Part shown: positions 1-64,000 of the stretch, piece after piece
Layout of the letters: every line of letters begins with the position of its first letter
Position numbering within the stretch: the first letter of the stretch is position 1
Assembly: GCF_004365965.1 (NCBI RefSeq)
Contig: NZ_SOEB01000002.1
Span: 1 to 64,000 of the forward strand
Reading direction: 5' to 3'
Origin: Rhodovulum visakhapatnamense
GTDB taxonomy: Bacteria > Pseudomonadota > Alphaproteobacteria > Rhodobacterales > Rhodobacteraceae
DNA length: 64,000 nucleotides
Position numbers and translations under genes: made by a program
Notes under the pieces: generated by a model
Told to the model about the DNA's origin: nothing
The model's input: only the letters and a program-made list of their open reading frames with translations
The model's database searches: none

Positions 1-450
1 GAGGTCGGCGAGGCGCACGACCCCGAGACGCATCTGATCCCGGTGATGCTGGAGGCGATCGAGGGCCGGCGCCCGGCGCTGACGATCCACGGCACAGATT
101 ATCCGACGCCGGACGGGACCTGCATCCGCGACTACATCCATGTCAGCGATCTGGTGGCGGCGCATGTTCTGGGGCTCGACTGGCTGCTGGCGGGCAAGGG
201 CAGCCGGGTGTTCAACCTGGGCACCGGGACCGGCTATTCGGTGCGTGAGGTGATCGAGGCCTCGCATGCGGTGACCAACCGCCCGGTGCCCCATTCCGAG
301 GGCCCCCGCCGCGGCGGCGACGCGGTCCGTCTGGTCTCGGGCAGCGCCCGCGCCGAGACCGAGCTGGGCTGGTCCCCCGAACGCTCCGACCTCCCCACCA
401 TGATCCAGGACGCCTGGAAATGGTTCCAGTCACAAGGGTACAGGGGCTGA
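1..450 (+). CDS. galE: UDP-glucose 4-epimerase, C-terminal part (cut by window edge)
   Basis: This is the last 149 codons of an extended short-chain dehydrogenase that interconverts UDP-glucose and UDP-galactose, supplying sugars for envelope polysaccharide. The frame is open from base 1, and its first residues read GEAHDPETHLIPVML, the conserved GalE segment that follows the substrate-binding region. Further on come GTDYPTPDGTCIRDYIHVSD and FNLGTGTGYSVREVI, both hallmarks of GalE. The catalytic Tyr-x-x-x-Lys and the NAD-binding Gly motif lie upstream of the window. The gene ends at a TGA at 448-450 and converges with the Rrf2 gene 22 bases further on. Confidence 0.93.
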   Translation, partial: EVGEAHDPETHLIPVMLEAIEGRRPALTIHGTDYPTPDGTCIRDYIHVSDLVAAHVLGLDWLLAGKGSRVFNLGTGTGYSVREVIEASHAVTNRPVPHSEGPRRGGDAVRLVSGSARAETELGWSPERSDLPTMIQDAWKWFQSQGYRG

Positions 451-472
451 CCGGAACGGGGCGGAGGCGCTC

Positions 473-940
473 TCAGACGGGCGGCAGGGCGGCATCCGCC
501 GCCAGCCGTTCGATCCGCTCGGGGCTTTCCAGCAGGTCGGCGAGGGTCAGCGACTCGATCAGCAACAGATAGGCGTAGAAGACCTGACCGAAGAGCCTGC
601 GGATGCGGCAGCTTTCCTCGTCCTCGCAGTCGTCGCAGGGCTGGTAGGCCCGGCGCGACAGGCAGGGCAGCGGCGCGATCGGCCCGTCGACCTCGCGCAG
701 CAACTCCCCGATCGAGACCTGACGCGGCGCCTTGATCAGCAGATAACCGCCCGACCGGCCCCGGCGCGAGCCGAGATAGCCGGTGCGTTTGAGATCCAGC
801 AGGATATGTTCCAGAAACCGCTTGGGCGCGCCGGACCTCTGCGAGATCTGCTCGATGGTCAACGCCTCGCCGTCCCCGGCGGCCTCTTCCGCGAGCGCGA
901 TCAGGGCCTTCAAGGCATACTTGGTCTTCTGGGTGATCAT
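473..940 (-). CDS. Rrf2-family transcriptional regulator with a four-cysteine cluster
   Basis: A 155-residue Rrf2 regulator. The N-terminal winged helix (residues 1-75) has the family signatures KTKYALKALIALAEEA and GRSGGYLL. A cysteine-rich stretch follows, with C93, C102, C105 and C111 (C-x8-C-x2-C-x5-C). IscR, NsrR and RirA bind an Fe-S cluster through three cysteines in the same region, so metal-cluster or redox sensing is likely; the spacing here fits none of those three exactly. The start at 940 (ATG ATC ACC) gives the normal Rrf2 N-terminus. The target is unknown because no Fe-S or cysteine biosynthesis gene lies beside it. Confidence 0.88.
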   Translation of the reverse strand: MITQKTKYALKALIALAEEAAGDGEALTIEQISQRSGAPKRFLEHILLDLKRTGYLGSRRGRSGGYLLIKAPRQVSIGELLREVDGPIAPLPCLSRRAYQPCDDCEDEESCRIRRLFGQVFYAYLLLIESLTLADLLESPERIERLAADAALPPV

Positions 941-1205
941 AGGCCACGCATACGAGCGAAACCCGCGACGATCAAGCGCGGCTGTTGCCGGACCGTCCCG
1001 GCCGCGCTCGGCACCCCGAAAGACGAATTCTTAAGATACAGTGGCTTGACACCGAAGACCTGCCCAAAGCCATGGCGTTTTTGTCCACATGACGCCAGCC
1101 GTCGTCCCCGCCCGGGGCAATCCCTCGACCGAAACCGGAAAGGACGGGAGGATTTATCACGACAACCTCTGTAGACTTAACTGGCCACAATGGGGGATTC
1201 GCACC

Positions 1206-1385
1206 ATGCAGCCAGCTCCAAGAGCGGGTTTCGGCGGGCTTGTGACAATGGGGCGGCACAATGCTGCCGCGCTGATCGTCTTTCTGGTCGCCTATCTGGC
1301 CCTCTTCGCCTTCATCCTGACACCCGAAAGCCTCTGGACCCAGCCGAGTTCTGCCACCGGCCACAGCCAGAACGCGGGGCGGTAA
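1206..1385 (+). CDS. Possible small single-pass membrane protein
   Basis: A 59-codon frame in the gap between the Rrf2 gene and murJ. It encodes one clear hydrophobic helix (AALIVFLVAYLALFAFIL, about residues 20-37) with a positively charged N-terminal side, as expected for a one-pass inner-membrane peptide. The frame stays open upstream to 1089, and a second ATG lies at 1248. Neither start has a strong ribosome-binding site. I recognise no family. The 265 bases before it (941-1205) hold only the Rrf2 upstream region; a TTGACA at 1046 has no matching -10. Confidence 0.35.
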   Translation: MQPAPRAGFGGLVTMGRHNAAALIVFLVAYLALFAFILTPESLWTQPSSATGHSQNAGR

Positions 1386-1527
1386 CACCCGAAAGCCCCT
1401 CGGCGCCCATCCGCCGGGGGACCGAGCGCCCGACCCGGGCGGCCACTGGCTCCGGACCGGGAAAGGCGCGATAAGCAGGCGGCCCCGGGACCCGCCCGGA
1501 CGGCGCGGGTCAAGGAGTCGCTGTCCC

Positions 1528-3033
1528 ATGCTTGGCAAACTCGGCACCGTGTCCGGGCTGACCCTGCTCAGCCGGATCTTCGGGTTTCTGCGCGACGTGG
1601 TTCTGGCCGCGGCGCTGGGCGCAGGGCCGGTGGCCGATGCCTTCATGCTGGCCTTCCGCTTGCCGAACCATTTCCGCGCGCTGCTGGCCGAGGGCGCCTT
1701 CAACGCAGCCTTCCTGCCTGGATATGCCGCGCTGTCGGCCTCGGGCGGTCCGGCCAGACGCTTCGGCGCCGAGGTGCTGGGCTGGCTGTTGCTGGCCAAT
1801 CTCGTGCTGCTCGCGGTGGCGCTGACCCAGACCGGATGGGTGCTGAGCCTCCTGGCACCGGGGCTTGGCGCCGAGGACCCGACCCGGGCGCTGGCGATCA
1901 CGCTGACGCGGATCACCTTTCCCTACCTTCTGTGCATGTCGGTCGTGGCCTATCTGGGTGCGCTTCTGAACAGCCGCGACCGGTTCGCCGCGACCGCCGC
2001 CGCGCCGATCCTGCTCAATCTCTGCATGTTGGCAACGCTTTGGGCCGCGCCGCTCTTTCCGGGCGTGGCGCAGGCGGCGGCCGTGGGGGTCACCCTCTCG
2101 GGCGTGGCGCAGGTGGTGCTGCTGGCCGTGGCCGCGACCCGCGCCGGGATCGCGCTGAGCGTCGCCCCGCCGCGGCTGTCGTCCGAGACCCGGACCTTCT
2201 TCCGACGCCTCGGCCCGGCGATGCTGGCGGCGGGCGCGCTGCAGATCTCGGTGCTGGCCGATACGGTTCTGGCGACCTTCCTGCCCGCCGGGTCGCTGTC
2301 GACGCTTTACTATGCCGACCGGCTGTACCAGTTGCCGATCGGGCTGATCGGGGTCGCGCTGGGCACCGTGCTGCTGCCCGATATCGGGCGGCGGGCAGGG
2401 CTTGGCGATGCCGACGGGATGCGCCGGGCGCTGGACCGCGCGGCGATGGTCTGCCTCGCGACGGGCCTGCCGATGGCCGTGCTGATGGCGCTTCTGGGCG
2501 ACTGGGCGGTCGAGGCGCTGTTCCGGCGCGGGGCCTTCGATGCCGAGGCCGCGCGCGCCTCGGCCACGATCCTCGCCGCCTATGCGCTGGGGCTGGTGCC
2601 CGCCCTGTCGGTGCGCTCGCTGGTCGCGGGCTTTCACGGCCGGGGCGACACCCGCACGCCGCTGACGGCGCTGATGCTGGCCGCGATCCCCAATCTGGGG
2701 CTCAAGCTCGCGCTGGCCCCGGTGCTGGGCGCGGCCGGTCTGGCGCTGGCGACCTCTGCGGGGATGGCGGTCTATGCCGGCCTGCTGTGGGTCCTGTCGC
2801 GGCGGCGCGGCCATGCTTCGGCGCTGCCGCGCGGGCGCGTCGCCGGGCTTCTGGCGACGACCGCCGTGATGGCGGCGGCGGTGCTGGCCCTGAAGGCGCC
2901 CCTGCGTGCAGCGGCCGAGGCGGCGCTGCCCGGGGGCGCGCTGGCCGCAGCCCTGATCGCGCTGGGGCTTGTGGGGCTTCCGATCCAGGCGGCGGGCAGC
3001 CTGCTTTTCTTGCGCGGCTGGCGCCCGGCCTGA
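1528..3033 (+). CDS. murJ: Lipid II flippase MurJ (MviN)
   Basis: A 501-residue multi-pass inner-membrane protein of the MOP superfamily that flips lipid II to the periplasmic face for peptidoglycan synthesis. The N-terminus is strongly diagnostic: LSRIFGFLRDVVLAAALGAG, then ADAFMLAFRLPNHFRALLAEGAFNAAFLPGY in consecutive segments. About 14 hydrophobic segments span the length, which is usual for the family. The ATG at 1528 follows an AGGAG-like site (caaggagtcg). It stands alone, 111 bases before the next gene on the same strand. Confidence 0.95.
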   Translation: MLGKLGTVSGLTLLSRIFGFLRDVVLAAALGAGPVADAFMLAFRLPNHFRALLAEGAFNAAFLPGYAALSASGGPARRFGAEVLGWLLLANLVLLAVALTQTGWVLSLLAPGLGAEDPTRALAITLTRITFPYLLCMSVVAYLGALLNSRDRFAATAAAPILLNLCMLATLWAAPLFPGVAQAAAVGVTLSGVAQVVLLAVAATRAGIALSVAPPRLSSETRTFFRRLGPAMLAAGALQISVLADTVLATFLPAGSLSTLYYADRLYQLPIGLIGVALGTVLLPDIGRRAGLGDADGMRRALDRAAMVCLATGLPMAVLMALLGDWAVEALFRRGAFDAEAARASATILAAYALGLVPALSVRSLVAGFHGRGDTRTPLTALMLAAIPNLGLKLALAPVLGAAGLALATSAGMAVYAGLLWVLSRRRGHASALPRGRVAGLLATTAVMAAAVLALKAPLRAAAEAALPGGALAAALIALGLVGLPIQAAGSLLFLRGWRPA

Positions 3034-3144
3034 ACGGCGGCCCAGGCCGAAGCCCGCTCCCGGCGGCTTGCCCGGCGACGGAAACCCGCCCGCGGCCCGT
3101 ATCAGCCTGCAACGCCCCTTTCGCCGCATTGCGAGCCTTTCCCG

Positions 3145-4314
3145 ATGAAAACCAGACTGCGCCTTCTGATCCTTCTGGCCGCCGCCGCGCTGGGCGCCGG
3201 AGCCTGGGCGGTCTCGCTGCGCGACACCGCCACCGGCACGCCCGCCACCGCCGCCGCGACCCGCGGCACGGTCGAACGGACGGTTCTGGCCACCGGCACG
3301 GTCGAGGCAAGCCAGCTGGTCAGCGTCGGCGCGCGGGTCTCGGGCCAGATCGAGACGCTGGCGGTCGCACTTGGACAAGAGGTGACGGCGGGCGATCTGA
3401 TCGCGCAGATCGACTCGCTCGACCAGCAGAACGACGTGCTGCAGGCCGAGGCCGATCTGGCCAATATCCTGGCCCAGATCGCGGCCAAGACCGCGAGCCT
3501 GAAGAAGGACGAACTGACGCTGAACCGGCAGGTCAAGCTGGCCGCGCAGAACTATGTCTCTGACGGCGATGTCGAGGCGGCGCAGGCCGATGTCGATGTC
3601 GACCGCGCCGATCTCGAGGCGCTCGAAGCCCAGCGCAAACGCGCCGAGGTGACGGTTTCGACCGCCAAGATCGCGCTGGAACGCACGCGGATCACCGCAC
3701 CGATCACCGGCACCGTCGTCGCCATCGTCGTCGAGGAGGGCCAGACTGTGAATGCGGTCAACGACGCGCCGACCATCGTCAAGCTGGCCAATCTCGACCG
3801 GATGGTGGTGAAGGCCGAAATCTCCGAGGCCGACGTCGTGCATGTCAGGCCCGGGCAGGACGTGCGCTTTACCATCCTCGGCGAACCCGACACCCCGTTC
3901 ACCGCGACCGTGCGCGATGTCGAACCGGCGCCGAGCGAGATCGAGGACAGCGACACAATCTCGACCGACGAGGCAATCTATTACAACGGCCTGCTCGAAG
4001 TCGACAATCCCGACCGCAAGCTGAGGATTGGCATGACGACCCAGGTCTCGATCGTGCTCGACCGCGCCCAGAACGTGCTGACCGTGCCCGCCTCGGCGAT
4101 CAGGACCGGCCCGGGCGGCGCCGAGGTCGACCTGTACCACCCCGCCACCGGCAAGGTCAGCCCGCAACCGGTCGAGGTCGGGCTGAACGACAAGGTCACC
4201 GCCGAAATCGTCTCGGGCCTGTCCGAAGGCGACCGCGTCGTGACCGGATCGGCCGAGGCTCCGGCGGCCGAAGGCAGCGGATCGCGGCGGATGCGCCCGC
4301 CGATGGGGTTCTGA
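3145..4314 (+). CDS. macA: MacA-like periplasmic adaptor of an ABC efflux pump
   Basis: A 389-residue HlyD/MacA-type membrane fusion protein. An N-terminal signal-anchor helix (LLILLAAAALGAGAWAV) is followed by a biotinyl-lipoyl half-domain (SVGARVSGQIETLAVALGQ), a coiled-coil hairpin (about residues 95-180, rich in Glu/Lys/Ala), the second lipoyl half (ITAPITGTVVAIVVEEGQTV) and beta-barrel and membrane-proximal domains. It would link the MacB transporter to an outer-membrane TolC-type channel, not found in this window. The macB start lies one base past the stop, so the two are co-transcribed. Confidence 0.9.
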   Translation: MKTRLRLLILLAAAALGAGAWAVSLRDTATGTPATAAATRGTVERTVLATGTVEASQLVSVGARVSGQIETLAVALGQEVTAGDLIAQIDSLDQQNDVLQAEADLANILAQIAAKTASLKKDELTLNRQVKLAAQNYVSDGDVEAAQADVDVDRADLEALEAQRKRAEVTVSTAKIALERTRITAPITGTVVAIVVEEGQTVNAVNDAPTIVKLANLDRMVVKAEISEADVVHVRPGQDVRFTILGEPDTPFTATVRDVEPAPSEIEDSDTISTDEAIYYNGLLEVDNPDRKLRIGMTTQVSIVLDRAQNVLTVPASAIRTGPGGAEVDLYHPATGKVSPQPVEVGLNDKVTAEIVSGLSEGDRVVTGSAEAPAAEGSGSRRMRPPMGF

Positions 4315-4315
4315 G

Positions 4316-6271
4316 ATGGACGGCACCGAACCTGGCCAGCCGCTGATTGCGGCGCGCGGCATCACCCGCAGCTTTCAGGCGGGCGACGAGACCATCACCG
4401 TTCTCGACAGCGTGGATATCGAGATCCGCGCGGGCGAGATGGTGGCGATCATCGGCGCCTCGGGGTCCGGCAAGTCGACGCTGATGAACATTCTCGGCTG
4501 TCTCGACCGGGCGAGTTCCGGCCGCTACCTCTTCGACGGGCAGGATGTCTCGGCGTTGGGTCCCGACGCGCTGGCCGAACTTCGGCGCGAGCATTTCGGT
4601 TTCATCTTCCAGCGCTATCAGTTGCTGCCCGATCTGGACGCGGTCGGAAATGTCGAGGTTCCGGCGGTTTATGCGGGCGAAGGCGCCGGGCCGCGGCGCG
4701 CCCGGGCGACGGACCTGCTGCGGCGGCTCGGCCTCGGCGACCGGCTGGACCACCGGCCGAGCGCGCTTTCGGGCGGCCAGCAACAGCGCGTGTCCGTCGC
4801 GCGCGCCCTGATGAACGGCGGCGAGGTGATCCTGGCCGACGAACCGACCGGCGCGCTCGATTCCACCTCGGGCGAAGAGCTGATGGCGTTGCTGCTGGAT
4901 CTGAACCGGCAGGGCCATACGGTGGTGATGGTGACCCATGACCCGCGCGTCGCCGCCCATGCCCACCGGGTGATCGAGATCCGCGACGGCCGGATCGTGT
5001 CGGACACCCCCACCGCCGCCCGGACCGGGGCGGACAGGCCCGACCGCCCGGTCCGCCGGATCCGCGCGGGCGCCGGGCTGAGACGCCAGATCGAGGCATT
5101 GGCCATGGCCGCGCGGGCGCTTCTGGCGCATCGGGTGCGCAGCCTGCTGACCATGCTGGGCATCATCATCGGCATCGCCTCGGTGGTGCTGGTGGTGGCG
5201 CTTGGCAATGGCAGCCAGCAGAAGGTGCTGGAAAACATCAGCTCGCTCGGGACCAGCACCATCACCATCCGCTCGGGCAGCGGCTTCGGCGCGCGCGACG
5301 CCAACCGCTTCGAGACGCTGGTGCCCTCGGATGCCGATGCGCTGGCACTGCAGGACTTTGCCGACAGCGTCTCGCCGGCGGTGTCCGACAGCCTGTCGGT
5401 GCGCTACCGGAACGTGACCTCGACCGCCTCGATCGGCGGGGTCAGCGGCGATTATTTCCAGGTCCATGCCTATACCACCCTGCAAGGCACCGTCTTCGGC
5501 CCCGAGGACATCGCCGCCCGCGAACAGGTCGCGGTGATCGACGAGGACACCCGCGACACCTTCTTCGGCGCGGGGGCCGACCCGCTGGGCGAGGTGCTGC
5601 TGCTGGGCCGGGTGCCGGTCCGGGTCATCGGGCTGGTGCGCGCGACCGGGGCGACCTTCGGCCCATCCTCGCTGAATGTCTGGATCCCCTACACGACCTC
5701 GATGGCGCGGGTTTCCGGGCAGGACCATTTCAGCAGCATCGCGGTCCGGATCGCCGATGGCTATGACATGACAAAGGCGCAGGACGCGATCCTGGCGCTG
5801 ATGCTGACCCGCCATGGCAGCAAGGATTTCTTCCTCACCAACAGCGACTCGATCCGCGAGACCATCACCAGCACGACCCGGACCCTGACCGCGCTGGTCG
5901 CGATGATCGCGGTGATTTCGCTGATCGTGGGCGGCATCGGGGTGATGAACATCATGCTGGTGTCGGTCACCGAGCGGACCCGTGAAATCGGGGTGCGCAT
6001 CGCCATCGGCGCGCGCCGGTCCGACATCGTCGCGCAGTTCCTGATCGAGGCGGTGCTGGTCTGCCTCGTCGGCGGGCTTCTGGGGATCGCGGGCGCGCTG
6101 CTGACGGGCGAGATCGTCGACCGGGTCGCGACCGAGGTGCGGCTGTCCTTCTCGGGCACGGCCATCGCGGTCGCGTTCCTGTCCTCGACGCTGATCGGCG
6201 TCACTTTCGGGTTTCTCCCGGCCCGGGCGGCGGCGCGGCTCGACCCGGTGGTCGCCCTGAGCCGGGAATAG
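4316..6271 (+). CDS. macB: MacB-like ABC exporter, fused ATPase and permease
   Basis: A 651-residue half-transporter with the MacB layout. The N-terminal ATPase has Walker A GASGSGKST (47-55), signature LSGGQ (151-155) and Walker B VILADE (171-176). After a linker comes one membrane helix (about 275-295), a periplasmic MacB core domain (about 300-520) and three C-terminal helices of the FtsX type. Family members export macrolides, peptides or lipoprotein-like substrates with MacA; the substrate here cannot be read from sequence. It converges with the small gene at 6276-6539 with only four bases between stops. Confidence 0.93.
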   Translation: MDGTEPGQPLIAARGITRSFQAGDETITVLDSVDIEIRAGEMVAIIGASGSGKSTLMNILGCLDRASSGRYLFDGQDVSALGPDALAELRREHFGFIFQRYQLLPDLDAVGNVEVPAVYAGEGAGPRRARATDLLRRLGLGDRLDHRPSALSGGQQQRVSVARALMNGGEVILADEPTGALDSTSGEELMALLLDLNRQGHTVVMVTHDPRVAAHAHRVIEIRDGRIVSDTPTAARTGADRPDRPVRRIRAGAGLRRQIEALAMAARALLAHRVRSLLTMLGIIIGIASVVLVVALGNGSQQKVLENISSLGTSTITIRSGSGFGARDANRFETLVPSDADALALQDFADSVSPAVSDSLSVRYRNVTSTASIGGVSGDYFQVHAYTTLQGTVFGPEDIAAREQVAVIDEDTRDTFFGAGADPLGEVLLLGRVPVRVIGLVRATGATFGPSSLNVWIPYTTSMARVSGQDHFSSIAVRIADGYDMTKAQDAILALMLTRHGSKDFFLTNSDSIRETITSTTRTLTALVAMIAVISLIVGGIGVMNIMLVSVTERTREIGVRIAIGARRSDIVAQFLIEAVLVCLVGGLLGIAGALLTGEIVDRVATEVRLSFSGTAIAVAFLSSTLIGVTFGFLPARAAARLDPVVALSRE

Positions 6272-6275
6272 GACC

Positions 6276-6539
6276 TCAGGCGGCCCGCATCGCCCGGCGG
6301 CGCAGCCGGATCGCGGCGATCCCGGCCCAGAGCATGCCAAGCGGCAGGGTCAGAAGAACGCCGAAGCCCAGCGTCGGCAGGGCGATGACGAAGGTCAGCA
6401 CGATCATCACGATCGCCGCCATGCGGCTGACATAGAACAGTCCGAACGGCCCCAGCAACAGCGCGGCCAGAATGGCGACGGCGACATTCGGGCCGCCATC
6501 CGCGAGGGTGGAGCCGGAAACGGCAGAGATATCGGTCAT
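6276..6539 (-). CDS. Small membrane protein, unknown function
   Basis: An 87-residue protein with a short polar N-terminus and two or three hydrophobic segments (AVAILAALLLGPFGLFYV, IVMIVLTFVIALPTLGFGVLLTL, MLWAGIAAI) ending in a basic tail (RLRRRAMRA). The first segment, with its LGPFG turn, resembles small bacterial membrane proteins often annotated as TM2- or YqaE-like, but I cannot assign a family. The ATG at 6539 is followed by a clean open frame. It faces away from the emrA-like gene across a 371-base gap. Confidence 0.65.
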   Translation of the reverse strand: MTDISAVSGSTLADGGPNVAVAILAALLLGPFGLFYVSRMAAIVMIVLTFVIALPTLGFGVLLTLPLGMLWAGIAAIRLRRRAMRAA

Positions 6540-6910
6540 GGCAGGTCCTCACACCCAGCGCATTCGCCCGGACCAGAGGAGGCCCGGACCTCGATGCATC
6601 CTGCCTCTGCCCGAAATCGGGCCGAAATCGCGCGCCAATGCGGGCGGAGGGCGACGGATAAAGACAATTCTATCGCCGCCCCGATCGCCCCGAAGGACGG
6701 CGGCCGCCCCGGTTTCGACAGCTGGATTGCGAAACTGTAATCCGGCCGACAGGGGCACGCGATCCGAGGCGTGCTAGGGTCCGCGCGCCCGGCGCGGCGC
6801 GGATGTTGCACCGGCCCCGAGACTCGGCCATGCCGCGGGAGCGGACGCCCGCGAAGCCGTAAAAGAACGGGCCGACGCATGTGCCCGGTAGAACAGGAGA
6901 GGGCGGGGCG
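6540..6910. other. Divergent intergenic region before the emrAB-type operon
   Basis: These 371 bases carry no convincing gene. They must hold the promoters of the small membrane protein gene (leftward) and the emrAB pair (rightward). A 6-bp inverted repeat, GTTTCG (6712-6717) and CGAAAC (6730-6735), is a weak operator candidate. A CTAGGGT at 6774-6780 resembles a -10 element but has no -35 at the right distance. A ribosome-binding site (AGGAG) lies at about 6896 for the start at 6911. Confidence 0.4.
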
Positions 6911-7897
6911 ATGAGGCTCGGTCGCAAACCGGTGCTCGCCGGGCTGGCGGTGCTGGCGCTGGCGGGGGTGCTGGTCTGGTGGTGGACCCATCAACGGGTC
7001 TATCCCGGCACCGACGATGCCTATGTCGGGGCCCATGTGCTGACCGTCGTTCCCGAGGTGGGCGGCCGCATCGCCGAGCTGGCCGTCGACGAGAACGACC
7101 ATGTGGCGGCGGGCGATCTGATGTTCCGGATCGAGGATCGCGCGCTGAAGGCTGCGGTCGATCAGGCCCGGGCCCGGGCCGATGCCGCGCTGCAATCGGC
7201 GGGCGCCGCCGCCGAGGCCGAGCTCGACGTGGCCCGCGCCGCCAGCCGCGAGGCCGAGGCCGACTATCTGCGTCAGGAGGGGCTGTTTCGCCGGAACGAC
7301 GTGTCGCAATCGGCGCTCGACAGGGCGCTGGCCGCGCGCGATCAGGCCCTTGCCGAAGAGACGGCAGCGGCCCAGCAACTGGCCCGGGCGCAGGCCAGCC
7401 TCGGCGACGAGGGCGACCGGAATGCCGGGGTCCGCGAGGCGCTGGCCGCGCTGCAGATGGCCGAGATCGACCTCGACCACGCGACCGTCACAGCCCCCGA
7501 AAGCGGCTGGATCGCCAATATCGACCTCAGGCCCGGGTCTGTCGTGACCGCCGGACAGGCGCTTTTCTCGCTGGTGGGCGATGCCGAATGGTGGATCGAG
7601 GCCAATTTCAAGGAAACCGATCTGACCCGCATCCGCCCCGGCCAGCCTGCGGCCATCGGCATCGACCTTTGCCCCGCGCTCGATCTGGAGGGCCGGGTCG
7701 CCAGCATCGGCCCGGGGGCGGGGGCGGTCTTTTCGCTGTTGCCCGCGCAGAACGCCACCGGCAACTGGGTCAAGGTCACCCGCCGCATCCCGGTCCGGAT
7801 CGCGCTTGACCCGGTGCCCGAGGCCGCACGGTTCTGCCTGAAGGCGGGCGCCAGCGCGACCGCGACCGTCGACACCACGGCCGCGCCCGGACCATGA
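6911..7897 (+). CDS. emrA: EmrA-like HlyD-family adaptor of an MFS multidrug pump
   Basis: A 328-residue membrane fusion protein: N-terminal signal-anchor helix (LAGLAVLALAGVLVWWW), the motif YPGTDDAYVGAHVLTVVPEV typical of the EmrA/HlyD group, a lipoyl domain, an Ala/Glu-rich coiled coil (about 80-180) and a C-terminal beta barrel (EANFKETDLTRIRPGQPA). I chose the ATG at 6911 because an AGGAG site sits about 10 bases upstream; an in-frame GTG at 6881 would add ten residues with no such site. The last four bases overlap the MFS partner (ATGA), showing translational coupling. Confidence 0.9.
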   Translation: MRLGRKPVLAGLAVLALAGVLVWWWTHQRVYPGTDDAYVGAHVLTVVPEVGGRIAELAVDENDHVAAGDLMFRIEDRALKAAVDQARARADAALQSAGAAAEAELDVARAASREAEADYLRQEGLFRRNDVSQSALDRALAARDQALAEETAAAQQLARAQASLGDEGDRNAGVREALAALQMAEIDLDHATVTAPESGWIANIDLRPGSVVTAGQALFSLVGDAEWWIEANFKETDLTRIRPGQPAAIGIDLCPALDLEGRVASIGPGAGAVFSLLPAQNATGNWVKVTRRIPVRIALDPVPEAARFCLKAGASATATVDTTAAPGP

Positions 7898-9402
7898 GCG
7901 CCGCGCGCTGGCCCATCGTCCTGGCGGTGGTGCTGACCGCGATCCTCGAGGTCATGGACATGACCATCGTCAACGTGGCCCTGCCCCATGTAAAGGCAGC
8001 CTTCGGGCTGACCTCGGACCAGACCGTCTGGATCGTCACCAGCTACATCGTCGCCTCGGTGGCGGTGATGCCGCTGACAGGGTTCTTCGTGCGGCGGGTC
8101 GGCCGGCGGCGGCTGATCACATCGGCGATCCTGGGCTTTGCCGGCTTCTCGATGCTGTGCGGGCTGTCCTGGTCGGTCGGCACGCTGGTCCTGTTCCGGA
8201 TCGGCCAGGGGCTGAGCGGAGCCTTCCTGATCCCGCTGTCGCAATCGATCTTGTTCGACGCCTTCCCGCGCGAGAAACGCGGCCAGGCCATGGCCTTCTT
8301 CGGGCTGGGCGTGGTGGTGGCACCGGTCTTCGGCCCGACGCTGGGCGCGCTTCTGACCGAATATTTCTCTTGGCGCGCGGTCTTCTACGTCAACTTGCCG
8401 CTGGCGGCCTTCGCGCTGATGCTGATCGCGGGCGAGCTTGAGGCCGAAGAGACCCGGGCGCTGCCGGTCGACTGGGCGGGTCTGGCGCTGATGCTGACGG
8501 CCATCGGTTGTCTGCAGATGACGCTCGATCTGGGCGAGACCCGTGACTGGTTCGGCTCGAAGCTGATCCAGGTCACCGCGCTGAGTTCGGCTGTGGCGGG
8601 GGCGCTGTTCGTCGTGCGGGGCTGGCACAAGCGCGACAACATCGTCGATTTCTCGCTGCTGCGCGACCGCAGCTTTGCCGCGGCGAATGTGGCCATCCTG
8701 GGCTTCGGGGTGTCGATGTTCGGCGCCATCGCCATCCTGCCGCTCTTCGTGCAGGGGCTTCTGGACTACCCGGTGCTCGACGCGGGCTATCTGTTCATTC
8801 CGCGCGGGCTGGCAGCGGGCGTGTCGATGGTCCTGACCGGCGCGGTGCTTCTGAAACGGATCGATGCGCGGCTTCTGGTGGTCGCGGGGCTTGGGCTGAC
8901 CGGGCTGGGCAATGTGCTGCTGAGCGGGCTGAACCTCGATGCCGGGTTCTGGGATCTCGGCCTTCCCGGCGTGGTGACCGGCTTCGGGATGGGGCTCTTC
9001 TTCGTGCCGATGTCGACGCTGGCCTTCCAGAACATCTCGTCGGCGCGGCAGGACGAGGCCTCGGGCATCTATGGCGTCACCCGGTCGATCGGCTCGTCGA
9101 TCGGCGTCGCCATCCTGGGCTGGCAGGTGTCCGAGCGCAGTCAGGTGCACTGGGCTTTGCTGGGCGAGGAACTGACCGCGACGCGCCAGGCGGTGGCCCA
9201 GTATCTGGCGCCGCTGGGCCTTGCCCCCACCAGCCCGGAGGGGGCGGCCCAGCTGGCCCAGACGCTGCGTGCGCAGTCGGCCATGCTGGCCTATCAGGAT
9301 GCCTTCCTGCTGGCGGGGCTTGCCGCCTTCGCGATGATCCCCGCCGCGCTGGTCCTGCAAAAGCCGCGCCCGGGCGCGCCCGCCGAGACCGCGGCCACCT
9401 GA
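7894..9402 (+). CDS. emrB: EmrB-like DHA2-family multidrug MFS transporter
   Basis: A 502-residue 14-helix major facilitator of the drug:H+ antiporter-2 group. Diagnostic segments are LEVMDMTIVNVALPHVKAAF in helix 1, FFVRRVGRRRLI (loop 2-3 motif), RIGQGLSGAFLIPLSQSI in helix 4 and GPTLGALLTEYFSWRAVFYV in helix 5. It works with the adaptor encoded just upstream to push drugs or other amphiphiles across the envelope. No regulator is encoded next to it, and no outer-membrane channel lies nearby. Confidence 0.93.
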   Translation: MSAARWPIVLAVVLTAILEVMDMTIVNVALPHVKAAFGLTSDQTVWIVTSYIVASVAVMPLTGFFVRRVGRRRLITSAILGFAGFSMLCGLSWSVGTLVLFRIGQGLSGAFLIPLSQSILFDAFPREKRGQAMAFFGLGVVVAPVFGPTLGALLTEYFSWRAVFYVNLPLAAFALMLIAGELEAEETRALPVDWAGLALMLTAIGCLQMTLDLGETRDWFGSKLIQVTALSSAVAGALFVVRGWHKRDNIVDFSLLRDRSFAAANVAILGFGVSMFGAIAILPLFVQGLLDYPVLDAGYLFIPRGLAAGVSMVLTGAVLLKRIDARLLVVAGLGLTGLGNVLLSGLNLDAGFWDLGLPGVVTGFGMGLFFVPMSTLAFQNISSARQDEASGIYGVTRSIGSSIGVAILGWQVSERSQVHWALLGEELTATRQAVAQYLAPLGLAPTSPEGAAQLAQTLRAQSAMLAYQDAFLLAGLAAFAMIPAALVLQKPRPGAPAETAAT

Positions 9403-9550
9403 ACGTCCGCGGCCCCCGCTGCGACAACGCCCCGTTCGCGTTCGCCGGTCCAGATGCTTGCAGCACTCGCCCCAATCGCTAGGGTGCGACGCATGCGACA
9501 CCACCCTTCGGCCCGTCCGGCCGGCGGCGGATCGCCCACCGGGACGGTAT

Positions 9551-11464
9551 ATGGAAGGCTTCCTGCTCAACGCCACGCTTTATCTGCTGTGCATCGTGCT
9601 TGCGGTTCCGCTGGCCACGCGGCTGGGGCTTGGCTCGGTCCTGGGCTATCTTCTGATCGGGCTGGTTGTTGGGCCGGTGCTGGGGCTTGCCGGTGCCGAG
9701 ATGATCACGCTGCGCCATGTCTCGGAAATCGGCGTGGTGATGATGCTGTTCCTGATCGGGCTCGAACTCGACCCCCGCGCGCTATGGGCGATGCGGGACA
9801 AGCTGGTCGGGATGGGCGGGCTGCAGGTGCTGATCACGGTGGCGCTGGTCACCGCGGCCGCCATTGTCTTCGGCCAGACCTGGCAGTCGGCGCTGGCCAT
9901 GGGGATGATCTTTTCGCTGTCCTCGACGGCCATCGTGCTGCAGACCCTGACCGAAAAGAAGCTGATGAACACGCCCGGCGGGCGCAGTGCGTTTTCGGTG
10001 CTGCTGATGCAGGACATCGCGGTGATCCCGATGCTGGCGATCATGCCCTTCCTCGCCTCGCCCGAGATGCGCGCGGCCGAGACCGAGGGCACCCATGGCG
10101 CGATGCATCTGATCGAGGAGCTGCCCGCCTGGGGCGTGACGCTGGTCACGCTGGGCGCGGTCGCGGGCACGGTGCTGGCCGGTCACTATCTGGTGCGCCC
10201 GCTTTACCGTTACGTCCAGGCGGCGCGGCTGCGCGAGCTGAACACCGCGATGGCGCTGGTGATCGTGGCGGGGATCGCCTCGCTGATGCTGATGGTGGGG
10301 CTGTCGCCCGCGCTTGGCACCTTCCTCGCGGGCGTGGTGCTGGCCAATTCGGAATTCCGGCACGAACTGGAAAGCTCGATCGAGCCGTTCAAGGGCCTGC
10401 TGCTGGGACTGTTCTTCATCACGGTCGGCGCGGGCATGGATTTCTCGGTGTTCTGGGACGCGCCGATCCTTCTGCCGGTCTATGTGACCGGCCTGGTGCT
10501 GATCAAGGTCGCGGTGCTGTACGGGCTGGCGCTCGCCTTCAAGCTCGACCGGTCGAACCGCTGGCTGTTCACGCTGGGGCTGGCGCAGGCCGGGGAATTC
10601 GGCTTCGTGCTGGTGGGTTTCGCCTCGTCCCAGCGGATCATGCCGCCCGACATCGTCGCCATGTCGAGCCTTGTGATCGCGCTGTCGATGCTGATCACGC
10701 CCGCGCTCTTCATCCTGCACGACATCATCGCCCGGGTTTTGCAGGCGCGCGGCGGGCCGCGGCCCGATGCCGACCAGATCGACGAACACCATCCTGTCAT
10801 CATCGCCGGGATCGACCGGTTCGGGCTGACGGTGAACCGGATGATCGCGCTGACCGGCGGACGGACCACGGTGATCGACGACGACCTGCGCGCGGTGCGG
10901 CGAGTCCGGCGGCTGGGCTTCAAGGCCTATTACGGCGACGCGACCCGGCCCGCGCTGCTCGATTCCGCGGGCATCGACACCGCCGAGGTGCTGGTGGTCT
11001 GCATCGGCGACGCCCGGGCCGCGACCACGCTGGTGCGCTACGCCCGGCGCGTGCGGCCCGACCTTTTCATCATCGCCCGCGCCCGCGACCGCGAACATGT
11101 CTTCGAGCTGTACCGCGCCGGCGCCGACGAAACCGTGCGCGAGGTCTTCGACAGCGCGCTGCGCTGCGGGCGCCGGGTGCTGGAAAAGACCGGGCTTTCC
11201 GCCTACGAGGCCGAGAATGCCGAAGAGACGCTGTTCAGCTTCGACCGCACGGCGCTGCGCGAGCTGGCCAAGGTCTGGAAGCCCGGCGTGCCGCTCGAGG
11301 ACAATGCCGAATACATGGAGCTGAACAGCAAGCTTCAGTCCGATCTGGAACGCGCCTTCGCCGAAAGCCTGCTGCACGAGGCCGCCGCGCTGCGAAGCGA
11401 AAGCGAGACCACGACGCCGACCGACGTGCTGGCCGAATCCGATACCCTGCCCGAGCCGCGCTGA
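9551..11464 (+). CDS. Kef-type K+/H+ antiporter (CPA2) with TrkA-N domain
   Basis: A 637-residue monovalent cation:proton antiporter-2. About 12 membrane segments fill residues 1-390, with the family motifs GYLLIGLVVGP, FLIGLELDP and GTFLAGVVLANSEFRHELE. A cytoplasmic RCK/TrkA-N nucleotide-binding domain follows (about 412-530), then a hydrophilic tail. In Kef proteins this domain gates K+ efflux and senses NAD(H) or glutathione adducts. Here the Gly-rich loop reads AGIDRFG, so the central Gly of G-x-G-x-x-G is Asp. The start at 9551 was chosen because translation from the upstream ATG at 9458 gives a non-conserved leader. Confidence 0.9.
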   Translation: MEGFLLNATLYLLCIVLAVPLATRLGLGSVLGYLLIGLVVGPVLGLAGAEMITLRHVSEIGVVMMLFLIGLELDPRALWAMRDKLVGMGGLQVLITVALVTAAAIVFGQTWQSALAMGMIFSLSSTAIVLQTLTEKKLMNTPGGRSAFSVLLMQDIAVIPMLAIMPFLASPEMRAAETEGTHGAMHLIEELPAWGVTLVTLGAVAGTVLAGHYLVRPLYRYVQAARLRELNTAMALVIVAGIASLMLMVGLSPALGTFLAGVVLANSEFRHELESSIEPFKGLLLGLFFITVGAGMDFSVFWDAPILLPVYVTGLVLIKVAVLYGLALAFKLDRSNRWLFTLGLAQAGEFGFVLVGFASSQRIMPPDIVAMSSLVIALSMLITPALFILHDIIARVLQARGGPRPDADQIDEHHPVIIAGIDRFGLTVNRMIALTGGRTTVIDDDLRAVRRVRRLGFKAYYGDATRPALLDSAGIDTAEVLVVCIGDARAATTLVRYARRVRPDLFIIARARDREHVFELYRAGADETVREVFDSALRCGRRVLEKTGLSAYEAENAEETLFSFDRTALRELAKVWKPGVPLEDNAEYMELNSKLQSDLERAFAESLLHEAAALRSESETTTPTDVLAESDTLPEPR

Positions 11465-11572
11465 GCGCCCGTCCGGGGTGCGGTGCTTGGCGCGCTTTAC
11501 CGTCGCGGGCGCCGTCCCGCAGACTGGGTGGGCCGGCGCCGATGCCGGTCCCGACCAGACCGGAGCCAGCCC

Positions 11573-13084
11573 ATGGCCAACCCGCTTTACGACCAGCTTT
11601 TCGGCCGCCATGCAGGGCGCGAGACGCCCTTCCTGCATCTGGCCGACGGCCGCACCCTGACCCATGCGGCCTTCCTGACCACCGCCGCCCGCTTTGCCCA
11701 TGCGCTGAACGCCTTCGGGCTCGGCCCCGGCGACCGGCTGGCGGTGCAGGTCGAGAAATCGCCCGAGGCGCTGGCGCTTTATGCGGCCTGCGCCCAGGCC
11801 GGGGTGATCTTCCTGCCGCTCAACACCGCCTATACCCCGGACGAGCTGGCCTATTTCCTGTCAGACAGCGGGGCGCGGCTGTTCATCTGCGACGGCCGCC
11901 GGATGGGCGGGCTGACGCCGGTCGCCGAGGCTGCGGGCGCCCGGATCGCCACGCTGAATGCCGATGGCTCGGGCAGCTTCACGGTGATCGCCCGCGCCAG
12001 GACCGGCACCTATCCGACGGTGCCGCGCGACGCGGAGGATCTGGCCGCCTTCCTCTACACCTCGGGCACCACGGGGCGGTCCAAGGGGGCGATGCTGACC
12101 CAGGCCAACCTGATCTCCAATGCCGAGGTGCTGACCGATGTCTGGCGGTTCACCGCCCGGGACGTGCTGCTGCACGCCCTGCCGATCTTTCACACCCACG
12201 GGCTTTTCGTCGCCACCAACACCCTGCTGCTGGCCGGCGGGTCGATGATCTTCCTGCCGAAATTCGACACCGACGCGGTGATCGCGGCGCTGCCCCGCGC
12301 GACCGCGATGATGGGCGTGCCCACCTTCTACACGCGGCTTCTGGACGATCCCCGCTTCGACCGCGCACTGGCGGCGCCTCTCAGGCTCTTCGTGTCGGGC
12401 AGCGCGCCGCTTCTGGCCGAAACCCACCGCGCCTTCGAGGCCCGTACCGGCCACCGCATCCTCGAACGCTACGGCATGACCGAAACCAACATGTCGACCT
12501 CGAACCCCTATGAGGGCGAGCGCATCGCGGGCACGGTGGGCCTGCCGCTGCCCGGGGTCGATCTGAGGATCGCCGATCCCGAGACCCGGGCCGAACTGCC
12601 GCAGGGCGAGATCGGCCAGATCGAGGTCCGGGGCCCCAATATTTTCAAGGGCTACTGGCAGATGCCCGAGAAGACCCGCGAAGAGCTGTGCGAGGACGGC
12701 TTTTTCCTGACCGGCGATCTGGGGCGGATCGACGAGAACGGCTATGTGCAGATCGTCGGCCGCGCCAAGGACCTGATCATCTCGGGCGGGCTCAATATCT
12801 ATCCCAAGGAGATCGAAGAGGCGCTGGACGCCCAGCCCGGGGTGCTGGAAAGCGCGGTGATCGGCGTGCCCCATCCCGATTTCGGCGAGGCCGTGGTGGC
12901 GGTCCTCGTGCCCGCGCCGGGTGCCGGGCCCGATCTGGACGCCATCGCCGCCGACCTCAGGACCCGGCTGGCCGCCTTCAAGCAGCCGCGCCGGATGGTG
13001 CTGACCCCGGCGCTGCCGCGCAACGCCATGGGCAAGGTGCAGAAGGCGGCGCTTCGCGCCGAGTATCGCGACAGCTTCGCCTGA
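11573..13084 (+). CDS. matB: Malonyl-CoA synthetase (ANL superfamily)
   Basis: A 503-residue acyl-adenylate-forming enzyme that makes malonyl-CoA from malonate, ATP and CoA. The N-terminus (MANPLYDQLFGRH) matches alphaproteobacterial MatB. The phosphate loop YTSGTTGRSKG is at 162-172, A5-type motif RYGMTETNMSTSNPYEGER near 300, and the hinge GRAKDLIISGGLNIYPKEIE near 400. The catalytic lysine lies in the C-terminal NAMGKVQK. No malonyl-CoA decarboxylase or malonate transporter is adjacent, so it may serve malonate detoxification or methylmalonate/malonate assimilation alone. A related short-chain acyl-CoA synthetase remains possible. Confidence 0.85.
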   Translation: MANPLYDQLFGRHAGRETPFLHLADGRTLTHAAFLTTAARFAHALNAFGLGPGDRLAVQVEKSPEALALYAACAQAGVIFLPLNTAYTPDELAYFLSDSGARLFICDGRRMGGLTPVAEAAGARIATLNADGSGSFTVIARARTGTYPTVPRDAEDLAAFLYTSGTTGRSKGAMLTQANLISNAEVLTDVWRFTARDVLLHALPIFHTHGLFVATNTLLLAGGSMIFLPKFDTDAVIAALPRATAMMGVPTFYTRLLDDPRFDRALAAPLRLFVSGSAPLLAETHRAFEARTGHRILERYGMTETNMSTSNPYEGERIAGTVGLPLPGVDLRIADPETRAELPQGEIGQIEVRGPNIFKGYWQMPEKTREELCEDGFFLTGDLGRIDENGYVQIVGRAKDLIISGGLNIYPKEIEEALDAQPGVLESAVIGVPHPDFGEAVVAVLVPAPGAGPDLDAIAADLRTRLAAFKQPRRMVLTPALPRNAMGKVQKAALRAEYRDSFA

Positions 13085-13105
13085 GCACGCGTCGCGTCCG
13101 GGTCG

Positions 13106-14584
13106 CTATTGCAGGGCCATGATCGCGGCGAAAAGCCCGCCCGACAGCAGGGCTGTCGCCGGGACGGTGATGCCCCAGGCCGCGACGATGGTCATGAAAT
13201 GCGACCGGCGCACCAGCTTGCGGCGGCGGCGTTCTTCCGGGGCCAGCCGCTTGGCCTGCGGCAGCGTCTGGTCCATCCGGCGCCAGCGCCGCTCGGCATC
13301 CCATTCGCGGAAGAACCCGACGCCGAAGACCCCGCCCACGGCGATATGGGTCGAGCTGACCGGCAGCCCCAGCCACGAGGCCACGATCACCGTCAGCGCC
13401 GCCGACAGCGCCACGCAATAGGCCCGGACCGGGTTCAGCTTGGTGATCTGGCTGCCGACCATGCGGATCAGCTTGGGCCCGAACAGCATCAGCCCGAACG
13501 AGATCCCGAAGGCGCCGATCACCATCACCCAGACCGGAATCGCAACCTGCCCCAGAACCTCGCCGTCCTGCTGGGCATGGACGATGGCCGCCAGCGGCCC
13601 GACCGCATTGGCCACGTCGTTGGCACCATGGGCAAAGGACAGAAGCCCTGCGGAAATCACCAGAGGCCCGGTGAACATGACCTTCAGCGACCGGTTCCGG
13701 TTCTCGAGCCCCACCGACTGGCGCCGGATCAGCGGCACCGAAACCAGCCCGACCAGGACCCCGACCAGCACCCCGATCAGCGCCGCATGCCCGAGCCCGA
13801 TATCGAAGAGGTGTTTCAGCCCCTTCATCGCCAGATAGGTCGCAAAGGCGGCCGACATCACGCCGATCAGGACCGGCACCCAGACCCGGGCCGCCGCGAT
13901 CTTGTCGTCCCGGTAGACGACCTTCCACTTGATGAAGGCCAGCATCCCGGCCGCGATCACCCCGCCCAGAAAGGGAGAGATCACCCAGCTGGCGGCGATG
14001 CCGCCCATGGTAGGCCAGTTGACCGCGGCAATGCCCGCTGCGGCGACGCCAGCGCCCAGAACGCCCCCCACCACCGAATGGGTGGTCGAGACCGGCGCCC
14101 CGATCCAGGTGGCGATGTTGACCCAGACGGCGGCCCCCAGCAGCGCGGCCATCATCGCCCAGGTGAAGGTGGCCGAGTCCGCGACGCTTTCGGGCGCGAT
14201 GATGCCCTTGGAAATGGTCGAGACCACGTCGCCGCCCGCGATCAGCGCGCCCGCGCTTTCGCAGATCGCGGCGATGGCGATGGCCCCGGCCATCGACAGC
14301 GCGTTGGCGCCGACCGCAGGACCCATGTTGTTGGCGACGTCATTGGCCCCGATGTTCAGGGCCATGTAGGCCCCGAAGGCCGCCGCCGCCATCACGAACA
14401 GAAGGCCCGGCGTGTTTCCCGTCACCAGTGCCGCGGCCAGCGCCGCCGCGATGATGAAGGCCAGCGAGATTCCGACGCCCACCAGCGGACGCGACACGGA
14501 TTGCGCGGCGGTTCCAACCTGCGACAGGCGCTTGAGGTCCTTGTCCAGCGTCTTCCACTGGCGGTCCTTGAAACTGTCTGACAA
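13106..14584 (-). CDS. pit: Inorganic phosphate transporter, Pit/PHO-4 family
   Basis: A 492-residue membrane protein with the internal duplication typical of Pit transporters. The signature GANDVAN occurs in the N half (NIGANDVANNMGPAVGANAL, near residue 85) and in the C half (FAHGANDVANAVGPLAAI, near 320). A cytoplasmic N-terminal extension of about 50 residues precedes helix 1, as in many alphaproteobacterial members. It imports metal-phosphate with protons. No PhoU/DUF47 partner gene is adjacent. A direct repeat upstream resembles a Pho box (see 14738-14754). Confidence 0.92.
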   Translation of the reverse strand: MSDSFKDRQWKTLDKDLKRLSQVGTAAQSVSRPLVGVGISLAFIIAAALAAALVTGNTPGLLFVMAAAAFGAYMALNIGANDVANNMGPAVGANALSMAGAIAIAAICESAGALIAGGDVVSTISKGIIAPESVADSATFTWAMMAALLGAAVWVNIATWIGAPVSTTHSVVGGVLGAGVAAAGIAAVNWPTMGGIAASWVISPFLGGVIAAGMLAFIKWKVVYRDDKIAAARVWVPVLIGVMSAAFATYLAMKGLKHLFDIGLGHAALIGVLVGVLVGLVSVPLIRRQSVGLENRNRSLKVMFTGPLVISAGLLSFAHGANDVANAVGPLAAIVHAQQDGEVLGQVAIPVWVMVIGAFGISFGLMLFGPKLIRMVGSQITKLNPVRAYCVALSAALTVIVASWLGLPVSSTHIAVGGVFGVGFFREWDAERRWRRMDQTLPQAKRLAPEERRRRKLVRRSHFMTIVAAWGITVPATALLSGGLFAAIMALQ

Positions 14585-14970
14585 GGGAAGCCTTTCCTCG
14601 TTCGGCCGTCCGTCGGGGACGCACGCCGCTCACTGCTATGAGACACCCTGCGGCGGGGCCTCCTGCGATTGAGGGGCCCAGAAACCGCAGCGCGCCGCAG
14701 GTCCGCACGCGCGGACGATCCGTCACGGCGGGGTCAATGTCACTGAAACGTCACATTCACAAGACCCGCCGGGGCCGACCCTGGCGGTTTCTCATCCCAA
14801 TCGGGCCGAATGGGCCCCAGAGCGTGTCGTATTTGCGGTTGATGACGCTATATTTTTGCACATCTCCCAAAGTATGGCGTCTATGATTCGCGACAGTCGG
14901 TCGCGCAAAGCGCGCCCCTCCGGAGAGGCCCGGAGGAAGAACAGCGCGGACGCAGCCCCGACCGCGCAGG
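14585..14970. other. Divergent intergenic region between pit and the Nudix gene
   Basis: These 386 bases hold no supported gene. The first part is the GC-rich leader of pit with TGTCAC/CGTCAC repeats. The segment 14825-14890 is unusually AT-rich for this genome (tatatttttgcac, tatgattcg) and is the likely promoter area of the Nudix gene. No -35/-10 pair with normal spacing could be settled on. Confidence 0.4.
14738..14754 (+). promoter_or_regulatory. Pho-box-like direct repeat upstream of pit
   Basis: TGTCAC at 14738-14743 and CGTCAC at 14749-14754 repeat with an 11-base period, the spacing of PhoB half-sites (consensus CTGTCAT, 4 bases, CTGTCAT). The place fits a phosphate transporter. The orientation is that of the plus strand, opposite to pit, and no -10 element follows at the expected distance, so this is a weak call. 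Confidence 0.25.
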
Positions 14971-15471
14971 ATGCGAGCGGAAAAGATGGACGGGAATTTG
15001 GCGACCGAGCCAAAGTCACCGGTCGGCAGCCAGATCGCGGCGCTGCCGTTTCGACGTGACAAGAATGGCCGCCTGAGCGTGCTCATGGTCACCTCCCGCG
15101 GGACGGGCCGCTGGGTCATGCCCAAAGGCTGGACCATGGACGGGCGCAAGCCCTGGGTCGCCGCCGAGATCGAGGCGCTGGAAGAGGCCGGGGCCGAGGG
15201 CTTCATCGCGACCCAGAGCATCGGCACCTACGATTATGACAAACGGCTCGACGACGGCTCGGTGCTGCGCTGCCGGGTCGAGGTGTTTCCGATGATCGTG
15301 AAGACGCTCAAGCGCGACTGGAAGGAGCGGCGCGAACGCACCCGCCGCTGGTTCAGCCCCAAGGCCGCGGCCCGGCGGGTCGACGAACCCGAACTGGCCA
15401 CGCTGCTGCGGTCGCTGTCGGGCAAGCCGCAGAAGGTGCCCGTGATCCGCGACCTGATCCGGTCGGCCTGA
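14971..15471 (+). CDS. Nudix-family hydrolase with a degenerate Nudix box
   Basis: A 166-residue Nudix-fold protein resembling the diphosphoinositol-polyphosphate phosphohydrolase-like group of alphaproteobacteria (PKGWTMDG, then TYDYDKRL and WFSPKAAARRV). The Nudix box G-x5-E-x7-R-E-U-x-E-E-x-G-U is altered: G53, then R59 where Glu is usual, I67 where Arg is usual, then E68, E71, E72 and G74 are kept. The metal-binding glutamates are therefore present and activity is plausible; the substrate is unknown. A second ATG at 14986 is an equally possible start. The gene is single. Confidence 0.82.
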   Translation: MRAEKMDGNLATEPKSPVGSQIAALPFRRDKNGRLSVLMVTSRGTGRWVMPKGWTMDGRKPWVAAEIEALEEAGAEGFIATQSIGTYDYDKRLDDGSVLRCRVEVFPMIVKTLKRDWKERRERTRRWFSPKAAARRVDEPELATLLRSLSGKPQKVPVIRDLIRSA

Positions 15472-15633
15472 CCCGGATCGGGGGCGCCCGGGGCGGCCGG
15501 CGTTCGCGCAGTGCCGCCGACAGCGTCATCGCCGCCCAGCAATGCGGCACGGCACGCCTGTGGGCCCGGCCGGACGGCGGATCGCTTGACGGCGCCGGGC
15601 CGAGATCCAAGGCTGGATCCCAGGAGCGCAAAG

Positions 15634-16281
15634 ATGACAGCTGACACCGCCTATGACCGGTTGATGGCCGGGGCCGCCCGCGCCCGCTGGGACGCGGCCG
15701 ACCTGCATGTTGCCGCCTCGATCCTGGCGCTCGCCCTGTCCGAAGCCCCGGTTCCCGAGGACCTGCCCGCCCATTGCGGTCTGGACGCGGCCGAACTGGC
15801 GGGGCTGCTGGGCGCCCTCTTTCCGGCGGCGCCGCGCGAGTTTCTGCGCGGCATCGGCGCCGTCCCCCGCGGCATCGAGGAAGACTCGCTGCGCACGCTG
15901 CTGCTGGCGCATGCGGGCGGCACGGCGCTGGCGGTGCCGCTGGCCTCGATGATCGCCCGCCGCGCGATGGAGCCCGATCACCTCTGGCAGGATCTGGGCC
16001 TGCGCAACCGCGGCGAGCTTTCGGCGATGCTGACCCGGCATTTCGGCCCGCTCGCGGCCAAGAACACCGCCAACATGAAATGGAAGCGGTTCTTCTACCG
16101 GCTGATCTGCGAGGAGGAGGGCTTCGTTCTCTGCGCGACGCCGGTCTGCACCGACTGCGCCGATTTCGACATGTGCTTCGGCGAGGAAAGCGGCGAATCG
16201 CGGCTGGCCCGCGCGGGCCGGGCCGAGCCGCCGGACGGCAGCCCGCCCCCGGCACGGGCGGACGGCAGGGTCAGGTCTTGA
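15634..16281 (+). CDS. nifQ: NifQ, molybdenum delivery for nitrogenase cofactor
   Basis: A 215-residue protein with the NifQ signature at its C-terminus: C167-x4-C172-x2-C175-x5-C181. Before it stands the conserved KNTANMKWKRFFYRLIC stretch. NifQ carries a Mo-Fe-S cluster and donates molybdenum to FeMo-cofactor assembly on NifEN/NifH. The ATG at 15634 follows CAGGAG at 7 bases. No other nif gene is in the window, so this is an isolated copy. Its last 11 bases overlap the end of the convergent RND gene. I found no sigma-54 (-24/-12) promoter or NifA site in the 160 bases upstream. Confidence 0.85.
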   Translation: MTADTAYDRLMAGAARARWDAADLHVAASILALALSEAPVPEDLPAHCGLDAAELAGLLGALFPAAPREFLRGIGAVPRGIEEDSLRTLLLAHAGGTALAVPLASMIARRAMEPDHLWQDLGLRNRGELSAMLTRHFGPLAAKNTANMKWKRFFYRLICEEEGFVLCATPVCTDCADFDMCFGEESGESRLARAGRAEPPDGSPPPARADGRVRS

Positions 16282-19200
16282 AGATCCGGTAGATCGCCGG
16301 GATCACCAGCACCGTCAGCAGGGTCGACGAGGCCAGCCCGAACAGCAGCGACAGCGCCAGCCCCTGAAAGATCGGATCCGCCAGGATCACCGCCGCCCCG
16401 ATCATCGCGGCCAGCGCGGTCAGCAGGATCGGCTTGACCCGCGTGGCCCCGGCCTCGACCAGCGTCTCGACCGTGATCCGGCCCTCGGGATCGGCATGGC
16501 GGATGAAATCGACCAGCAGGATCGAGTTCCGCACGATGATCCCCGCCAGCGCGATGAAGCCGATCATCGAGGTCGCGGTGAAGGGCGCATGGAACAGCCA
16601 GTGGCCCAGCATGATGCCCAGGAAGGTCAGCGGCACCGGCGTCAGCACCACCAGCGGCAGCCGGAACGACCCGAATTGCGCCACCACAAGGATGTAGATC
16701 CCGACCAGCGCCACCCCGAAGGCCGCGCCCATGTCGCGGAAGGTGACCCAGGTCACCTCCCACTCGCCGTCCCACAAGAGGGCCGGCTTGTCCTCCGACA
16801 ACGGCTGGCCATGCAGGCGGATCTCGGGCGCGGTCAGGCCCTGCGCCTGCCAGTCGACCCGGGCCAGCCGGTCCTGAACCGCCAGCATGCCGTAAAGCGG
16901 TGCCTCGAAATCGCCCGCCAGATCGGCCTGCACCATCTCGGCATATCGGCCATTATGGCGGAAGATCGGGAACGAGGCCTGTTCCTCGGTCAGCCGCACC
17001 ACATCGCCCAGTTCGACCACACCGCGCCCGCCGGGCAGCACATTGGCCGGAACCGGCGTCGCCAGCGCCCGTTCATCGAGCACCCGGTCGGCCTTGTCGC
17101 GCGCGACCACGATCGGGATCGGCGCCCGCCCCGCACCGCGATGCGAATAGCCGACCGTGGTGGCGCCGTTCAGCATCCGGAGCGTGTCCAGCGCATCGGC
17201 CTCGGCGACATCGAAGAAGGCCAGATCGGACGGATCGGTCTCGGCCCGGATGCGGCGGGCGCGGGTGCCGAAGCTGTCATCGACATCGACGATGAAGGGC
17301 GTGTCCTCGAAGGCCTGCCGGACCCGGGCCGCAACCGCCCGGCGGGTATCGCCATCGGGGCCGTAGATCTCGGCCAGCAGCGTCGCGATGACGGGCGGTC
17401 CGGGCGGCGGCTCGACCACTTTCAGGACCGTGCCCGCCGGCAGATCGAGCGCCCCCAGCCGCTGGCGCAGGTCAAGCGCGATGGCATGGCTGGTGCGGTC
17501 GCGGGCATCCTTGGGCGAGAGGTTGACCTGCACATCGCCCTGTTCGGGGCTTTCGCGCAGGAAGTAATGCCGGACGAGCCCGTTGAAGTTGAAGGGCGCG
17601 GCGGTACCCGCATGGGTCTGGGCCGAAACCGCCTCGGGCATGGCCAGCGCCACCCTGGCGGCTGCCTGCGCCACCGCGTCGGTCGCCTCGACCGAGGCGC
17701 CCTCGGGCAGGTCGATGACGATGGCCAGTTCCGACTTGTTGTCGAAGGGCAGCAGCTTGACCGTCACGTCCCTGGTGTAAAGCGCGGCCATCGAGCCGAA
17801 GGAGACCGTCGCCACCCCCAGCAGGAAAACGAGGCTGATCCATTTGCGCGACAGGATCGGCCGCACGAGATGGGTGTAAAGCCGCCCCAGCCGCCCGCCC
17901 GGATGACCCGCCCCCGCGCCCCCCGCATGCAGAGGCGCCCGTCCCGCGATCTTCAGCATCAGCCAGGGCGTGATCGTCACCGCGACGAAAAAGGAAAAGA
18001 TCATCGCGGCCGAGGCATTGGCCGGGATCGGGCTCATGTAAGGCCCCATCATCCCCGACACGAACAGCATAGGCAAAAGCGCCACCACAACGGTCAGGGT
18101 CGCGACGATGGTCGGGTTGCCGACCTCGGCCACGGCCTCGACCGCCGCCCGCACCCGGCTGTCGCCCGGTTTCATCATCCCCCAGTGCCGGGCGATGTTC
18201 TCGATCACCACGATGGCGTCATCGACCAGAATGCCGATGGAAAAGATCAGCGCGAACAGCGACACCCGGTTCAGCGTGTAGCCCATGGCATGGGCGGCAA
18301 AGAGCGTCAGCAGGATCGTCACCGGAATGACGATGGCCACCACCAGCGCCTCGCGCCAGCCGATGGCAAAAAGCACCAGCGCCACGATCGAGACCGTCGC
18401 CAGCCCCAGATGGAACAGAAGCTCGTTGGCCTTTTCCGAGGCGGTATGGCCGTAATTCCGCGTGACCTCGACCGCGACCGTATCGGGGATGAGCCCGCCC
18501 TTCATCTGTTCAAGCCGCTGCAGGACCTGTTCGCCCACCACCACGGCATTGGCGCCCGCGCGCTTGGCCAGCGCCAGCGTGACCGCGGGGCGGCGGACGA
18601 TCTCGCCCTCGGGGCCGCGGGCAAGGCTCGCCACGTGACGCTCGTCCAGATCCGAGACGAAGCCGATTTGGGCCAGATCGCGCAGATAGACGGTGCGTCC
18701 GTCGCGCGCGGTCAGCTCCAGATTGCCGATCTCGGCAGGGGTTGCCAGCGTCCTGCCCAGCACCAGCCCGACCTGCTGGCCTGCGTCGCGCACCAGCCCC
18801 GCCGGGGCGGCGGCATTGGCACCCGCGACCTTCTGCGACAGCTCTTGCAGGGTGATCCCGTACAGCGCCAGCTTCTGCGGATCGGGGGCGACGCGCAGCG
18901 CCTCTTCGGTCTCGCCGACCAGATAGGTCAGCCCGACATCGTCGATCCGGACCAGTTCGGTCTCGGCCTCGCGGGCAATCCGGGTCAGATCGGCTGCGGT
19001 CACCGCGGTCTGGCCAAAGACCGGGGTGAAGGTCAGCGTGACGATCGCCACATCATTGATGCCGCGCCCGACCACCAGCGGTTCGGGAATGCCGACCGGG
19101 ATGCGGTCCATGTTGGCCAGGATCTTGTCGCGCACGCGCAAGATCGCGGTGTCCTGACTCAGCCCCACCTTGAACCGCGCGGTCACCGTCGCCCGGTCGT

Positions 19201-19498
19201 CATAGGTCTGGGAATAGACATGCTCGACCTCGTCGATCCCCTTGACGATGGTCTCGAGCGGCTCTGTCACCAGCTTGACCGCATCGACCGCCCGAAGCCC
19301 GTCGGCCCGGACATGGATATCGACCAGCGGCACCGAAATCTGCGGTTCTTCCTCGCGCGGCAGGGCGATCAGCGCGATCAGGCCCAGCGCAAGCGCCGCC
19401 AGCAACAGAAGCGGTGTCAGCGGCGAGCGGATGAACCCCTTGGTCAGGTATCCGGCAAGGCCGAGGCGGCGGGCGGCGGGGCGGGTCTCGTCACTCAT
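16271..19498 (-). CDS. RND-family efflux permease
   Basis: A 1075-residue resistance-nodulation-division transporter. An N-terminal helix (PLLLLAALALGLIALIALP) is followed by a large periplasmic domain, helices 2-6 with the proton-relay pair in GILVDDAIVVIENI (near residue 425), a second periplasmic domain and the C-terminal helices with VRNSILLVDFI. Length and motifs fit AcrB/MdtB-type hydrophobe exporters rather than heavy-metal CzcA types, which usually keep a DFG-x-x-VDGA motif. The gene overlaps the adaptor upstream by 8 bases and works with it. No outer-membrane factor is present locally. Confidence 0.92.
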   Translation of the reverse strand: MSDETRPAARRLGLAGYLTKGFIRSPLTPLLLLAALALGLIALIALPREEEPQISVPLVDIHVRADGLRAVDAVKLVTEPLETIVKGIDEVEHVYSQTYDDRATVTARFKVGLSQDTAILRVRDKILANMDRIPVGIPEPLVVGRGINDVAIVTLTFTPVFGQTAVTAADLTRIAREAETELVRIDDVGLTYLVGETEEALRVAPDPQKLALYGITLQELSQKVAGANAAAPAGLVRDAGQQVGLVLGRTLATPAEIGNLELTARDGRTVYLRDLAQIGFVSDLDERHVASLARGPEGEIVRRPAVTLALAKRAGANAVVVGEQVLQRLEQMKGGLIPDTVAVEVTRNYGHTASEKANELLFHLGLATVSIVALVLFAIGWREALVVAIVIPVTILLTLFAAHAMGYTLNRVSLFALIFSIGILVDDAIVVIENIARHWGMMKPGDSRVRAAVEAVAEVGNPTIVATLTVVVALLPMLFVSGMMGPYMSPIPANASAAMIFSFFVAVTITPWLMLKIAGRAPLHAGGAGAGHPGGRLGRLYTHLVRPILSRKWISLVFLLGVATVSFGSMAALYTRDVTVKLLPFDNKSELAIVIDLPEGASVEATDAVAQAAARVALAMPEAVSAQTHAGTAAPFNFNGLVRHYFLRESPEQGDVQVNLSPKDARDRTSHAIALDLRQRLGALDLPAGTVLKVVEPPPGPPVIATLLAEIYGPDGDTRRAVAARVRQAFEDTPFIVDVDDSFGTRARRIRAETDPSDLAFFDVAEADALDTLRMLNGATTVGYSHRGAGRAPIPIVVARDKADRVLDERALATPVPANVLPGGRGVVELGDVVRLTEEQASFPIFRHNGRYAEMVQADLAGDFEAPLYGMLAVQDRLARVDWQAQGLTAPEIRLHGQPLSEDKPALLWDGEWEVTWVTFRDMGAAFGVALVGIYILVVAQFGSFRLPLVVLTPVPLTFLGIMLGHWLFHAPFTATSMIGFIALAGIIVRNSILLVDFIRHADPEGRITVETLVEAGATRVKPILLTALAAMIGAAVILADPIFQGLALSLLFGLASSTLLTVLVIPAIYRIFKT

Positions 19499-20468
19499 CG
19501 GGGCTCACCACGCGGTCGCCGGGTTCCAGCCCGGTCAGGATCTCGACCCGGTCGCGGCCGTCATGGCGCAGCCGTTCGCCCGGCACCACCACGCGCTCGA
19601 CCGGGCCATCGGGCCCCGCCACCGCGACGAAATCGAGCCCGCCCCGATGCGTCACCGCGCCCGGCGGCACCAGCAGGGCCTGCCGGGTGCCGACCGGCAG
19701 CCGGACCGGCACCCGGCGCCCGACGAAACGCCCGTCGAGCCCCTCGACCTCGACATCGGCCAGCACCCGGCCGCCTTCGATCTGCGGATAGATCTTGACC
19801 AGCCGCCCGCTCTGGCCGTCGCGCCCGGTGCTGTCGCCGACGGCGATCCGGTCGCCCGGGCGCAGCGCCAGCGCATGCCGTTCGGGGATCGCGAGGCGCA
19901 GGAACAGCCCGCCGCCGCCGATCTCGGCCACGGTGTCGCCCGCCACCAGAACCGAACCGGGCGAGATCGGCACCGACAGCACCAGCCCGCTGCCGGGCGA
20001 CAGCACCGCGCCCTCGGCGACCTGCTGCTCGATCACCCGACGCCGGGCGGCGGTGCTGTCGATCTGGCCCTCAAGCTCGGCCACCTGGGTCGTGAGTTGA
20101 TCCAGCCGCTGCTGGGTGACGACGCCCCGCTCGCGCAGCGCCCTGCCCCGGTCGAGATCCCGCCGCGCGGTGTCGAGCTGGGCGGTCAGCGCCTTCAGCG
20201 TCGCGTCAAGCGCGCGCATCTGGAAGGTCAGCTTGTCGTCCTCGATCCGCGCGATTTCCTGTCCGGCCTCGACCGGATCGCCCTCGATCACCTTCAGTTC
20301 GGCCACCGTGCCGCCGATCCGGCTGCGCGCGGGCACCCGGTTGCGGGTCTCGACCTCGCCATAGACCGGCTTCCATTCGGTGATCGTCACCGGCGCCAGC
20401 ACCGTTTCGGCCGCCGCCGCGGGCACTGCCGTCAGCAGCACCAGAATCGTAATGAGTCGCCCGCCCAT
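19491..20468 (-). CDS. RND pump periplasmic adaptor (HlyD/MFP family)
   Basis: A 325-residue adaptor with a cleavable signal peptide (LITILVLLTAVPAAAA, ending near residue 20). The lipoyl half-motif RSRIGGTVAELKVIEGDPV is followed by an alpha-helical hairpin (about 80-150), the second lipoyl half (SPGSGLVLSVPISPGS) and a beta barrel. It is translated first in a two-gene operon, and its stop lies inside the start of the RND permease gene. An 18-bp palindrome 31 bases upstream of the start is a likely operator. Confidence 0.88.
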   Translation of the reverse strand: MGGRLITILVLLTAVPAAAAETVLAPVTITEWKPVYGEVETRNRVPARSRIGGTVAELKVIEGDPVEAGQEIARIEDDKLTFQMRALDATLKALTAQLDTARRDLDRGRALRERGVVTQQRLDQLTTQVAELEGQIDSTAARRRVIEQQVAEGAVLSPGSGLVLSVPISPGSVLVAGDTVAEIGGGGLFLRLAIPERHALALRPGDRIAVGDSTGRDGQSGRLVKIYPQIEGGRVLADVEVEGLDGRFVGRRVPVRLPVGTRQALLVPPGAVTHRGGLDFVAVAGPDGPVERVVVPGERLRHDGRDRVEILTGLEPGDRVVSPDE

Positions 20469-20499
20469 CGCCGCACCTTTCCCCGGATCGCACCTGCCC

Positions 20500-20517
20500 G
20501 GGCGAACCGGTTCGCCC
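20500..20517. promoter_or_regulatory. 18-bp perfect palindrome, candidate operator of the RND operon
   Basis: GGGCGAACCGGTTCGCCC is fully self-complementary and sits 31 bases upstream of the adaptor start codon. Such sites are typical of dimeric TetR- or MarR-type repressors that control RND pumps. No regulator gene is adjacent, so the binding protein is unknown. Confidence 0.5.
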
Positions 20518-20790
20518 CCAGATCAACAAATGCAATTTATTGAATGTATGGGCCGGTTCCGTCGCATTTGCAAGGCCTCCGGACCGGCCGCCCGCTCCGG
20601 ATCCTGTCGGGCGCCCGGCGATCTGGTGTAAAAACCGATTTGTTACAAAACGATGACCCCACCGCAGCCGAATCCGGCGGGCTTCGCCAGGCCCGACTGC
20701 GACATTCCGCGCCGCCATTGGCCTGTCGGAATCCCGCCGGAAAGGCGCCATCGGCCGCGCAGCGATCCGCCTAAAAGGCGACTGATAAGC

Positions 20791-20819
20791 TTGTTTGGAA
20801 GGGGCCTGACGTCTATCTT
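20791..20819 (+). promoter_or_regulatory. Candidate promoter of the gene at 20908
   Basis: TTGTTT (20791-20796) and TATCTT (20814-20819) are separated by exactly 17 bases. Each matches the sigma-70 consensus at four positions. The predicted transcript would have a leader of about 80 bases. Confidence 0.3.
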
Positions 20820-20907
20820 TCTTTCCGTCTCGGCAAGCCGGAGGAGGCGGCACCGACACGACCGCATTTATAAAGTTATTTGTTAGCCGGGGAGGCGGGC
20901 ACCCGGC

Positions 20908-21315
20908 GTGCAGCCCGGCCCAGTTTCGCGGATGATGTTGACGTTACGTGCCATGCCAGACTCAAGCTGTCCCGAGCCCGGGGTCGACCCCACCGAAGGG
21001 CTCACGGAATTTGCGCTTGAATCCCTTCTGGCCTCGCCAGAGGGATGGCGGTCCTTTGCCCGCGAAAGCGTGGCGGTCTGGCCCAATTCCCGGCCGCTGG
21101 CGGTGATCTTCGCGCTGGTCAACGCCTCTGCGCAGATCGAGGCGATCTTCTCCGAAGGCAGCCCGGCCCGTACCGCGGCGCAGAACGGGTTCCGGCTGGC
21201 GGGGCTTTTGTCGGCCGATCTTTACGCAATGCAGAGCCTCGGCCTGCCGCATGCCCGCGCGGCCGACTTCGCGGCCTACTGGCACAGCTCGGACCCCTAT
21301 TTCCTGAACCTCTGA
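20908..21315 (+). CDS. Hypothetical protein, no recognised family
   Basis: A 135-residue, mostly helical, soluble-looking protein. The central part (LTEFALESLLASPEGWRSF and PLAVIFALVNASAQIEAIF) suggests an amphipathic helical bundle; it ends in YWHSSDPYFLNL. I know no domain for it. The GTG at 20908 is preceded by GGGGAGG about 12 bases upstream. ATG codons at 20932, 20935 and 20953 are alternative starts without a good site. It precedes deoC on the same strand by 78 bases and could share its transcript, but nothing in it points to nucleoside metabolism. Confidence 0.6.
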   Translation: MQPGPVSRMMLTLRAMPDSSCPEPGVDPTEGLTEFALESLLASPEGWRSFARESVAVWPNSRPLAVIFALVNASAQIEAIFSEGSPARTAAQNGFRLAGLLSADLYAMQSLGLPHARAADFAAYWHSSDPYFLNL

Positions 21316-21393
21316 TCCGCCCGGACGCCGCCTTGCCAAGCCCCGTGCCCGCATGCGAGCAAGGGGAACCGTGAACTTGCAGGGGGACGCATT

Positions 21394-22389
21394 TTGCCAG
21401 GCGAGAAGACCCCAACACCCGCCCGGACCGCCGGGACGCAGCCGGTGCAGAAGCACAATGCCGGCCTGCCGCTCGATACCGGCTGGGTCGCTGCCACCCG
21501 GGTGAACCGTCCGGCGGCCGAACGCCATGTGGCGGGTCTTGCCGCGCGGCGCCCGGCCGATCCGGCGGCCGAAGCGGCCTGGCTTCTGCGCGCGGTCGGG
21601 CTGATCGACCTCACGACACTGTCGGGCGACGACACGCCGGGCCGTGTCCGCAGGCTGTGCGCCAAGGCCCGGAACCCGTTGCGCGCCGATCTCAGGGCGG
21701 CGCTTGGCGCCGGGCCGGTGACCACGGCTGCGGTCTGCGTCTATCACGAGATGATCGCGCCTGCGCGCGCGGCGCTCGAGGGCTCGGGTCTGCCGGTCGC
21801 GGCGGTCTCGACCGGCTTTCCCGCCGGGCTGTCGCCCTTTTCCACCCGGCTGGCCGAGATCGAGGCCAGCGTCGCGGCCGGAGCGGCCGAAATCGACATC
21901 GTGATCTCGCGGCGTCACGTCCTGTTGGGCGACTGGCAGGCGCTGTATGACGAGGTCGCGGCCTTCCGCGCCGCCTGCGGCCCCGCCCACATGAAGGCGA
22001 TCCTTGCCACGGGCGAGCTGGGCACGCTGACCAATGTCGCCCGCGCCAGTCTGGTCGCGATGATGGCGGGGGCCGATTTCATCAAGACCTCGACCGGCAA
22101 AGAGCCTGTGAACGCGACCCTGCCGGTCGGGCTGACCATGTGCCGGATGATCCGCGCCTATCGCGAGGCGACCGGCATCGACGTCGGCTTCAAGCCCGCG
22201 GGCGGGATCTCGACGGCGACGGATGCGCTTGACTGGCTGGGGCTGGTGGGCGAGGAACTCGGGCCGCGCTGGCAGGAACCCGCGCTGTTCCGCTTCGGCG
22301 CCTCCTCGCTTCTGGGCGCGATCGAGCGGCGGTTGGACGAGATCGCCTTCGGGGCGGGCAGCACCCCCCGCCGCCACGCGCCGGGCTAG
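21394..22389 (+). CDS. deoC: Deoxyribose-phosphate aldolase
   Basis: A 331-residue DeoC, longer than the short E. coli-type enzymes by an N-terminal extension of about 70 residues (PLDTGWVAATRVNRPA), as seen in rhizobial and animal-like DeoC. It splits 2-deoxyribose-5-phosphate into acetaldehyde and glyceraldehyde-3-phosphate. The Schiff-base lysine lies in FIKTSTGKEP (near residue 231), and VCVYHEMI and VGFKPAGGI are conserved. The start is a TTG at 21394 with AGGGGGAC 5-6 bases upstream; a GTG at 21445 is the next alternative. The ALDH-like gene begins four bases after its stop. Confidence 0.92.
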   Translation: MPGEKTPTPARTAGTQPVQKHNAGLPLDTGWVAATRVNRPAAERHVAGLAARRPADPAAEAAWLLRAVGLIDLTTLSGDDTPGRVRRLCAKARNPLRADLRAALGAGPVTTAAVCVYHEMIAPARAALEGSGLPVAAVSTGFPAGLSPFSTRLAEIEASVAAGAAEIDIVISRRHVLLGDWQALYDEVAAFRAACGPAHMKAILATGELGTLTNVARASLVAMMAGADFIKTSTGKEPVNATLPVGLTMCRMIRAYREATGIDVGFKPAGGISTATDALDWLGLVGEELGPRWQEPALFRFGASSLLGAIERRLDEIAFGAGSTPRRHAPG

Positions 22390-22393
22390 ACCG

Positions 22394-24355
22394 ATGCCGC
22401 CCACCACTCTCGACCGCGGCCCCGGCCGCGCCCCCGATGCCGAGGCCCGCGCCTGGATCGCCCGGAAGCAGGGCCGCTTCGGTCCCTGGATCGGCGGGCC
22501 GGTTACGCCGGACGGGCCGCGCCGGACCCTGATCGCGCTCGCGACGGGGACCGACCTTGCCGAGCTGGCCGAGGCGACGCCGCCGCAGATCGCCGACGCC
22601 CGTGCCGCCGCCGGAAGCGCGCAAGCCGACTGGGCCGCGCTGTCCGGCCCCGCGCGGGCCGTTCGGCTGCGGGTCTGGGCCGAGGCGATCGAGGTCCGCG
22701 CCGCCTGCCTGACCCAGCTTCTGGCGCTGGAAACCGGGCGGCCGGTGCGGCATGGCCGCACCTGGCTGGCCGAGGGAAGAGCGGCGCTGCGACAAGCGGC
22801 GGATCAGGCCTTGCTGGGCCTGGCAAACCGACCGGGCCTCGTGCCTTTGGGGATCGTCGCGCCCGGCCTGTCGCTTGGCCGGATCGGTCCGGCGCTGGCG
22901 GCAGGCAATGCCGCGATGCTCGCGCCCGGCCCGGGCGGCGGCACGCTTGCCGCCCTGTGCCTGGCCGAGGCCGCGGCAGAGGCCGGGCTGCCCGCGGGCC
23001 TGCTGACGGTGCTGACCGGCCCCGCCGAGCCATTGCTCGGTCTCGCGCGGCCACCCGTCCCTGAGCTTGGCGGCCCTTGCCTGCATCTTGTGCTGGAGGA
23101 TGCCGATCTCGACGCCGCCGCCGACGCCATCGCCGAGGCTCTGGGCAATCCGCCGCCCGGCACGACCGGGCAGCGCCTGCTGGTTCAGGACTCGGTGGCC
23201 GAGCGGGTCCATGCCCGGCTGGCCGGGCGCATGGCGCGGCTGATCGTCGGCGACCCGCTGGATCCGGCGACCGATCTGGGGCCGCTGCCGGGGGCCGGGC
23301 TGCGCGACCGGCTGACCGCCGCGCTGGCCAACAGCACAAGCACCCCGATCCAGCCGCTGCCCCGCTTGCCCGACACGGGCCTCCATTTCGCGCCTGCCCT
23401 GATTCCGGGCCTCGCCCCGGCCTCGCCCGAGATGGAGACCGGCCTGCCCGGCCCGGTGCTGCTGTCGATCACCTTCCGCAGCCCGGCCGAGGCCATCCTG
23501 CTGGCCAATGCCGGGCCGCCCGCACCCTCCGCAAGTCTCTGGAGCGAGACGCTGGCCGTCGCGCTCGATCTTGCCACCGCGCTTGAGGCCGGAACGGTCT
23601 GCGTGAACGGCACCGATCTTGGCCCCGCCCCGGACCCTCTGGAACTCTGGCAACGGCCTGCGGGTCTTGCCCCGGCCCGGCCCATAGCCCCCGCACCGGC
23701 CGACCGGGGCCCCGACCCAACGGCCGCGCTGACTGCGGCGCGCCGCGTGCAGCCCGGCTGGGCCGGGCGGGGCGCCACCGGGCGCGCCGCCGTTCTGGCC
23801 CGTGCCGCCGCCCGGATGCCCGAAGAGGCCGCCGCCCCGCTGGCCGCCTGCGCCGCGCGGGCCGCGACCGCCTGCGCCACCTGGTCCGAAGGGCCAGGCC
23901 GCGCCACGCTGAGACGTCACAGGCCGCTTGGCCTCATCGCCGCGCTTTGCCCGGCCGAAACCCCGGCCCTCGCGGCCGCCTCGATCCTCGGGCCGGTGCT
24001 GGCCGCGGGAAACGCCGCAGTGCTGCTGCCGCACCCCGGCGACGAGACCCGGCTGCGTCTTTTGGTGACGGAGTTGGAAGCGGCCGGACTGCCCGCCGGG
24101 CTGGTCCAGATCCTGTCGGGCGCGCCAGCGGCTGTGGCGCTCCGCCTCGCCGCACGGGTCGATCTCGATGCGCTCTGGTGTTGCGAGGGAGACGACCTGC
24201 CGGACACCCTGCCCGTCCGGGCGGCATCCGGCGGCCCGGCGCTATGGCTGGCGCAAGCCGCCCCCGGGGCCTGGTCGGACCCGGGGGACGCAAGCGAGGC
24301 CTTTCTGCGGGCGGCCACCCGCGCTCAGACGATCCGGACAAGCTGGGGCGCCTGA
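22394..24355 (+). CDS. Aldehyde dehydrogenase-like fusion protein lacking the catalytic cysteine
   Basis: A 653-residue protein with an ALDH-like domain (about 15-430) and a second, incomplete ALDH N-domain (about 475-650). ALDH landmarks are PALAAGNAAMLAPG (166-180), ELGG (224-227), EDADLDAA and RLLVQ (261-265). Where ALDHs of deoC clusters have GQ-x-C before R-LLVQ, this protein reads PPGTTGQ, placing Gly256 at the catalytic cysteine. The cofactor loop WNFP before the ALAAGN segment is also gone. It probably cannot oxidise aldehydes. In related bacteria a DeoC-ALDH pair handles acetaldehyde from deoxyribose. A structural or regulatory role is inference. Confidence 0.8.
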   Translation: MPPTTLDRGPGRAPDAEARAWIARKQGRFGPWIGGPVTPDGPRRTLIALATGTDLAELAEATPPQIADARAAAGSAQADWAALSGPARAVRLRVWAEAIEVRAACLTQLLALETGRPVRHGRTWLAEGRAALRQAADQALLGLANRPGLVPLGIVAPGLSLGRIGPALAAGNAAMLAPGPGGGTLAALCLAEAAAEAGLPAGLLTVLTGPAEPLLGLARPPVPELGGPCLHLVLEDADLDAAADAIAEALGNPPPGTTGQRLLVQDSVAERVHARLAGRMARLIVGDPLDPATDLGPLPGAGLRDRLTAALANSTSTPIQPLPRLPDTGLHFAPALIPGLAPASPEMETGLPGPVLLSITFRSPAEAILLANAGPPAPSASLWSETLAVALDLATALEAGTVCVNGTDLGPAPDPLELWQRPAGLAPARPIAPAPADRGPDPTAALTAARRVQPGWAGRGATGRAAVLARAAARMPEEAAAPLAACAARAATACATWSEGPGRATLRRHRPLGLIAALCPAETPALAAASILGPVLAAGNAAVLLPHPGDETRLRLLVTELEAAGLPAGLVQILSGAPAAVALRLAARVDLDALWCCEGDDLPDTLPVRAASGGPALWLAQAAPGAWSDPGDASEAFLRAATRAQTIRTSWGA

Positions 24356-24381
24356 GCGCCCCGGCCTGGCGGTATGGCGGA

Positions 24382-25005
24382 TCAGCGCGAGAACACCCGG
24401 CGCCAGAACCCCTCGGCACGGTCGCCCACCGTTTCGAGCGATTCGCCCATCTCGTCCAGCATCGGCTCGATCCGGTCTTCCTTGAACCGGGCCAGCATCT
24501 GCCAGATCCAGATCACCAGCGCGCCCAGCGCGCCGAGGAAGAGGATGTTGAACCACGGAATGGGGCTGTCATCCGGGCTGTCCACCGGACGGAGCTCGAC
24601 CGCATTCGGATAGATCGACAGGTATTCGTTGCGCCAGCCGTAATGGGTCACGACCACCCATTCCGGATTTTCCTTGTCCGAGATCATGTCGCTCGCCTTG
24701 GCCTGAAGGTTCGAGCTGTCGAACTTGAAATAGGGCGGCCAGCCCCAGCTGGTATCCTCGTTGCGGAAGACGACCGGCTTGCCGTCGCGGTTGAACGTCT
24801 CGATGAAATTGACGAAGCGGGTATTGTCGCCTTCGCTGTTCCCTGCGCCGTCGCTGGCGAAGAAGATCCGGTTCTCGCCGAAGTTGATCTGACGTTCCTT
24901 GGTCGCGGTGATCCGCACCACGTCATGCTGGGGCAGCGTGTAGTGCAGGAAGCCCGCGATCACCAGGACGACGATGGTGACGATGGTCCATTTGACGTAT
25001 GCCAT
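24382..25005 (-). CDS. DUF1523 family membrane protein
   Basis: A 207-residue protein. The N-terminus MAYVKWTIVTIVVLVIAGF is a signal-anchor helix followed directly by LHYTLPQHDVVRI, typical of DUF1523. A periplasmic domain (about 30-160) and a second helix near the C-terminus (ILFLGALGALVIWIWQML) precede a charged tail. Function is unknown. The start at 25005 was chosen over an upstream in-frame ATG at 25068 because family members begin at this helix. The neighbouring small membrane gene lies 7 bases upstream, so the two form an operon. Confidence 0.85.
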   Translation of the reverse strand: MAYVKWTIVTIVVLVIAGFLHYTLPQHDVVRITATKERQINFGENRIFFASDGAGNSEGDNTRFVNFIETFNRDGKPVVFRNEDTSWGWPPYFKFDSSNLQAKASDMISDKENPEWVVVTHYGWRNEYLSIYPNAVELRPVDSPDDSPIPWFNILFLGALGALVIWIWQMLARFKEDRIEPMLDEMGESLETVGDRAEGFWRRVFSR

Positions 25006-25012
25006 TCGAGCC

Positions 25013-25279
25013 TCACATGTAATTCGTGATATAGATGATCGTGCCGACGACGATGGCCGGCACGACATAGACCCCGAGGATCAGCTTGCGCCGGAGCGAG
25101 CGGTCATATTGCCGGAGCCCCTCCTCGACGTAAGCATCGCGGTCGCCGATACGGATGTCCTCGTCCCATTCCCGTCCGAGCTTGCCGCGTCTGACCGCAC
25201 GGGAATAGAGCGACACGGCAATATAGATCACCGTGAGGATCACGAACCCCGCAAGAGCAAAACGCAGGAATGCAAACAT
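25013..25279 (-). CDS. Small two-helix membrane protein
   Basis: An 88-residue protein starting MFAFLRFALAGFVILTVIYI, a membrane helix, followed by a basic then acidic cytoplasmic stretch (SRAVRRGKLGREWDED) and a second helix (LGVYVVPAIVVGTIIYI). Relatives in Rhodobacteraceae are sometimes labelled cation/multidrug efflux proteins, but nothing here shows transport. The start at 25279 gives a helix at the very N-terminus; an in-frame ATG at 25345 adds 22 unlikely residues. It is the first gene of a pair with the DUF1523 gene. Confidence 0.75.
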   Translation of the reverse strand: MFAFLRFALAGFVILTVIYIAVSLYSRAVRRGKLGREWDEDIRIGDRDAYVEEGLRQYDRSLRRKLILGVYVVPAIVVGTIIYITNYM

Positions 25280-25379
25280 GGTTCCGTCCTCCCCGGAGAT
25301 CCCGCCCTCGCTGCCGAATATAGGCATGCCCCGTGCGATTTGCACGACAGGCCAGCGGCCGGACGCAGCCTAGGCGCGA

Positions 25380-25408
25380 TTGCCGCAGGGAGCGCGAGGC
25401 GCTAGGAT
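25380..25408 (+). promoter_or_regulatory. Candidate promoter giving a leaderless M20 peptidase mRNA
   Basis: TTGCCG (25380-25385), 17 bases, then TAGGAT (25403-25408). The start codon follows only five bases later at 25414, so transcription would begin at or next to the A of ATG. No Shine-Dalgarno sequence lies where it would be needed. Confidence 0.45.
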
Positions 25409-25413
25409 CGGGC

Positions 25414-26700
25414 ATGGACACATCTCCGGGGCATGGTCTGGAACGGGCGGTCGCGGCAAGGCGCGACGAGGTGGCCGCGCTGACGCGCGATCTGATCCGC
25501 ATTCCCACGCTGAACCCGCCGGGGCGCAACTATCTGGAAATCTGCGAATATCTGGGCGAGCGGCTGGCCGCGAAGGGTTTTGAGGTCAGCTATGTCCGGG
25601 CCCGCGGCGCGCCCGCCGACAGCGACGCCCATCCGCGCTGGAACATGATCGCGCGGCATGAGGGCACCGAGGGCGGCGACTGCGTCCATTTCAACGGCCA
25701 TCACGACGTGGTCGAGGTCGGCCATGGCTGGAGCGTCGATCCCTTCGGCGGCGAGATCCGCGACGGCCGGGTCTGGGGCCGGGGCGCCTGCGACATGAAG
25801 GGCGGCATCGCTGCGGCGGTGCTGGCGGCCGAGACCTTCGTTGCCACCTGCCCCGCCTATCGCGGCGCGGTCGAGATCAGCGCCACCGCCGACGAGGAAT
25901 CGGGCGGCTTCGGCGGGGTCGCCTGGCTGGCCGAGCGCGGCTGGTTCGCGCCCGAGCGCGTCCAGCATGTCATCATCCCCGAGCCGCTGAACAAGAACCG
26001 GATCTGTCTGGGCCATCGCGGCGTCTGGTGGGCCGAGATCGAGACGAAGGGCCGGATCGCCCATGGCTCGATGCCCTTCCTCGGCGATTGCGCGATCCGC
26101 CATATGGGCGCGGTGCTGGCCGAGATGGAGGCCACGCTGTTTCCGCTGCTGGCGGGGCGACAGACCGCCATGCCCGTGGTGCCAGAGGGCGCCCGCGCCG
26201 CGACGCTGAACATCAACGCGATCCATGGCGGCGAGCCCGAACAGGAGGCGGACTATGACGGCCTGCCCGCGCCCTGCGTGCCCGACCGCTGCCGCATCAC
26301 CATCGACCGGCGGGTGCTGATCGAGGAGGACCCCGAGGAGGTCAAGCGCGAGATCCGCGCGCTGATGGAGCGGGTCCGCGCCCGCCGTCCGGGCTTTGAC
26401 TACGAGATCCGCGAGCTGTTCGAGGTCCGCCCCAGCATGACCGACCGCGGCGCCCCGGTGGTGCAGGCGGTCGAACGCGCCATCGGCCGGGTACTGGGGA
26501 CTGCGCCCGATTTCGTCGTCTCGCCCGGCACCTATGATCAGAAGCATATCGACCGGATCGGGCGGCTCAGGAACTGCATCGCCTATGGGCCGGGCGTCCT
26601 CGATCTGGCGCATCAGCCTGACGAATGGGTCGGCATCGACGACATGGTCGAGGCCGCCCAGGTGATGGCGCTGACCCTGTCCGACCTGCTCGACGGCTGA
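25414..26700 (+). CDS. M20-family deacylase (ArgE/DapE type)
   Basis: A 428-residue zinc metallopeptidase/deacylase. Zinc ligands appear in HFNGHHDVVEVG (first His), GRGACDMKGG (bridging Asp), the DEESGG pair (catalytic Glu and ligand) and near the C-terminus (YDQKHI). A lid/dimerisation domain sits in the middle (about 200-320). Family members remove acyl groups from acetylornithine, succinyl-diaminopimelate or N-acyl amino acids; the substrate here is not clear, and no arg or dap gene is near. The start at 25414 is supported by the promoter geometry. Confidence 0.87.
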   Translation: MDTSPGHGLERAVAARRDEVAALTRDLIRIPTLNPPGRNYLEICEYLGERLAAKGFEVSYVRARGAPADSDAHPRWNMIARHEGTEGGDCVHFNGHHDVVEVGHGWSVDPFGGEIRDGRVWGRGACDMKGGIAAAVLAAETFVATCPAYRGAVEISATADEESGGFGGVAWLAERGWFAPERVQHVIIPEPLNKNRICLGHRGVWWAEIETKGRIAHGSMPFLGDCAIRHMGAVLAEMEATLFPLLAGRQTAMPVVPEGARAATLNINAIHGGEPEQEADYDGLPAPCVPDRCRITIDRRVLIEEDPEEVKREIRALMERVRARRPGFDYEIRELFEVRPSMTDRGAPVVQAVERAIGRVLGTAPDFVVSPGTYDQKHIDRIGRLRNCIAYGPGVLDLAHQPDEWVGIDDMVEAAQVMALTLSDLLDG

Positions 26701-26707
26701 CGGCGCC

Positions 26708-27559
26708 TCAGCGCGCCGCCACCGGGATATTGTCGATCAGCCGCACCCCGCCCAGATGTGCCGCGACCAGCAGCCGGGCAGGCACGTCCGCAGCCTCGAG
26801 CGGCGCCAGATCGGCAGCCGCGCGCAGTTCGAGATATTCGACCTCGGCAAAGCCCGCCGCCATGATCGCGGCTCGCGCCGTGGCCAGTGTCGTCTCTGCC
26901 CCGGCCCCGGCCTCGAGCGCCTGTCGCGCGGCCTCGAGCGCCCGATAAAGGGCGGGCGCCATGGCGCGCGAATCGCCGGACAGAAGTGCATTGCGCGAGG
27001 ACAATGCCAGCCCGTCGGGCTCGCGCACCGTGGGGCAGCCCACGATCTCGACCGGAATGTCCAGATCGCGCACCAGCCGCCGCACCACCATCAGCTGCTG
27101 AAAGTCCTTCTCGCCGAAAAAGGCGCAATCGGCGCCGGTCTGCAGCAACAGCTTGGTCACGACCGTCGCCACCCCGTCGAAATGGCCCGGCCGGTGCGCG
27201 CCGCAGAGCCCCTCGCTGACGCCCGAAACCGAGACCGAGGTCGCAAAGCCCGGCGGATAGACCTGATCGGCCGCGGGCACATAAAGCGCATCGACGCCGA
27301 GCGGCGCCAGTTTCTCGGCATCGCGCGCCTCGGTGCGCGGATAGCGCGCCAGATCGCCCGGATCGTTGAACTGCCTGGGGTTGACGAAGATCGTGACGAT
27401 CACCCGGTCGGCGGCAGCCTTCGCGGCAGCGGCAAGGCTGAGATGCCCGTCATGCAGCGCGCCCATGGTCGGCACGACGGCGACGCGGGCGCCCTCGGCC
27501 CGCCACTCGGCCCTGACAGCGCGCAGCGCCTCAAGGCTGCGCAGGATCGGCGCGGTCAT
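26708..27559 (-). CDS. panC: Pantothenate synthetase
   Basis: A 283-residue enzyme joining pantoate and beta-alanine with ATP to give pantothenate. It has the nucleotidyl-transferase motif [14 protein letters not shown] (29-42) with its HIGH-like DGHL, then [28 protein letters not shown] and FGEKDFQQL. The length is normal. It is the second gene of a panBC operon and overlaps the panB stop by four bases (ATGA). Confidence 0.96.
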
Positions 27560-28386
27560 GCCGCACCTCCGGTCTCGTCGGCAAAGACATGCTCGGGGCC
27601 CGGAAAGCGCCGGGCGCGGACCTCTTCGGCGTAGAGGGCCACGGCCGCGCGGGCGGCACTGCCCAGTTCGGCATAGCGCTTGACGAATTTCGGCCGAAAG
27701 CCGGTGAAGACCCCCAGCATGTCGTCGACGACAAGGATCTGCCCGTCGCAGCCCGCCGAGGCGCCGATGCCGATGGTCGGGATCGGAACCGCGTCGGTGA
27801 TCCGGTCGGCCAGCGCCGCGGGCACCTTTTCCAGCACCACCGCGAAGGCGCCGGCCTCGGCCACCGCCTGCGCATCGGCCAGCACCCGCGCCCCGTCCGC
27901 GCCGCGCCCCTGCACCTTGTAGCCGCCGAAGCCCATCACGCCCTGCGGCGTCAGCCCGACATGGGCCATCACCGGAATGCCGCGCGCGCTCAGAAACCGG
28001 ATCGTCCCGGCCATCGCCGCCCCGCCTTCCAGCTTGACCGCGCCGCAGCCGGTCTCGGCCATCAGCCGCGCGGCATTGCGGAACGCCTGTTCGGGGCTTT
28101 CCTCATAGCTCCCGAAGGGCATGTCGACGACCATCAGCGCATGGCTCAGCCCGCGCGCCACGGCCCGGCCATGCATCAGCATCATCTCCATGCTGACGCC
28201 CAGCGTCGAAGGAAGCCCGTGCAGCACCATGCCCACGCTGTCGCCCACCAGAACGACATCGCAGGCGGCATCGACCGCCTCGGCCATCGGCGTCGTATAG
28301 GCGGTGAGGCAGACCAGCGGCGCGGCCCCCTTCCTCGCCCGGACCTCTGCCACCGTCATCTGGCGGCTTTCGGCACTTGCACTCAT
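27556..28386 (-). CDS. panB: Ketopantoate hydroxymethyltransferase
   Basis: A 276-residue TIM-barrel enzyme that adds a hydroxymethyl group from methylene-tetrahydrofolate to alpha-ketoisovalerate, the first step to pantothenate. Seen motifs are [24 protein letters not shown] (metal-binding Asp), VVDMPFGSY (second Asp), VKLEGG (substrate Lys) and [14 protein letters not shown]. The start at 28386 follows AGGAGAGG. The leader contains a TATAAG on the minus strand near 28420 but no clear -35. Confidence 0.96.
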
Positions 28387-28467
28387 CCTCTCCTCCCCGG
28401 CGCTGCAATTGGCGCGCCTTATAGCGTGCTGCAGCGCAGAATCCAGCCCGCTGCCATGCCCTGGGCC

Positions 28468-28496
28468 TTGCCTTGCGCCCCCGCCCGGCCTCAGAT
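28468..28496 (+). promoter_or_regulatory. Weak candidate promoter of the substrate-binding protein gene
   Basis: TTGCCT (28468-28473), 17 bases, then TCAGAT (28491-28496). The geometry would give a leader of about 22 bases containing the AAAGGAGA ribosome-binding site, but the -10 is poor. Confidence 0.25.
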
Positions 28497-28524
28497 GGGG
28501 ACGGAACGGAAAGGAGACCGCAGG

Positions 28525-30021
28525 ATGCGCCCCATTCGGATCATCGCCCGGACCCTGGTCCTGGCCCTGCCTTTCGGACTGAGCCTTGCGGCCGTCCCCG
28601 CCCGCGCCGCGCCACCGGATGCGATTACCCTCGGTATGGTGCTGGAGCCGCCGAACCTCGACCCGACCTCCGGCGCCGCCGCCGCGACCGACGAGGTGGT
28701 CTATGCCAATGTCTTCGAGGGGCTGACGCGCTTTGCCCCAGACGGCACCGTGGTGCCGGGCCTCGCCGCCAGCTGGGAGACGAACGGGACCGCCACGGTC
28801 TACACCTTCCATCTGCGGGAGGGGGTGCGGTTTCATGACGGCACGGCGATGGAGGCCGATGACGTGGCCTTCAGCCTCGACCGCGCCCGGGGCCCCGACA
28901 GCACCAACGCCCAGAAGGCGCTGTTCGACGGGATCGACAGCATCGCGGCAACCGATCCGCTGACCGTGACGGTGACGCTTGCCCGGCCCGACGGGGCGTT
29001 TCCCTTCAAGATGGCCTGGGGCGATGCGGTGATCGTCGCCCCCGAGACGGCCGGGACCGCGGCCACCGCCCCGGTCGGCACCGGTCCCTTCCGGTTCGAC
29101 CGCTGGGTCCATGGCGACCGGGTCGAGCTGGTGCGCAACCCCGATTACTGGGGTCCGGCCCCGGCGCTCGCCCGCGCGACCTTCAAGTTCATCCCCGACC
29201 CGAACGCGGCCTATGCGGCGATGATGGCGGGCGATGTCGATGCCTTCCCGAACTTTCCCGCGCCCGAAACGCTGCCGCAATTCGAGGCCGACCCGCGGTT
29301 CAAGGTGATCGTCGGCACCACCGAGGGCGAGACAATCCTTGCGATCAACAACCGCCGCCCGCCGCTTGACGGCATCCGGGTGCGCGAGGCCATCGCCCAT
29401 GCCATCGACCGGCAGGATGTCATCGACGGGGCGATGTTCGGCTATGGCACGCCCATCGGCACGCATTTCGCGCCGCACCATCCCGACTATGTCGACCTGA
29501 CCGGCCTGTCGCGGCACGACCTCAAGAAGGCCCGCGCGCTTCTGGCCGAGGCGGGACAGACCGACCTGAAACTGCGGCTGGCGCTGCCCCCGCCAAGCTA
29601 TGCGCGGCGCGGGGGCGAGATCGTGGCGGCCGAACTGCGCGCCGCGGGGATCGAGACCGAGATCACCAACCTCGAATGGGCGCAATGGCTCGACCGGGTG
29701 TTCAAGCGGAACGACTTCGACCTGACCATCGTCAGCCATACCGAGCCGATGGATATCGGCATCTATGCCCGGCCCGATTACTATTTCGGCTATGGAAAGC
29801 CGGATTTCGTGGCCCTCATGGACCGGCTTGCGGGCGCAACCGCCCCCGACGAGCGGTCCGAGATCCTGAAGGCGGCGCAGCGGATGATCGCCGAGGACCA
29901 CGTCAACGTCTATCTCTTCCAGCTGGCCAAGACCGGCGTCGCCAATGCGAAGATCGAAGGGCTTTGGGAGAACGCACCGACCCAGGCCAACGACCTGACC
30001 GCCGTGCGCTGGGCTGACTGA
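28525..30021 (+). CDS. ABC transporter substrate-binding protein, family 5 (peptide/nickel type)
   Basis: A 498-residue periplasmic binding protein. A signal peptide ([23 protein letters not shown], cleaved near 29 in two parts [11 protein letters not shown] and [10 protein letters not shown]) precedes a family 5 fold: [39 protein letters not shown] and [13 protein letters not shown]. Family members bind di- and oligopeptides, nickel complexes, opines or glutathione. It surely serves the permeases and ATPase at 31649-34979, from which it is separated by the convergently placed creatinase gene. The ATG follows AAAGGAGA. Confidence 0.9.
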
Positions 30022-30084
30022 TCCAGACGGGCGCCTGCGGCGCACGCCCTCTGGCCTGCCCCTGACGGGGCAGGCGATCTTCGG

Positions 30085-30105
30085 GGTATATGAACCAAGA
30101 AGAAG
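30085..30105 (+). repeat. Dispersed motif, copy 1
   Basis: Copy of the consensus GGTATTTNNNCCAAGAAGAA (here GGTATATGAACCAAGAAGAA). It forms the left arm of the inverted pair at 30085-30150. Confidence 0.8.
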
Positions 30106-30129
30106 GACCGAAGAGCCCCCCGCATGCAT

Positions 30130-30150
30130 CTTCTTCTTGGTCCAAATACC
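30130..30150 (-). repeat. Dispersed motif, copy 2
   Basis: Minus-strand copy reading GGTATTTGGACCAAGAAGAA, the right arm of the inverted pair. Confidence 0.8.
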
Positions 30151-30187
30151 CGGTTCGCGACAGCACGGCCGGGCGCCACGCCTCCGG

Positions 30188-31405
30188 TCAGGCGATCACG
30201 TTGAATCCGGGCCCGTAGGGATAGAGGGTGATGTCTTCCGCCCCGTCCCCGGTGACGATCAGGATGTCGTGTTCGCGGTAGCCACCCGCGCCGGGACGAC
30301 CTTCGGGGATGGTCAGCATCGGCTCCATCGAGATCACCATACCGGGTTCCAGCACGGTCCCGACATCCTCGCGCAGCTCCAGCCCGGCCTCGCGGCCATA
30401 GTAATGCGACAAGACCCCGAAACTGTGGCCATAGCCGAAGCTGCGATATTGCAGCAGGTCCCTCTCGGCGAGGAAGTCGTTGATGCGATGGGTGATCTCT
30501 GCACAGGAAGCGCCCGGTTTCAGCAAAGATATGCCGTAGTCATGGGCCGCCACGTTGGCCTCCCAGATCCCCAGCGTCGCGGGGTCGGGCTCGCCCAGAA
30601 CCATCGTGCGTTCCAGCGCGGTGTAGTAGCCCGAGATCATCGGGAAGGCGTTCAGCGACAGCAGGTCGCCACGCTGCAGGACACGGCCCGTGACCGGGTT
30701 ATGGGCGCCATCTGTGTTCGGCCCGGACTGGAACCAGACCCAGGTGTCGCGGTATTCGGCCTCGGGAAAGCGGCGGGCGATTTCCAGCTCCATCGCATCG
30801 CGCCCGGCCATCGCCACGTCGATCTCGCGCGCCCCCTCGCGCACCGCCGCGCGGATCGCGTGGCCGCCAAGGTCGGCCACCGCCGCCCCGGCCCGGATCA
30901 GGTCAAGCTCGGCCGGGCTCTTGCGCATCCGCTGCTGCATGGTCGCGGGCGCCAGATCGACCGTGCCCGCGGGGGCGAGGAAGGTGTCAAGCTCGTCCCG
31001 CCGGGCCAGGGTCAGGTGGTCGGCCTCGATCCCGACGCGGCGGCCCTGCCCCGCGACATGGGCGACCGCACGCCAGAAATTGTCGCGCGCCCAGTCGGTA
31101 TAGGTCAGCGCCTCGCCATGGCAGCGCCGCCAGGGCTGGCCCGCGTCGATGCCCGCGCCGATCAGGACCGACTGCGAGGCGGTCACCACCAGCGCATAGG
31201 GCCGGCCGAAGCTGCAATAGAGAAAGCCCGAATAATAGGCCACGTTCTGCATCGAGGTCAGCACCGCGACCTCGGCGCCGGTGGCGTCCATCGCGGCGCG
31301 AAGCCCCATCAGGCGGGTGTCGTATTCCTCGGGCGCGAAGGGCAGCGCGGCCTTCTCGCCATTCGCGAAACAGTAGAAGTCGGGTCGGATTTCAGGTCGG
31401 GTCAT
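30188..31405 (-). CDS. Creatinase (creatine amidinohydrolase)
   Basis: A 405-residue pita-bread-fold hydrolase that converts creatine to sarcosine and urea. It matches the Pseudomonas creatinase closely along its length (family usual about 403): [61 protein letters not shown] and [10 protein letters not shown]. The catalytic residues known as H232, E262 and E358 correspond to H235, E265 and E361. M24 relatives such as DddP, ectoine hydrolase or prolidase lack these blocks. It lies head-on to the binding-protein gene and divergent from the permease genes. No sarcosine oxidase or urease is in the window. Confidence 0.88.
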
Positions 31406-31648
31406 GGGAGCTCCCTGACAGGCCATCCCGGCGCGCGGGCCGGGACATCGGATGTTCCCGGCGTACAGGAGGACAGGCGGAAACCGCCGGGCATCGGGGG
31501 CGTCACGCCCCCCGCGCACGACGCCATCGGCACGGTGCCCGGGGCCGAGCATAGCCGGTCGGCGCCGTCTGGCAAGCGCTGGATCGCGGCCAGAGGCGGC
31601 GGCGATTGCACTGGCGCCAGGCCCGCGCCTTGGCCTAGATTCAGGCGC

Positions 31649-32593
31649 ATGCTGCGTTACGCCCTGACCCGCCTCCTGTCGTTGTCGCTGAGCCTGATCG
31701 CGGCCAGCATCGCGATCTTTGCGGCGATCGAGGTGATCCCGGGCGACCCCGCCGCCTACATGCTGGGGCTGAACGCGGCGCCCGAGACGGTGGCGGCGCT
31801 GCGCGACGAGCTGGGGCTGTCGGGCTCGGTCTGGGCGCGCTATCTCGACTGGGCTTCGGGGCTTGCGACCGGCGATTTCGGCATCTCCTACACCTATCGC
31901 GTGCCGGTGGCCGATCTGGTGGCGCAGCGCCTGGCCGTCTCGCTGCCGCTTGCCGCCTATGCGCTGGCGCTGTCGACGGCGATCGCGCTGCCGGTCGGGC
32001 TCTGGGCCGCGGCGCGGCGCGGGCGGGCGGCCGATCTGGGGATCATGGCGGCGACGCAGCTGGGCATCGCGGTGCCGAATTTCTGGTTCGCGATGCTGCT
32101 GGTGCTGGTCTTCGCGGTCAAGCTGCGCTGGGTCTCGGCGGGCGGCTTTCCGGGCTGGGAGGCGGGGCTGGGCCCCGGGATCAAGGCGCTGACCCTGCCG
32201 GCGGTGGCGCTGGCCCTGCCGCAGGCCGCGATCCTCGCGCGGGTGATGCGCTCGGCGCTGATCGAGACCTTGGGGCAGGATTATATCCGTAGCGCCCGGG
32301 CCAAGGGGCTGAGCCGGGCCCAGGCGCTGCGCCGCCATGCGTTCCGCAACGCGCTTATCCCGGTCCTGACCATCCTCGGGCTGCAATTCTCCTTTCTGCT
32401 GGCGGGGGCCATCATCATCGAGAACGTGTTCTTCCTGCCCGGGCTCGGGCGGCTGATCTTTCAGGCCATCACCCAGCGCGACCTGATCGTGGTCGAAAGC
32501 GTGGTGATGCTTCTGGTCTTCGCGGTGATCCTTGTCACCTTCCTCGTCGACCTGGCCTATGCCGCGGTCGATCCGCGGCTGAGGCGCCGATGA
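31649..32593 (+). CDS. ABC permease, DppB/OppB type
   Basis: A 314-residue inner-membrane permease with about six helices. The start MLRYALTRLLSLSLSLIAAS is a typical DppB first helix, VIPGDPAAYMLG is conserved, and the cytoplasmic coupling loop reads DYIRSARAKGLS with RHAFRNALIPVLT after it. It pairs with the permease that overlaps its stop by four bases (ATGA). A TAGATT lies 8 bases before the start but has no matching -35. Confidence 0.92.
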   Translation: MLRYALTRLLSLSLSLIAASIAIFAAIEVIPGDPAAYMLGLNAAPETVAALRDELGLSGSVWARYLDWASGLATGDFGISYTYRVPVADLVAQRLAVSLPLAAYALALSTAIALPVGLWAAARRGRAADLGIMAATQLGIAVPNFWFAMLLVLVFAVKLRWVSAGGFPGWEAGLGPGIKALTLPAVALALPQAAILARVMRSALIETLGQDYIRSARAKGLSRAQALRRHAFRNALIPVLTILGLQFSFLLAGAIIIENVFFLPGLGRLIFQAITQRDLIVVESVVMLLVFAVILVTFLVDLAYAAVDPRLRRR

Positions 32594-33411
32594 GCGCACG
32601 GCCGACCCTGATCGCGGGCGGCGTGCTCAGCGGCACCGTGCTGGCGCTGGCGGCGCTGTCGCTGGTCTGGGTGCCCCATGACGTGACCGCGCTGAACATC
32701 GCCGAGCGGCTGCGCCCGCCGGGCGGCGCCTATCTGCTGGGCACCGACCAGCTGGGCCGCGACATGCTGTCGATGCTGATGGTCGGCGCGCGGTCCTCGA
32801 TCGCGGTGGCGCTGGTCGCGGTCGGCATCGGCATGGGCGCGGGCGTGCCGCTGGGGCTGATGGCGGCGGCGGCCCGCGGCGGCTGGCTTGACGAGATCGT
32901 CATGCGGATGAACGACCTGATCTTCGCCTTTCCGGCACTGGTGATCGCGATCCTGATCACCGCCATCCTCGGCCCCTCGGCGCTGAACGCGATCCTGGCC
33001 ATCGGCATCTTCAACATCCCGGTCTTCGCCCGGGTCACGCGGGGCGCCGCGCTCAGCCTCTGGACGCTCGACTATATCCGCGCGGCCGAGCTGGCGGGCA
33101 AGGGCCGGGCCCGGATCAGCGCCGAACATGTCTTGCCCAATATCGCCAACCTGCTGATCGTGCAGGCCACGATCCAGTTCAGCCTCGGCATCCTCGCCGA
33201 GGCGGGGCTGTCCTATGTCGGGCTCGGGGCGCAGCCGCCGACGCCCAGCTGGGGCCGGATGCTGGCCGAGGCGCAGACCATGATCTACACCGCGCCCCGG
33301 CTGGCGATCCTGCCGGGGCTGGCCATCGTGCTGACCGTGCTGGGGCTGAACCTTCTGGGCGACGGGCTGCGCGACGCGCTCGACCCGCGCCTCAGGAGAG
33401 CCGCCCGGTGA
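32590..33411 (+). CDS. ABC permease, DppC/OppC type
   Basis: A 273-residue permease. It has the DppC motif LLGTDQLGRDMLSMLMVGARSS in consecutive parts, the coupling loop DYIRAAELAGKGRARI and the C-terminal segment LGLNLLGDGLRDALDPRLR. It overlaps both neighbours by four bases (ATGA at the front, GTGA at the back), so the three transporter genes are translationally coupled. Confidence 0.93.
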   Translation: MSARPTLIAGGVLSGTVLALAALSLVWVPHDVTALNIAERLRPPGGAYLLGTDQLGRDMLSMLMVGARSSIAVALVAVGIGMGAGVPLGLMAAAARGGWLDEIVMRMNDLIFAFPALVIAILITAILGPSALNAILAIGIFNIPVFARVTRGAALSLWTLDYIRAAELAGKGRARISAEHVLPNIANLLIVQATIQFSLGILAEAGLSYVGLGAQPPTPSWGRMLAEAQTMIYTAPRLAILPGLAIVLTVLGLNLLGDGLRDALDPRLRRAAR

Positions 33412-34979
33412 TCCTGCTGCGCGATCTGGGGCTGAGCCTGCATGGCCGTGCGGTGCTGAACGGCGTCTCGCTCGAAATCGGGCGGGGCGAGATCCTGGGA
33501 CTTGCGGGCGAAAGCGGATCGGGCAAGTCGATGACCGCGCTGGCGATCATGGGCCTTCTGCCCGAGGGCGCCGAGCTTCGCGGCCATCTGCGGCTGAACG
33601 GTCTCGATCTTCTGTCGCTGTCGGACCGGCAGATGTGCGCGATCCGCGGCCGCGATCTGGGCATGATCTTTCAGGAGCCGATGACCGCGCTGAACCCCGT
33701 GCAACGAATAGGCGATCAGGTGGCCGAGACGCTGATCGTGCATGGCGAGGCGACCCGGGCCGAGGCACGCCGCGCCGCCGCGCGGCTCCTGCACCGCGTC
33801 GGGCTGCCGCCCGAGCGGTTTCCGCCCACGCGCTATCCGCACGAGCTGTCCGGCGGCCAGCGTCAGCGGGTCTGCATCGCCATGGCCATCGCGCTGCGCC
33901 CGCAACTGCTGATCGCAGACGAGCCGACCACCGCGCTCGACGTGACCACGCAGGCGCGGATCCTCGATCTGCTGAAGGGGCTGGTGGCCGAGACCGGGAT
34001 GGGGCTTTTGCTGATCACCCACGATCTGGCGGTAATCTCGGGGCTTGCCGACCGGCTGGCGGTGATGCGCCGCGGCGAGATCGTCGAGGAGGGCCCGGCC
34101 GCGGCCGTTCTTGCCGCCCGAAAGCACCCCTATACCCGCGCGCTGGTGGCAGCGTCTGCGCACCGGCCCGCGACGCCCCCGCCGCTGCCCGGCCCGCCGC
34201 TGCTGGAGGTGCGCGAGGCGCGGCGCAGCTATCCGGCGGCCCATTCCGGCCTGTTCCGGCGGCTGCCGCCCCATCGCGCGGTCGACGGGGTCAGCTTCGG
34301 GATCGCGCGCGGTGAAAGTCTGGGCCTTGTGGGCGAGTCCGGGTGCGGCAAATCGACCTTGGCGCGAGCCGTGCTGGGGCTCGATCCGCTGCAGGGCGGC
34401 GAGATCCGGCTGGACGGAGATGTCGTGCGGGCCGGTGCGGCGATGCCCGCCCGGCTGCGCCGCAAGATGAACGCGGTCTTTCAGGACCCCTATGGCAGCT
34501 TCAATCCGCGCCACCGCGTGGCCCGGCTGATCGCCGAGCCGTTTCATCTGGACGGGCGCCCGAGCGATGCCGCAGACCGCATCGACGCGGCGCTCGAGGC
34601 TGTGGGGCTTGATCCGAAGGACCGCGACCGCTTCATCCACGAATTCTCGGGCGGCCAGCGCCAGCGCATCGCCATCGCGCGCGCGCTGATCGCGCGGCCC
34701 GATCTGATCGTGCTTGACGAGGCGGTTTCGGCGCTTGACGTTCGCGTCAGGGCGCAGATTCTCGATCTGCTGGCCGATCTGCGCGCACGGTTCGGTCTGT
34801 CCTATCTTTTCATCAGTCACGACCTGTCCGTGGTCAGGTCGAGCACCGAACGAGTGCTTGTGATGCAGGCGGGCCGGATCGTAGAGGAAGGGGCGACAGA
34901 AAAGGTGCTGCACAACCCTGCGCATGCTTATACCAAGGCATTGTTGTCGGCCGCGCCGAAGCTGAAGGAACCGGATTAA
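33408..34979 (+). CDS. Fused DppD-DppF ABC ATPase
   Basis: A 523-residue protein with two complete ATPase domains. Walker A motifs are GESGSGKSM (near 35) and GESGCGKST (near 308); the signatures are LSGGQRQRV and FSGGQRQRI; Walker B are LLIADEP and LIVLDEA. Each half ends with the peptide-transporter extension ([10 protein letters not shown] and [10 protein letters not shown]). Separate DppD and DppF genes are commoner, but the fusion is well known. The start is a GTG overlapping the previous stop. The next gene begins five bases later. Confidence 0.93.
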
Positions 34980-34984
34980 GACGT

Positions 34985-36433
34985 ATGCGCGAGCTTTGGT
35001 TCGAAACCGACCGCTGCTTTATCGGCGGGGTCTGGCAGCCGCCTGCCAGCCGCGATTTTCTTGCGGTCGAGAATCCCTCGACCGGCGCGCCGATCGGGTC
35101 GATCGCGCGCGGCAAGGTTGCCGATATCGACGCGGCCGTCACCGCCGCGGACGAGGCCCGGCAGGGGTCCTGGGGCCGGATGACCGCGACCGAGCGCGGC
35201 CGGGTTCTGACCCGAATCGGCCAGTTCGTGCGCGGCCGTGCCGAAACGCTGGCGCGGATCGAGGCCACCGATGTCGGCAAGCCGCTGACCCAGGCACGGT
35301 CGGATGCGATGACGCTGGCGCGCTACCTGGAATTCTATGGTGGCGCCGCCGACAAGGTGATGGGCCACAGCCTTCCCTACATGGAGGGCTATACCGTCTA
35401 CACCCTGCGCGAGCCGCATGGGGTGACGGGCCATATCATCCCCTGGAACTACCCGATGCAGATCATCGGACGCTCGGTCGGGGCGGCGCTGGCGATGGGC
35501 AATGCCTGCGTGCTGAAGCCGGCCGAAGAGGCCTGCCTGACCGCGCTCGCCTTTGCCAAGCTGGCCGAAGAGGCGGGCCTGCCCGATGGCGCGCTGAACG
35601 TGGTGCCGGGGCTGGGCGACGAGGCCGGCGCGGCGCTCGCCTCGCATCCCGGGGTCGATCATATCTCGTTCACGGGCTCGCTGTCGGTCGGACGCAAGGT
35701 TCAGGCCGAGGCCGCACGCCATGTGGCGCCGGTGACGCTGGAACTGGGCGGCAAGTCGCCCCAGATCGTCTTCGCCGATGCCGATCTCGACGCCGCGCTG
35801 CCGTTTCTGGTCAATGGCGGGCTGCAGAACGCGGGACAGACCTGTTCGGCCTCGTCGCGCATCCTGGTCGAGCGGCGGCTTTATGACGAGCTGGTCGAGC
35901 GCATGGCGGGCGCCTATCGCGCGCTCTGGGTCGGCCCCGCGCTTGAGGATCTCAATCTCGGGCCGCTGATCTCCGGTCGGCAGAAAGAGATCGTTCTGGA
36001 CTATCTCGGCAAGGGGCAGGATCTGGAAACCGCGGCCGAGGGCCGGATCATCGGCAATGCGCCCGCGGGCGGGTATTACGTGGCGCCGCGGCTGCTGACC
36101 CGGGTGCCGCCCGGGCACCGGCTGGCGCAGGAGGAAATCTTTGGCCCGGTGCAGGTGGTGATCCCCTTCGCCGACGAGGAGGAGGCCGTGTCGATCGCCA
36201 ATGGCACCGGCTACGGGCTGGTTGCCGCGGTCTGGACCCGCGACGGCGCCCGGCAGATGCGGATGGCCAGGAAGCTGCGCGCGGGCCAGGTCTATCTGAA
36301 CAATTACGGCGCGGGCGGCGGGGTCGAGCTGCCCTTCGGCGGCGTGGGCCTTTCGGGCCATGGCCGCGAAAAGGGGTTCGAGGCGCTTTACGGCTTTTCG
36401 GTGCTGAAGACGGTCGCGGCCCGCCACGGCTGA
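34985..36433 (+). CDS. NAD-dependent aldehyde dehydrogenase
   Basis: A 482-residue ALDH of the betaine/gamma-guanidinobutyraldehyde/vanillin-like group. It has the nucleotide-binding IPWNYPMQI and NACVLKPAEEA, catalytic Glu in ELGGKSPQIVFADADLDAA and catalytic Cys in NAGQTCSASSR, plus the C-terminal LPFGGVGLSGHGREKG. It follows the ABC ATPase by five bases, so it belongs to the same operon and probably oxidises an aldehyde formed from the imported compound. The exact substrate cannot be read from sequence. Confidence 0.88.
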   Translation: MRELWFETDRCFIGGVWQPPASRDFLAVENPSTGAPIGSIARGKVADIDAAVTAADEARQGSWGRMTATERGRVLTRIGQFVRGRAETLARIEATDVGKPLTQARSDAMTLARYLEFYGGAADKVMGHSLPYMEGYTVYTLREPHGVTGHIIPWNYPMQIIGRSVGAALAMGNACVLKPAEEACLTALAFAKLAEEAGLPDGALNVVPGLGDEAGAALASHPGVDHISFTGSLSVGRKVQAEAARHVAPVTLELGGKSPQIVFADADLDAALPFLVNGGLQNAGQTCSASSRILVERRLYDELVERMAGAYRALWVGPALEDLNLGPLISGRQKEIVLDYLGKGQDLETAAEGRIIGNAPAGGYYVAPRLLTRVPPGHRLAQEEIFGPVQVVIPFADEEEAVSIANGTGYGLVAAVWTRDGARQMRMARKLRAGQVYLNNYGAGGGVELPFGGVGLSGHGREKGFEALYGFSVLKTVAARHG

Positions 36434-36450
36434 GCCGACCGCAGGTCGGC
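36434..36450 (+). terminator. Short GC hairpin after the aldehyde dehydrogenase gene
   Basis: GCCGACC (36434-36440), loop GCA, GGTCGGC (36444-36450): a perfect 7-bp stem immediately after the stop codon. Only CTT follows, so it may reduce rather than stop transcription into the next gene. Confidence 0.4.
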
Positions 36451-36473
36451 CTTCCGTCGGGCGCTGTGCCGTG

Positions 36474-36494
36474 GGTATTTTTGCCAAGAAGAAG
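36474..36494 (+). repeat. Dispersed motif, copy 3
   Basis: Reads GGTATTTTTGCCAAGAAGAA, 15 bases before the P1 peptidase start and 40 bases after the ALDH stop. Confidence 0.8.
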
Positions 36495-36509
36495 ACGGAA
36501 GGGGGCGCG

Positions 36510-37502
36510 ATGCGGCCGGGGCGGCGGAACCTTGTGACCGATGTGGCGGGGCTGAGGGTCGGCCAGGCCGGGGATGTGCGGGTGAAGACCGGCGTGACGG
36601 TTCTTTTGGGCGACGCGCCCTTCGTGGCCGGGGTGCATGTGATGGGCGGCGCGCCCGGCACCCGCGAAACCGATCTTCTGGCGCCCGACCGGCTGGTGCA
36701 GGAAATCGATGCGCTGGTGCTGTCGGGCGGGTCGGCCTTCGGGCTCGATGCCGCGGCGGGGGTGGTCGAGGGGCTGCGCGCCATGGGGCGCGGCTTCGAG
36801 GTCGCGGGGCAGCGGGTGCCCATCGTGCCGGGCGCGATCCTGTTCGATCTGGCGAATGGCGGCCACAAGGACTGGGACGAGGCGCCCTATCGCGCGCTTG
36901 GCCGCGCGGCGCTGGCAGCGGCAAGCGAAGAGATCGAGCTGGGCAGCGCGGGCGCGGGGCTGGGCGCCACCACGGCGGATCTGAAGGGCGGGCTCGGCTC
37001 GGCCTCGCTGGTGCTGGAGAGCGGCATCACCGTCGGCGCGCTGGTTGCGGTCAATGCGCTGGGGTCTGCGGTCATGGGCGGCGGGCCGGAATTCTGGGCC
37101 GCGCCCTTCGAGATCGGGGACGAGTTCGGCGGGCGCGGTGTCGGGCGGCACGACCCTCTGGCCGAGCCACGCCCCGAGGCAAAGCTTGGCCAGTCGACGA
37201 CCATCGCCATCGTCGCGACCGATGCGGCGCTGACCCAGGCGCAGGCGACGCGGATGGCGGTCGCGGCCCATGACGGCATGGCCCGCGCGCTGGTGCCGAG
37301 CCATACGCCTTTCGACGGCGATCTGGTCTTTGCCGCAGCGACCGGGGCGAAACCGCTGCCCGAAGGCGGGTACGAGGCGCTGCGGCTGGGCCATGCCGCC
37401 GCCGTCTGTCTGGCGCGGGCCATCGCGCGCGGGGTCTATCTGGCGCGCGCAGCGCCGGGCGACACAAGGCCCTGCTGGCAGGAGCTGTTCGGCCAGGACT
37501 GA
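36510..37502 (+). CDS. P1-family peptidase (DmpA/aminopeptidase-esterase-like)
   Basis: A 330-residue Ntn-type hydrolase of the P1 family. Seen blocks are NLVTDVAGLRVGQA, LLSGGSAFGLDAAAGV-like (VLSGGSAFGLDAA), VPIVPGAILFDL and GAGLGATTADLKGGLGSAS. In DmpA the precursor is cut before a Ser in the corresponding Gly-Ser segment, creating the nucleophile; here GLGSAS (161-166) is the likely site. Relatives cleave D-amino acid amides, beta-peptides or cyclic amides. I chose the ATG at 36510 (GGAAGGGGG upstream) over 36471, which would translate the dispersed repeat. The stop lies inside an 11-bp tandem repeat. Confidence 0.87.
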   Translation: MRPGRRNLVTDVAGLRVGQAGDVRVKTGVTVLLGDAPFVAGVHVMGGAPGTRETDLLAPDRLVQEIDALVLSGGSAFGLDAAAGVVEGLRAMGRGFEVAGQRVPIVPGAILFDLANGGHKDWDEAPYRALGRAALAAASEEIELGSAGAGLGATTADLKGGLGSASLVLESGITVGALVAVNALGSAVMGGGPEFWAAPFEIGDEFGGRGVGRHDPLAEPRPEAKLGQSTTIAIVATDAALTQAQATRMAVAAHDGMARALVPSHTPFDGDLVFAAATGAKPLPEGGYEALRLGHAAAVCLARAIARGVYLARAAPGDTRPCWQELFGQD

Positions 37503-37530
37503 GCCAGGACTGAGCCAGGACTGAGCCAGG
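37492..37530 (+). repeat. 11-bp tandem repeat over the P1 peptidase stop codon
   Basis: The unit GCCAGGACTGA is repeated perfectly at 37492, 37503 and 37514 and starts a fourth copy at 37525. The first copy contains the stop codon of the peptidase gene. Because 11 is not a multiple of three, the three TGA triplets fall in three different frames. Confidence 0.85.
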
Positions 37531-37531
37531 C

Positions 37532-38338
37532 CTAGAGCCCGTCGAGCAGCGCCCCGGTCAGCGGGCTGTCGGGCCGGGTCAGCCCCTCGATCACGTCGAA
37601 ATGGTGGCGCCCTTCATCGACGGTCAGCGCCGCCCCCGGCCAGGCCTCGGCCAGCCAGCGCGCCTGATCGACAAAGACCGGGCGTTCGTCGCCGCCAACC
37701 CAGACATGGACCGGCACATCGGCCCGCGGCGTCATCAGCGCCGGGCTTTCGGCGGCCGCCGTTGCGGCATCGAGGTGAAGCGGGCCAGCCATCTGCGTGC
37801 TCAGAAGCGGCCGCAGGTCCGAGACCGGCGAGATCGGCACCACCCGGGCGATCCGGTCCGCGGACGCGCCCGGCGCGGTATCGCCGCAAAGCATCCGCGC
37901 CACCAGATGGCCGCCCGCCGAATGCCCGGCCAGCACCAGCGGCCCGCCGGGGACGCGGCTGGCGATGGCCTCGACCGCCGCGCGGATATCGGCGGTGATG
38001 TCGGGGATCGCGACCTCGGGGGCCAGCCGGTAGGACGGCATCGCCACCGCCCAGCCCCGCGCCACGGCCCCCGCCGCCAGATGCGACCAGAGCGAGCGGT
38101 CGAACTTCATCCAGTAGCCGCCATGGACAAACACCACGAGCCCGCTAGGTTCTGCCTCGGGCAGGAACAGATCGAAGCCCTGCCGCGGATGGGGTCCGTA
38201 ACTTTGCCCCGTCTGGCCCCGTGCCCTGGCCCGGAATGCCGCGGCCTCTGCGGCCCAGCGCGGCGGGTAGGCTTCGGCGGACGGGATATAAGGGGCGTTG
38301 GCATAGGCGTCGTCCCAGTCGATGGCTTCTTCTTGCAT
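37532..38338 (-). CDS. Alpha/beta-hydrolase, arylformamidase-like
   Basis: A 268-residue hydrolase. The oxyanion motif HGGYW is at 72-76, the nucleophile elbow GHSAGG has Ser140, an acid lies in VGGDERPVF and the catalytic His in GRHHFDVI. HGGYW with YRLAPEV is typical of kynurenine formamidase-like and carboxylesterase-like enzymes. No tryptophan-degradation gene is near, so an amide or ester of the neighbouring catabolic route is a fair alternative. ATG 38338 is preferred; ATG 38359 in frame adds seven residues. Its stop lies two bases from the tandem repeat. Confidence 0.82.
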   Translation of the reverse strand: MQEEAIDWDDAYANAPYIPSAEAYPPRWAAEAAAFRARARGQTGQSYGPHPRQGFDLFLPEAEPSGLVVFVHGGYWMKFDRSLWSHLAAGAVARGWAVAMPSYRLAPEVAIPDITADIRAAVEAIASRVPGGPLVLAGHSAGGHLVARMLCGDTAPGASADRIARVVPISPVSDLRPLLSTQMAGPLHLDAATAAAESPALMTPRADVPVHVWVGGDERPVFVDQARWLAEAWPGAALTVDEGRHHFDVIEGLTRPDSPLTGALLDGL

Positions 38339-38392
38339 CCCCGTTCCCCCTGCCTCCATGCTGCACCGAAAATATCCAAGGGAGAATGACCG

Positions 38393-39865
38393 ATGCTTGC
38401 ACGCGACCTCAAGAGCCTTCTCAAGGACCCGGGCCTGCTGGCCACCGATGCCTATCTCGCCGGGGACTGGGTCGGGGCCGATGACGGCGCGAGTTTCGCC
38501 GTGACGAACCCGGCCAATGGCGAGACCATCTGCCAGGTGCCCGACATGGGCCGGGCCGAGGCCGCCCGCGCCATCGAGGCCGCCGCCGCCGCCCAGAAGG
38601 GCTGGGCCGCGAAGACCGCGAAAGAGCGCGCCGGCGTGCTGCGCAAGTGGTACGACCTGATGACGGCCGCGCAAGAGGATCTGGCGCTGATCCTGACCGC
38701 CGAAATGGGCAAGCCGCTGGCCGAGGCCCGGGGCGAGATCGCCTATGGCGCCTCCTTCGTCGAATGGTTCGCCGAAGAGGCCAAGCGGATCTATGGCGAG
38801 ACCATTCCGGGCCATCAGCCCGACAAGCGCCTGACCGTGATCCGCCAGCCGGTGGGGGTGGTGGCCGCGATCACGCCCTGGAACTTCCCCAATGCGATGA
38901 TCACCCGGAAAGCGGCGCCCGCGCTGGCTGCGGGCTGCGCGATCCTGATCAAGCCCGCGGGCGAGACGCCGCTTTCGGCGCTGGCCATGGCGGTGCTGGC
39001 CGAACGGGCGGGCCTGCCCAAGGGGTTGTTCTCGGTCATCACCTCGTCGAAATCCTCGGATATCGGCAAGGAGTTCAGCGAGAACCCGGTGGTGCGCAAG
39101 ATCACCTTCACCGGGTCGACCGAGGTCGGGCGCATCCTGCTGCGCCAGGCCGCCGACCAGGTCAAGAAATGCTCGATGGAGCTGGGCGGCAACGCGCCCT
39201 TCATCGTCTTCGACGACGCCGATCTGGATGCGGCCGTGAAGGGCGCCATAGCCTGCAAGTTCCGCAACAACGGCCAGACCTGCGTCTGCGCCAACCGGAT
39301 CTACGTGCAGTCGGGCGTCTACGACGCCTTCGCCGCCAAGCTGGCCGAGGCGGTCGGCAAGCTCAAGGTCGGCGACGGCATGGATGACGGCACCGATCTC
39401 GGCCCGCTGATCTCGGACGCCGCGCGCGAGAAGGTCGAGGCCCATCTGGCCGATGCCACCGCCAAGGGCGCCAAGGTGATCCTGGGCGGCAAGCCGCATC
39501 AGCGCGGCGGCACCTTCTTCGAACCCACCATCGTCACCGGCGCCACGCAGGAGATGCAGTTCGCCACAGACGAGACCTTCGGCCCGCTGGCGCCGCTGTT
39601 CCGGTTCGAGACCGAGGACGAGGTCATCGCCATGGCCAACGACACGATCTTCGGGCTGGCCTCGTATTTCTTCGCGCGCGACCTGAGCCGGGTCTACAAG
39701 GTGGCCGAGGCGCTGGAATACGGCATCGTCGGCGTCAATACCGGGCTGATCTCGACCGAGGTCGCACCCTTCGGGGGCGTCAAGCAGTCGGGGCTGGGCC
39801 GCGAGGGCAGCCGCCACGGGATCGAGGATTACCTCGAGATGAAATACATCTGCATGTCGGTCTGA
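38393..39865 (+). CDS. gabD: NAD(P)-dependent succinate-semialdehyde dehydrogenase
   Basis: A 490-residue ALDH very close to GabD: AEMGKPLAEARGEI, ITPWNFPNAMITRK, ELGGNAPFIVFDDADLDAA (catalytic Glu) and RNNGQTCVCANRIYVQ (catalytic Cys with the neighbouring redox Cys of GabD). It oxidises succinic semialdehyde to succinate, the last step of GABA or polyamine breakdown. It is divergent from the hydrolase gene, with 54 bases between starts; AAGGGAG precedes the ATG. A strong terminator follows. Confidence 0.93.
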   Translation: MLARDLKSLLKDPGLLATDAYLAGDWVGADDGASFAVTNPANGETICQVPDMGRAEAARAIEAAAAAQKGWAAKTAKERAGVLRKWYDLMTAAQEDLALILTAEMGKPLAEARGEIAYGASFVEWFAEEAKRIYGETIPGHQPDKRLTVIRQPVGVVAAITPWNFPNAMITRKAAPALAAGCAILIKPAGETPLSALAMAVLAERAGLPKGLFSVITSSKSSDIGKEFSENPVVRKITFTGSTEVGRILLRQAADQVKKCSMELGGNAPFIVFDDADLDAAVKGAIACKFRNNGQTCVCANRIYVQSGVYDAFAAKLAEAVGKLKVGDGMDDGTDLGPLISDAAREKVEAHLADATAKGAKVILGGKPHQRGGTFFEPTIVTGATQEMQFATDETFGPLAPLFRFETEDEVIAMANDTIFGLASYFFARDLSRVYKVAEALEYGIVGVNTGLISTEVAPFGGVKQSGLGREGSRHGIEDYLEMKYICMSV

Positions 39866-39892
39866 GACCGGCGCCCGCAGGGCGACAGAGCG

Positions 39893-39927
39893 CCGCAAGC
39901 GGGCGGGTCCCACCTGCCCGCTTGCGG
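39893..39927 (+). terminator. Strong hairpin terminator of gabD
   Basis: Left arm 39893-39908 (CCGCAAGCGGGCGGGT), loop CCC, right arm 39912-39927: a 16-bp stem with a single G-T pair. It lies 28 bases after the gabD stop and is followed by TCATTTCC, a short U-containing tail. Confidence 0.7.
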
Positions 39928-40118
39928 TCATTTCCGCCTTGACCCCGAAGGGTTAAAGGGCCGAACATCGCCCCATACGGGGCAGCGGCCCGACGCCATT
40001 GGCGGCCGCACCCGACCTCCGGGACAGGCCCTTCGCGCCCGTGCCGGACCCGGGCGCAGGACTTCCGTGACGCGGCGGCGCGACCCGTCCGAAGCCACCG
40101 ATGGGAGGATTTCATCAC

Positions 40119-42053
40119 ATGCGCTGCTTCACCATCCTGGGCCCCTCGCAGTCGGGCAAGTCGACGCTGCTGAAGGCCCTGGGCGAGCTTGAGGGCCGAC
40201 CGGTCACGGCCGCCTTCACCGACGCCCTGACCGTCAGCCAGTTCTCCTATCTGGGCGAATCCTGGGCCGGGTTCGACATCGCGGGCGGGCCCGACTTCCT
40301 GGGCCATGCGGGCGAGGCGCTGGCCGCCTCGGACGCCGCCATCCTGTGCGTGCCGCCCGACCCCGAGGCGGCGGTGCTGGCCGCGCCCTATCTGCGGCTG
40401 GTCGAACAGTCGGACGTGCCCTGCTTTGTCTTCATCAACAAGATGGACCAGGACGAGGCCCGCATCCGCGACATCGTCGGCGCGCTGCAGGCCTATGCCA
40501 ACCACCACATCGTCCTGCGCCAGGTGCCGATGCGTGACGCCGAGGGCCATGTGGTGGGCTCGGTCGATCTGGTCTCGGAACGCGCCTTCCAGTACCGCGA
40601 GGGTCAGCCCTCGAAGCTGATCGAGATCCCCTCGGACATCCAGGACCGCGAACAGGAGGCCCGGGCCGAACTGCTGGAACATCTGGCCGATTTCGACGAC
40701 AGCCTGATGGAACAGCTGATCGACGACCGCGAACCCGCCTCGGGCGAGGTCTACACCATCCTCGCCGAGGCCCATCGCGACAGCGCGATCATCGCCGCCT
40801 ATCTGGGCGCCGCCAGCCATGGCAACGGGCTGACCCGGCTGATGAAGGCGCTGCGCCACGAGGCGCCGGGGCGCGAGACCATCGGGCTCCGGCTCGGGAT
40901 CGAGGCGCCGCTGGCCGTGGGCGTCGCCTCCGACACCCGCAAGCATGTCGGCAAGTCGATCCTGATCCGGGCGCTCGGCAGCTCGATCCGGCATGGCGAG
41001 CCTCTGGCCGGCGGGTCCATCGGCAACCTGACCGGCATCGACGGCAAGCCGGTGGCCGAACCGCTCGACCCCGGCACGCTGGCGGTGGCGGTCAAGTCCG
41101 ACCATCTCGATCCGGGCATGGCCTATACCGCCGAGGGCAGCCAGCCGCTGCCGCGCTGGACCCGGGGCCGGCCGCCGACCTATCCGCGCCTGCTGTTGCC
41201 CGCGAACGAACGCGACGATGCCCGGCTTTCCGCGGCACTCGGGCGGATGGCGGCCGCGGATCCGGGGATGGAGACCACCCAGGACGGCGAGACCGGCCAT
41301 GCGGTGGTTCATCTGCAAGGCCCGATCCATCTGCGCCGGGTGCTGGCCAAGCTGGCCGAGGATTTCGGCATCGAGGCGGCCGACCAGCCGGTCTCGGGGA
41401 TCTACCGCGAAACCATCACCCGGCCCATCGAGACCCACTACCGCCACCGCAAGCAGTCGGGCGGCGCCGGGCAGTTCGCCGATGTGGTGCTGACCGTCCG
41501 GCCGCAGGGCCGGGGCGCGGGCTTTGCCTTCGACGAGACGATCAAGGGCGGCACCGTGCCCCGCAACTACATTCCCGCGGTCGAGGCCGGGGCGCGCGAG
41601 GCGATGGAACGGGGGCCGCTCGGCTTTCCGGTGGTCGATGTCGCGGTGACGCTGCTCGACGGCAAGACCCATGCGGTCGACAGCTCGGACCATGCGTTCC
41701 GCACCGCGGCCAAGGCGGGGGTGCGCGAGGCGCTCGAGCAGGCGGGCTCTGTGGTGCTGCAACCGATCGAACGGGTCGAGATCCATGTGCCGACGATCCA
41801 TTCGGGCTCGCTCGTGGCACTGATCAGCAGCCTCAAGGGCCAGGTGCTGGGCTTCGAGGCGCATCGGCGGGCGCGCGGCTGGGACGTGTTCCAGGCGCTG
41901 ATCCCGGCCGCCGCCAAGGAGGAACTGTTCCAGGCGCTGGGCGGGCTCAGCCACGGCACCGCCTGGTTCGAAAGCCATTTCGACCATTACGAGGAACTGC
42001 ACGGCAAGGATGCCGACCGCATCCGCGAAGCCCGCGCCGCCGAGCTGGCCTGA
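40119..42053 (+). CDS. EF-G-like translational GTPase with a reduced G domain
   Basis: A 644-residue relative of elongation factor G. The P-loop is GPSQSGKS (8-15), the G3 motif is DIAG (53-56) rather than DTPG-H, and G4 is NKMD (107-110). Only about 40 residues separate P-loop and G3, so the switch I segment with RGIT found in EF-G is absent. Domains II-V are present, with HRKQSGGAGQFADV (EF-G domain IV) and VEIHVPT in domain V. EF-G itself has about 700 residues. The start at 40119 has GGGAGG 10 bases upstream; ATG 40101 lies before that site. It stands alone between two hairpins. Confidence 0.88.
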   Translation: MRCFTILGPSQSGKSTLLKALGELEGRPVTAAFTDALTVSQFSYLGESWAGFDIAGGPDFLGHAGEALAASDAAILCVPPDPEAAVLAAPYLRLVEQSDVPCFVFINKMDQDEARIRDIVGALQAYANHHIVLRQVPMRDAEGHVVGSVDLVSERAFQYREGQPSKLIEIPSDIQDREQEARAELLEHLADFDDSLMEQLIDDREPASGEVYTILAEAHRDSAIIAAYLGAASHGNGLTRLMKALRHEAPGRETIGLRLGIEAPLAVGVASDTRKHVGKSILIRALGSSIRHGEPLAGGSIGNLTGIDGKPVAEPLDPGTLAVAVKSDHLDPGMAYTAEGSQPLPRWTRGRPPTYPRLLLPANERDDARLSAALGRMAAADPGMETTQDGETGHAVVHLQGPIHLRRVLAKLAEDFGIEAADQPVSGIYRETITRPIETHYRHRKQSGGAGQFADVVLTVRPQGRGAGFAFDETIKGGTVPRNYIPAVEAGAREAMERGPLGFPVVDVAVTLLDGKTHAVDSSDHAFRTAAKAGVREALEQAGSVVLQPIERVEIHVPTIHSGSLVALISSLKGQVLGFEAHRRARGWDVFQALIPAAAKEELFQALGGLSHGTAWFESHFDHYEELHGKDADRIREARAAELA

Positions 42054-42076
42054 CGCGATCCCGTCACCAACCGGCC

Positions 42077-42114
42077 CCGGGGGCCCGGGAGGCGCCAGCC
42101 TCCCGGGCCCCCGG
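42077..42114. terminator. 17-bp perfect hairpin between convergent genes
   Basis: CCGGGGGCCCGGGAGGC (42077-42093), loop GCCA, and its exact complement at 42098-42114, shortly after the EF-G-like stop. A second hairpin, CGCCTTGC (42116-42123), loop GCA, GCAAGGCG (42127-42134), follows and is next to AAAAA. The pair separates the EF-G-like and hsp20 genes and can form on either strand. Confidence 0.6.
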
Positions 42115-42233
42115 TCGCCTTGCGCAGCAAGGCGAAAAACCTCTTCTTCCGGCGTCCCCGCAATGACCGCTCGATGCGAAAGGCGCGCGGGGGGACCCGC
42201 GCGCCGCATGGGCTGTCAAGCTGGCGGGGTCGA

Positions 42234-42716
42234 TCAGACCGCCGCGCCCTCGGGCTGCTCGGCTTCCGCGCGCGCCTCGATGCGCTGCGCGCCGCCGCTC
42301 GAAATCTCGATCCGGCGAGGCTTCAGCGATTCCGGCACTTCGCGCACCAGATCCACATGCAGCATGCCATCGGCATGGGTGGCGCCGGTGACGCGCACAT
42401 GATCGGCCAGCGCAAAGCGGCGTTCGAAGGCGCGGGTCGCGATGCCGCGATGCAGGAAGCTGCGTTCGGTGTCCTCGGGCGCCTTGCGGGCCGCGATCAC
42501 CAGCGCACCGTCCTTGACCTCGACCGACAGCTCATCCGCAGCAAAGCCCGCCACGGCGACCGAGATCCGGTAGCCCTGATCCGAGGTCTTCTCGATGTTA
42601 TAGGGCGGGTAGGTCGGCTGGGCCATGTCGCTGGCCATCACCCGGTCCATCAGGTCGGCCACCCGGTCGAAGCCGACGGTGGCACGGTAAAGCGGGGCAA
42701 AATCGTAGTGACGCAT
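42234..42716 (-). CDS. Small heat shock protein Hsp20 (IbpA type)
   Basis: A 160-residue alpha-crystallin chaperone that holds unfolded proteins for DnaK/ClpB. The N-terminus MRHYDFAPLYRATVGFDRV is the IbpA signature of proteobacteria. The crystallin domain spans about 38-128 (YRISVAVAGFAADELSVEV, GALVIAARK, FERRFALADHVRV) and a tail with PRRIEI carries the I-x-I-like motif. The start at 42716 is set by GGAGGA 7 bases upstream. Its leader forms a ROSE-type RNA thermometer with a heat-shock promoter before it. Confidence 0.94.
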   Translation of the reverse strand: MRHYDFAPLYRATVGFDRVADLMDRVMASDMAQPTYPPYNIEKTSDQGYRISVAVAGFAADELSVEVKDGALVIAARKAPEDTERSFLHRGIATRAFERRFALADHVRVTGATHADGMLHVDLVREVPESLKPRRIEISSGGAQRIEARAEAEQPEGAAV

Positions 42717-42812
42717 TGTATCATCCTCCATTGAGCGATGTCGTCTATGTGTTGGCCCTCCCGATGCGGGACGGGCCGGTCTCGCGGACCCCGAAGGCGC
42801 CCGCAAAGGACA
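42717..42812 (-). promoter_or_regulatory. ROSE-type RNA thermometer in the hsp20 leader
   Basis: Read on the minus strand, the leader has three hairpins: 42778-42790 (GGTC/GACC), 42754-42777 (GGCCC/GGGCC with an inner CCCG/CGGG) and, next to the start codon, 42722-42740. In the last, CATC-G-CTC pairs with GAGGATG over an AATG loop, leaving one bulged G opposite the Shine-Dalgarno GGAGGA. The UCGCU strand matches the conserved U(U/C)GCU of ROSE elements, which melt on heating and free the ribosome site. Such elements control hsp20 genes in other alphaproteobacteria. Confidence 0.75.
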
Positions 42813-42818
42813 AGCTGG

Positions 42819-42841
42819 GAATGGACAAAATCGGTTTCAAG
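42819..42841 (-). promoter_or_regulatory. Candidate RpoH heat-shock promoter of hsp20
   Basis: On the minus strand CTTGAA (complement of 42836-42841) and CCATTC (complement of 42819-42824) are 11 bases apart. The -35 is the exact sigma-32 hexamer and the -10 resembles CCCCAT-x-T. Transcription would start near 42812, giving a leader of about 95 bases. Confidence 0.5.
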
Positions 42842-42902
42842 ACCCCACGCACCGCTCTTCCAGCAGATTTTTGGGGCCGGCCCGGCCGCCGTCTCTCCGG
42901 GT

Positions 42903-43811
42903 TCAGGGCCGCAGGAACCTGGCCCCCGCGCTACGCGCCGTTCCCGCGCCGAAGCGGCGCATCGGCGAAAGCGGGGCCTCAGACACAGGGGGCGCCGCGC
43001 TCTCTGTCCCGCCCCCCGCCAGCCGCGCGCGCAGGATCTCGAGCCCCTCCTCGACCGTGCTGCCCAGCGCCACTTTCCGCGCATCCATCTCGGCCTTGGC
43101 CGAAACCACCGACACGATCCGGGGCACCCCGTTCTCGACCCGGAAGACCGGCGCGCCCGAGGCGCCGAAATCGACGTCGCAGGACAGCATCACCACCCCG
43201 TCGATCCCGGCCAGGACGTGGCAGACCTCCTGCAGCGAGGGCACCTCGGACCGGTCGAGCGCATAGGACACCACGCCCACCGCATCGCCCTGCCCGGGCT
43301 GCGGCGCCACCCCGAAGGGCACGAGCCCCGGCAGCCGGATCGCCCGGTCAAGCTGCAAAAGCGCCAGATCGTGCCGCACCCGGCCGACCGAGGCCTCGGC
43401 GCCAGGGACATAATCGGGATGCACCGCGCCGCGCCGGATGCCGCGATAGGCCTCGGCCCGGCCGTTGCGCCAGCCCGCGCGAAACTCCATCCGCTCCAGC
43501 GGCAACCGCCCGCCGGTCGTCTTGTCGAACAGGCAATGCGCGGCGGTCAGCACCAGATCGGTGGCGATCAGCGCGCCGGTACAGAACCCCCCGCCGCCCA
43601 GTTCCAGCCGCCCGACCCCTTCCCAGCCTCGCGACTCGTCGCCGGTGACCAGCGCGTGCAGCGGCCGGTCGGCGGCTGCGGCCCATGCAGGCGGGACCGG
43701 CACCAGCGCCCCCAGGGCCAGAAGCCCCGCCCACACCGATGGCGCACGGGCTCTGACCCTCGGTCGGGGCCGGTCCGCAAGACGGGGGCAAAGGAAACGG
43801 CGCAGGCACAT
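42903..43811 (-). CDS. Secreted trypsin-like serine protease (S1 family)
   Basis: A 302-residue protease. A basic N-terminus and a hydrophobic signal segment (VWAGLLALGALVPVPPAWAA, ending near 46) direct it to the periplasm. The catalytic triad is H92 in LTAAHC, D148 in HDLALLQLD and S218 in GASGAPVF. The GASGAP motif replaces GDSGGP of digestive trypsins and is common in bacterial relatives. C77/C93 and C197/C211 could form disulfides. The neighbouring genes give no hint of its target. Confidence 0.85.
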   Translation of the reverse strand: MCLRRFLCPRLADRPRPRVRARAPSVWAGLLALGALVPVPPAWAAAADRPLHALVTGDESRGWEGVGRLELGGGGFCTGALIATDLVLTAAHCLFDKTTGGRLPLERMEFRAGWRNGRAEAYRGIRRGAVHPDYVPGAEASVGRVRHDLALLQLDRAIRLPGLVPFGVAPQPGQGDAVGVVSYALDRSEVPSLQEVCHVLAGIDGVVMLSCDVDFGASGAPVFRVENGVPRIVSVVSAKAEMDARKVALGSTVEEGLEILRARLAGGGTESAAPPVSEAPLSPMRRFGAGTARSAGARFLRP

Positions 43812-43875
43812 CGCTCTGCCCTAGCACCGGCTCGCGGCAATACTGCGGCATCCAGGGCGCGGCGGGGCCGCGCTG

Positions 43876-45165
43876 TCAGTCCCGGCGTGACAACGCCCGC
43901 GGCTTCGGCCCGCCGGTCGCCCAGTCGACCAGCTCGACCGTATGCAGGACCGGCACCCCGGTGCCCGACCCGATCTGCGCGATACAGCCGATATTGCCCG
44001 CGGCGATGACGTCCGGCGCCCTGGCCTCCAGCGTCCGCACCTTCCGGGCCTTCAGCTGCCCGGCAATCTCGGGCTGCAGCAGATTATAGGTCCCGGCCGA
44101 GCCGCAGCACAGATGCGCATCGACCGGCTCGACCACCTCGAACCCGGCGCGGCGCAGCACCGCCTTGGGCGCTTCCTTCACCTTCTGCCCGTGCTGCAGC
44201 GAACAGGCCGCGTGATAGGCCACCCGCAGCCCGCCCCGGCCCGGCGGCAGATCCAGCCGTTCCAGCAGCTCCGTGATATCGACGGCCCGCGCCGCCACTT
44301 CCGCCGCCGCCTCGGCCAGCGGATCGCCCCGGAACATGTGACCGTAATCCTTCACCGTGGTGCCGCAACCGCTGGTATTGACGACGATGGCATCAAGCCC
44401 CTCGCCCGCGATCTCGGCCGACCAGGCCCGGATTGCCCGCGCGGCCTGGGCATGGGCCTCGGCGGCCCGGCCCATGTGATGGGTCAGCGCCCCGCAACAG
44501 CCCATGCCCTTCGCCACCACCACCTCGACCCCGTGCCGGGTCAGCACCCGGATGGTGGCATCGTTGATATCGGGGTCGAGCGCCTTCTGCGCGCAGCCGG
44601 TCAACAGCGCCACCCGCATCCGTCGCGCACCCTTGGCGGCAAAGACCTGCGGCCGGTCGCTTTCGCCCGGCTCGGGCAAGCGGGCAGGCGCCATGGCCAG
44701 CATGGCCCTGAGCCGCGGATCGGGCATCAGCCGCGCAAACGGCCGCCCCAGCCGCGCCAGCCGCAGCGCCGCCCGGAACCGCCCGGGATAGGGCAGCGTC
44801 TTCGCCACCAGCCAGCGCAACGCCCGGTCGCGCCAGGGGCGCCGGTAGGTCGCCTCGATATGGGCGCGGGCATGATCGACGAGATGCATGTAATGCACGC
44901 CCGAGGGACAGGTGGTCATGCAGGCCAGGCAGGACAGACAGCGGTCGACATGGCGCACGGTGCGCGCATCCGCGGGCCGCCCGCTCTCCAGCATGTCCTT
45001 GATCAGGTAGATCCGCCCACGCGGGCTGTCGAGCTCGTCGCCAAGCACCTGATAGGTCGGGCAGGTGGCGGTGCAGAACCCGCAATGTACGCAGGCCCGA
45101 AGGATCTCGTTGGCGCGCGCGATCCCGGGGTCCTGCAATTGCTCTTCGGTGAAATTCGTCTGCAT
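43876..45165 (-). CDS. glcF: Glycolate oxidase iron-sulfur subunit
   Basis: A 429-residue electron-transfer subunit. Two 4Fe-4S sites are seen: C25, C28, C31 and C35 (CVHCGFCTATCP) and the later CLSCLACMTTCPSG. Two CCG domains follow (KGMGCCGALTHH and HLCCGSAGTYNL). It passes electrons from the flavin subunits GlcD/GlcE to the membrane quinone pool. It is the last gene of the glcDEF operon, four bases after the glcE stop. Confidence 0.95.
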   Translation of the reverse strand: MQTNFTEEQLQDPGIARANEILRACVHCGFCTATCPTYQVLGDELDSPRGRIYLIKDMLESGRPADARTVRHVDRCLSCLACMTTCPSGVHYMHLVDHARAHIEATYRRPWRDRALRWLVAKTLPYPGRFRAALRLARLGRPFARLMPDPRLRAMLAMAPARLPEPGESDRPQVFAAKGARRMRVALLTGCAQKALDPDINDATIRVLTRHGVEVVVAKGMGCCGALTHHMGRAAEAHAQAARAIRAWSAEIAGEGLDAIVVNTSGCGTTVKDYGHMFRGDPLAEAAAEVAARAVDITELLERLDLPPGRGGLRVAYHAACSLQHGQKVKEAPKAVLRRAGFEVVEPVDAHLCCGSAGTYNLLQPEIAGQLKARKVRTLEARAPDVIAAGNIGCIAQIGSGTGVPVLHTVELVDWATGGPKPRALSRRD

Positions 45166-45169
45166 CGGC

Positions 45170-46270
45170 TCAGCCCATCGCCCCGGGATTGAAAAGACCC
45201 CTGGGGTCGAACTCGGCCCGAAGCCGCGCGGCCAGCGCCGCCAGCGGCGCCGGTTCCGGGCTTGCCAGAGGGCCCGCCCCCCGGACCCGAACCGCATGTC
45301 CGGCAATGCCCGACAGGGCCGGGCGGATGTCATGGCCTTCCGGCACCAGCACCCAGACAAGCCCCCCGCCCCAATCGAAAATCGCCGCCTCGGCCGCAAC
45401 CGCCGCCGCCGCGCGCGGCCCGTCCGAGGGCCGGACCGAGATCCGCCAGACATCGCCCGGCCGGTCGGCGAAATCCTCCACGTCTCGAAGCCGCCGCATC
45501 ATCGCCGCGACCTCATCCGGCGCCTCGACGACCCGCGCCGGGCCGAACCGGTCCAGAAGCGCCCCAAGCCGCCCGGCGCGATAGGCAACCGACGCCGCGA
45601 ATCCCTCCAGCCGCAACCAGGTCTCGCCCGCCTCGGGCAGATGCGCCGCCGCCGACACCTCGAAGGGCGAGCCCAGCGCGGCCGACATCGCCGCGACCGC
45701 CGCCTCGGACGTCAGACCCTCCATCACCAGAACCGCCGCCGCCTCGGGCACCGGCAGCACCTTCACGGCCAGTTCGGTCAGCACGCCCAGCGTGCCCCGG
45801 CTGCCCGCCATCAGCTTGACCAGATCGTAGCCGGTCACGTTCTTCATCACCCGCCCGCCATTGCGGATCACCCGGCCGCGCCCGTCGACGAAACGCACCC
45901 CCAGCATCGCGTCCCGGCAGGCCCCCGCCTGCACCCGGCGCGGCCCCGAGACATTCGCCGCCGCCACCCCTCCAATCGTCGGAACGCCGTCGCGGCCCAG
46001 AAGCCGGCGGTGGTCCATCGGCTCGAAGGCCAGCCGCTGCCCCTCGGCCGCCAGCACCGCCCCGACCTCGGCCAGCGGCGTCCCCGCCCTGACGACCAGC
46101 GTCAAGGCGCCGGGCTCGTACAGCACCACGCCCGAAAGCCCCGCGACGCTCAGCCGGTCGCCATCTCCCGGAACGGTCATGCCGCGCGTGCCCCCGCCCT
46201 CGATCTGCAAGGGCCGTTCCGCCCCGGCCACGATCCCGGCCAGTTCGGCCTCTGTTTCAGGTCTCATCAT
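45170..46270 (-). CDS. glcE: Glycolate oxidase FAD-binding subunit
   Basis: A 366-residue PCMH-type flavoprotein, shorter than GlcD. FAD-binding blocks include LTLVVRAGTPLAEV, GGVAAANVSGPRR and RNGGRVMKNVTGYDLVKLMAGSRGTLGV in consecutive parts. It acts with GlcD and GlcF in oxidising glycolate to glyoxylate. The two tandem ATGs (46268-46270 and 46265-46267) are alternative starts; the purine-rich AAGAAGA of the dispersed motif lies directly before them and may serve as ribosome site. Confidence 0.93.
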   Translation of the reverse strand: MMRPETEAELAGIVAGAERPLQIEGGGTRGMTVPGDGDRLSVAGLSGVVLYEPGALTLVVRAGTPLAEVGAVLAAEGQRLAFEPMDHRRLLGRDGVPTIGGVAAANVSGPRRVQAGACRDAMLGVRFVDGRGRVIRNGGRVMKNVTGYDLVKLMAGSRGTLGVLTELAVKVLPVPEAAAVLVMEGLTSEAAVAAMSAALGSPFEVSAAAHLPEAGETWLRLEGFAASVAYRAGRLGALLDRFGPARVVEAPDEVAAMMRRLRDVEDFADRPGDVWRISVRPSDGPRAAAAVAAEAAIFDWGGGLVWVLVPEGHDIRPALSGIAGHAVRVRGAGPLASPEPAPLAALAARLRAEFDPRGLFNPGAMG

Positions 46271-46289
46271 TCTTCTTGGTCCAACTACC
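46270..46289 (-). repeat. Dispersed motif, copy 4
   Basis: Minus-strand copy reading GGTAGTTGGACCAAGAAGAA; its last base is the A of the first glcE ATG. Confidence 0.8.
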
Positions 46290-46302
46290 CTCGGGGGGTG
46301 AA

Positions 46303-46339
46303 TTGTCCGTCAGGACAAGAGGGGGGCAGACAGCCCCCC
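46303..46339 (-). promoter_or_regulatory. Two small hairpins between glcD and glcE
   Basis: Just after the glcD stop the transcript can form GGGGGGC/GCCCCCC (46333-46339 with 46321-46327, 5-base loop) and then TTGTCC/GGACAA (46313-46318 with 46303-46308, 4-base loop). They may protect or trim the glcD end of the message, or weaken expression of glcEF. Confidence 0.45.
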
Positions 46340-47772
46340 TACCCCGCGCGCCGCCCCGCGCTGACCTCCAGCGGGAACACCTTTGCCGGGTTCAGCAGCC
46401 AGCCCGGATCGAACACGTCCTTCACCCGCATCTGCGCGTCCAGATCCTCGGGCCGGTACTGCACCCCCATCAGATCGCGCTTCTCGACGCCGACGCCATG
46501 CTCGCCGGTCAGACAGCCGCCCGCGTCGACACACAGCTTCAGGATCTCGGCCCCCAGCGCCTCGCAGCGCTCCAGATCGCCAGGCGCATTGGCATCGAAC
46601 AGGATCAGCGGATGCATGTTGCCGTCGCCCGCATGAAAGACGTTGGCCACCCTGAGCCCGGCTTCGGCCGACAGCTCGCCGATCCGCCGCAGCACGTCGG
46701 GCAGCGCCGAAACCGGGATCGTGCCGTCAAGACACATGTAATCGCCCAGCTGCCCCATCGCCCCGAAGGCCGATTTCCGTCCCAGCCAGATCCGCGCGCT
46801 TTCCTCGGCCGACCCGCTTTCGCGCAGCTCGACCGGATCATGCGCCATCGCGATCCGCTTGATCAGTGCCAGCTGGTCGTCGATCTCGGCCGGGCTGCCC
46901 TCGACCTCGACGATCAGAAGCGCCTCGCAATCTGGATAGCCCGCGCCCGCGAAAGCCTCGGTCGCCGCGATACAGGGCCGGTCCATGAACTCGATCGCGA
47001 CCGGCAGCACGCCCGCGCGGATGATGTCGGCGACACAGGCGCCAGCCCGTTCCGAGCAGTCAAAGCCCATCAGCACCGGCCGCGCCCCTTCGGGCTTGGG
47101 CAGGATGCGCAAGGTCGCCTCGGTCACCACGCCAAGCTGGCCTTCGGACCCGCAGATCACCCCCAGCCAGTCATAGCCAACCGCATCCAGATGCGCGCCG
47201 CCGATCTCGACCACGGTGCCGTCCATCAGGACCAGGGTCACGCCCAGCAGGTTGTTGGTCGTGACCCCGTATTTCAGGCAATGCGCACCGCCCGAGTTCA
47301 TCCCGATATTGCCCGCGATGGCACAGGCCAGCTGCGAGGACGGATCGGGCGCATAGAACCAGCCATCGCCCTCGACCGCGCCGGTGACCGACAGGTTCGT
47401 GCGCCCCGCCTGCACCCGGATGAAGCGGTTGGGGTAGTCGACCTCCAGCACCTCGTTCAGCCGCGCCACGCCCAGGATCACGCTATCGGCGGTGGGCAGC
47501 GCCCCGCCCGCCAGCGACGTGCCGGACCCGCGCGGCACCACCGGCACGCGCTCTTCGTGGCAGATCTTCAGAACGGCCGCGACCTCGGCGGTCGAGGCGG
47601 GCAGCACAGCGGCCAGCGGCGGGCAGCGATAGGCGGTCAGCGCATCGCATTCATAGGCGCGGGTCGCGGTGGGGTCGTGGATAACGGCGTCTTCGGGCAG
47701 CACCGCCATCAGGCGGCGCAGCACATGATCCTTCTTCGCCATCACCCGGGCATCCGGTGCGGGCATCTGCAT
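46339..47772 (-). CDS. glcD: Glycolate oxidase FAD-linked subunit
   Basis: A 477-residue flavoprotein of the VAO family, the catalytic subunit that oxidises glycolate (or D-lactate). It has the FAD-binding segment VVPRGSGTSLAGGALP, NIGMNSGGAHCLKYGVTTNN and the C-terminal HAGDGNMHPLILFD and CLTGEHGVGVEKR, all conserved in GlcD. It heads the glcDEF operon behind a sigma-70-like promoter overlapped by an inverted repeat. The GGAGAG ribosome site lies 8 bases before the ATG. Confidence 0.95.
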   Translation of the reverse strand: MQMPAPDARVMAKKDHVLRRLMAVLPEDAVIHDPTATRAYECDALTAYRCPPLAAVLPASTAEVAAVLKICHEERVPVVPRGSGTSLAGGALPTADSVILGVARLNEVLEVDYPNRFIRVQAGRTNLSVTGAVEGDGWFYAPDPSSQLACAIAGNIGMNSGGAHCLKYGVTTNNLLGVTLVLMDGTVVEIGGAHLDAVGYDWLGVICGSEGQLGVVTEATLRILPKPEGARPVLMGFDCSERAGACVADIIRAGVLPVAIEFMDRPCIAATEAFAGAGYPDCEALLIVEVEGSPAEIDDQLALIKRIAMAHDPVELRESGSAEESARIWLGRKSAFGAMGQLGDYMCLDGTIPVSALPDVLRRIGELSAEAGLRVANVFHAGDGNMHPLILFDANAPGDLERCEALGAEILKLCVDAGGCLTGEHGVGVEKRDLMGVQYRPEDLDAQMRVKDVFDPGWLLNPAKVFPLEVSAGRRAG

Positions 47773-47795
47773 GTCCGGCTCTCCTCCCTCGAACC

Positions 47796-47830
47796 GGTCA
47801 AAAAATATGACCAGTTTTGCAGCTTGGCAA
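47796..47830 (-). promoter_or_regulatory. glcD promoter with overlapping operator
   Basis: On the minus strand TTGCCA (47825-47830) and TATTTT (47802-47807) are 17 bases apart, giving a leader of about 23 bases with the ribosome site. The inverted repeat GGTCA-N7-TGACC (47796-47812) covers the -10. This resembles operators of FadR/GlcC-type GntR regulators (TGGT-x-ACCA core). Confidence 0.6.
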
Positions 47831-47854
47831 GGACCTTTCCCCGCCCGCCCCGGG

Positions 47855-49906
47855 TCAGCGCCGCCCTTCGCGCAGCCAGGCCCCGACGCTCAGCAGGGCA
47901 GCCAGAAGCAGGAACGCCCAGGCGGGCGCCAGCGGCATGACGGTGACATCGCTGGTCAGATAGGCCCCGCGCGGAGTGATGCCCAACCAGCCCCGGCCAT
48001 GGGCGCGGCGGCCCTCGCGCACCGTGCGCAGATCGGGCATGCCCGCATGAAGCGGCAGGATCCCGCCGCGCGTGGCCGCAACCGGCGCATCCAGCCGGGC
48101 ACCGCTGGCAATGGTCTCCTCGAACTCGCGCGGCGCCGCCGGTCCCAGCGCAATCACCGTGTCGAGCGTGCCGTCGGTCAGGCGGTAAAGCCCCATCTCG
48201 GGACCTTCATAGGTCGCGGTGAAACGGCCGGGCGCGGTCTCGGTCAGTTCAAGCCGGTCGGTGCCGCCATCGGGGCGCGCGATCTCGACGCTCCGCGGCT
48301 CCTCGGACAGCGACCGGCGGGTGACGGTCATCACCTGCCCCTCGGCCGTGGCGCTCAGCGCCTCTTCCTCCAGCTCGGGCTCCTTCATCATCCAGTGCGC
48401 GAGCCGCCGCAGCAGTTCAAGCTGCGGCCCGCCGCCCTCGAAGCCGCGGGTCCAGAGCCAGGCATGGTCCGACCCCAGCAGCGCGACCCGACCCTCGCCG
48501 ACGCGGTCAAGCACCAGCAGCGGGCGGTCGTCGATCCCGCTCATCACCACCTCGCCCCGCTTCGGCACCAGGTCGACCAGCCGGAACCAGCGGCCCCAGG
48601 CACCGCCCGCCTCGGCCTTCAGCCCCTCGGTCACCGGATGGCGCTGGCCGAGATCGGTGATCTCGGGACGATAGCCCTGCTCGATCACCCGGGCGCTGGG
48701 CTCGGCAGGCAGGATGTCGGCCAGGGGCGAGCGGTAGATTGACTCGGCCCCGGCGAAATCGGGTCCGGCCGCGATCAGCAGCGCGCCGCCCTTCTCGACA
48801 TAGTTGCGCACATTGTCGAAATAGACCGCCGGAAGAATGCCGCGCCGCTTGTAGCGGTCGAAGATGATCAGGTCGAACTCGTCGATCTTGTCGAGGAACA
48901 GCTCGCGCGTCGGAAAGGCGATCAGCGAAAGTTCCGACACCGGCACGCCGTCATGCTTGTCCGGCGGGCGCAGGATGGTGAAATGCACCAGATCGACGGA
49001 ACTGTCCGATTTCAGCAGGTTCCGCCAGGTCCGTTCGCCGGGATGCGGCTCGCCCGACACCAGCAGCACCCGCAGCCGGTCGCGCACGCCGTTGATCTGT
49101 ACCACGGCCGCGTTGTTGCGGTCGGTCAGCTCGCCCGGCTGCTCGGCCACCGAGAACTGGATCACGTTGCGCCCGGCATGGTCCAGCACCACCGGCACGT
49201 CGAGATCCTCGCCGATCGGCACGCGATAGCTTTGCGGCTCGCCGCCATCGACCGAGACGGAGACTGAGGTCGTGCCGCCCATGGTCTCGGGCACCGCGCC
49301 CTGATCCTCGATCTTCAGGGTCAGCGTGACCTCCTCGCCGAGGATCGCGAAGGCGGGCGCGTTCTCGACCAAGAGCCGCCGGTCCCAGTCGTCCTCCTGC
49401 CCGGTCAGGAGCGCATGAAGCGGCGCGGGCAGCGACGGCGCGCGGTCCAGATCGTGCAGCTGCCCGTCGGTCAGCAGGATCGCGCCCGCAAGCCGCGACC
49501 GCGGCACCTCGGCCAGCGCCTCGGACAGGGCCGTCATCAGCATCGTGCCCTCGTCGCCCGCGCCGTCCCCGAAACGCACGACCCGCAGCTCGGTATTGTC
49601 GAGCGCAGCCACCTCGGCGCGGACCCTCTCGACCGCACGGGCGGTCTGGTCGGGCCGGTCCGCCAGCCGCTGCGAGGCGCTTTCGTCAACCACCAGAACC
49701 ACGATGTCGGACAGCGGTGTCCGCTCTTCGGTCTGCAATGACGGGTTGGCCAGCGCGGCCAGGATCGCCACGGCGGCAAGCCCGCGCAGCCACCAGCCCG
49801 CAAGCCCGCGCCAGAGCGCGAAGCCCACCATCAGAGCGGCCAGCGCCGCCGCCGCCCAAAGCAAGAGCAGCGGCACCAGCGGGTCGAAGATCACCTCGCC
49901 GGTCAT
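47855..49906 (-). CDS. Membrane protein with VWA-like and glutamine-amidotransferase-like regions
   Basis: A 683-residue inner-membrane protein, last gene of the MoxR operon. Two N-terminal helices (PLVPLLLLWAAAALAALMV and LAAVAILAALANPSL) lead to a VWA-like region beginning IVVLVVDESASQRLADR. An Ig-like middle part and a class I glutamine-amidotransferase-like region (VRNYVEKGGALLIAAGPDF) follow, then a C-terminal helix (AWAFLLLAALLSVGAWL). Catalytic Cys is not evident. Its start overlaps the stop of the DUF4159 gene by four bases. Confidence 0.82.
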   Translation of the reverse strand: MTGEVIFDPLVPLLLLWAAAALAALMVGFALWRGLAGWWLRGLAAVAILAALANPSLQTEERTPLSDIVVLVVDESASQRLADRPDQTARAVERVRAEVAALDNTELRVVRFGDGAGDEGTMLMTALSEALAEVPRSRLAGAILLTDGQLHDLDRAPSLPAPLHALLTGQEDDWDRRLLVENAPAFAILGEEVTLTLKIEDQGAVPETMGGTTSVSVSVDGGEPQSYRVPIGEDLDVPVVLDHAGRNVIQFSVAEQPGELTDRNNAAVVQINGVRDRLRVLLVSGEPHPGERTWRNLLKSDSSVDLVHFTILRPPDKHDGVPVSELSLIAFPTRELFLDKIDEFDLIIFDRYKRRGILPAVYFDNVRNYVEKGGALLIAAGPDFAGAESIYRSPLADILPAEPSARVIEQGYRPEITDLGQRHPVTEGLKAEAGGAWGRWFRLVDLVPKRGEVVMSGIDDRPLLVLDRVGEGRVALLGSDHAWLWTRGFEGGGPQLELLRRLAHWMMKEPELEEEALSATAEGQVMTVTRRSLSEEPRSVEIARPDGGTDRLELTETAPGRFTATYEGPEMGLYRLTDGTLDTVIALGPAAPREFEETIASGARLDAPVAATRGGILPLHAGMPDLRTVREGRRAHGRGWLGITPRGAYLTSDVTVMPLAPAWAFLLLAALLSVGAWLREGRR

Positions 49907-52689
49907 TGGCCGAGCCTGTCGAGCAGCGCGGGCACATGGACCTGGTCGGATTTGTAGTTGCCGGTCAGCACATGCATGATGAGGTTGACCCCGAAGCGGA
50001 AGGCGATCTCGCGCTGGCGTTCGCCCGCATAGCCGCGCCCGACCGGGAACATCGCTGCGCCCTGCCCGTCGATGGCCCAGGCCGAGGCCCAGTCATTGCC
50101 GCCGATCACCACCGGCGTCACCCCGTCATTGAGATCGCGGAAGGGCATGCCCTCGGCCTGTTCGGCATCGGGGGGGGGTGCTGCCTCGACCCACACGTCG
50201 CGCCCGGCATTGCGGCCGGGAAAGTCCTGCAACAGGTAGAAGGTGCGGGTCAGCACATGATCGGAAGGGATCGGTTCCAGCGGCGGAATGTCGAGCGGGC
50301 GCGCCAGTTGCTGCAGCCGCCGCCCCTCGGGCGAGCCGCCGCCATAGGCCGCGACATCGGCATCGCGCGTGTCGAAGAGAATCATGCCCCCGGTCCGCAG
50401 ATAGCGGTTGAGCCGGGCATAGGCCGCGGGCGAGGGCATCGGCTGCCCGGCGGTCACCGGCCAGTAGAGGAAGGGAAAGAACGACAGCTCATCGGTCTCG
50501 AGATTGACGGCGATGGGCTCGGCGGGCTCGATCGAGGTGCGCTGGGTCAGCTTTTCCGACAGGCCCCGAAGCCCCGCATCGGCGATCTGGTCGACCCGGG
50601 CATCACCGGTCAGGACATGGGCCAGGACAACCTCGCTGGTGGCGCGCAGTGCCAGCGCGTCGTCGGCGGGCGTACCGGGCTCCTGCGCCCAAGCCCCCTG
50701 CGGCACCAGCATCACAAGCCCCAGCGCCAGAACCGCCGCGCGGCCCGCGCCGCGCCCGCCCCGAAGCCGCCCCGACAGCCAGAGCGAGGCCAGGATGTCG
50801 GCCGCGAAGATCGCCAGCGCCGCGGCCAGAACCCAGCCCTTCAGCACCGTCTCGCGCGCGACAGTCAGCCCCTCGACCGCGATCCGGGCGGGCCAGGCGG
50901 CGGGGCTCAGCACCGTGTCCGTCCCGATCACGTTCAGCGCCAGCCGCCGGTCCTCGCCCGCATAAAGCCCGGGCGGCAGATCCGGCCCCGGCACCGCCCT
51001 GGCCAGCATTTCGCCCGGCACCCCGGGCAACTTGCCGGCCTCGGCCAGCTCGCCGAAGGCGTCGATCACCGCTTGCGGCACCCAGGTCGTCCCCGCCAGT
51101 TCGGCCGCATCGGGCCGTGCAGGCCGGGTCGAGACCGCCAGCCGTTCCAGCATCTGCACGAACAGACCCGACAGCGGCAGGCTCGACCATTCGGCATTGG
51201 CGGTGACATGGAACAGCACCACCTGCCCCTGCCCCATCTTCTTGCGCGTCACCAGGGGCGTGCCGTCGCTGAGCGCCGCTATGGACCGGTCGGCCAGCGA
51301 CGGGTCGGGCTGGGCCATCACCTGGGCATTGACCCGCACATCGTCGGGCACCGCGAGCCCGAAGAAGGGCGAGCCCTCGCCGAAGGGCCGCAGCGTCTTG
51401 GGCTCGCCCCAGCTCATCGCCCCGCCGACCGTGCGCCCGCCCGCGCGCAGCCGCACCGGCATCAGCGGATCTTCCTCGGCACGGCTGACATCCGAGGCGG
51501 CAAGCCGCGGCCCGGCAAAGCGCAGCAAAAGCCCGCCCTTCTCGACCCAGCCTTGAAGAGTCTCGGATTCGGCCGGTGAGAGGGTCGCCACATCGGCCAG
51601 CACGATCACATCGGGATTGGCCAGCACCACATCCGACAGGGTGCCCTCGATCAGATCGGCGGTGGGGTCCAGCGCCTTGTGCAGATAGTGCAGCGGCGAC
51701 AGCAGTTGCAGCCCCTCGCGGTTCTCGTTGCCCGCGATCAGCGCCACCTCGCGCCGCTTGAGGCTGTCATCGGTCAGGCTGACCGCCCCGGCCGAGCGGA
51801 CGCCCTCGATGGCAAAGCGGCTGATCCGGTTGCGCAGCTCGGGCGGCAACACCAGATCGGTCGCTGCCTCGGTCTCGCCGGGGGCGAAGGCCACCGGCAC
51901 CCGGGCCAGCACCCGCTCGACCCCGGCGGGATCGCGGCCGGTGGCGGCCAGCGTGGCTTCGGTCGCGGGGCCGGGCCGGGCACGCAGCGCGGTCAGCCCG
52001 ATGGCCCCGTCCCGAAACGCGGCCGGACGCATCGCCACAAGCGGCCGGGGGCTTTCGAAGACGCTGACCTGCCCGTGCCGTTCAAGCGCCGACAAAAGAG
52101 CCGTACGCCCCGGCCAGTCGAGCCCCCCCGACAGCCAGAACGTATCGAACCGTCCCTCAAGCGTCCGGGTCCAGTCAGCCAGCGCATCCGCATCGGGCAG
52201 CCAGGCCGCCGGGCGGAAGCCCGCGAGCCGGGCCGACCAGACCTCGGCCGCCTGGAAGGGCAGCCCGTCGCCGGGCAGGTCGGTCGCCTGCACCACCGCG
52301 ACCGGCCGGCCGTCGCGGGCGGCCTCGTCCAGCATTGCCTCAATCCGGTCGATGCGGCGCGGCCAGTCCCGGGCATCGGCCCAGCTGCCGTCGATCATCA
52401 CCAGAAGCGGCCCGCGCCCCGGCGTCCGGTCCTGCGGGTTCAGCACCGGCCCGGCAAAGCCCAGGATCAGCGCGGCCACCGCCAGCATCCGAAGCAGCAG
52501 AAGCCACCAGGGCGTGCGGTCGGTCTGGGTCTCGTCATCGGCCAGCCCCAGCAGCAGCGCCACCCCCGGAAACCGCCGCCGGATCGGCGCGGGCGGCACC
52601 GCCCGCAGCAACAGCCACAGCGCGGGCAGCAGCACCAGCCCCCAAAGCAGCAGCGGCGCGGTGAAACCGAAGGCCCCGACGGTCCACAT
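49903..52689 (-). CDS. BatA/DUF4159 domain membrane protein
   Basis: A 928-residue protein. N-terminal helices with a BatA-like segment (APLLLWGLVLLPALWLLL, RRRFPGVALLLGL) precede a long VWA/GATase-like periplasmic part, a helix near residue 640 and a C-terminal DUF4159 domain (ELSFFPFLYWPVTAG, YLRTGGMILFDTRD). The function of DUF4159 is unknown; such genes accompany MoxR and DUF58. ATG 52689 was chosen over 52722 because the longer form enters the DUF58 coding end. The start shares a base with the DUF58 stop. Confidence 0.87.
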   Translation of the reverse strand: MWTVGAFGFTAPLLLWGLVLLPALWLLLRAVPPAPIRRRFPGVALLLGLADDETQTDRTPWWLLLLRMLAVAALILGFAGPVLNPQDRTPGRGPLLVMIDGSWADARDWPRRIDRIEAMLDEAARDGRPVAVVQATDLPGDGLPFQAAEVWSARLAGFRPAAWLPDADALADWTRTLEGRFDTFWLSGGLDWPGRTALLSALERHGQVSVFESPRPLVAMRPAAFRDGAIGLTALRARPGPATEATLAATGRDPAGVERVLARVPVAFAPGETEAATDLVLPPELRNRISRFAIEGVRSAGAVSLTDDSLKRREVALIAGNENREGLQLLSPLHYLHKALDPTADLIEGTLSDVVLANPDVIVLADVATLSPAESETLQGWVEKGGLLLRFAGPRLAASDVSRAEEDPLMPVRLRAGGRTVGGAMSWGEPKTLRPFGEGSPFFGLAVPDDVRVNAQVMAQPDPSLADRSIAALSDGTPLVTRKKMGQGQVVLFHVTANAEWSSLPLSGLFVQMLERLAVSTRPARPDAAELAGTTWVPQAVIDAFGELAEAGKLPGVPGEMLARAVPGPDLPPGLYAGEDRRLALNVIGTDTVLSPAAWPARIAVEGLTVARETVLKGWVLAAALAIFAADILASLWLSGRLRGGRGAGRAAVLALGLVMLVPQGAWAQEPGTPADDALALRATSEVVLAHVLTGDARVDQIADAGLRGLSEKLTQRTSIEPAEPIAVNLETDELSFFPFLYWPVTAGQPMPSPAAYARLNRYLRTGGMILFDTRDADVAAYGGGSPEGRRLQQLARPLDIPPLEPIPSDHVLTRTFYLLQDFPGRNAGRDVWVEAAPPPDAEQAEGMPFRDLNDGVTPVVIGGNDWASAWAIDGQGAAMFPVGRGYAGERQREIAFRFGVNLIMHVLTGNYKSDQVHVPALLDRLGQ

Positions 52690-53557
52690 CAGCGCCCGCG
52701 CTCCAGCGCGCGGAACAACCACAAAAGCGCGCCCTGCGCGCCCTCGCCGGTGTGATGGGCCGAATAATGCCAGCCGGTGACCCGCGCCAGATCGGCCAGC
52801 CGCGCCTTGCGCTCGGCCAGCCGCGCCAGATAGCGGCCGCGCAGATCACCCGCTTTCAGCGTTTCATGGCGCAAGGTGCCGCCCATGCTTTCGAAGATGG
52901 TCCGCCCGTCGAAGGGAAAGGCCTCTTCGGCGGGGTCCAGCACCTGCAGCAGCGCGCCCTTGACGCCGCGGTCGGCGGCCTCGGTCAGCGCGGTCTCGAC
53001 CGGAGCCAGATCGCCGAGAAAATCGGACAGGAAGACCGCGCGGGAATGGGGCGGCATGCCCCGGGTCGCGGGCACGCCGTAATCGCTTTGCGACAGGTCG
53101 CGGCCCAGCACCTCGGTCAGCCTGAGGATCTGATGCTGACCGCGCCGGGGCGGCAGGTCGGACCCCAGAAGCCCCACCCGTTCGCCGCCCCGAATCAGCA
53201 GAACCGCCAGCGCCAGCGCCAGCACCCGCGCGCGCATCGCCTTCGGCGGGTGGTTCCCGCCCGAAAAGCCCATCGAGGCCGCGTCGTCGACCCAAAGCAG
53301 CACGCTTTGCGCCGCCTGCCATTCCTTCTCGCGCACGAAATGCGCATCCGACCGGGCCGACCGGCGCCAGTCGATCATCCGCGCCTCGTCGCCCGCATGG
53401 GCCGGGCGGTATTGCCAGAACTCGTCGCCCTGGCCTGCCCGGCGTCTGCCATGCTCGCCCAGCAAGACCGCCTGGGCCAGATGCTCGGCCTCGGCCAGAA
53501 GCGGCGGCAGGGCCTCGGCCAGCCCCTCGGCACGGGCGCGGAGGGCGGCGGCAGAGA

Positions 53558-53561
<4 letters not shown>
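52689..53561 (-). CDS. DUF58 domain protein
   Basis: A 290-residue protein of the DUF58 family, related to VWA domains. The signature FWQYRPAHAGDEARMIDWRR-SARSD is followed by VLLWVDDAASMGF, where a MIDAS-like D-x-S-x-S is replaced by D-D-A-A-S. DUF58 proteins are usual partners of MoxR ATPases. It overlaps the moxR stop by four bases and the DUF4159 start by one base. Confidence 0.9.
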
Positions 53562-54565
<1,004 letters not shown>

Positions 54566-54595
54566 GACTTCTCTCCTGTCCGGCTTACATGAGCC

Positions 54596-54624
54596 ATTAT
54601 CGGCAGATATCCTGTTCACCTCAA
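54596..54624 (-). promoter_or_regulatory. Promoter of the moxR operon
   Basis: On the minus strand TTGAGG (54619-54624) and GATAAT (54596-54601) are 17 bases apart. The leader would be about 24 bases with AGGAGAG before the moxR start. Confidence 0.55.
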
Positions 54625-54648
54625 ATGGCAAAAAACCGACAGGGACAA

Positions 54649-55224
54649 ATGATCGTGAAACCTGTTACCGAATGCCTCGCCGAAGCGGCCCGCGCGGCCT
54701 CGGGCAAGGGTCTGCCGCCGGTGCACCTGTGGAACCCGCCCTTCTGCGGCGACATCGACATGCGGATCGCCCGGGACGGGACCTGGTTCTACCTCGGCAC
54801 GCCGATCGGCCGGGCCCCGCTGGTGCGGCTGTTCTCGACCATCCTGAAACGCGAGGGCGACCGCCATTTCCTCGTCACCCCGGTCGAGAAGGTCGGCATC
54901 ACCGTCGACGACGCCCCTTTCGTCGCGGTCGATGTGGACCGTTCGGATGAGGGTGGCGAACCTGTCCTGACCTTCACGACCAATGTCGGCGACCGCGTTG
55001 CGGCTGGCCCGGGCCACGAGATCCGGGTGACGCGCGATCCTGGAACCGGCGAGCCCGCGCCCTATCTCCATGTCCGCGCGGGTCTTCAGGCGCTGATCGA
55101 CCGCAAGAGCTTCTACCGGATGGCCGAGATCGGAGACACCGTCCGGCACGAGGGCCGGGACTGGTTCGGGTTCCGCTCCAAGGGCCTTTTCTTTCCGGCA
55201 ATTCCCGCCGAGGAACTGACCTGA
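54649..55224 (+). CDS. DUF1285 family protein
   Basis: A 191-residue soluble protein of the DUF1285 family. The conserved core is LPPVHLWNPPFCGDIDMRIARDG in consecutive parts, then WFYLGTPIGR, LVRLFSTILKREGD and VEKVGITVDDAPFVAVDV. Its structure family is known but not its function. I chose the ATG at 54649 (ACAGGGAC upstream); ATG at 54625 and 54589 are in frame but overlap the moxR promoter. It is divergent from moxR. Confidence 0.85.
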   Translation: MIVKPVTECLAEAARAASGKGLPPVHLWNPPFCGDIDMRIARDGTWFYLGTPIGRAPLVRLFSTILKREGDRHFLVTPVEKVGITVDDAPFVAVDVDRSDEGGEPVLTFTTNVGDRVAAGPGHEIRVTRDPGTGEPAPYLHVRAGLQALIDRKSFYRMAEIGDTVRHEGRDWFGFRSKGLFFPAIPAEELT

Positions 55225-55254
55225 GCGCAAGCCATGCTGCACGCGCGCGACATG

Positions 55255-55275
55255 GGTATTTGAGCCAAGAAGAAA
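55255..55275 (+). repeat. Dispersed motif, copy 5
   Basis: Reads GGTATTTGAGCCAAGAAGAA, 30 bases after the DUF1285 stop, between convergent DUF1285 and polA genes. Confidence 0.8.
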
Positions 55276-55332
55276 CCGGGAATGGGTCTTCGCCAAAGCT
55301 CCCCGCCCCCGCAGAACCTATGGGCGAGGCCC

Positions 55333-55353
55333 CAATTCTTCGCAGAAGAATTG
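55333..55353 (-). terminator. Hairpin at the polA 3' end
   Basis: CAATTCTTC (55333-55341), loop GCA, GAAGAATTG (55345-55353): a perfect 9-bp stem three bases beyond the polA stop on the minus strand. No T-tract follows. Confidence 0.5.
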
Positions 55354-55356
55354 CGC

Positions 55357-58164
55357 CTAATGCGCCGCGGCCCAGTTCGGCCCCTGCCCGGCATCGACGA
55401 CCAGCGGCACGTCCAGCGCCACGGCAGGAAGCCCGGCGCGTTCCATGACCGCGCGCGCGCACTCGGCGACATCTTCTGCCGCCCCCGCCTCGACCTCGAA
55501 GATCAATTCGTCATGGACCTGCAGCAGCATCTTCGCAGGTAGCCCCGCGATCGCCGCAGGCATCCGGATCATGGCGCGGCGGATGATGTCGGCCGCCGTC
55601 CCCTGGATCGGAGCGTTGATCGCCGCACGCTTCGCAAAGCCCGCCTGCGGCCCCTTGGCGCCGATCTCGGGCGTATGGATCCGCCGCCCGAACAGGGTCT
55701 GCACATAGCCGTGCTCCTTCGCGAAGGCGACCGTCGCGTCCATGTAGTCGCGGATGCCCGGAAACCGCTCGAAATAGCGGTCGATGAAGCCCTGCGCCTC
55801 GCCGCGCGGAATGCGCAGGTTCCGCGCGAGGCCAAAGCCCGAAATCCCGTAGATCACCCCGAAATTGATCGCCTTGGCGCGGCGGCGGATCTCGGGCGTC
55901 ATCTCGGCCATCGGCACGTCGAACATCTCGGACGCCGTCATCGCATGGATGTCCTGGCCCTCGCGGAACGCCGCCTTGAGCGCATCGATCCCGGCGACAT
56001 GGGCCAGGATGCGCAGCTCGATCTGCGAATAGTCGAGGCTCAGCAGCACCTTGCCCTCATCGGCCACGAACGCCTCGCGGATGCGGCGCCCCTCTTCGGA
56101 ACGCACGGGAATGTTCTGCAGGTTCGGATCGGTCGAGGCGAGCCGCCCGGTCACCGCCCCGGTGATCACGTAAGAGGTATGCACGCGGCCCGTCTCGGGG
56201 TTGATGTGGTCCTGAAGCGCGTCCGTATAGGTCGATTTCAGCTTCGACAGCTGGCGCCAGTCCAGTACACGCGCGGGCAGGTCATGGCCCTCGGCCGCCA
56301 GATCCTCCAGCACATCGGCGCCGGTGCCATAGGCGCCGGTCTTGCCCTTCTTGCCACCCGGGAGGCTCATCTTGTCAAAGAGGATCTCGCCCAGCTGTTT
56401 CGGCGAGCCCACATTGAAGCTTTCCCCCGCCAGCTCGTGGATCTCGGCCTCAAGCGCGGCCATCTTCTGGGCAAAGGCGTTCGACATCCGTGAAAGCGTG
56501 TCGCGGTCGACCTTGATCCCGGTCATCTCCATCTCGGCCAGCACCGGCACCAGCGGGCGTTCGAGCGTCTCGTAGACGGTCGCGACCTTCGCCCGGTGCA
56601 GCTGCGGCTTAAAGAGCTGCGCAAGCCTCAGCGTCACATCGGCATCCTCGGCGGCGTATTTCACGGCCTCGGCGACCGGCACCTTGTCGAAGGTGATCTG
56701 CGACTTGCCCGAGCCCAGCAGCGACTTGATCGGGATCGGCTCGTGCCCGAGATAGCGTTCGGACAGCGCATCCATCGAATGGCCGTGCAGCCCCGCATGC
56801 ATCGCGTAGGACATCAGCATCGTGTCGTCGATCGGCGCGACCGCGATGCCGTGACGGGCAAGGATCTTGGCATCGTATTTCATGTTCTGCCCGATCTTCA
56901 TCACCGCCGGGTCCTCCAGCAGCGGCTTGAGCAGAGCCAGAGCCTCGTCCATCGGCATCTGCCCCGGCGCCAGCGCCGCCGAGCCGAAAAGATCGCCCTC
57001 TCCCTCGCGATGGCCAAGCGGGATGTAGCAGGCCTGCCCCGGCTCGACCGCCAGCGAGATCCCCACCAGATCCACCCGCATCTCGTCCAGCCCGGTGGTC
57101 TCGGTATCGACCGCGACCCAGCCCCGGGCCTGCGCGCGCGCGATCCAGACCTCAAGCGCGGCCGCGTCGCGCACGCACTCATACCCCTCGGGGTCAAAAG
57201 GCAGCGCGGCCGGCGCCGCGGGCACGTCGGGCGCCGCGGCGGAGCTTGGCTCGGACAGAACGGGCGGCTCGGCGCCCAGCGCATCGGCGACCCGCTTCAG
57301 CAGGGTGCGGAACTCCATCTGTGCCAGAAACCCCAGCAGGGTCCCGGCATCGGGCTCTTTGACCTCGAGATCGTCCAGAGTCTCGTCAAGCGGCGTATTC
57401 GCATCGAGCGTCACCAGCTTCTTCGACAGTTCGATCTGGGCGCGGTGCTCGATCAGGGTCTGGCGGCGCTTGGGCTGCTTGATCTCCTCGGCCCGGTCCA
57501 GCAGCGTTTCGAGATCGCCATACTCCTGGATCAGCTGGGCCGCGGTCTTGATCCCGATCCCCGGCGCGCCCGGCACGTTGTCGACCGAATCGCCTGCCAG
57601 CGCCTGCACATCGACCACCCGGTCGGGGCCGACGCCGAATTTCTCTTCGACCTCCTCGACGCCGATCCGCTTGTTCTTCATGGCGTCCAGCATCTCGACC
57701 CCGTTGCCGACCAGCTGCATCAGGTCCTTGTCGGAACTGACGATGGTCACCCGGCCGCCCTTCTCGACCGCCAGCCGCGCATAGGTGGCGATGATGTCGT
57801 CGGCCTCGTAATTCTCCTTTTCGATGCAGGCGATGTTGAAAGCGCGCGTGGCCTCGCGGGTCAGCGGGATCTGCGGGCGCAGATCGGCGGGCATCTCGTC
57901 GCGATTGGCCTTGTAGTCGGGGTAAAGATCGGTGCGGAAGGTGTGGCTGCCCTTGTCGAAGATCACCGCCACATGGGTCGGCGCATCAGGGCCGCGATTG
58001 TCCTGCACGTATTTGTGGATCATGTTGCAGAACCCCGCGACGGCCCCGATGGGCAGCCCGTCGGATTTCCGCGTCAGCGGCGGCAGCGCGTGGAAAGCGC
58101 GGAAGATAAAGGCCGAGCCGTCGATCAGATGCAGATGGCAGCCGGTGCCGAAACCCTCGGTCAT
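55357..58164 (-). CDS. polA: DNA polymerase I
   Basis: A 935-residue three-domain repair and Okazaki-fragment polymerase. The 5'-3' exonuclease domain opens with LIDGSAFIFRAFHALPPL. The 3'-5' proofreading domain keeps its metal-binding DTET (near 350), so it should be active, unlike in some bacteria. The polymerase domain has motif A LLSLDYSQIELRI (near 708), the O-helix RRAKAINFGVIYGISGFG and motif C QVHDELIFE (near 883). ATG 58164 was chosen over 58194 because the conserved domain begins at once. A 13-bp tandem repeat lies just upstream. Confidence 0.97.
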   Translation of the reverse strand: MTEGFGTGCHLHLIDGSAFIFRAFHALPPLTRKSDGLPIGAVAGFCNMIHKYVQDNRGPDAPTHVAVIFDKGSHTFRTDLYPDYKANRDEMPADLRPQIPLTREATRAFNIACIEKENYEADDIIATYARLAVEKGGRVTIVSSDKDLMQLVGNGVEMLDAMKNKRIGVEEVEEKFGVGPDRVVDVQALAGDSVDNVPGAPGIGIKTAAQLIQEYGDLETLLDRAEEIKQPKRRQTLIEHRAQIELSKKLVTLDANTPLDETLDDLEVKEPDAGTLLGFLAQMEFRTLLKRVADALGAEPPVLSEPSSAAAPDVPAAPAALPFDPEGYECVRDAAALEVWIARAQARGWVAVDTETTGLDEMRVDLVGISLAVEPGQACYIPLGHREGEGDLFGSAALAPGQMPMDEALALLKPLLEDPAVMKIGQNMKYDAKILARHGIAVAPIDDTMLMSYAMHAGLHGHSMDALSERYLGHEPIPIKSLLGSGKSQITFDKVPVAEAVKYAAEDADVTLRLAQLFKPQLHRAKVATVYETLERPLVPVLAEMEMTGIKVDRDTLSRMSNAFAQKMAALEAEIHELAGESFNVGSPKQLGEILFDKMSLPGGKKGKTGAYGTGADVLEDLAAEGHDLPARVLDWRQLSKLKSTYTDALQDHINPETGRVHTSYVITGAVTGRLASTDPNLQNIPVRSEEGRRIREAFVADEGKVLLSLDYSQIELRILAHVAGIDALKAAFREGQDIHAMTASEMFDVPMAEMTPEIRRRAKAINFGVIYGISGFGLARNLRIPRGEAQGFIDRYFERFPGIRDYMDATVAFAKEHGYVQTLFGRRIHTPEIGAKGPQAGFAKRAAINAPIQGTAADIIRRAMIRMPAAIAGLPAKMLLQVHDELIFEVEAGAAEDVAECARAVMERAGLPAVALDVPLVVDAGQGPNWAAAH

Positions 58165-58180
58165 GTCGTTCTCCCCGTCG

Positions 58181-58206
58181 CTGGCCCGTGTCACTGGCCC
58201 GTGTCA
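58181..58206 (-). repeat. 13-bp tandem repeat upstream of polA
   Basis: CTGGCCCGTGTCA occurs twice in direct succession (58181-58193, 58194-58206), followed by a partial third copy (CCGGCCCG). It lies 17 bases before the polA start and may be a replication slip. Confidence 0.7.
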
Positions 58207-58275
58207 CCGGCCCGCCTGCCGGACCTGCCTGCGGTCTTGCCATGAAGCGCACGGCTTCGCCAGTGCCGGACGCGC

Positions 58276-59019
58276 TCAGCCACAGGCGGAGCCGGGCGCC
58301 GCGCGTCCTTCGGCGATCAGCCGGTCCAGCATCGGCCCGTCGACCCCGCCAAGGATCGCCACGCGACCGACCACAAGGCCGGGAGTGCCGACAAAGCCGA
58401 AAGCCGCGGCCAGCGCCCGGGCCTCGGCCAGCCGCGCCTCGGTGCGCGGATGGGCCATGTCCCGCTCGAAGGCGGCAATATCGAGCCCCATCCCGGCGGC
58501 AATCTCGCGCATGCCCCTGGGGGTCGGCACCAGCGCCCCGCCCATGGTGCGCTCCTGCCAGTCGAGCGCCGCGCCCTGTGCCTCGGCCGCCAGCGCCGCC
58601 CGCGCGGCCAGGACCGAGCTTTCGCCCAACAAGGGCAGCGGCTGCCAGGCGATGCGGATCGCGGCCGGTCGGCGCGCCGCGCGCGCGATCAGCAGGGGCG
58701 TCAGCTGGCGGCACCAGGGGCAGCGGATGTCGATGAAACAGGCGACCGGCACCGCTTCCGGGACCTCAGGCGCGGGACCGAAAAGCGCGGCGCAGGGGTC
58801 TTCGGGCAGCGGCGGCGGGGGCTCGGCGGTCAAGCCGATCAGAGGCGACAGCGCAGGGCCGGGCCTCGGCACGCGGCGAAAGCCGGGCAGGCCCGGCACC
58901 GGTTCGGTCTCGATCTCGGGAGGGAAGGCCAGCCGCCAGAGCCCCGGCCCGGCCGAAAGGCCAGCGGTCAAGCCCACGGCCCCGATCAGCCAGGCCAGCC
59001 CGCGGCGGGTGACGGTCAT
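58276..59019 (-). CDS. DsbA-like thioredoxin-fold protein, exported
   Basis: A 247-residue thiol oxidoreductase. The N-terminus VTRRGLAWLIGAVGLTAGLS looks like a Tat-type signal or a signal anchor (twin Arg at 5-6). The active site is CPWC (100-103) and the cis-proline loop is GTPGLVVG. A third pair of cysteines (C76, C94) flanks the fold. The redox-active CxxC suggests disulfide formation or isomerisation in the periplasm. It lies 19 bases after the zinc-finger gene and 111 bases before polA. Confidence 0.83.
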   Translation of the reverse strand: MTVTRRGLAWLIGAVGLTAGLSAGPGLWRLAFPPEIETEPVPGLPGFRRVPRPGPALSPLIGLTAEPPPPLPEDPCAALFGPAPEVPEAVPVACFIDIRCPWCRQLTPLLIARAARRPAAIRIAWQPLPLLGESSVLAARAALAAEAQGAALDWQERTMGGALVPTPRGMREIAAGMGLDIAAFERDMAHPRTEARLAEARALAAAFGFVGTPGLVVGRVAILGGVDGPMLDRLIAEGRAAPGSACG

Positions 59020-59038
59020 CGGACCAGCGCGCGGCCGG

Positions 59039-59251
59039 TCAGGTCCTGACCTTGTCGGCAAAGCTCTGATGCACGAACTTGCGGTCGCAATAGCCGCATT
59101 CGACAAAGCCCGTCTCGGGCGGGATCGACAGCCAGACCCGCGGATGACCCAGACCCGGCCCGCTGCCATCGCAACAGACCCGCCATTCGCTGGTGTATGT
59201 CGTTTCGGGAGGGATGCTGTCGGTGTCCTGTCCGGGGGCTTCTGGGGGCAT
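59039..59251 (-). CDS. CHCC zinc-finger domain protein
   Basis: A 70-residue protein of the zf-CHCC family, the fold of mitochondrial complex I subunit NDUFS6. The zinc ligands are likely C26 or C27, H36, C52 and C55 ([11 protein letters not shown]). In alphaproteobacteria it may assist complex I assembly, but no nuo gene is here. The start at 59251 gives the usual length. It leads a small operon with the DsbA-like gene. Confidence 0.85.
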
Positions 59252-59350
59252 GCGATTAAGCTCCGCGCGTTGCCGAGGCGACCGGATCGCCTTATGTCCG
59301 GGGCCATGATAGCGAATGAAGCGGCACGGGCAAGCGTCAGAGGCAGGGAA

Positions 59351-60295
59351 ATGACTGGGAACGCGATCGAGATCGAGGGATTGACCAAGACCTATGCCGC
59401 CAGCGGCAGCCAGCCGCCGAAACAGGCATTGAAGGGCATCGACCTCGACATCCCTGCCGGGTCGATCTTCGGACTGCTGGGGCCGAACGGCGCGGGCAAG
59501 TCGACGCTGATCAACATCTTGGCCGGTCTGGTGCTGAAAACCAGCGGCAAGGTCAGCATCTGGGGCTTCGATCAGGACGTGAACCCGCGCCAGTCCCGCG
59601 CCTCGATCGGGGTGATGCCGCAGGAGTTGAACATCGACCCTTTCTTCACGCCGCGCGCAGCGCTCGAGGTGCAGGCGGGGCTTTACGGAGTGCCGAAATC
59701 CCAGCGCGTCACCGACCGGGTGCTGAAGGCGATCGGGCTCGAGGACAAGGCCGACGCCTATGCCCGGAACCTGTCGGGCGGCATGCGGCGGCGGCTGTTG
59801 CTGGGCAAGGCGCTGGTCCACCGGCCGCAGGTGCTGGTGCTGGACGAGCCCACGGCGGGCGTCGATATCGAGCTGCGCCAGATGCTCTGGGCCAATATCC
59901 GGCGGCTGAACGAGGAACAGGGCACCACCATCATCCTGACCACGCATTACCTGGAAGAGGCGCAGGAGATGTGCGGCGAGATCGCCATCATCAACCATGG
60001 CGAACTGATCGCGCGCGATTCGACTTCGGCCCTGATCGGGAGGATGGATGCCAAGACGCTGGTGATCCAGCCCGAGGACGAGGTCGCGGCCCCGCCCGAG
60101 ATGCCCGCCCCGGTCGAAACCTGCCTTCGGCCCGACGGCGCGCTTCGCTTTACCTATCGCCGGAGCGAAATCGGCACCGGCGCGGTGATCGAGGCGGTCC
60201 GGAACGCGGGCATCTCGATCCGCGACATCGCGACCGAAGAACCCAACCTCGAGGACGTCTTCGTCGCGTTGACCTCGCACAAGGGCGCCGCGTGA
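59351..60295 (+). CDS. ABC transporter ATPase (ABC-2 type), without local permease
   Basis: A 314-residue ATPase of the CcmA/NodI/DrrA type. It has Walker [11 protein letters not shown]-loop [10 protein letters not shown], signature LSGGMRRRL and Walker [13 protein letters not shown]. The C-terminal extension (about 230-314) is typical of ABC-2 exporters. No permease gene follows; instead the pseudouridine synthase starts inside the last codons (GTGA). The start at 59351 follows AGGCAGGGAA. The partner permease must be elsewhere or is missing. Confidence 0.88.
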
Positions 60296-60840
60296 GCCGG
60301 GTGATCCTTTTCAACAAGCCCTGGGGGGTGCTGTCGCAATTCACCGATGACGGCCCGCCCCGGCCCGACCGCCGGACGCTGGCCGCCTTCATCGACCAGC
60401 CCGGGGTCTATCCGGCCGGACGTCTCGACCGCGACAGCGAGGGGCTTCTGGTGCTGACCGATGACGGGCGCCTGCAGGCCCGGATCGCGAACCCGAAGGC
60501 AAAGACCGAAAAAACCTATTGGGCCCAGGTCGAGGGCATTCCCCCGGACGGGGCGCTCGACGCGCTGGGGCGCGGCGTCACCTTGAAGGACGGGCCGACC
60601 CGTCCGGCGCGGGTCCGGCGGATCGACGAACCGGCCGGGCTCTGGCCGCGCGACCCGCCGGTCAGGGTCCGCAAGTCGGTGCCCGATTGCTGGATCGAGC
60701 TGACCATTTCCGAAGGCCGGAACCGTCAGGTCCGCCGCATGACGGCCGCCGTGGGCCACCCGACGCTGCGGCTGATCCGCTACCGAGTGGGCGACTGGAC
60801 CCTCGACGGGATTGAGACCGGAACCTGGCGCGCGGCCTGA
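60292..60840 (+). CDS. rluE: rRNA pseudouridine synthase, RluE type
   Basis: A 182-residue pseudouridine synthase of the RsuA/RluB/E/F family without an S4 domain, which is normal for RluE. The catalytic Asp46 lies in [13 protein letters not shown] (43-55). The N-terminus [14 protein letters not shown] and the C-terminal motif [21 protein letters not shown] are diagnostic. RluE modifies 23S rRNA (U2457 in E. coli). The GTG start at 60292 overlaps the ATPase stop. Confidence 0.93.
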
Positions 60841-60844
60841 GGCC

Positions 60845-61210
60845 TCAGCCCTTCGCCAGCATCCGCCCCAGAACGCGCCCGCCGAGGATGTGCACATGCA
60901 GGTGCGGCACTTCCTGCACCCCATGCTCGCCCGCGTTCGAGATCACCCGGAAACCGTCCTCAAGCCCCTTCATCTCGCAGACCCGGGCGATGGTGCGGGT
61001 GAAATCGACGATCTCGGCATCGCTCGCCTCGGCCGCGAAATGATCGTAGCAGACATAGGGCCCCTTCGGGATCACCAGCACATGCACCGGCGCCTGCGGC
61101 GCGATGTCGTTGAACGCAAGGCTCATCCCGGTTTCCAGCACGGTGTCGTTCGGGATCTCGCCCCGCAGGATCCGGGCAAAGACGTTCTGGTCGTCATAGG
61201 CATAGGTCAT
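60845..61210 (-). CDS. HIT-family nucleotide-binding protein
   Basis: A 121-residue histidine-triad protein of the HinT group that hydrolyses AMP-linked compounds. The triad is HLHVHIL (103-109), preceded by NAGEHGVQEV and the N-terminal FARILRGEIPND. The ATG at 61210 is preferred over an in-frame ATG at 61222, which adds four residues. Its end converges with the rluE gene, with four bases between stops. Confidence 0.93.
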   Translation of the reverse strand: MTYAYDDQNVFARILRGEIPNDTVLETGMSLAFNDIAPQAPVHVLVIPKGPYVCYDHFAAEASDAEIVDFTRTIARVCEMKGLEDGFRVISNAGEHGVQEVPHLHVHILGGRVLGRMLAKG

Positions 61211-61242
61211 GTCGGTCCTCACTCACGCGCTGTCGAAAGGGC

Positions 61243-62817
61243 TCAATCGTCGAACAGGGTCGCCGTATCGGCGATCCCGCGGGCCGTGTCATAAGGGATT
61301 GCAAGGAATTGCGCCAGCACCAGCGCCGCCTCGCTCAGCTTCTGGCCCGGGCTCAGACGGTACAGCGCCGGAAACCCGGCCGCCCTGAGCCGCGCGGTCT
61401 CGCGCTCCAGGTCCTGGGCCAGCGCCGGCAAGACCCGCGCGGCCACCCCCGGCGGACTTGCGTCCGACAGAAGCCCCAGCCGCCGGGCATGGCCCAGAAG
61501 GTCGGCATGGCTGAACGGGCAGACGATTTCCAGCACCCGCACGGTCGCCCCGTCGGCCTGAAAATCCGCCATGATCTCCAGATCGGCCGGGTCGAGGCAG
61601 AGGATCAGCCGGTCGGTGCCAAGGCTTTCATAGACCAGCCGCAGAAAGGCGCGGGGGTGGCGGCTGCGCTTGGCCCGACTGCGTTCTATCCCGCCCAGAT
61701 CGGGCAGGTCGACCGCCTCGTCATCGAAGGCGAAATCGGCGGAAGCCAGCCCCGTGGCCTGACGCACCCGTTCGACCAGACGGCGTGCGACATGCCATTT
61801 CTTGCAGGTCACCAGCATCAGCTGGCGCCCCTGCCCCAGTCCCGCGCTGCGTTCCCAGGCGCGGCCGCCAAAGCGCTGTCCGATCCGGCCGCGCCCGGTC
61901 AGGAACCGGTAGACCTCGGGGCCGCCGCCCGAGGCCGCGGGTCCCGGATCGGCCGAGGCGTAGACCGCCGCCAGCCGCGCCCGCAACGGCACGGCCTCGA
62001 CCGAGATCTTGCGGGCGAAATAGCCCTCCTGCGCCACCAGCAGGTCGTAGTGGTCGTTGTAGAAGGTCACCGGCATCCCGTAATCGGTGAACATGAGGAA
62101 GGTCGGCGCGCGCGACCGGATCTGGCCGGTCGGCACCAGATGACGCACGAGCGTCTGGAAAAAGGTCTCGTCCGGGATCCAGCTGGTGCGGAAGAACCGG
62201 ACCACATCGGGCCGCCGCACCAGGAAGGCCAGAATCGCCTCGACCGTAGACCGGCGCAGACACCACCACTGGCTGCCGATCATCACCTGCAGATCGGGCG
62301 GCGGCGCCCGCTGTAAGCCCAGCGCCTTCTGCACCGCCATCGAGGCATGGAACAGCCGCCTCTGGCGGCGCTCGTTGAAGAAATGCCGGTAGATCAGCCG
62401 TTCGTCCTTCAGCCCGGTCCGGATCCAGCCCGACTCGAAGAAATCGACGCTTTCGATGTGATCCGACCCGCTGTCGTCCAGATCCGCGCGCAGCCGCACT
62501 GCAGGCTTGATCGGGAGGCAGTCGCCTGACAGCAGGTAAAGATGCGTGGCCTGCGGAAACGCCGCCAGCGCGGCGCGGGCCGCGTTCAGCGTCGCCTGCA
62601 CCGGCGACCAGTCGCCCCAGCCACAGCGCACCCGCCGGGCGAAGACGGCCGAAGGATTTCCCGCCAGCGCGGCACGAATCTCGGCGAAATCGGCATCCGG
62701 CGCGCGGCGGTCCAGATGGATGGCGACCAGATCGCCCGCCGCCGTCAGCCGCCCGGCCTGAGCGACGATCGTGTCCGGGTCCCTGTGACAGAGCAGCAAA
62801 TAGGCGACGGTCGCCAT
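61243..62817 (-). CDS. GT14-family (core-2/I-branching) glycosyltransferase with DUF5928
   Basis: A 524-residue protein. Its N-terminal half is a glycosyltransferase 14 domain (VAYLLLCHRDPDTIVAQAGR, IHLDRRAP, THLYLLSGDCLPIKP, MIGSQWWCLRRST and WIPDETFFQTLVRH). The C-terminal half (about 300-524) is the DUF5928 region found in Rhodobacteraceae. It may transfer N-acetylglucosamine or xylose to a surface glycan. In related genomes this gene is beside a sulfotransferase, and a damaged one follows here. Confidence 0.87.
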   Translation of the reverse strand: MATVAYLLLCHRDPDTIVAQAGRLTAAGDLVAIHLDRRAPDADFAEIRAALAGNPSAVFARRVRCGWGDWSPVQATLNAARAALAAFPQATHLYLLSGDCLPIKPAVRLRADLDDSGSDHIESVDFFESGWIRTGLKDERLIYRHFFNERRQRRLFHASMAVQKALGLQRAPPPDLQVMIGSQWWCLRRSTVEAILAFLVRRPDVVRFFRTSWIPDETFFQTLVRHLVPTGQIRSRAPTFLMFTDYGMPVTFYNDHYDLLVAQEGYFARKISVEAVPLRARLAAVYASADPGPAASGGGPEVYRFLTGRGRIGQRFGGRAWERSAGLGQGRQLMLVTCKKWHVARRLVERVRQATGLASADFAFDDEAVDLPDLGGIERSRAKRSRHPRAFLRLVYESLGTDRLILCLDPADLEIMADFQADGATVRVLEIVCPFSHADLLGHARRLGLLSDASPPGVAARVLPALAQDLERETARLRAAGFPALYRLSPGQKLSEAALVLAQFLAIPYDTARGIADTATLFDD

Positions 62818-62901
62818 GCAGATCCCCCGAACGGGCGGCCGCAGTGTCGCCAGGGCCGCATTTGCCGATTATTACGGGCTCTGAGGACAGAAGTCACCGC
62901 A

Positions 62902-63753
62902 GGCGGTTCGGTTCCGCCCGCATCGACCAGGCGGAAGACGGGCTTTCCCGGCACCTGGATTGACCTTGAGCGAAAGCATGCTTGCCGCGTGGTGCCGAAA
63001 TGCGCCTGCTCGACCATCGGCCAGATCATGTATTTCTCGGATCGCGGCCGGTTCTATGACGGCGATATCCACGAGGCCGCCGAGGGTCTGCACAAATGGG
63101 CGTCCGAGGACAGCCAGCCCGCGATCGACCGCCGCGCCCGCGCGCGGGACACGCTGGCCTTCACCTGCATGCGCACGCCCTATGCCCGGGTGCTGTCCTC
63201 CCTCTTCAACAAGATCTGCGGTATCCAGCGCAGCGGCACCCGTTACCGCGGCAAGCTGGTGTCGGCGCTGATCGAACCCTACGGCATCGAGCTCGGCGGC
63301 CCCGACGGCCAGCAGGAATTCGACCAGATCGCCAGCTTGCGCCGTTTTCTGCTGTCTGCCCGCGACCCGATCCGCTGGCGCCGCCCGATGGAGCCCGACA
63401 TCCACTGGTCCGACATGTCGGGCCATGTGGCGACCTTCATCGCCAATGGCGGCCGCCACGACCGGATCTTCGCCACCGAATGCGCCGATACTGGGATGCA
63501 GGCGGTGCTCGACGCCGCGCCGATCCGTCACCCGGTCGACCTCGCCCAAATCCCCCGCTTCAACGAATCCGAAGGCTACGGGCCGCGCCGCGCCCACCCG
63601 GTCGGGGCCTATTTCGACGACCTGTCGCGCCATCTCGTCTACGAGATCTGACATCGCGACTTCCGGCTCTTTCGCTACGACGCGGAACACCCCGCCAATC
63701 AGCGTCCGCTGGGCGAGATCGACCTCGACGCGGTCCACGCCCATCTCGGCGAC
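62902..63753 (+). pseudogene. Sulfotransferase (family 2-like), interrupted by an in-frame stop
   Basis: The frame encodes a PAPS-dependent sulfotransferase: PAPS loop VVPKCACSTIGQIMY, 3'-phosphate loop FTCMRTPYARVLSSLFNKI, DIHWSDMSGH and IPRFNESEGYGP. A TGA at 63649-63651 follows HLVYEI, yet the same frame continues with HRDFRLFRYDAEHPANQ and GEIDLDAVHAHLGD, the expected C-terminus of this family. No ATG is found near the expected N-terminus; the first in-frame GTG codons are at 62989 and 62992, inside the conserved core. It is therefore probably a pseudogene, or has a sequencing error. The 5' end given is approximate. Confidence 0.75.
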
Positions 63754-63780
63754 CGAGCCCCGGGCTCATCCCGTCGCGGC

Positions 63781-63801
63781 CTTCTTCTTGGCCGAAATAC
63801 C
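63781..63801 (-). repeat. Dispersed motif, copy 6
   Basis: Minus-strand copy reading GGTATTTCGGCCAAGAAGAA, just past the expected end of the sulfotransferase gene. Confidence 0.8.
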
Positions 63802-63840
63802 CCCGCCGGAGGCGCGCGCGTCAGCGCGCCCGGCCCAAGG

Positions 63841-63887
63841 CCGGCCCGCACGGGGCGCGCGCAGCGCGCGCGCCCCGTGCGGGCCGG
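63841..63887. terminator. 22-bp perfect GC hairpin after the sulfotransferase gene
   Basis: The left arm 63841-63862 begins CCGGCCCGCACGGGGC and continues in GC repeats; the right arm 63866-63887 is its exact complement with a 3-base loop (AGC). It lies between the convergent sulfotransferase and the gene at the right edge. A smaller CGCGCG-rich repeat precedes it. Confidence 0.6.
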
Positions 63888-63910
63888 GGGCGGGAGCGCC
63901 CCCGCCGCCT

Positions 63911-64000
63911 TCAGATCAGTCCATGGGTGCGGAACAGATGGGTCAGATCGGCCTCGGCACGCGCGCCGATATGGCTGATGATCTCGCTGGCCGCAACGCA
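63911..64000 (-). CDS. C-terminal fragment of an unidentified gene (cut by window edge)
   Basis: The last 29 codons of a minus-strand gene, ending SHIGARAEADLTHLF-RTHGLI before a stop at 63911-63913. The frame is open to the right edge. The piece is too short to name. It converges with the sulfotransferase gene across the perfect hairpin. Confidence 0.55.
   Translation of the reverse strand, partial: CVAASEIISHIGARAEADLTHLFRTHGLI

Follow-up and report, generated by a model that had tools for sequence, protein, structure and literature searches.

We are highly confident that the leader of an hsp20 gene in Rhodovulum visakhapatnamense carries a ROSE-type RNA thermometer, and that the gene, of the ibpA/hsp20 kind, is transcribed from a probable RpoH promoter. 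By analogy with described elements, the leader very probably hides the ribosome site of the gene until the cell warms. The DNA analysed, here called the window, is a stretch of 64,000 nucleotides from contig NZ_SOEB01000002.1 (assembly GCF_004365965.1). ROSE identity, the core of the original prediction, finds support in an Rfam match that is full-length though under the threshold, in covariation over 82-91 leaders and in a strictly kept hairpin of UYGCU with the Shine-Dalgarno sequence (SD) and its bulged G.

The window leader is an expected, well-preserved instance of an already known kind of ROSE element. The kind is not new in this group, since a Roseobacter, Nautella sp. R11, has already been predicted to have ROSE-like elements ahead of its ibpA and hspD genes (PMC3230580). 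This is a related bacterium, and the window genome too has such leaders before two small heat-shock protein (sHsp) genes; the available part of that paper gives the prediction in one sentence, with neither sequence nor structure.

The features are listed in window coordinates.

42836..42841, minus strand: -35 box CTTGAA of a probable RpoH (heat-shock sigma) promoter, from plain alignment of upstream DNA
42813..42819, minus strand: -10 box CCCAGCT, 16 bases after CTTGAA, from aligned conserved columns
42717..42806, minus strand: predicted 5' leader of the hsp20 mRNA, about 90 nt, its start placed from the -10 box
42784..42804, minus strand: hairpin I, with unpaired G 42798 below CC/GG pairs, from the Rfam ROSE alignment and covarying pairs
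42754..42777, minus strand: hairpin II, with bulged G 42772, from covarying pairs
42722..42740, minus strand: hairpin III, the putative thermosensing hairpin, CAUC-G-CUC / GAG-GAUG with loop AAUG and bulged G 42736
42724..42729, minus strand: SD GGAGGA, from sequence and fold
42710..42745, minus strand: possible basal stem of GACG (42745-42742) and CGUC (42713-42710, codons 2-3), from the predicted fold only
42234..42716, minus strand: gene for the hsp20 / IbpA-type small heat-shock protein, ATG 42716-42714, 160 aa
42903-43811, minus strand: trypsin-like protease gene, directly upstream of hsp20
40101-42053, strand opposite to hsp20: EF-G-like gene

The gene behind the leader is a small heat-shock gene, as ROSE elements have: its product matches HSP20 in Pfam (1.3e-18). 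The IbpA and IbpB models of NCBIfam match as well, both under their own cut-offs, and identity to Escherichia coli IbpA is 47%. The trypsin-like protease gene lies close to hsp20 in 80 of the 91 orthologue loci.

ROSE elements are defined by a U(U/C)GCU in the 3'-proximal hairpin that pairs with the SD (PMC3669281), by a bulged G opposite the SD (PMC9450479) and by two to four hairpins (PMC4166951). The window leader has three, with covariation. UCGCU (42738-42734, minus strand) pairs with the SD; GGAGGA belongs to the 3' strand of hairpin III and is paired except for its first G, which lies in the loop. Both the leader with three successive hairpins and the last hairpin, which had been described as hiding GGAGGA with UCGCU and one bulged G, are thus present on the minus strand in sequence and fold. 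The leader is about 90 nt long, and the remainder of the span first quoted for it is promoter. The possible basal stem GACG/CGUC would, in the predicted fold, enclose the hsp20 start codon.

In a GC-rich genome, hairpins ahead of a gene might arise by chance. For the 90-nt leader the computed folding energy is -41.8 kcal/mol, where shuffles average -30.6 (z -3.3), and none of 200 shuffles was as stable. A longer stretch of 113 nt is less extreme (z -2.5), with 4 of 200 shuffles equally stable. Burial of the SD was rejected as a test against chance: of 300 controls in which the upstream part had been shuffled, 279 concealed the SD as well as the real leader or better.

The 94 orthologue loci gave 91 distinct leaders (three were duplicates), of which 90 (without L046) served for the promoter reading; omission of L109-L111, which come from outside the family, left 87. 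Alignment A1 holds 82 leaders aligned by sequence alone, leaving out L043, L080, L081, L098 and L101 for their long inserts. A covariance model, R1, was built from these 82 leaders and excludes the ATG and the gene. Alignment A2 holds all 91 leaders in an R1-fitted alignment. Alignment A3 holds 59 matched loci of the 61 wider loci given (L132 and L145 were unmatched), best-scoring loci only; its input took in 23 of 29 new loci from the class search, the other six being repeats. A2 and A3 are biased towards the R1 structure, and A1 is unbiased.

Homologous leaders, whose comparison had been proposed, show covariation in A1. Over 23 named pairs, 157 cells had changed on both sides, against 41.0 in shuffled and 19-51 in slid controls. 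Paired cells made up 92.8%, against 85.2% shuffled and at most 66.4% slid; pairs with a both-side change numbered 14 against 9.1 shuffled; and the covariation score was 0.300 against 0.157 shuffled and at most 0.111 slid. The shuffle control takes no account of relatedness. The slid control does, though it gives an advantage to a structure that was derived from one of the sequences. None of 500 shuffles attained the paired cells, the both-side-changed cells or the covariation score of A1, and one of 500 attained each of its other two measures. In the alignments that lean towards R1, both-side-changed cells came to 220 against 56 in the control (A2, 91 leaders) and 230 against 59 (A3, 59 wider loci). 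Covariation already contradicts chance hairpins, and the leader is present across the family and, where checked, before hsp20. We give that explanation next to no weight.

In hairpin III, cells are paired in 99.1% (A1) and 98.7% (A2) of cases, and its letters are so conserved that in A1 both-side changes touch the outermost and innermost pairs only. The UCGCU pairing has not been lost in relatives: UYGCU stands opposite the SD in 91 of 91 leaders (A2). The bulged G is found in all 91 family rows and all 59 wider rows, and in 88 of 91 isolated folds it forms a single bulge, as in ROSE elements.

An Rfam scan of the window at gathering thresholds gave no match. In a relaxed scan, RF00435 (ROSE) aligned to 42804-42710 over all 94 model positions with 32.6 bits (E=0.0026 for 351 bases and all families), short of its gathering cut-off of 45 bits. 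This is the sole RF00435 match reported in the window genome. The window was absent among RF01832 (ROSE_2) matches at E<=10. RF00435 matched 27 of 248 family genomes and 45 of 289 class genomes at E<=0.1, with one above the cut-off in each set. The cut-off says little here because it is reached in just one of the 248 family genomes. The expected covariance-model hit does exist, weak with Rfam and strong with R1.

R1 matched at least 269 of 295 family genomes, all from different genera, at E<=0.01; the model was trained on the family, so this tally is no independent test. At the same limit it matched at least 75 of 289 class genomes, four of the 75 belonging to the family. The genome-wide R1 search loses matches at its first look. 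Its tallies are lower bounds, since the leader of a second sHsp gene in the window genome was missed genome-wide and found by direct search. An hsp20 start lay at most 60 nt behind the R1 match in 57 of the 59 A3 loci, these being the best-scoring loci of the wider searches. Given how rarely the RF00435 cut-off is reached in family genomes and how widely R1 matches, tallies for which the genome sets and E limits differ, Rfam-based annotation would overlook most RNA thermometers of the Rhodobacteraceae.

For promoter conservation, the 60 bases preceding each of 90 leaders were put into a plain alignment; L046 was left out because it lies at a contig edge. The -35 columns have TTGA in 90 of 90 and the leading C in 87. 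The -10 consensus is CCCAnAT, with counts out of 90 of C 89, C 84, C 83, A 88, any base, A 62 (C in 22) and T 88. The original prediction had placed the -10 box at CCATTC (42824-42819), 11 bases after CTTGAA. Of this pair CTTGAA is conserved, but CCATTC is not kept by relatives, and the columns of CCA before the CCCAGCT box are less than 60% conserved. The candidate was rejected in favour of CCCAGCT, 16 bases after CTTGAA. With the -10 box so moved, the proposed RpoH promoter is supported, its boxes being kept in the 90 aligned upstreams.

The spacer from CTTGAA was 16 bases in 78 of 90 upstreams, 15 in eight, 14 in three and 17 in one, as counted by a script that demanded TTGA and picked the best box and is therefore biased towards the pattern. 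Because these counts lean that way, the promoter claim is based on the plain alignment and on a shuffle control, in which a script score of at least 7 was reached by 90 of 91 real upstreams and by 8 of 1820 shuffled ones. The promoter was also considered as a rare pattern, and this argument was rejected: the bare pattern had 13 genome matches against 12 for the reversed pattern, not rarer than chance. Since it is as frequent as its reversed control, what carries the claim is that the boxes are conserved at one fixed position.

RpoH1 promoters of Sinorhizobium meliloti read CTTGAA-N15-16-CCTATAT (PMC4843759), and RpoH promoters of R. sphaeroides keep TTG at -35 (PMC3441632). CTTGAA-N16-CCCAGCT is like the former, as taken for an alphaproteobacterial RpoH promoter (consensus: PMC4843759). 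Judged by its boxes, then, the promoter of hsp20 is probably of RpoH type. It would start transcription near 42806, about two bases ahead of hairpin I. A start inside the leader would remove hairpins; the conserved promoter implies one just before hairpin I.

Opening of the SD was computed at 30 and 42 C. When 16 nt of the gene were included, GGAGGA was open with a probability of 2.0% at 30 C, rising to 3.8% at 42 C; with 6 nt included, the probability of an open GAGGA went from 0.03% to 0.25%. The 42/30 C opening ratio had a median of 6.6 (5th-95th percentile 1.2-16.7) over 90 of the 91 leaders, the other being without a readable SD. In the E. coli ibpA leader, used as positive control in the same calculation, the open SD fell from 6.4% to 5.5%. 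The opening calculation cannot decide on a thermometer, because it depends on cut points and letters and fails on the E. coli ibpA control. Thermal folding over 20-60 C was likewise set aside as proof, since it depends on cut points and the control is unresponsive.

The little opening that nearest-neighbour folding predicts at 42 C would also suit a leader that merely stabilises the mRNA or is a constitutively folded 5' UTR, with heat control by RpoH alone and a non-regulatory hairpin III. Against such a leader stand the UYGCU/SD pairing with bulged G, strict in 91 of 91 leaders, the covariation, and the presence of the same element in the established E. coli thermometer, where the calculation also fails. 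We regard this explanation as improbable. For the thermometer, we infer function from kinship.

The thermometer would work as follows, on a start site, a sigma factor and a melting step that we infer. Heat would act on the RpoH promoter to increase hsp20 transcription. Hairpins I and II of the mRNA would fold independently, and hairpin III would pair AUCGCUC with the SD strand GAGGAU around the bulged G, so that few ribosomes load when the cell is cool. Warming would loosen hairpin III and expose the SD, as known ROSE elements suggest.

Among known systems, RF00435 ROSE (the rhizobial hspA type) shares with the window the position in a small heat-shock gene leader, the full-length alignment, the unpaired G and CC/GG pairs of hairpin I and the UYGCU opposite the SD with a bulged G. 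In contrast to the Rfam consensus, the window has a shorter hairpin II, with a bulged G, and a short last hairpin without a stem through the start codon. In fourU thermometers UUUU pairs with the SD, a pairing absent from the window leader. Both fourU and ROSE-G (PMC12857270) thermometers resemble the window leader in that the SD is concealed in a weak hairpin. ROSE-G has CUGCU with two opposed bulged Gs and lies before ABC transporter genes (PMC12857270), whereas the window leader has UCGCU and one bulge. The short ROSE-like element of Pseudomonas ibpA is alike in its short SD hairpin with UYGCU and the start codon outside, and unlike in having two hairpins against three in the window (PMC3669281).

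The leader of E. coli ibpA is an established thermometer (PMC9450479), which Rfam calls ROSE_2 (RF01832) with 100.4 bits. Like the window leader it has three hairpins and UCGCU opposite AGGAG; unlike the window leader it has, as folded, a longer lower stem on hairpin I. R1 matches it over all three hairpins, including the Gs of both hairpins I and II, at 27.2 bits (E=1.2e-5 in 3 kb). Its hairpin II, ACCU-G-UCCA/UGGAAGGU, has the same bulged G as hairpin II of the window.

These Gs are widely conserved. All 91 family rows and all 59 wider rows have a G where hairpin I bulges (42798). At the bulge position of hairpin II (42772), G stands in 78 of 82 rows in A1, 83 of 91 in A2 and 50 of 59 in A3. 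The pair just above the hairpin II bulge is GC, UA, AU, CG or GU in the wider set, and both of its sides have changed in 27 of 52 lettered cells (A3). In isolated folds, 66 of the 83 family rows with a hairpin II G show it as a single bulge and 10 show it paired; of the 50 wider rows that have it, 20 form the single bulge, 20 have the G paired, and in 10 it is unpaired in another way. The literature searched, with most subscription papers outside reach, gave no description of the conserved Gs of hairpins I and II. The role of upstream hairpins in ROSE-like elements has been called incompletely understood (PMC3669281). A hidden second SD in hairpin II (GGGAGGG) was considered and dropped, the strand being GGUGGG or GGCGGG in many wider relatives.

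The conserved Gs might instead mark the leader as a platform for IbpA self-repression, besides or instead of a thermometer: IbpA would bind its own leader, with the Gs of hairpins I and II as binding site, and leave once drawn onto aggregates. E. coli IbpA is a translational repressor of its own gene; it binds the leader, acts through the 5' UTR and requires R93; R93 and Y34 are kept in alphaproteobacteria, where the authors suggest the same control (PMC10474464). All 91 orthologues have R93 (E. coli IbpA numbering), and 90 of them have Y34. The window protein has both the R and the aromatic residue at 34, a Y. Together with the covarying flanking pairs, these observations suggest, as yet unproven, that the Gs of hairpins I and II serve IbpA self-repression.

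Several observations weigh against this role. The Gs may serve folding only, and fewer than half of the isolated folds from the wider set show the hairpin II G as a clean single bulge. R1 itself, A2 and A3 lean towards the bulge, which in the sequence-only A1 is a G in most rows. In four leaders from genomes that we take to be Vibrio-like (L218-L221), the R1 match is without hairpin II. The literature found, as far as its text was available, does not put the IbpA site in hairpin I or II, and in Pseudomonas the SD hairpin alone suffices for thermoregulation (PMC3669281). We consider a self-repression platform unlikely.

Combined with the thermometer, the conserved Gs, the self-repression of E. 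coli IbpA through R93 and the conservation of R93 and Y34 lead to a tentative further reading, which we would sooner doubt than accept: ROSE leaders may be double sensors, in which hairpin III senses temperature and the Gs of hairpins I and II contact IbpA. The leader would then consist of three similar hairpins whose 5' strands each carry a single unpaired G. If this is true, aggregates as well as heat would release ibpA translation, and the ROSE and ROSE_2 models of Rfam would form one family. The Gs of hairpins I and II offer two point targets for testing IbpA binding.

The ROSE-type thermometer of the window has a likely counterpart in its own genome. The second sHsp gene (G000:C4, HSP20) has a ROSE-like leader at L224:205-294, about 49904-49993, which equals L025:1382-1471. 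It was reported neither by Rfam nor by the genome-wide R1 search, and scored 36.2 bits (E=2.7e-6) in a direct search of 16 loci. Its best structure in a plain fold at 30 C is without the ROSE hairpin. Among the 16 second-paralogue loci of the genus, R1 matched upstream of the gene in eight at E<=0.1. A third, distant sHsp-like gene (L225, G000:C17:82700-83900) has an RpoH-like promoter pattern upstream, and the locus search found no R1 leader there. When a third sHsp of the genus was examined at five loci for a link between R93 and the leader, three loci gave a protein match, with a doubtful alignment around R93.

Outside the class, R1 matched six genomes at E<=0.1. Four of these matches precede an hsp20, though at a distance of some 160 to 200 nt; at L222 and L223 no hsp20 was found within the 1.6-1.7 kb examined. 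By eye, the loci L218:1082-1310, L219:341-588, L220:372-607 and L221:359-606, of another family, have two UYGCU/SD hairpins upstream of hsp20, one at the gene's own SD and the other about 160 to 200 nt upstream with no hsp20 start behind it. The Rfam ROSE models report none of the four leaders at E<=1.

Within the orthologue set, two leaders (L098:1391-1495 and L101:1391-1495) carry, in the stretch separating hairpin II from hairpin III, an extra AACGCUUAUCAAAG or a near copy of it that looks like a partly duplicated thermosensing strand. The leaders of L043, L080 and L081 have an insert with GACUGAAAACGCU immediately ahead of the thermosensing hairpin.
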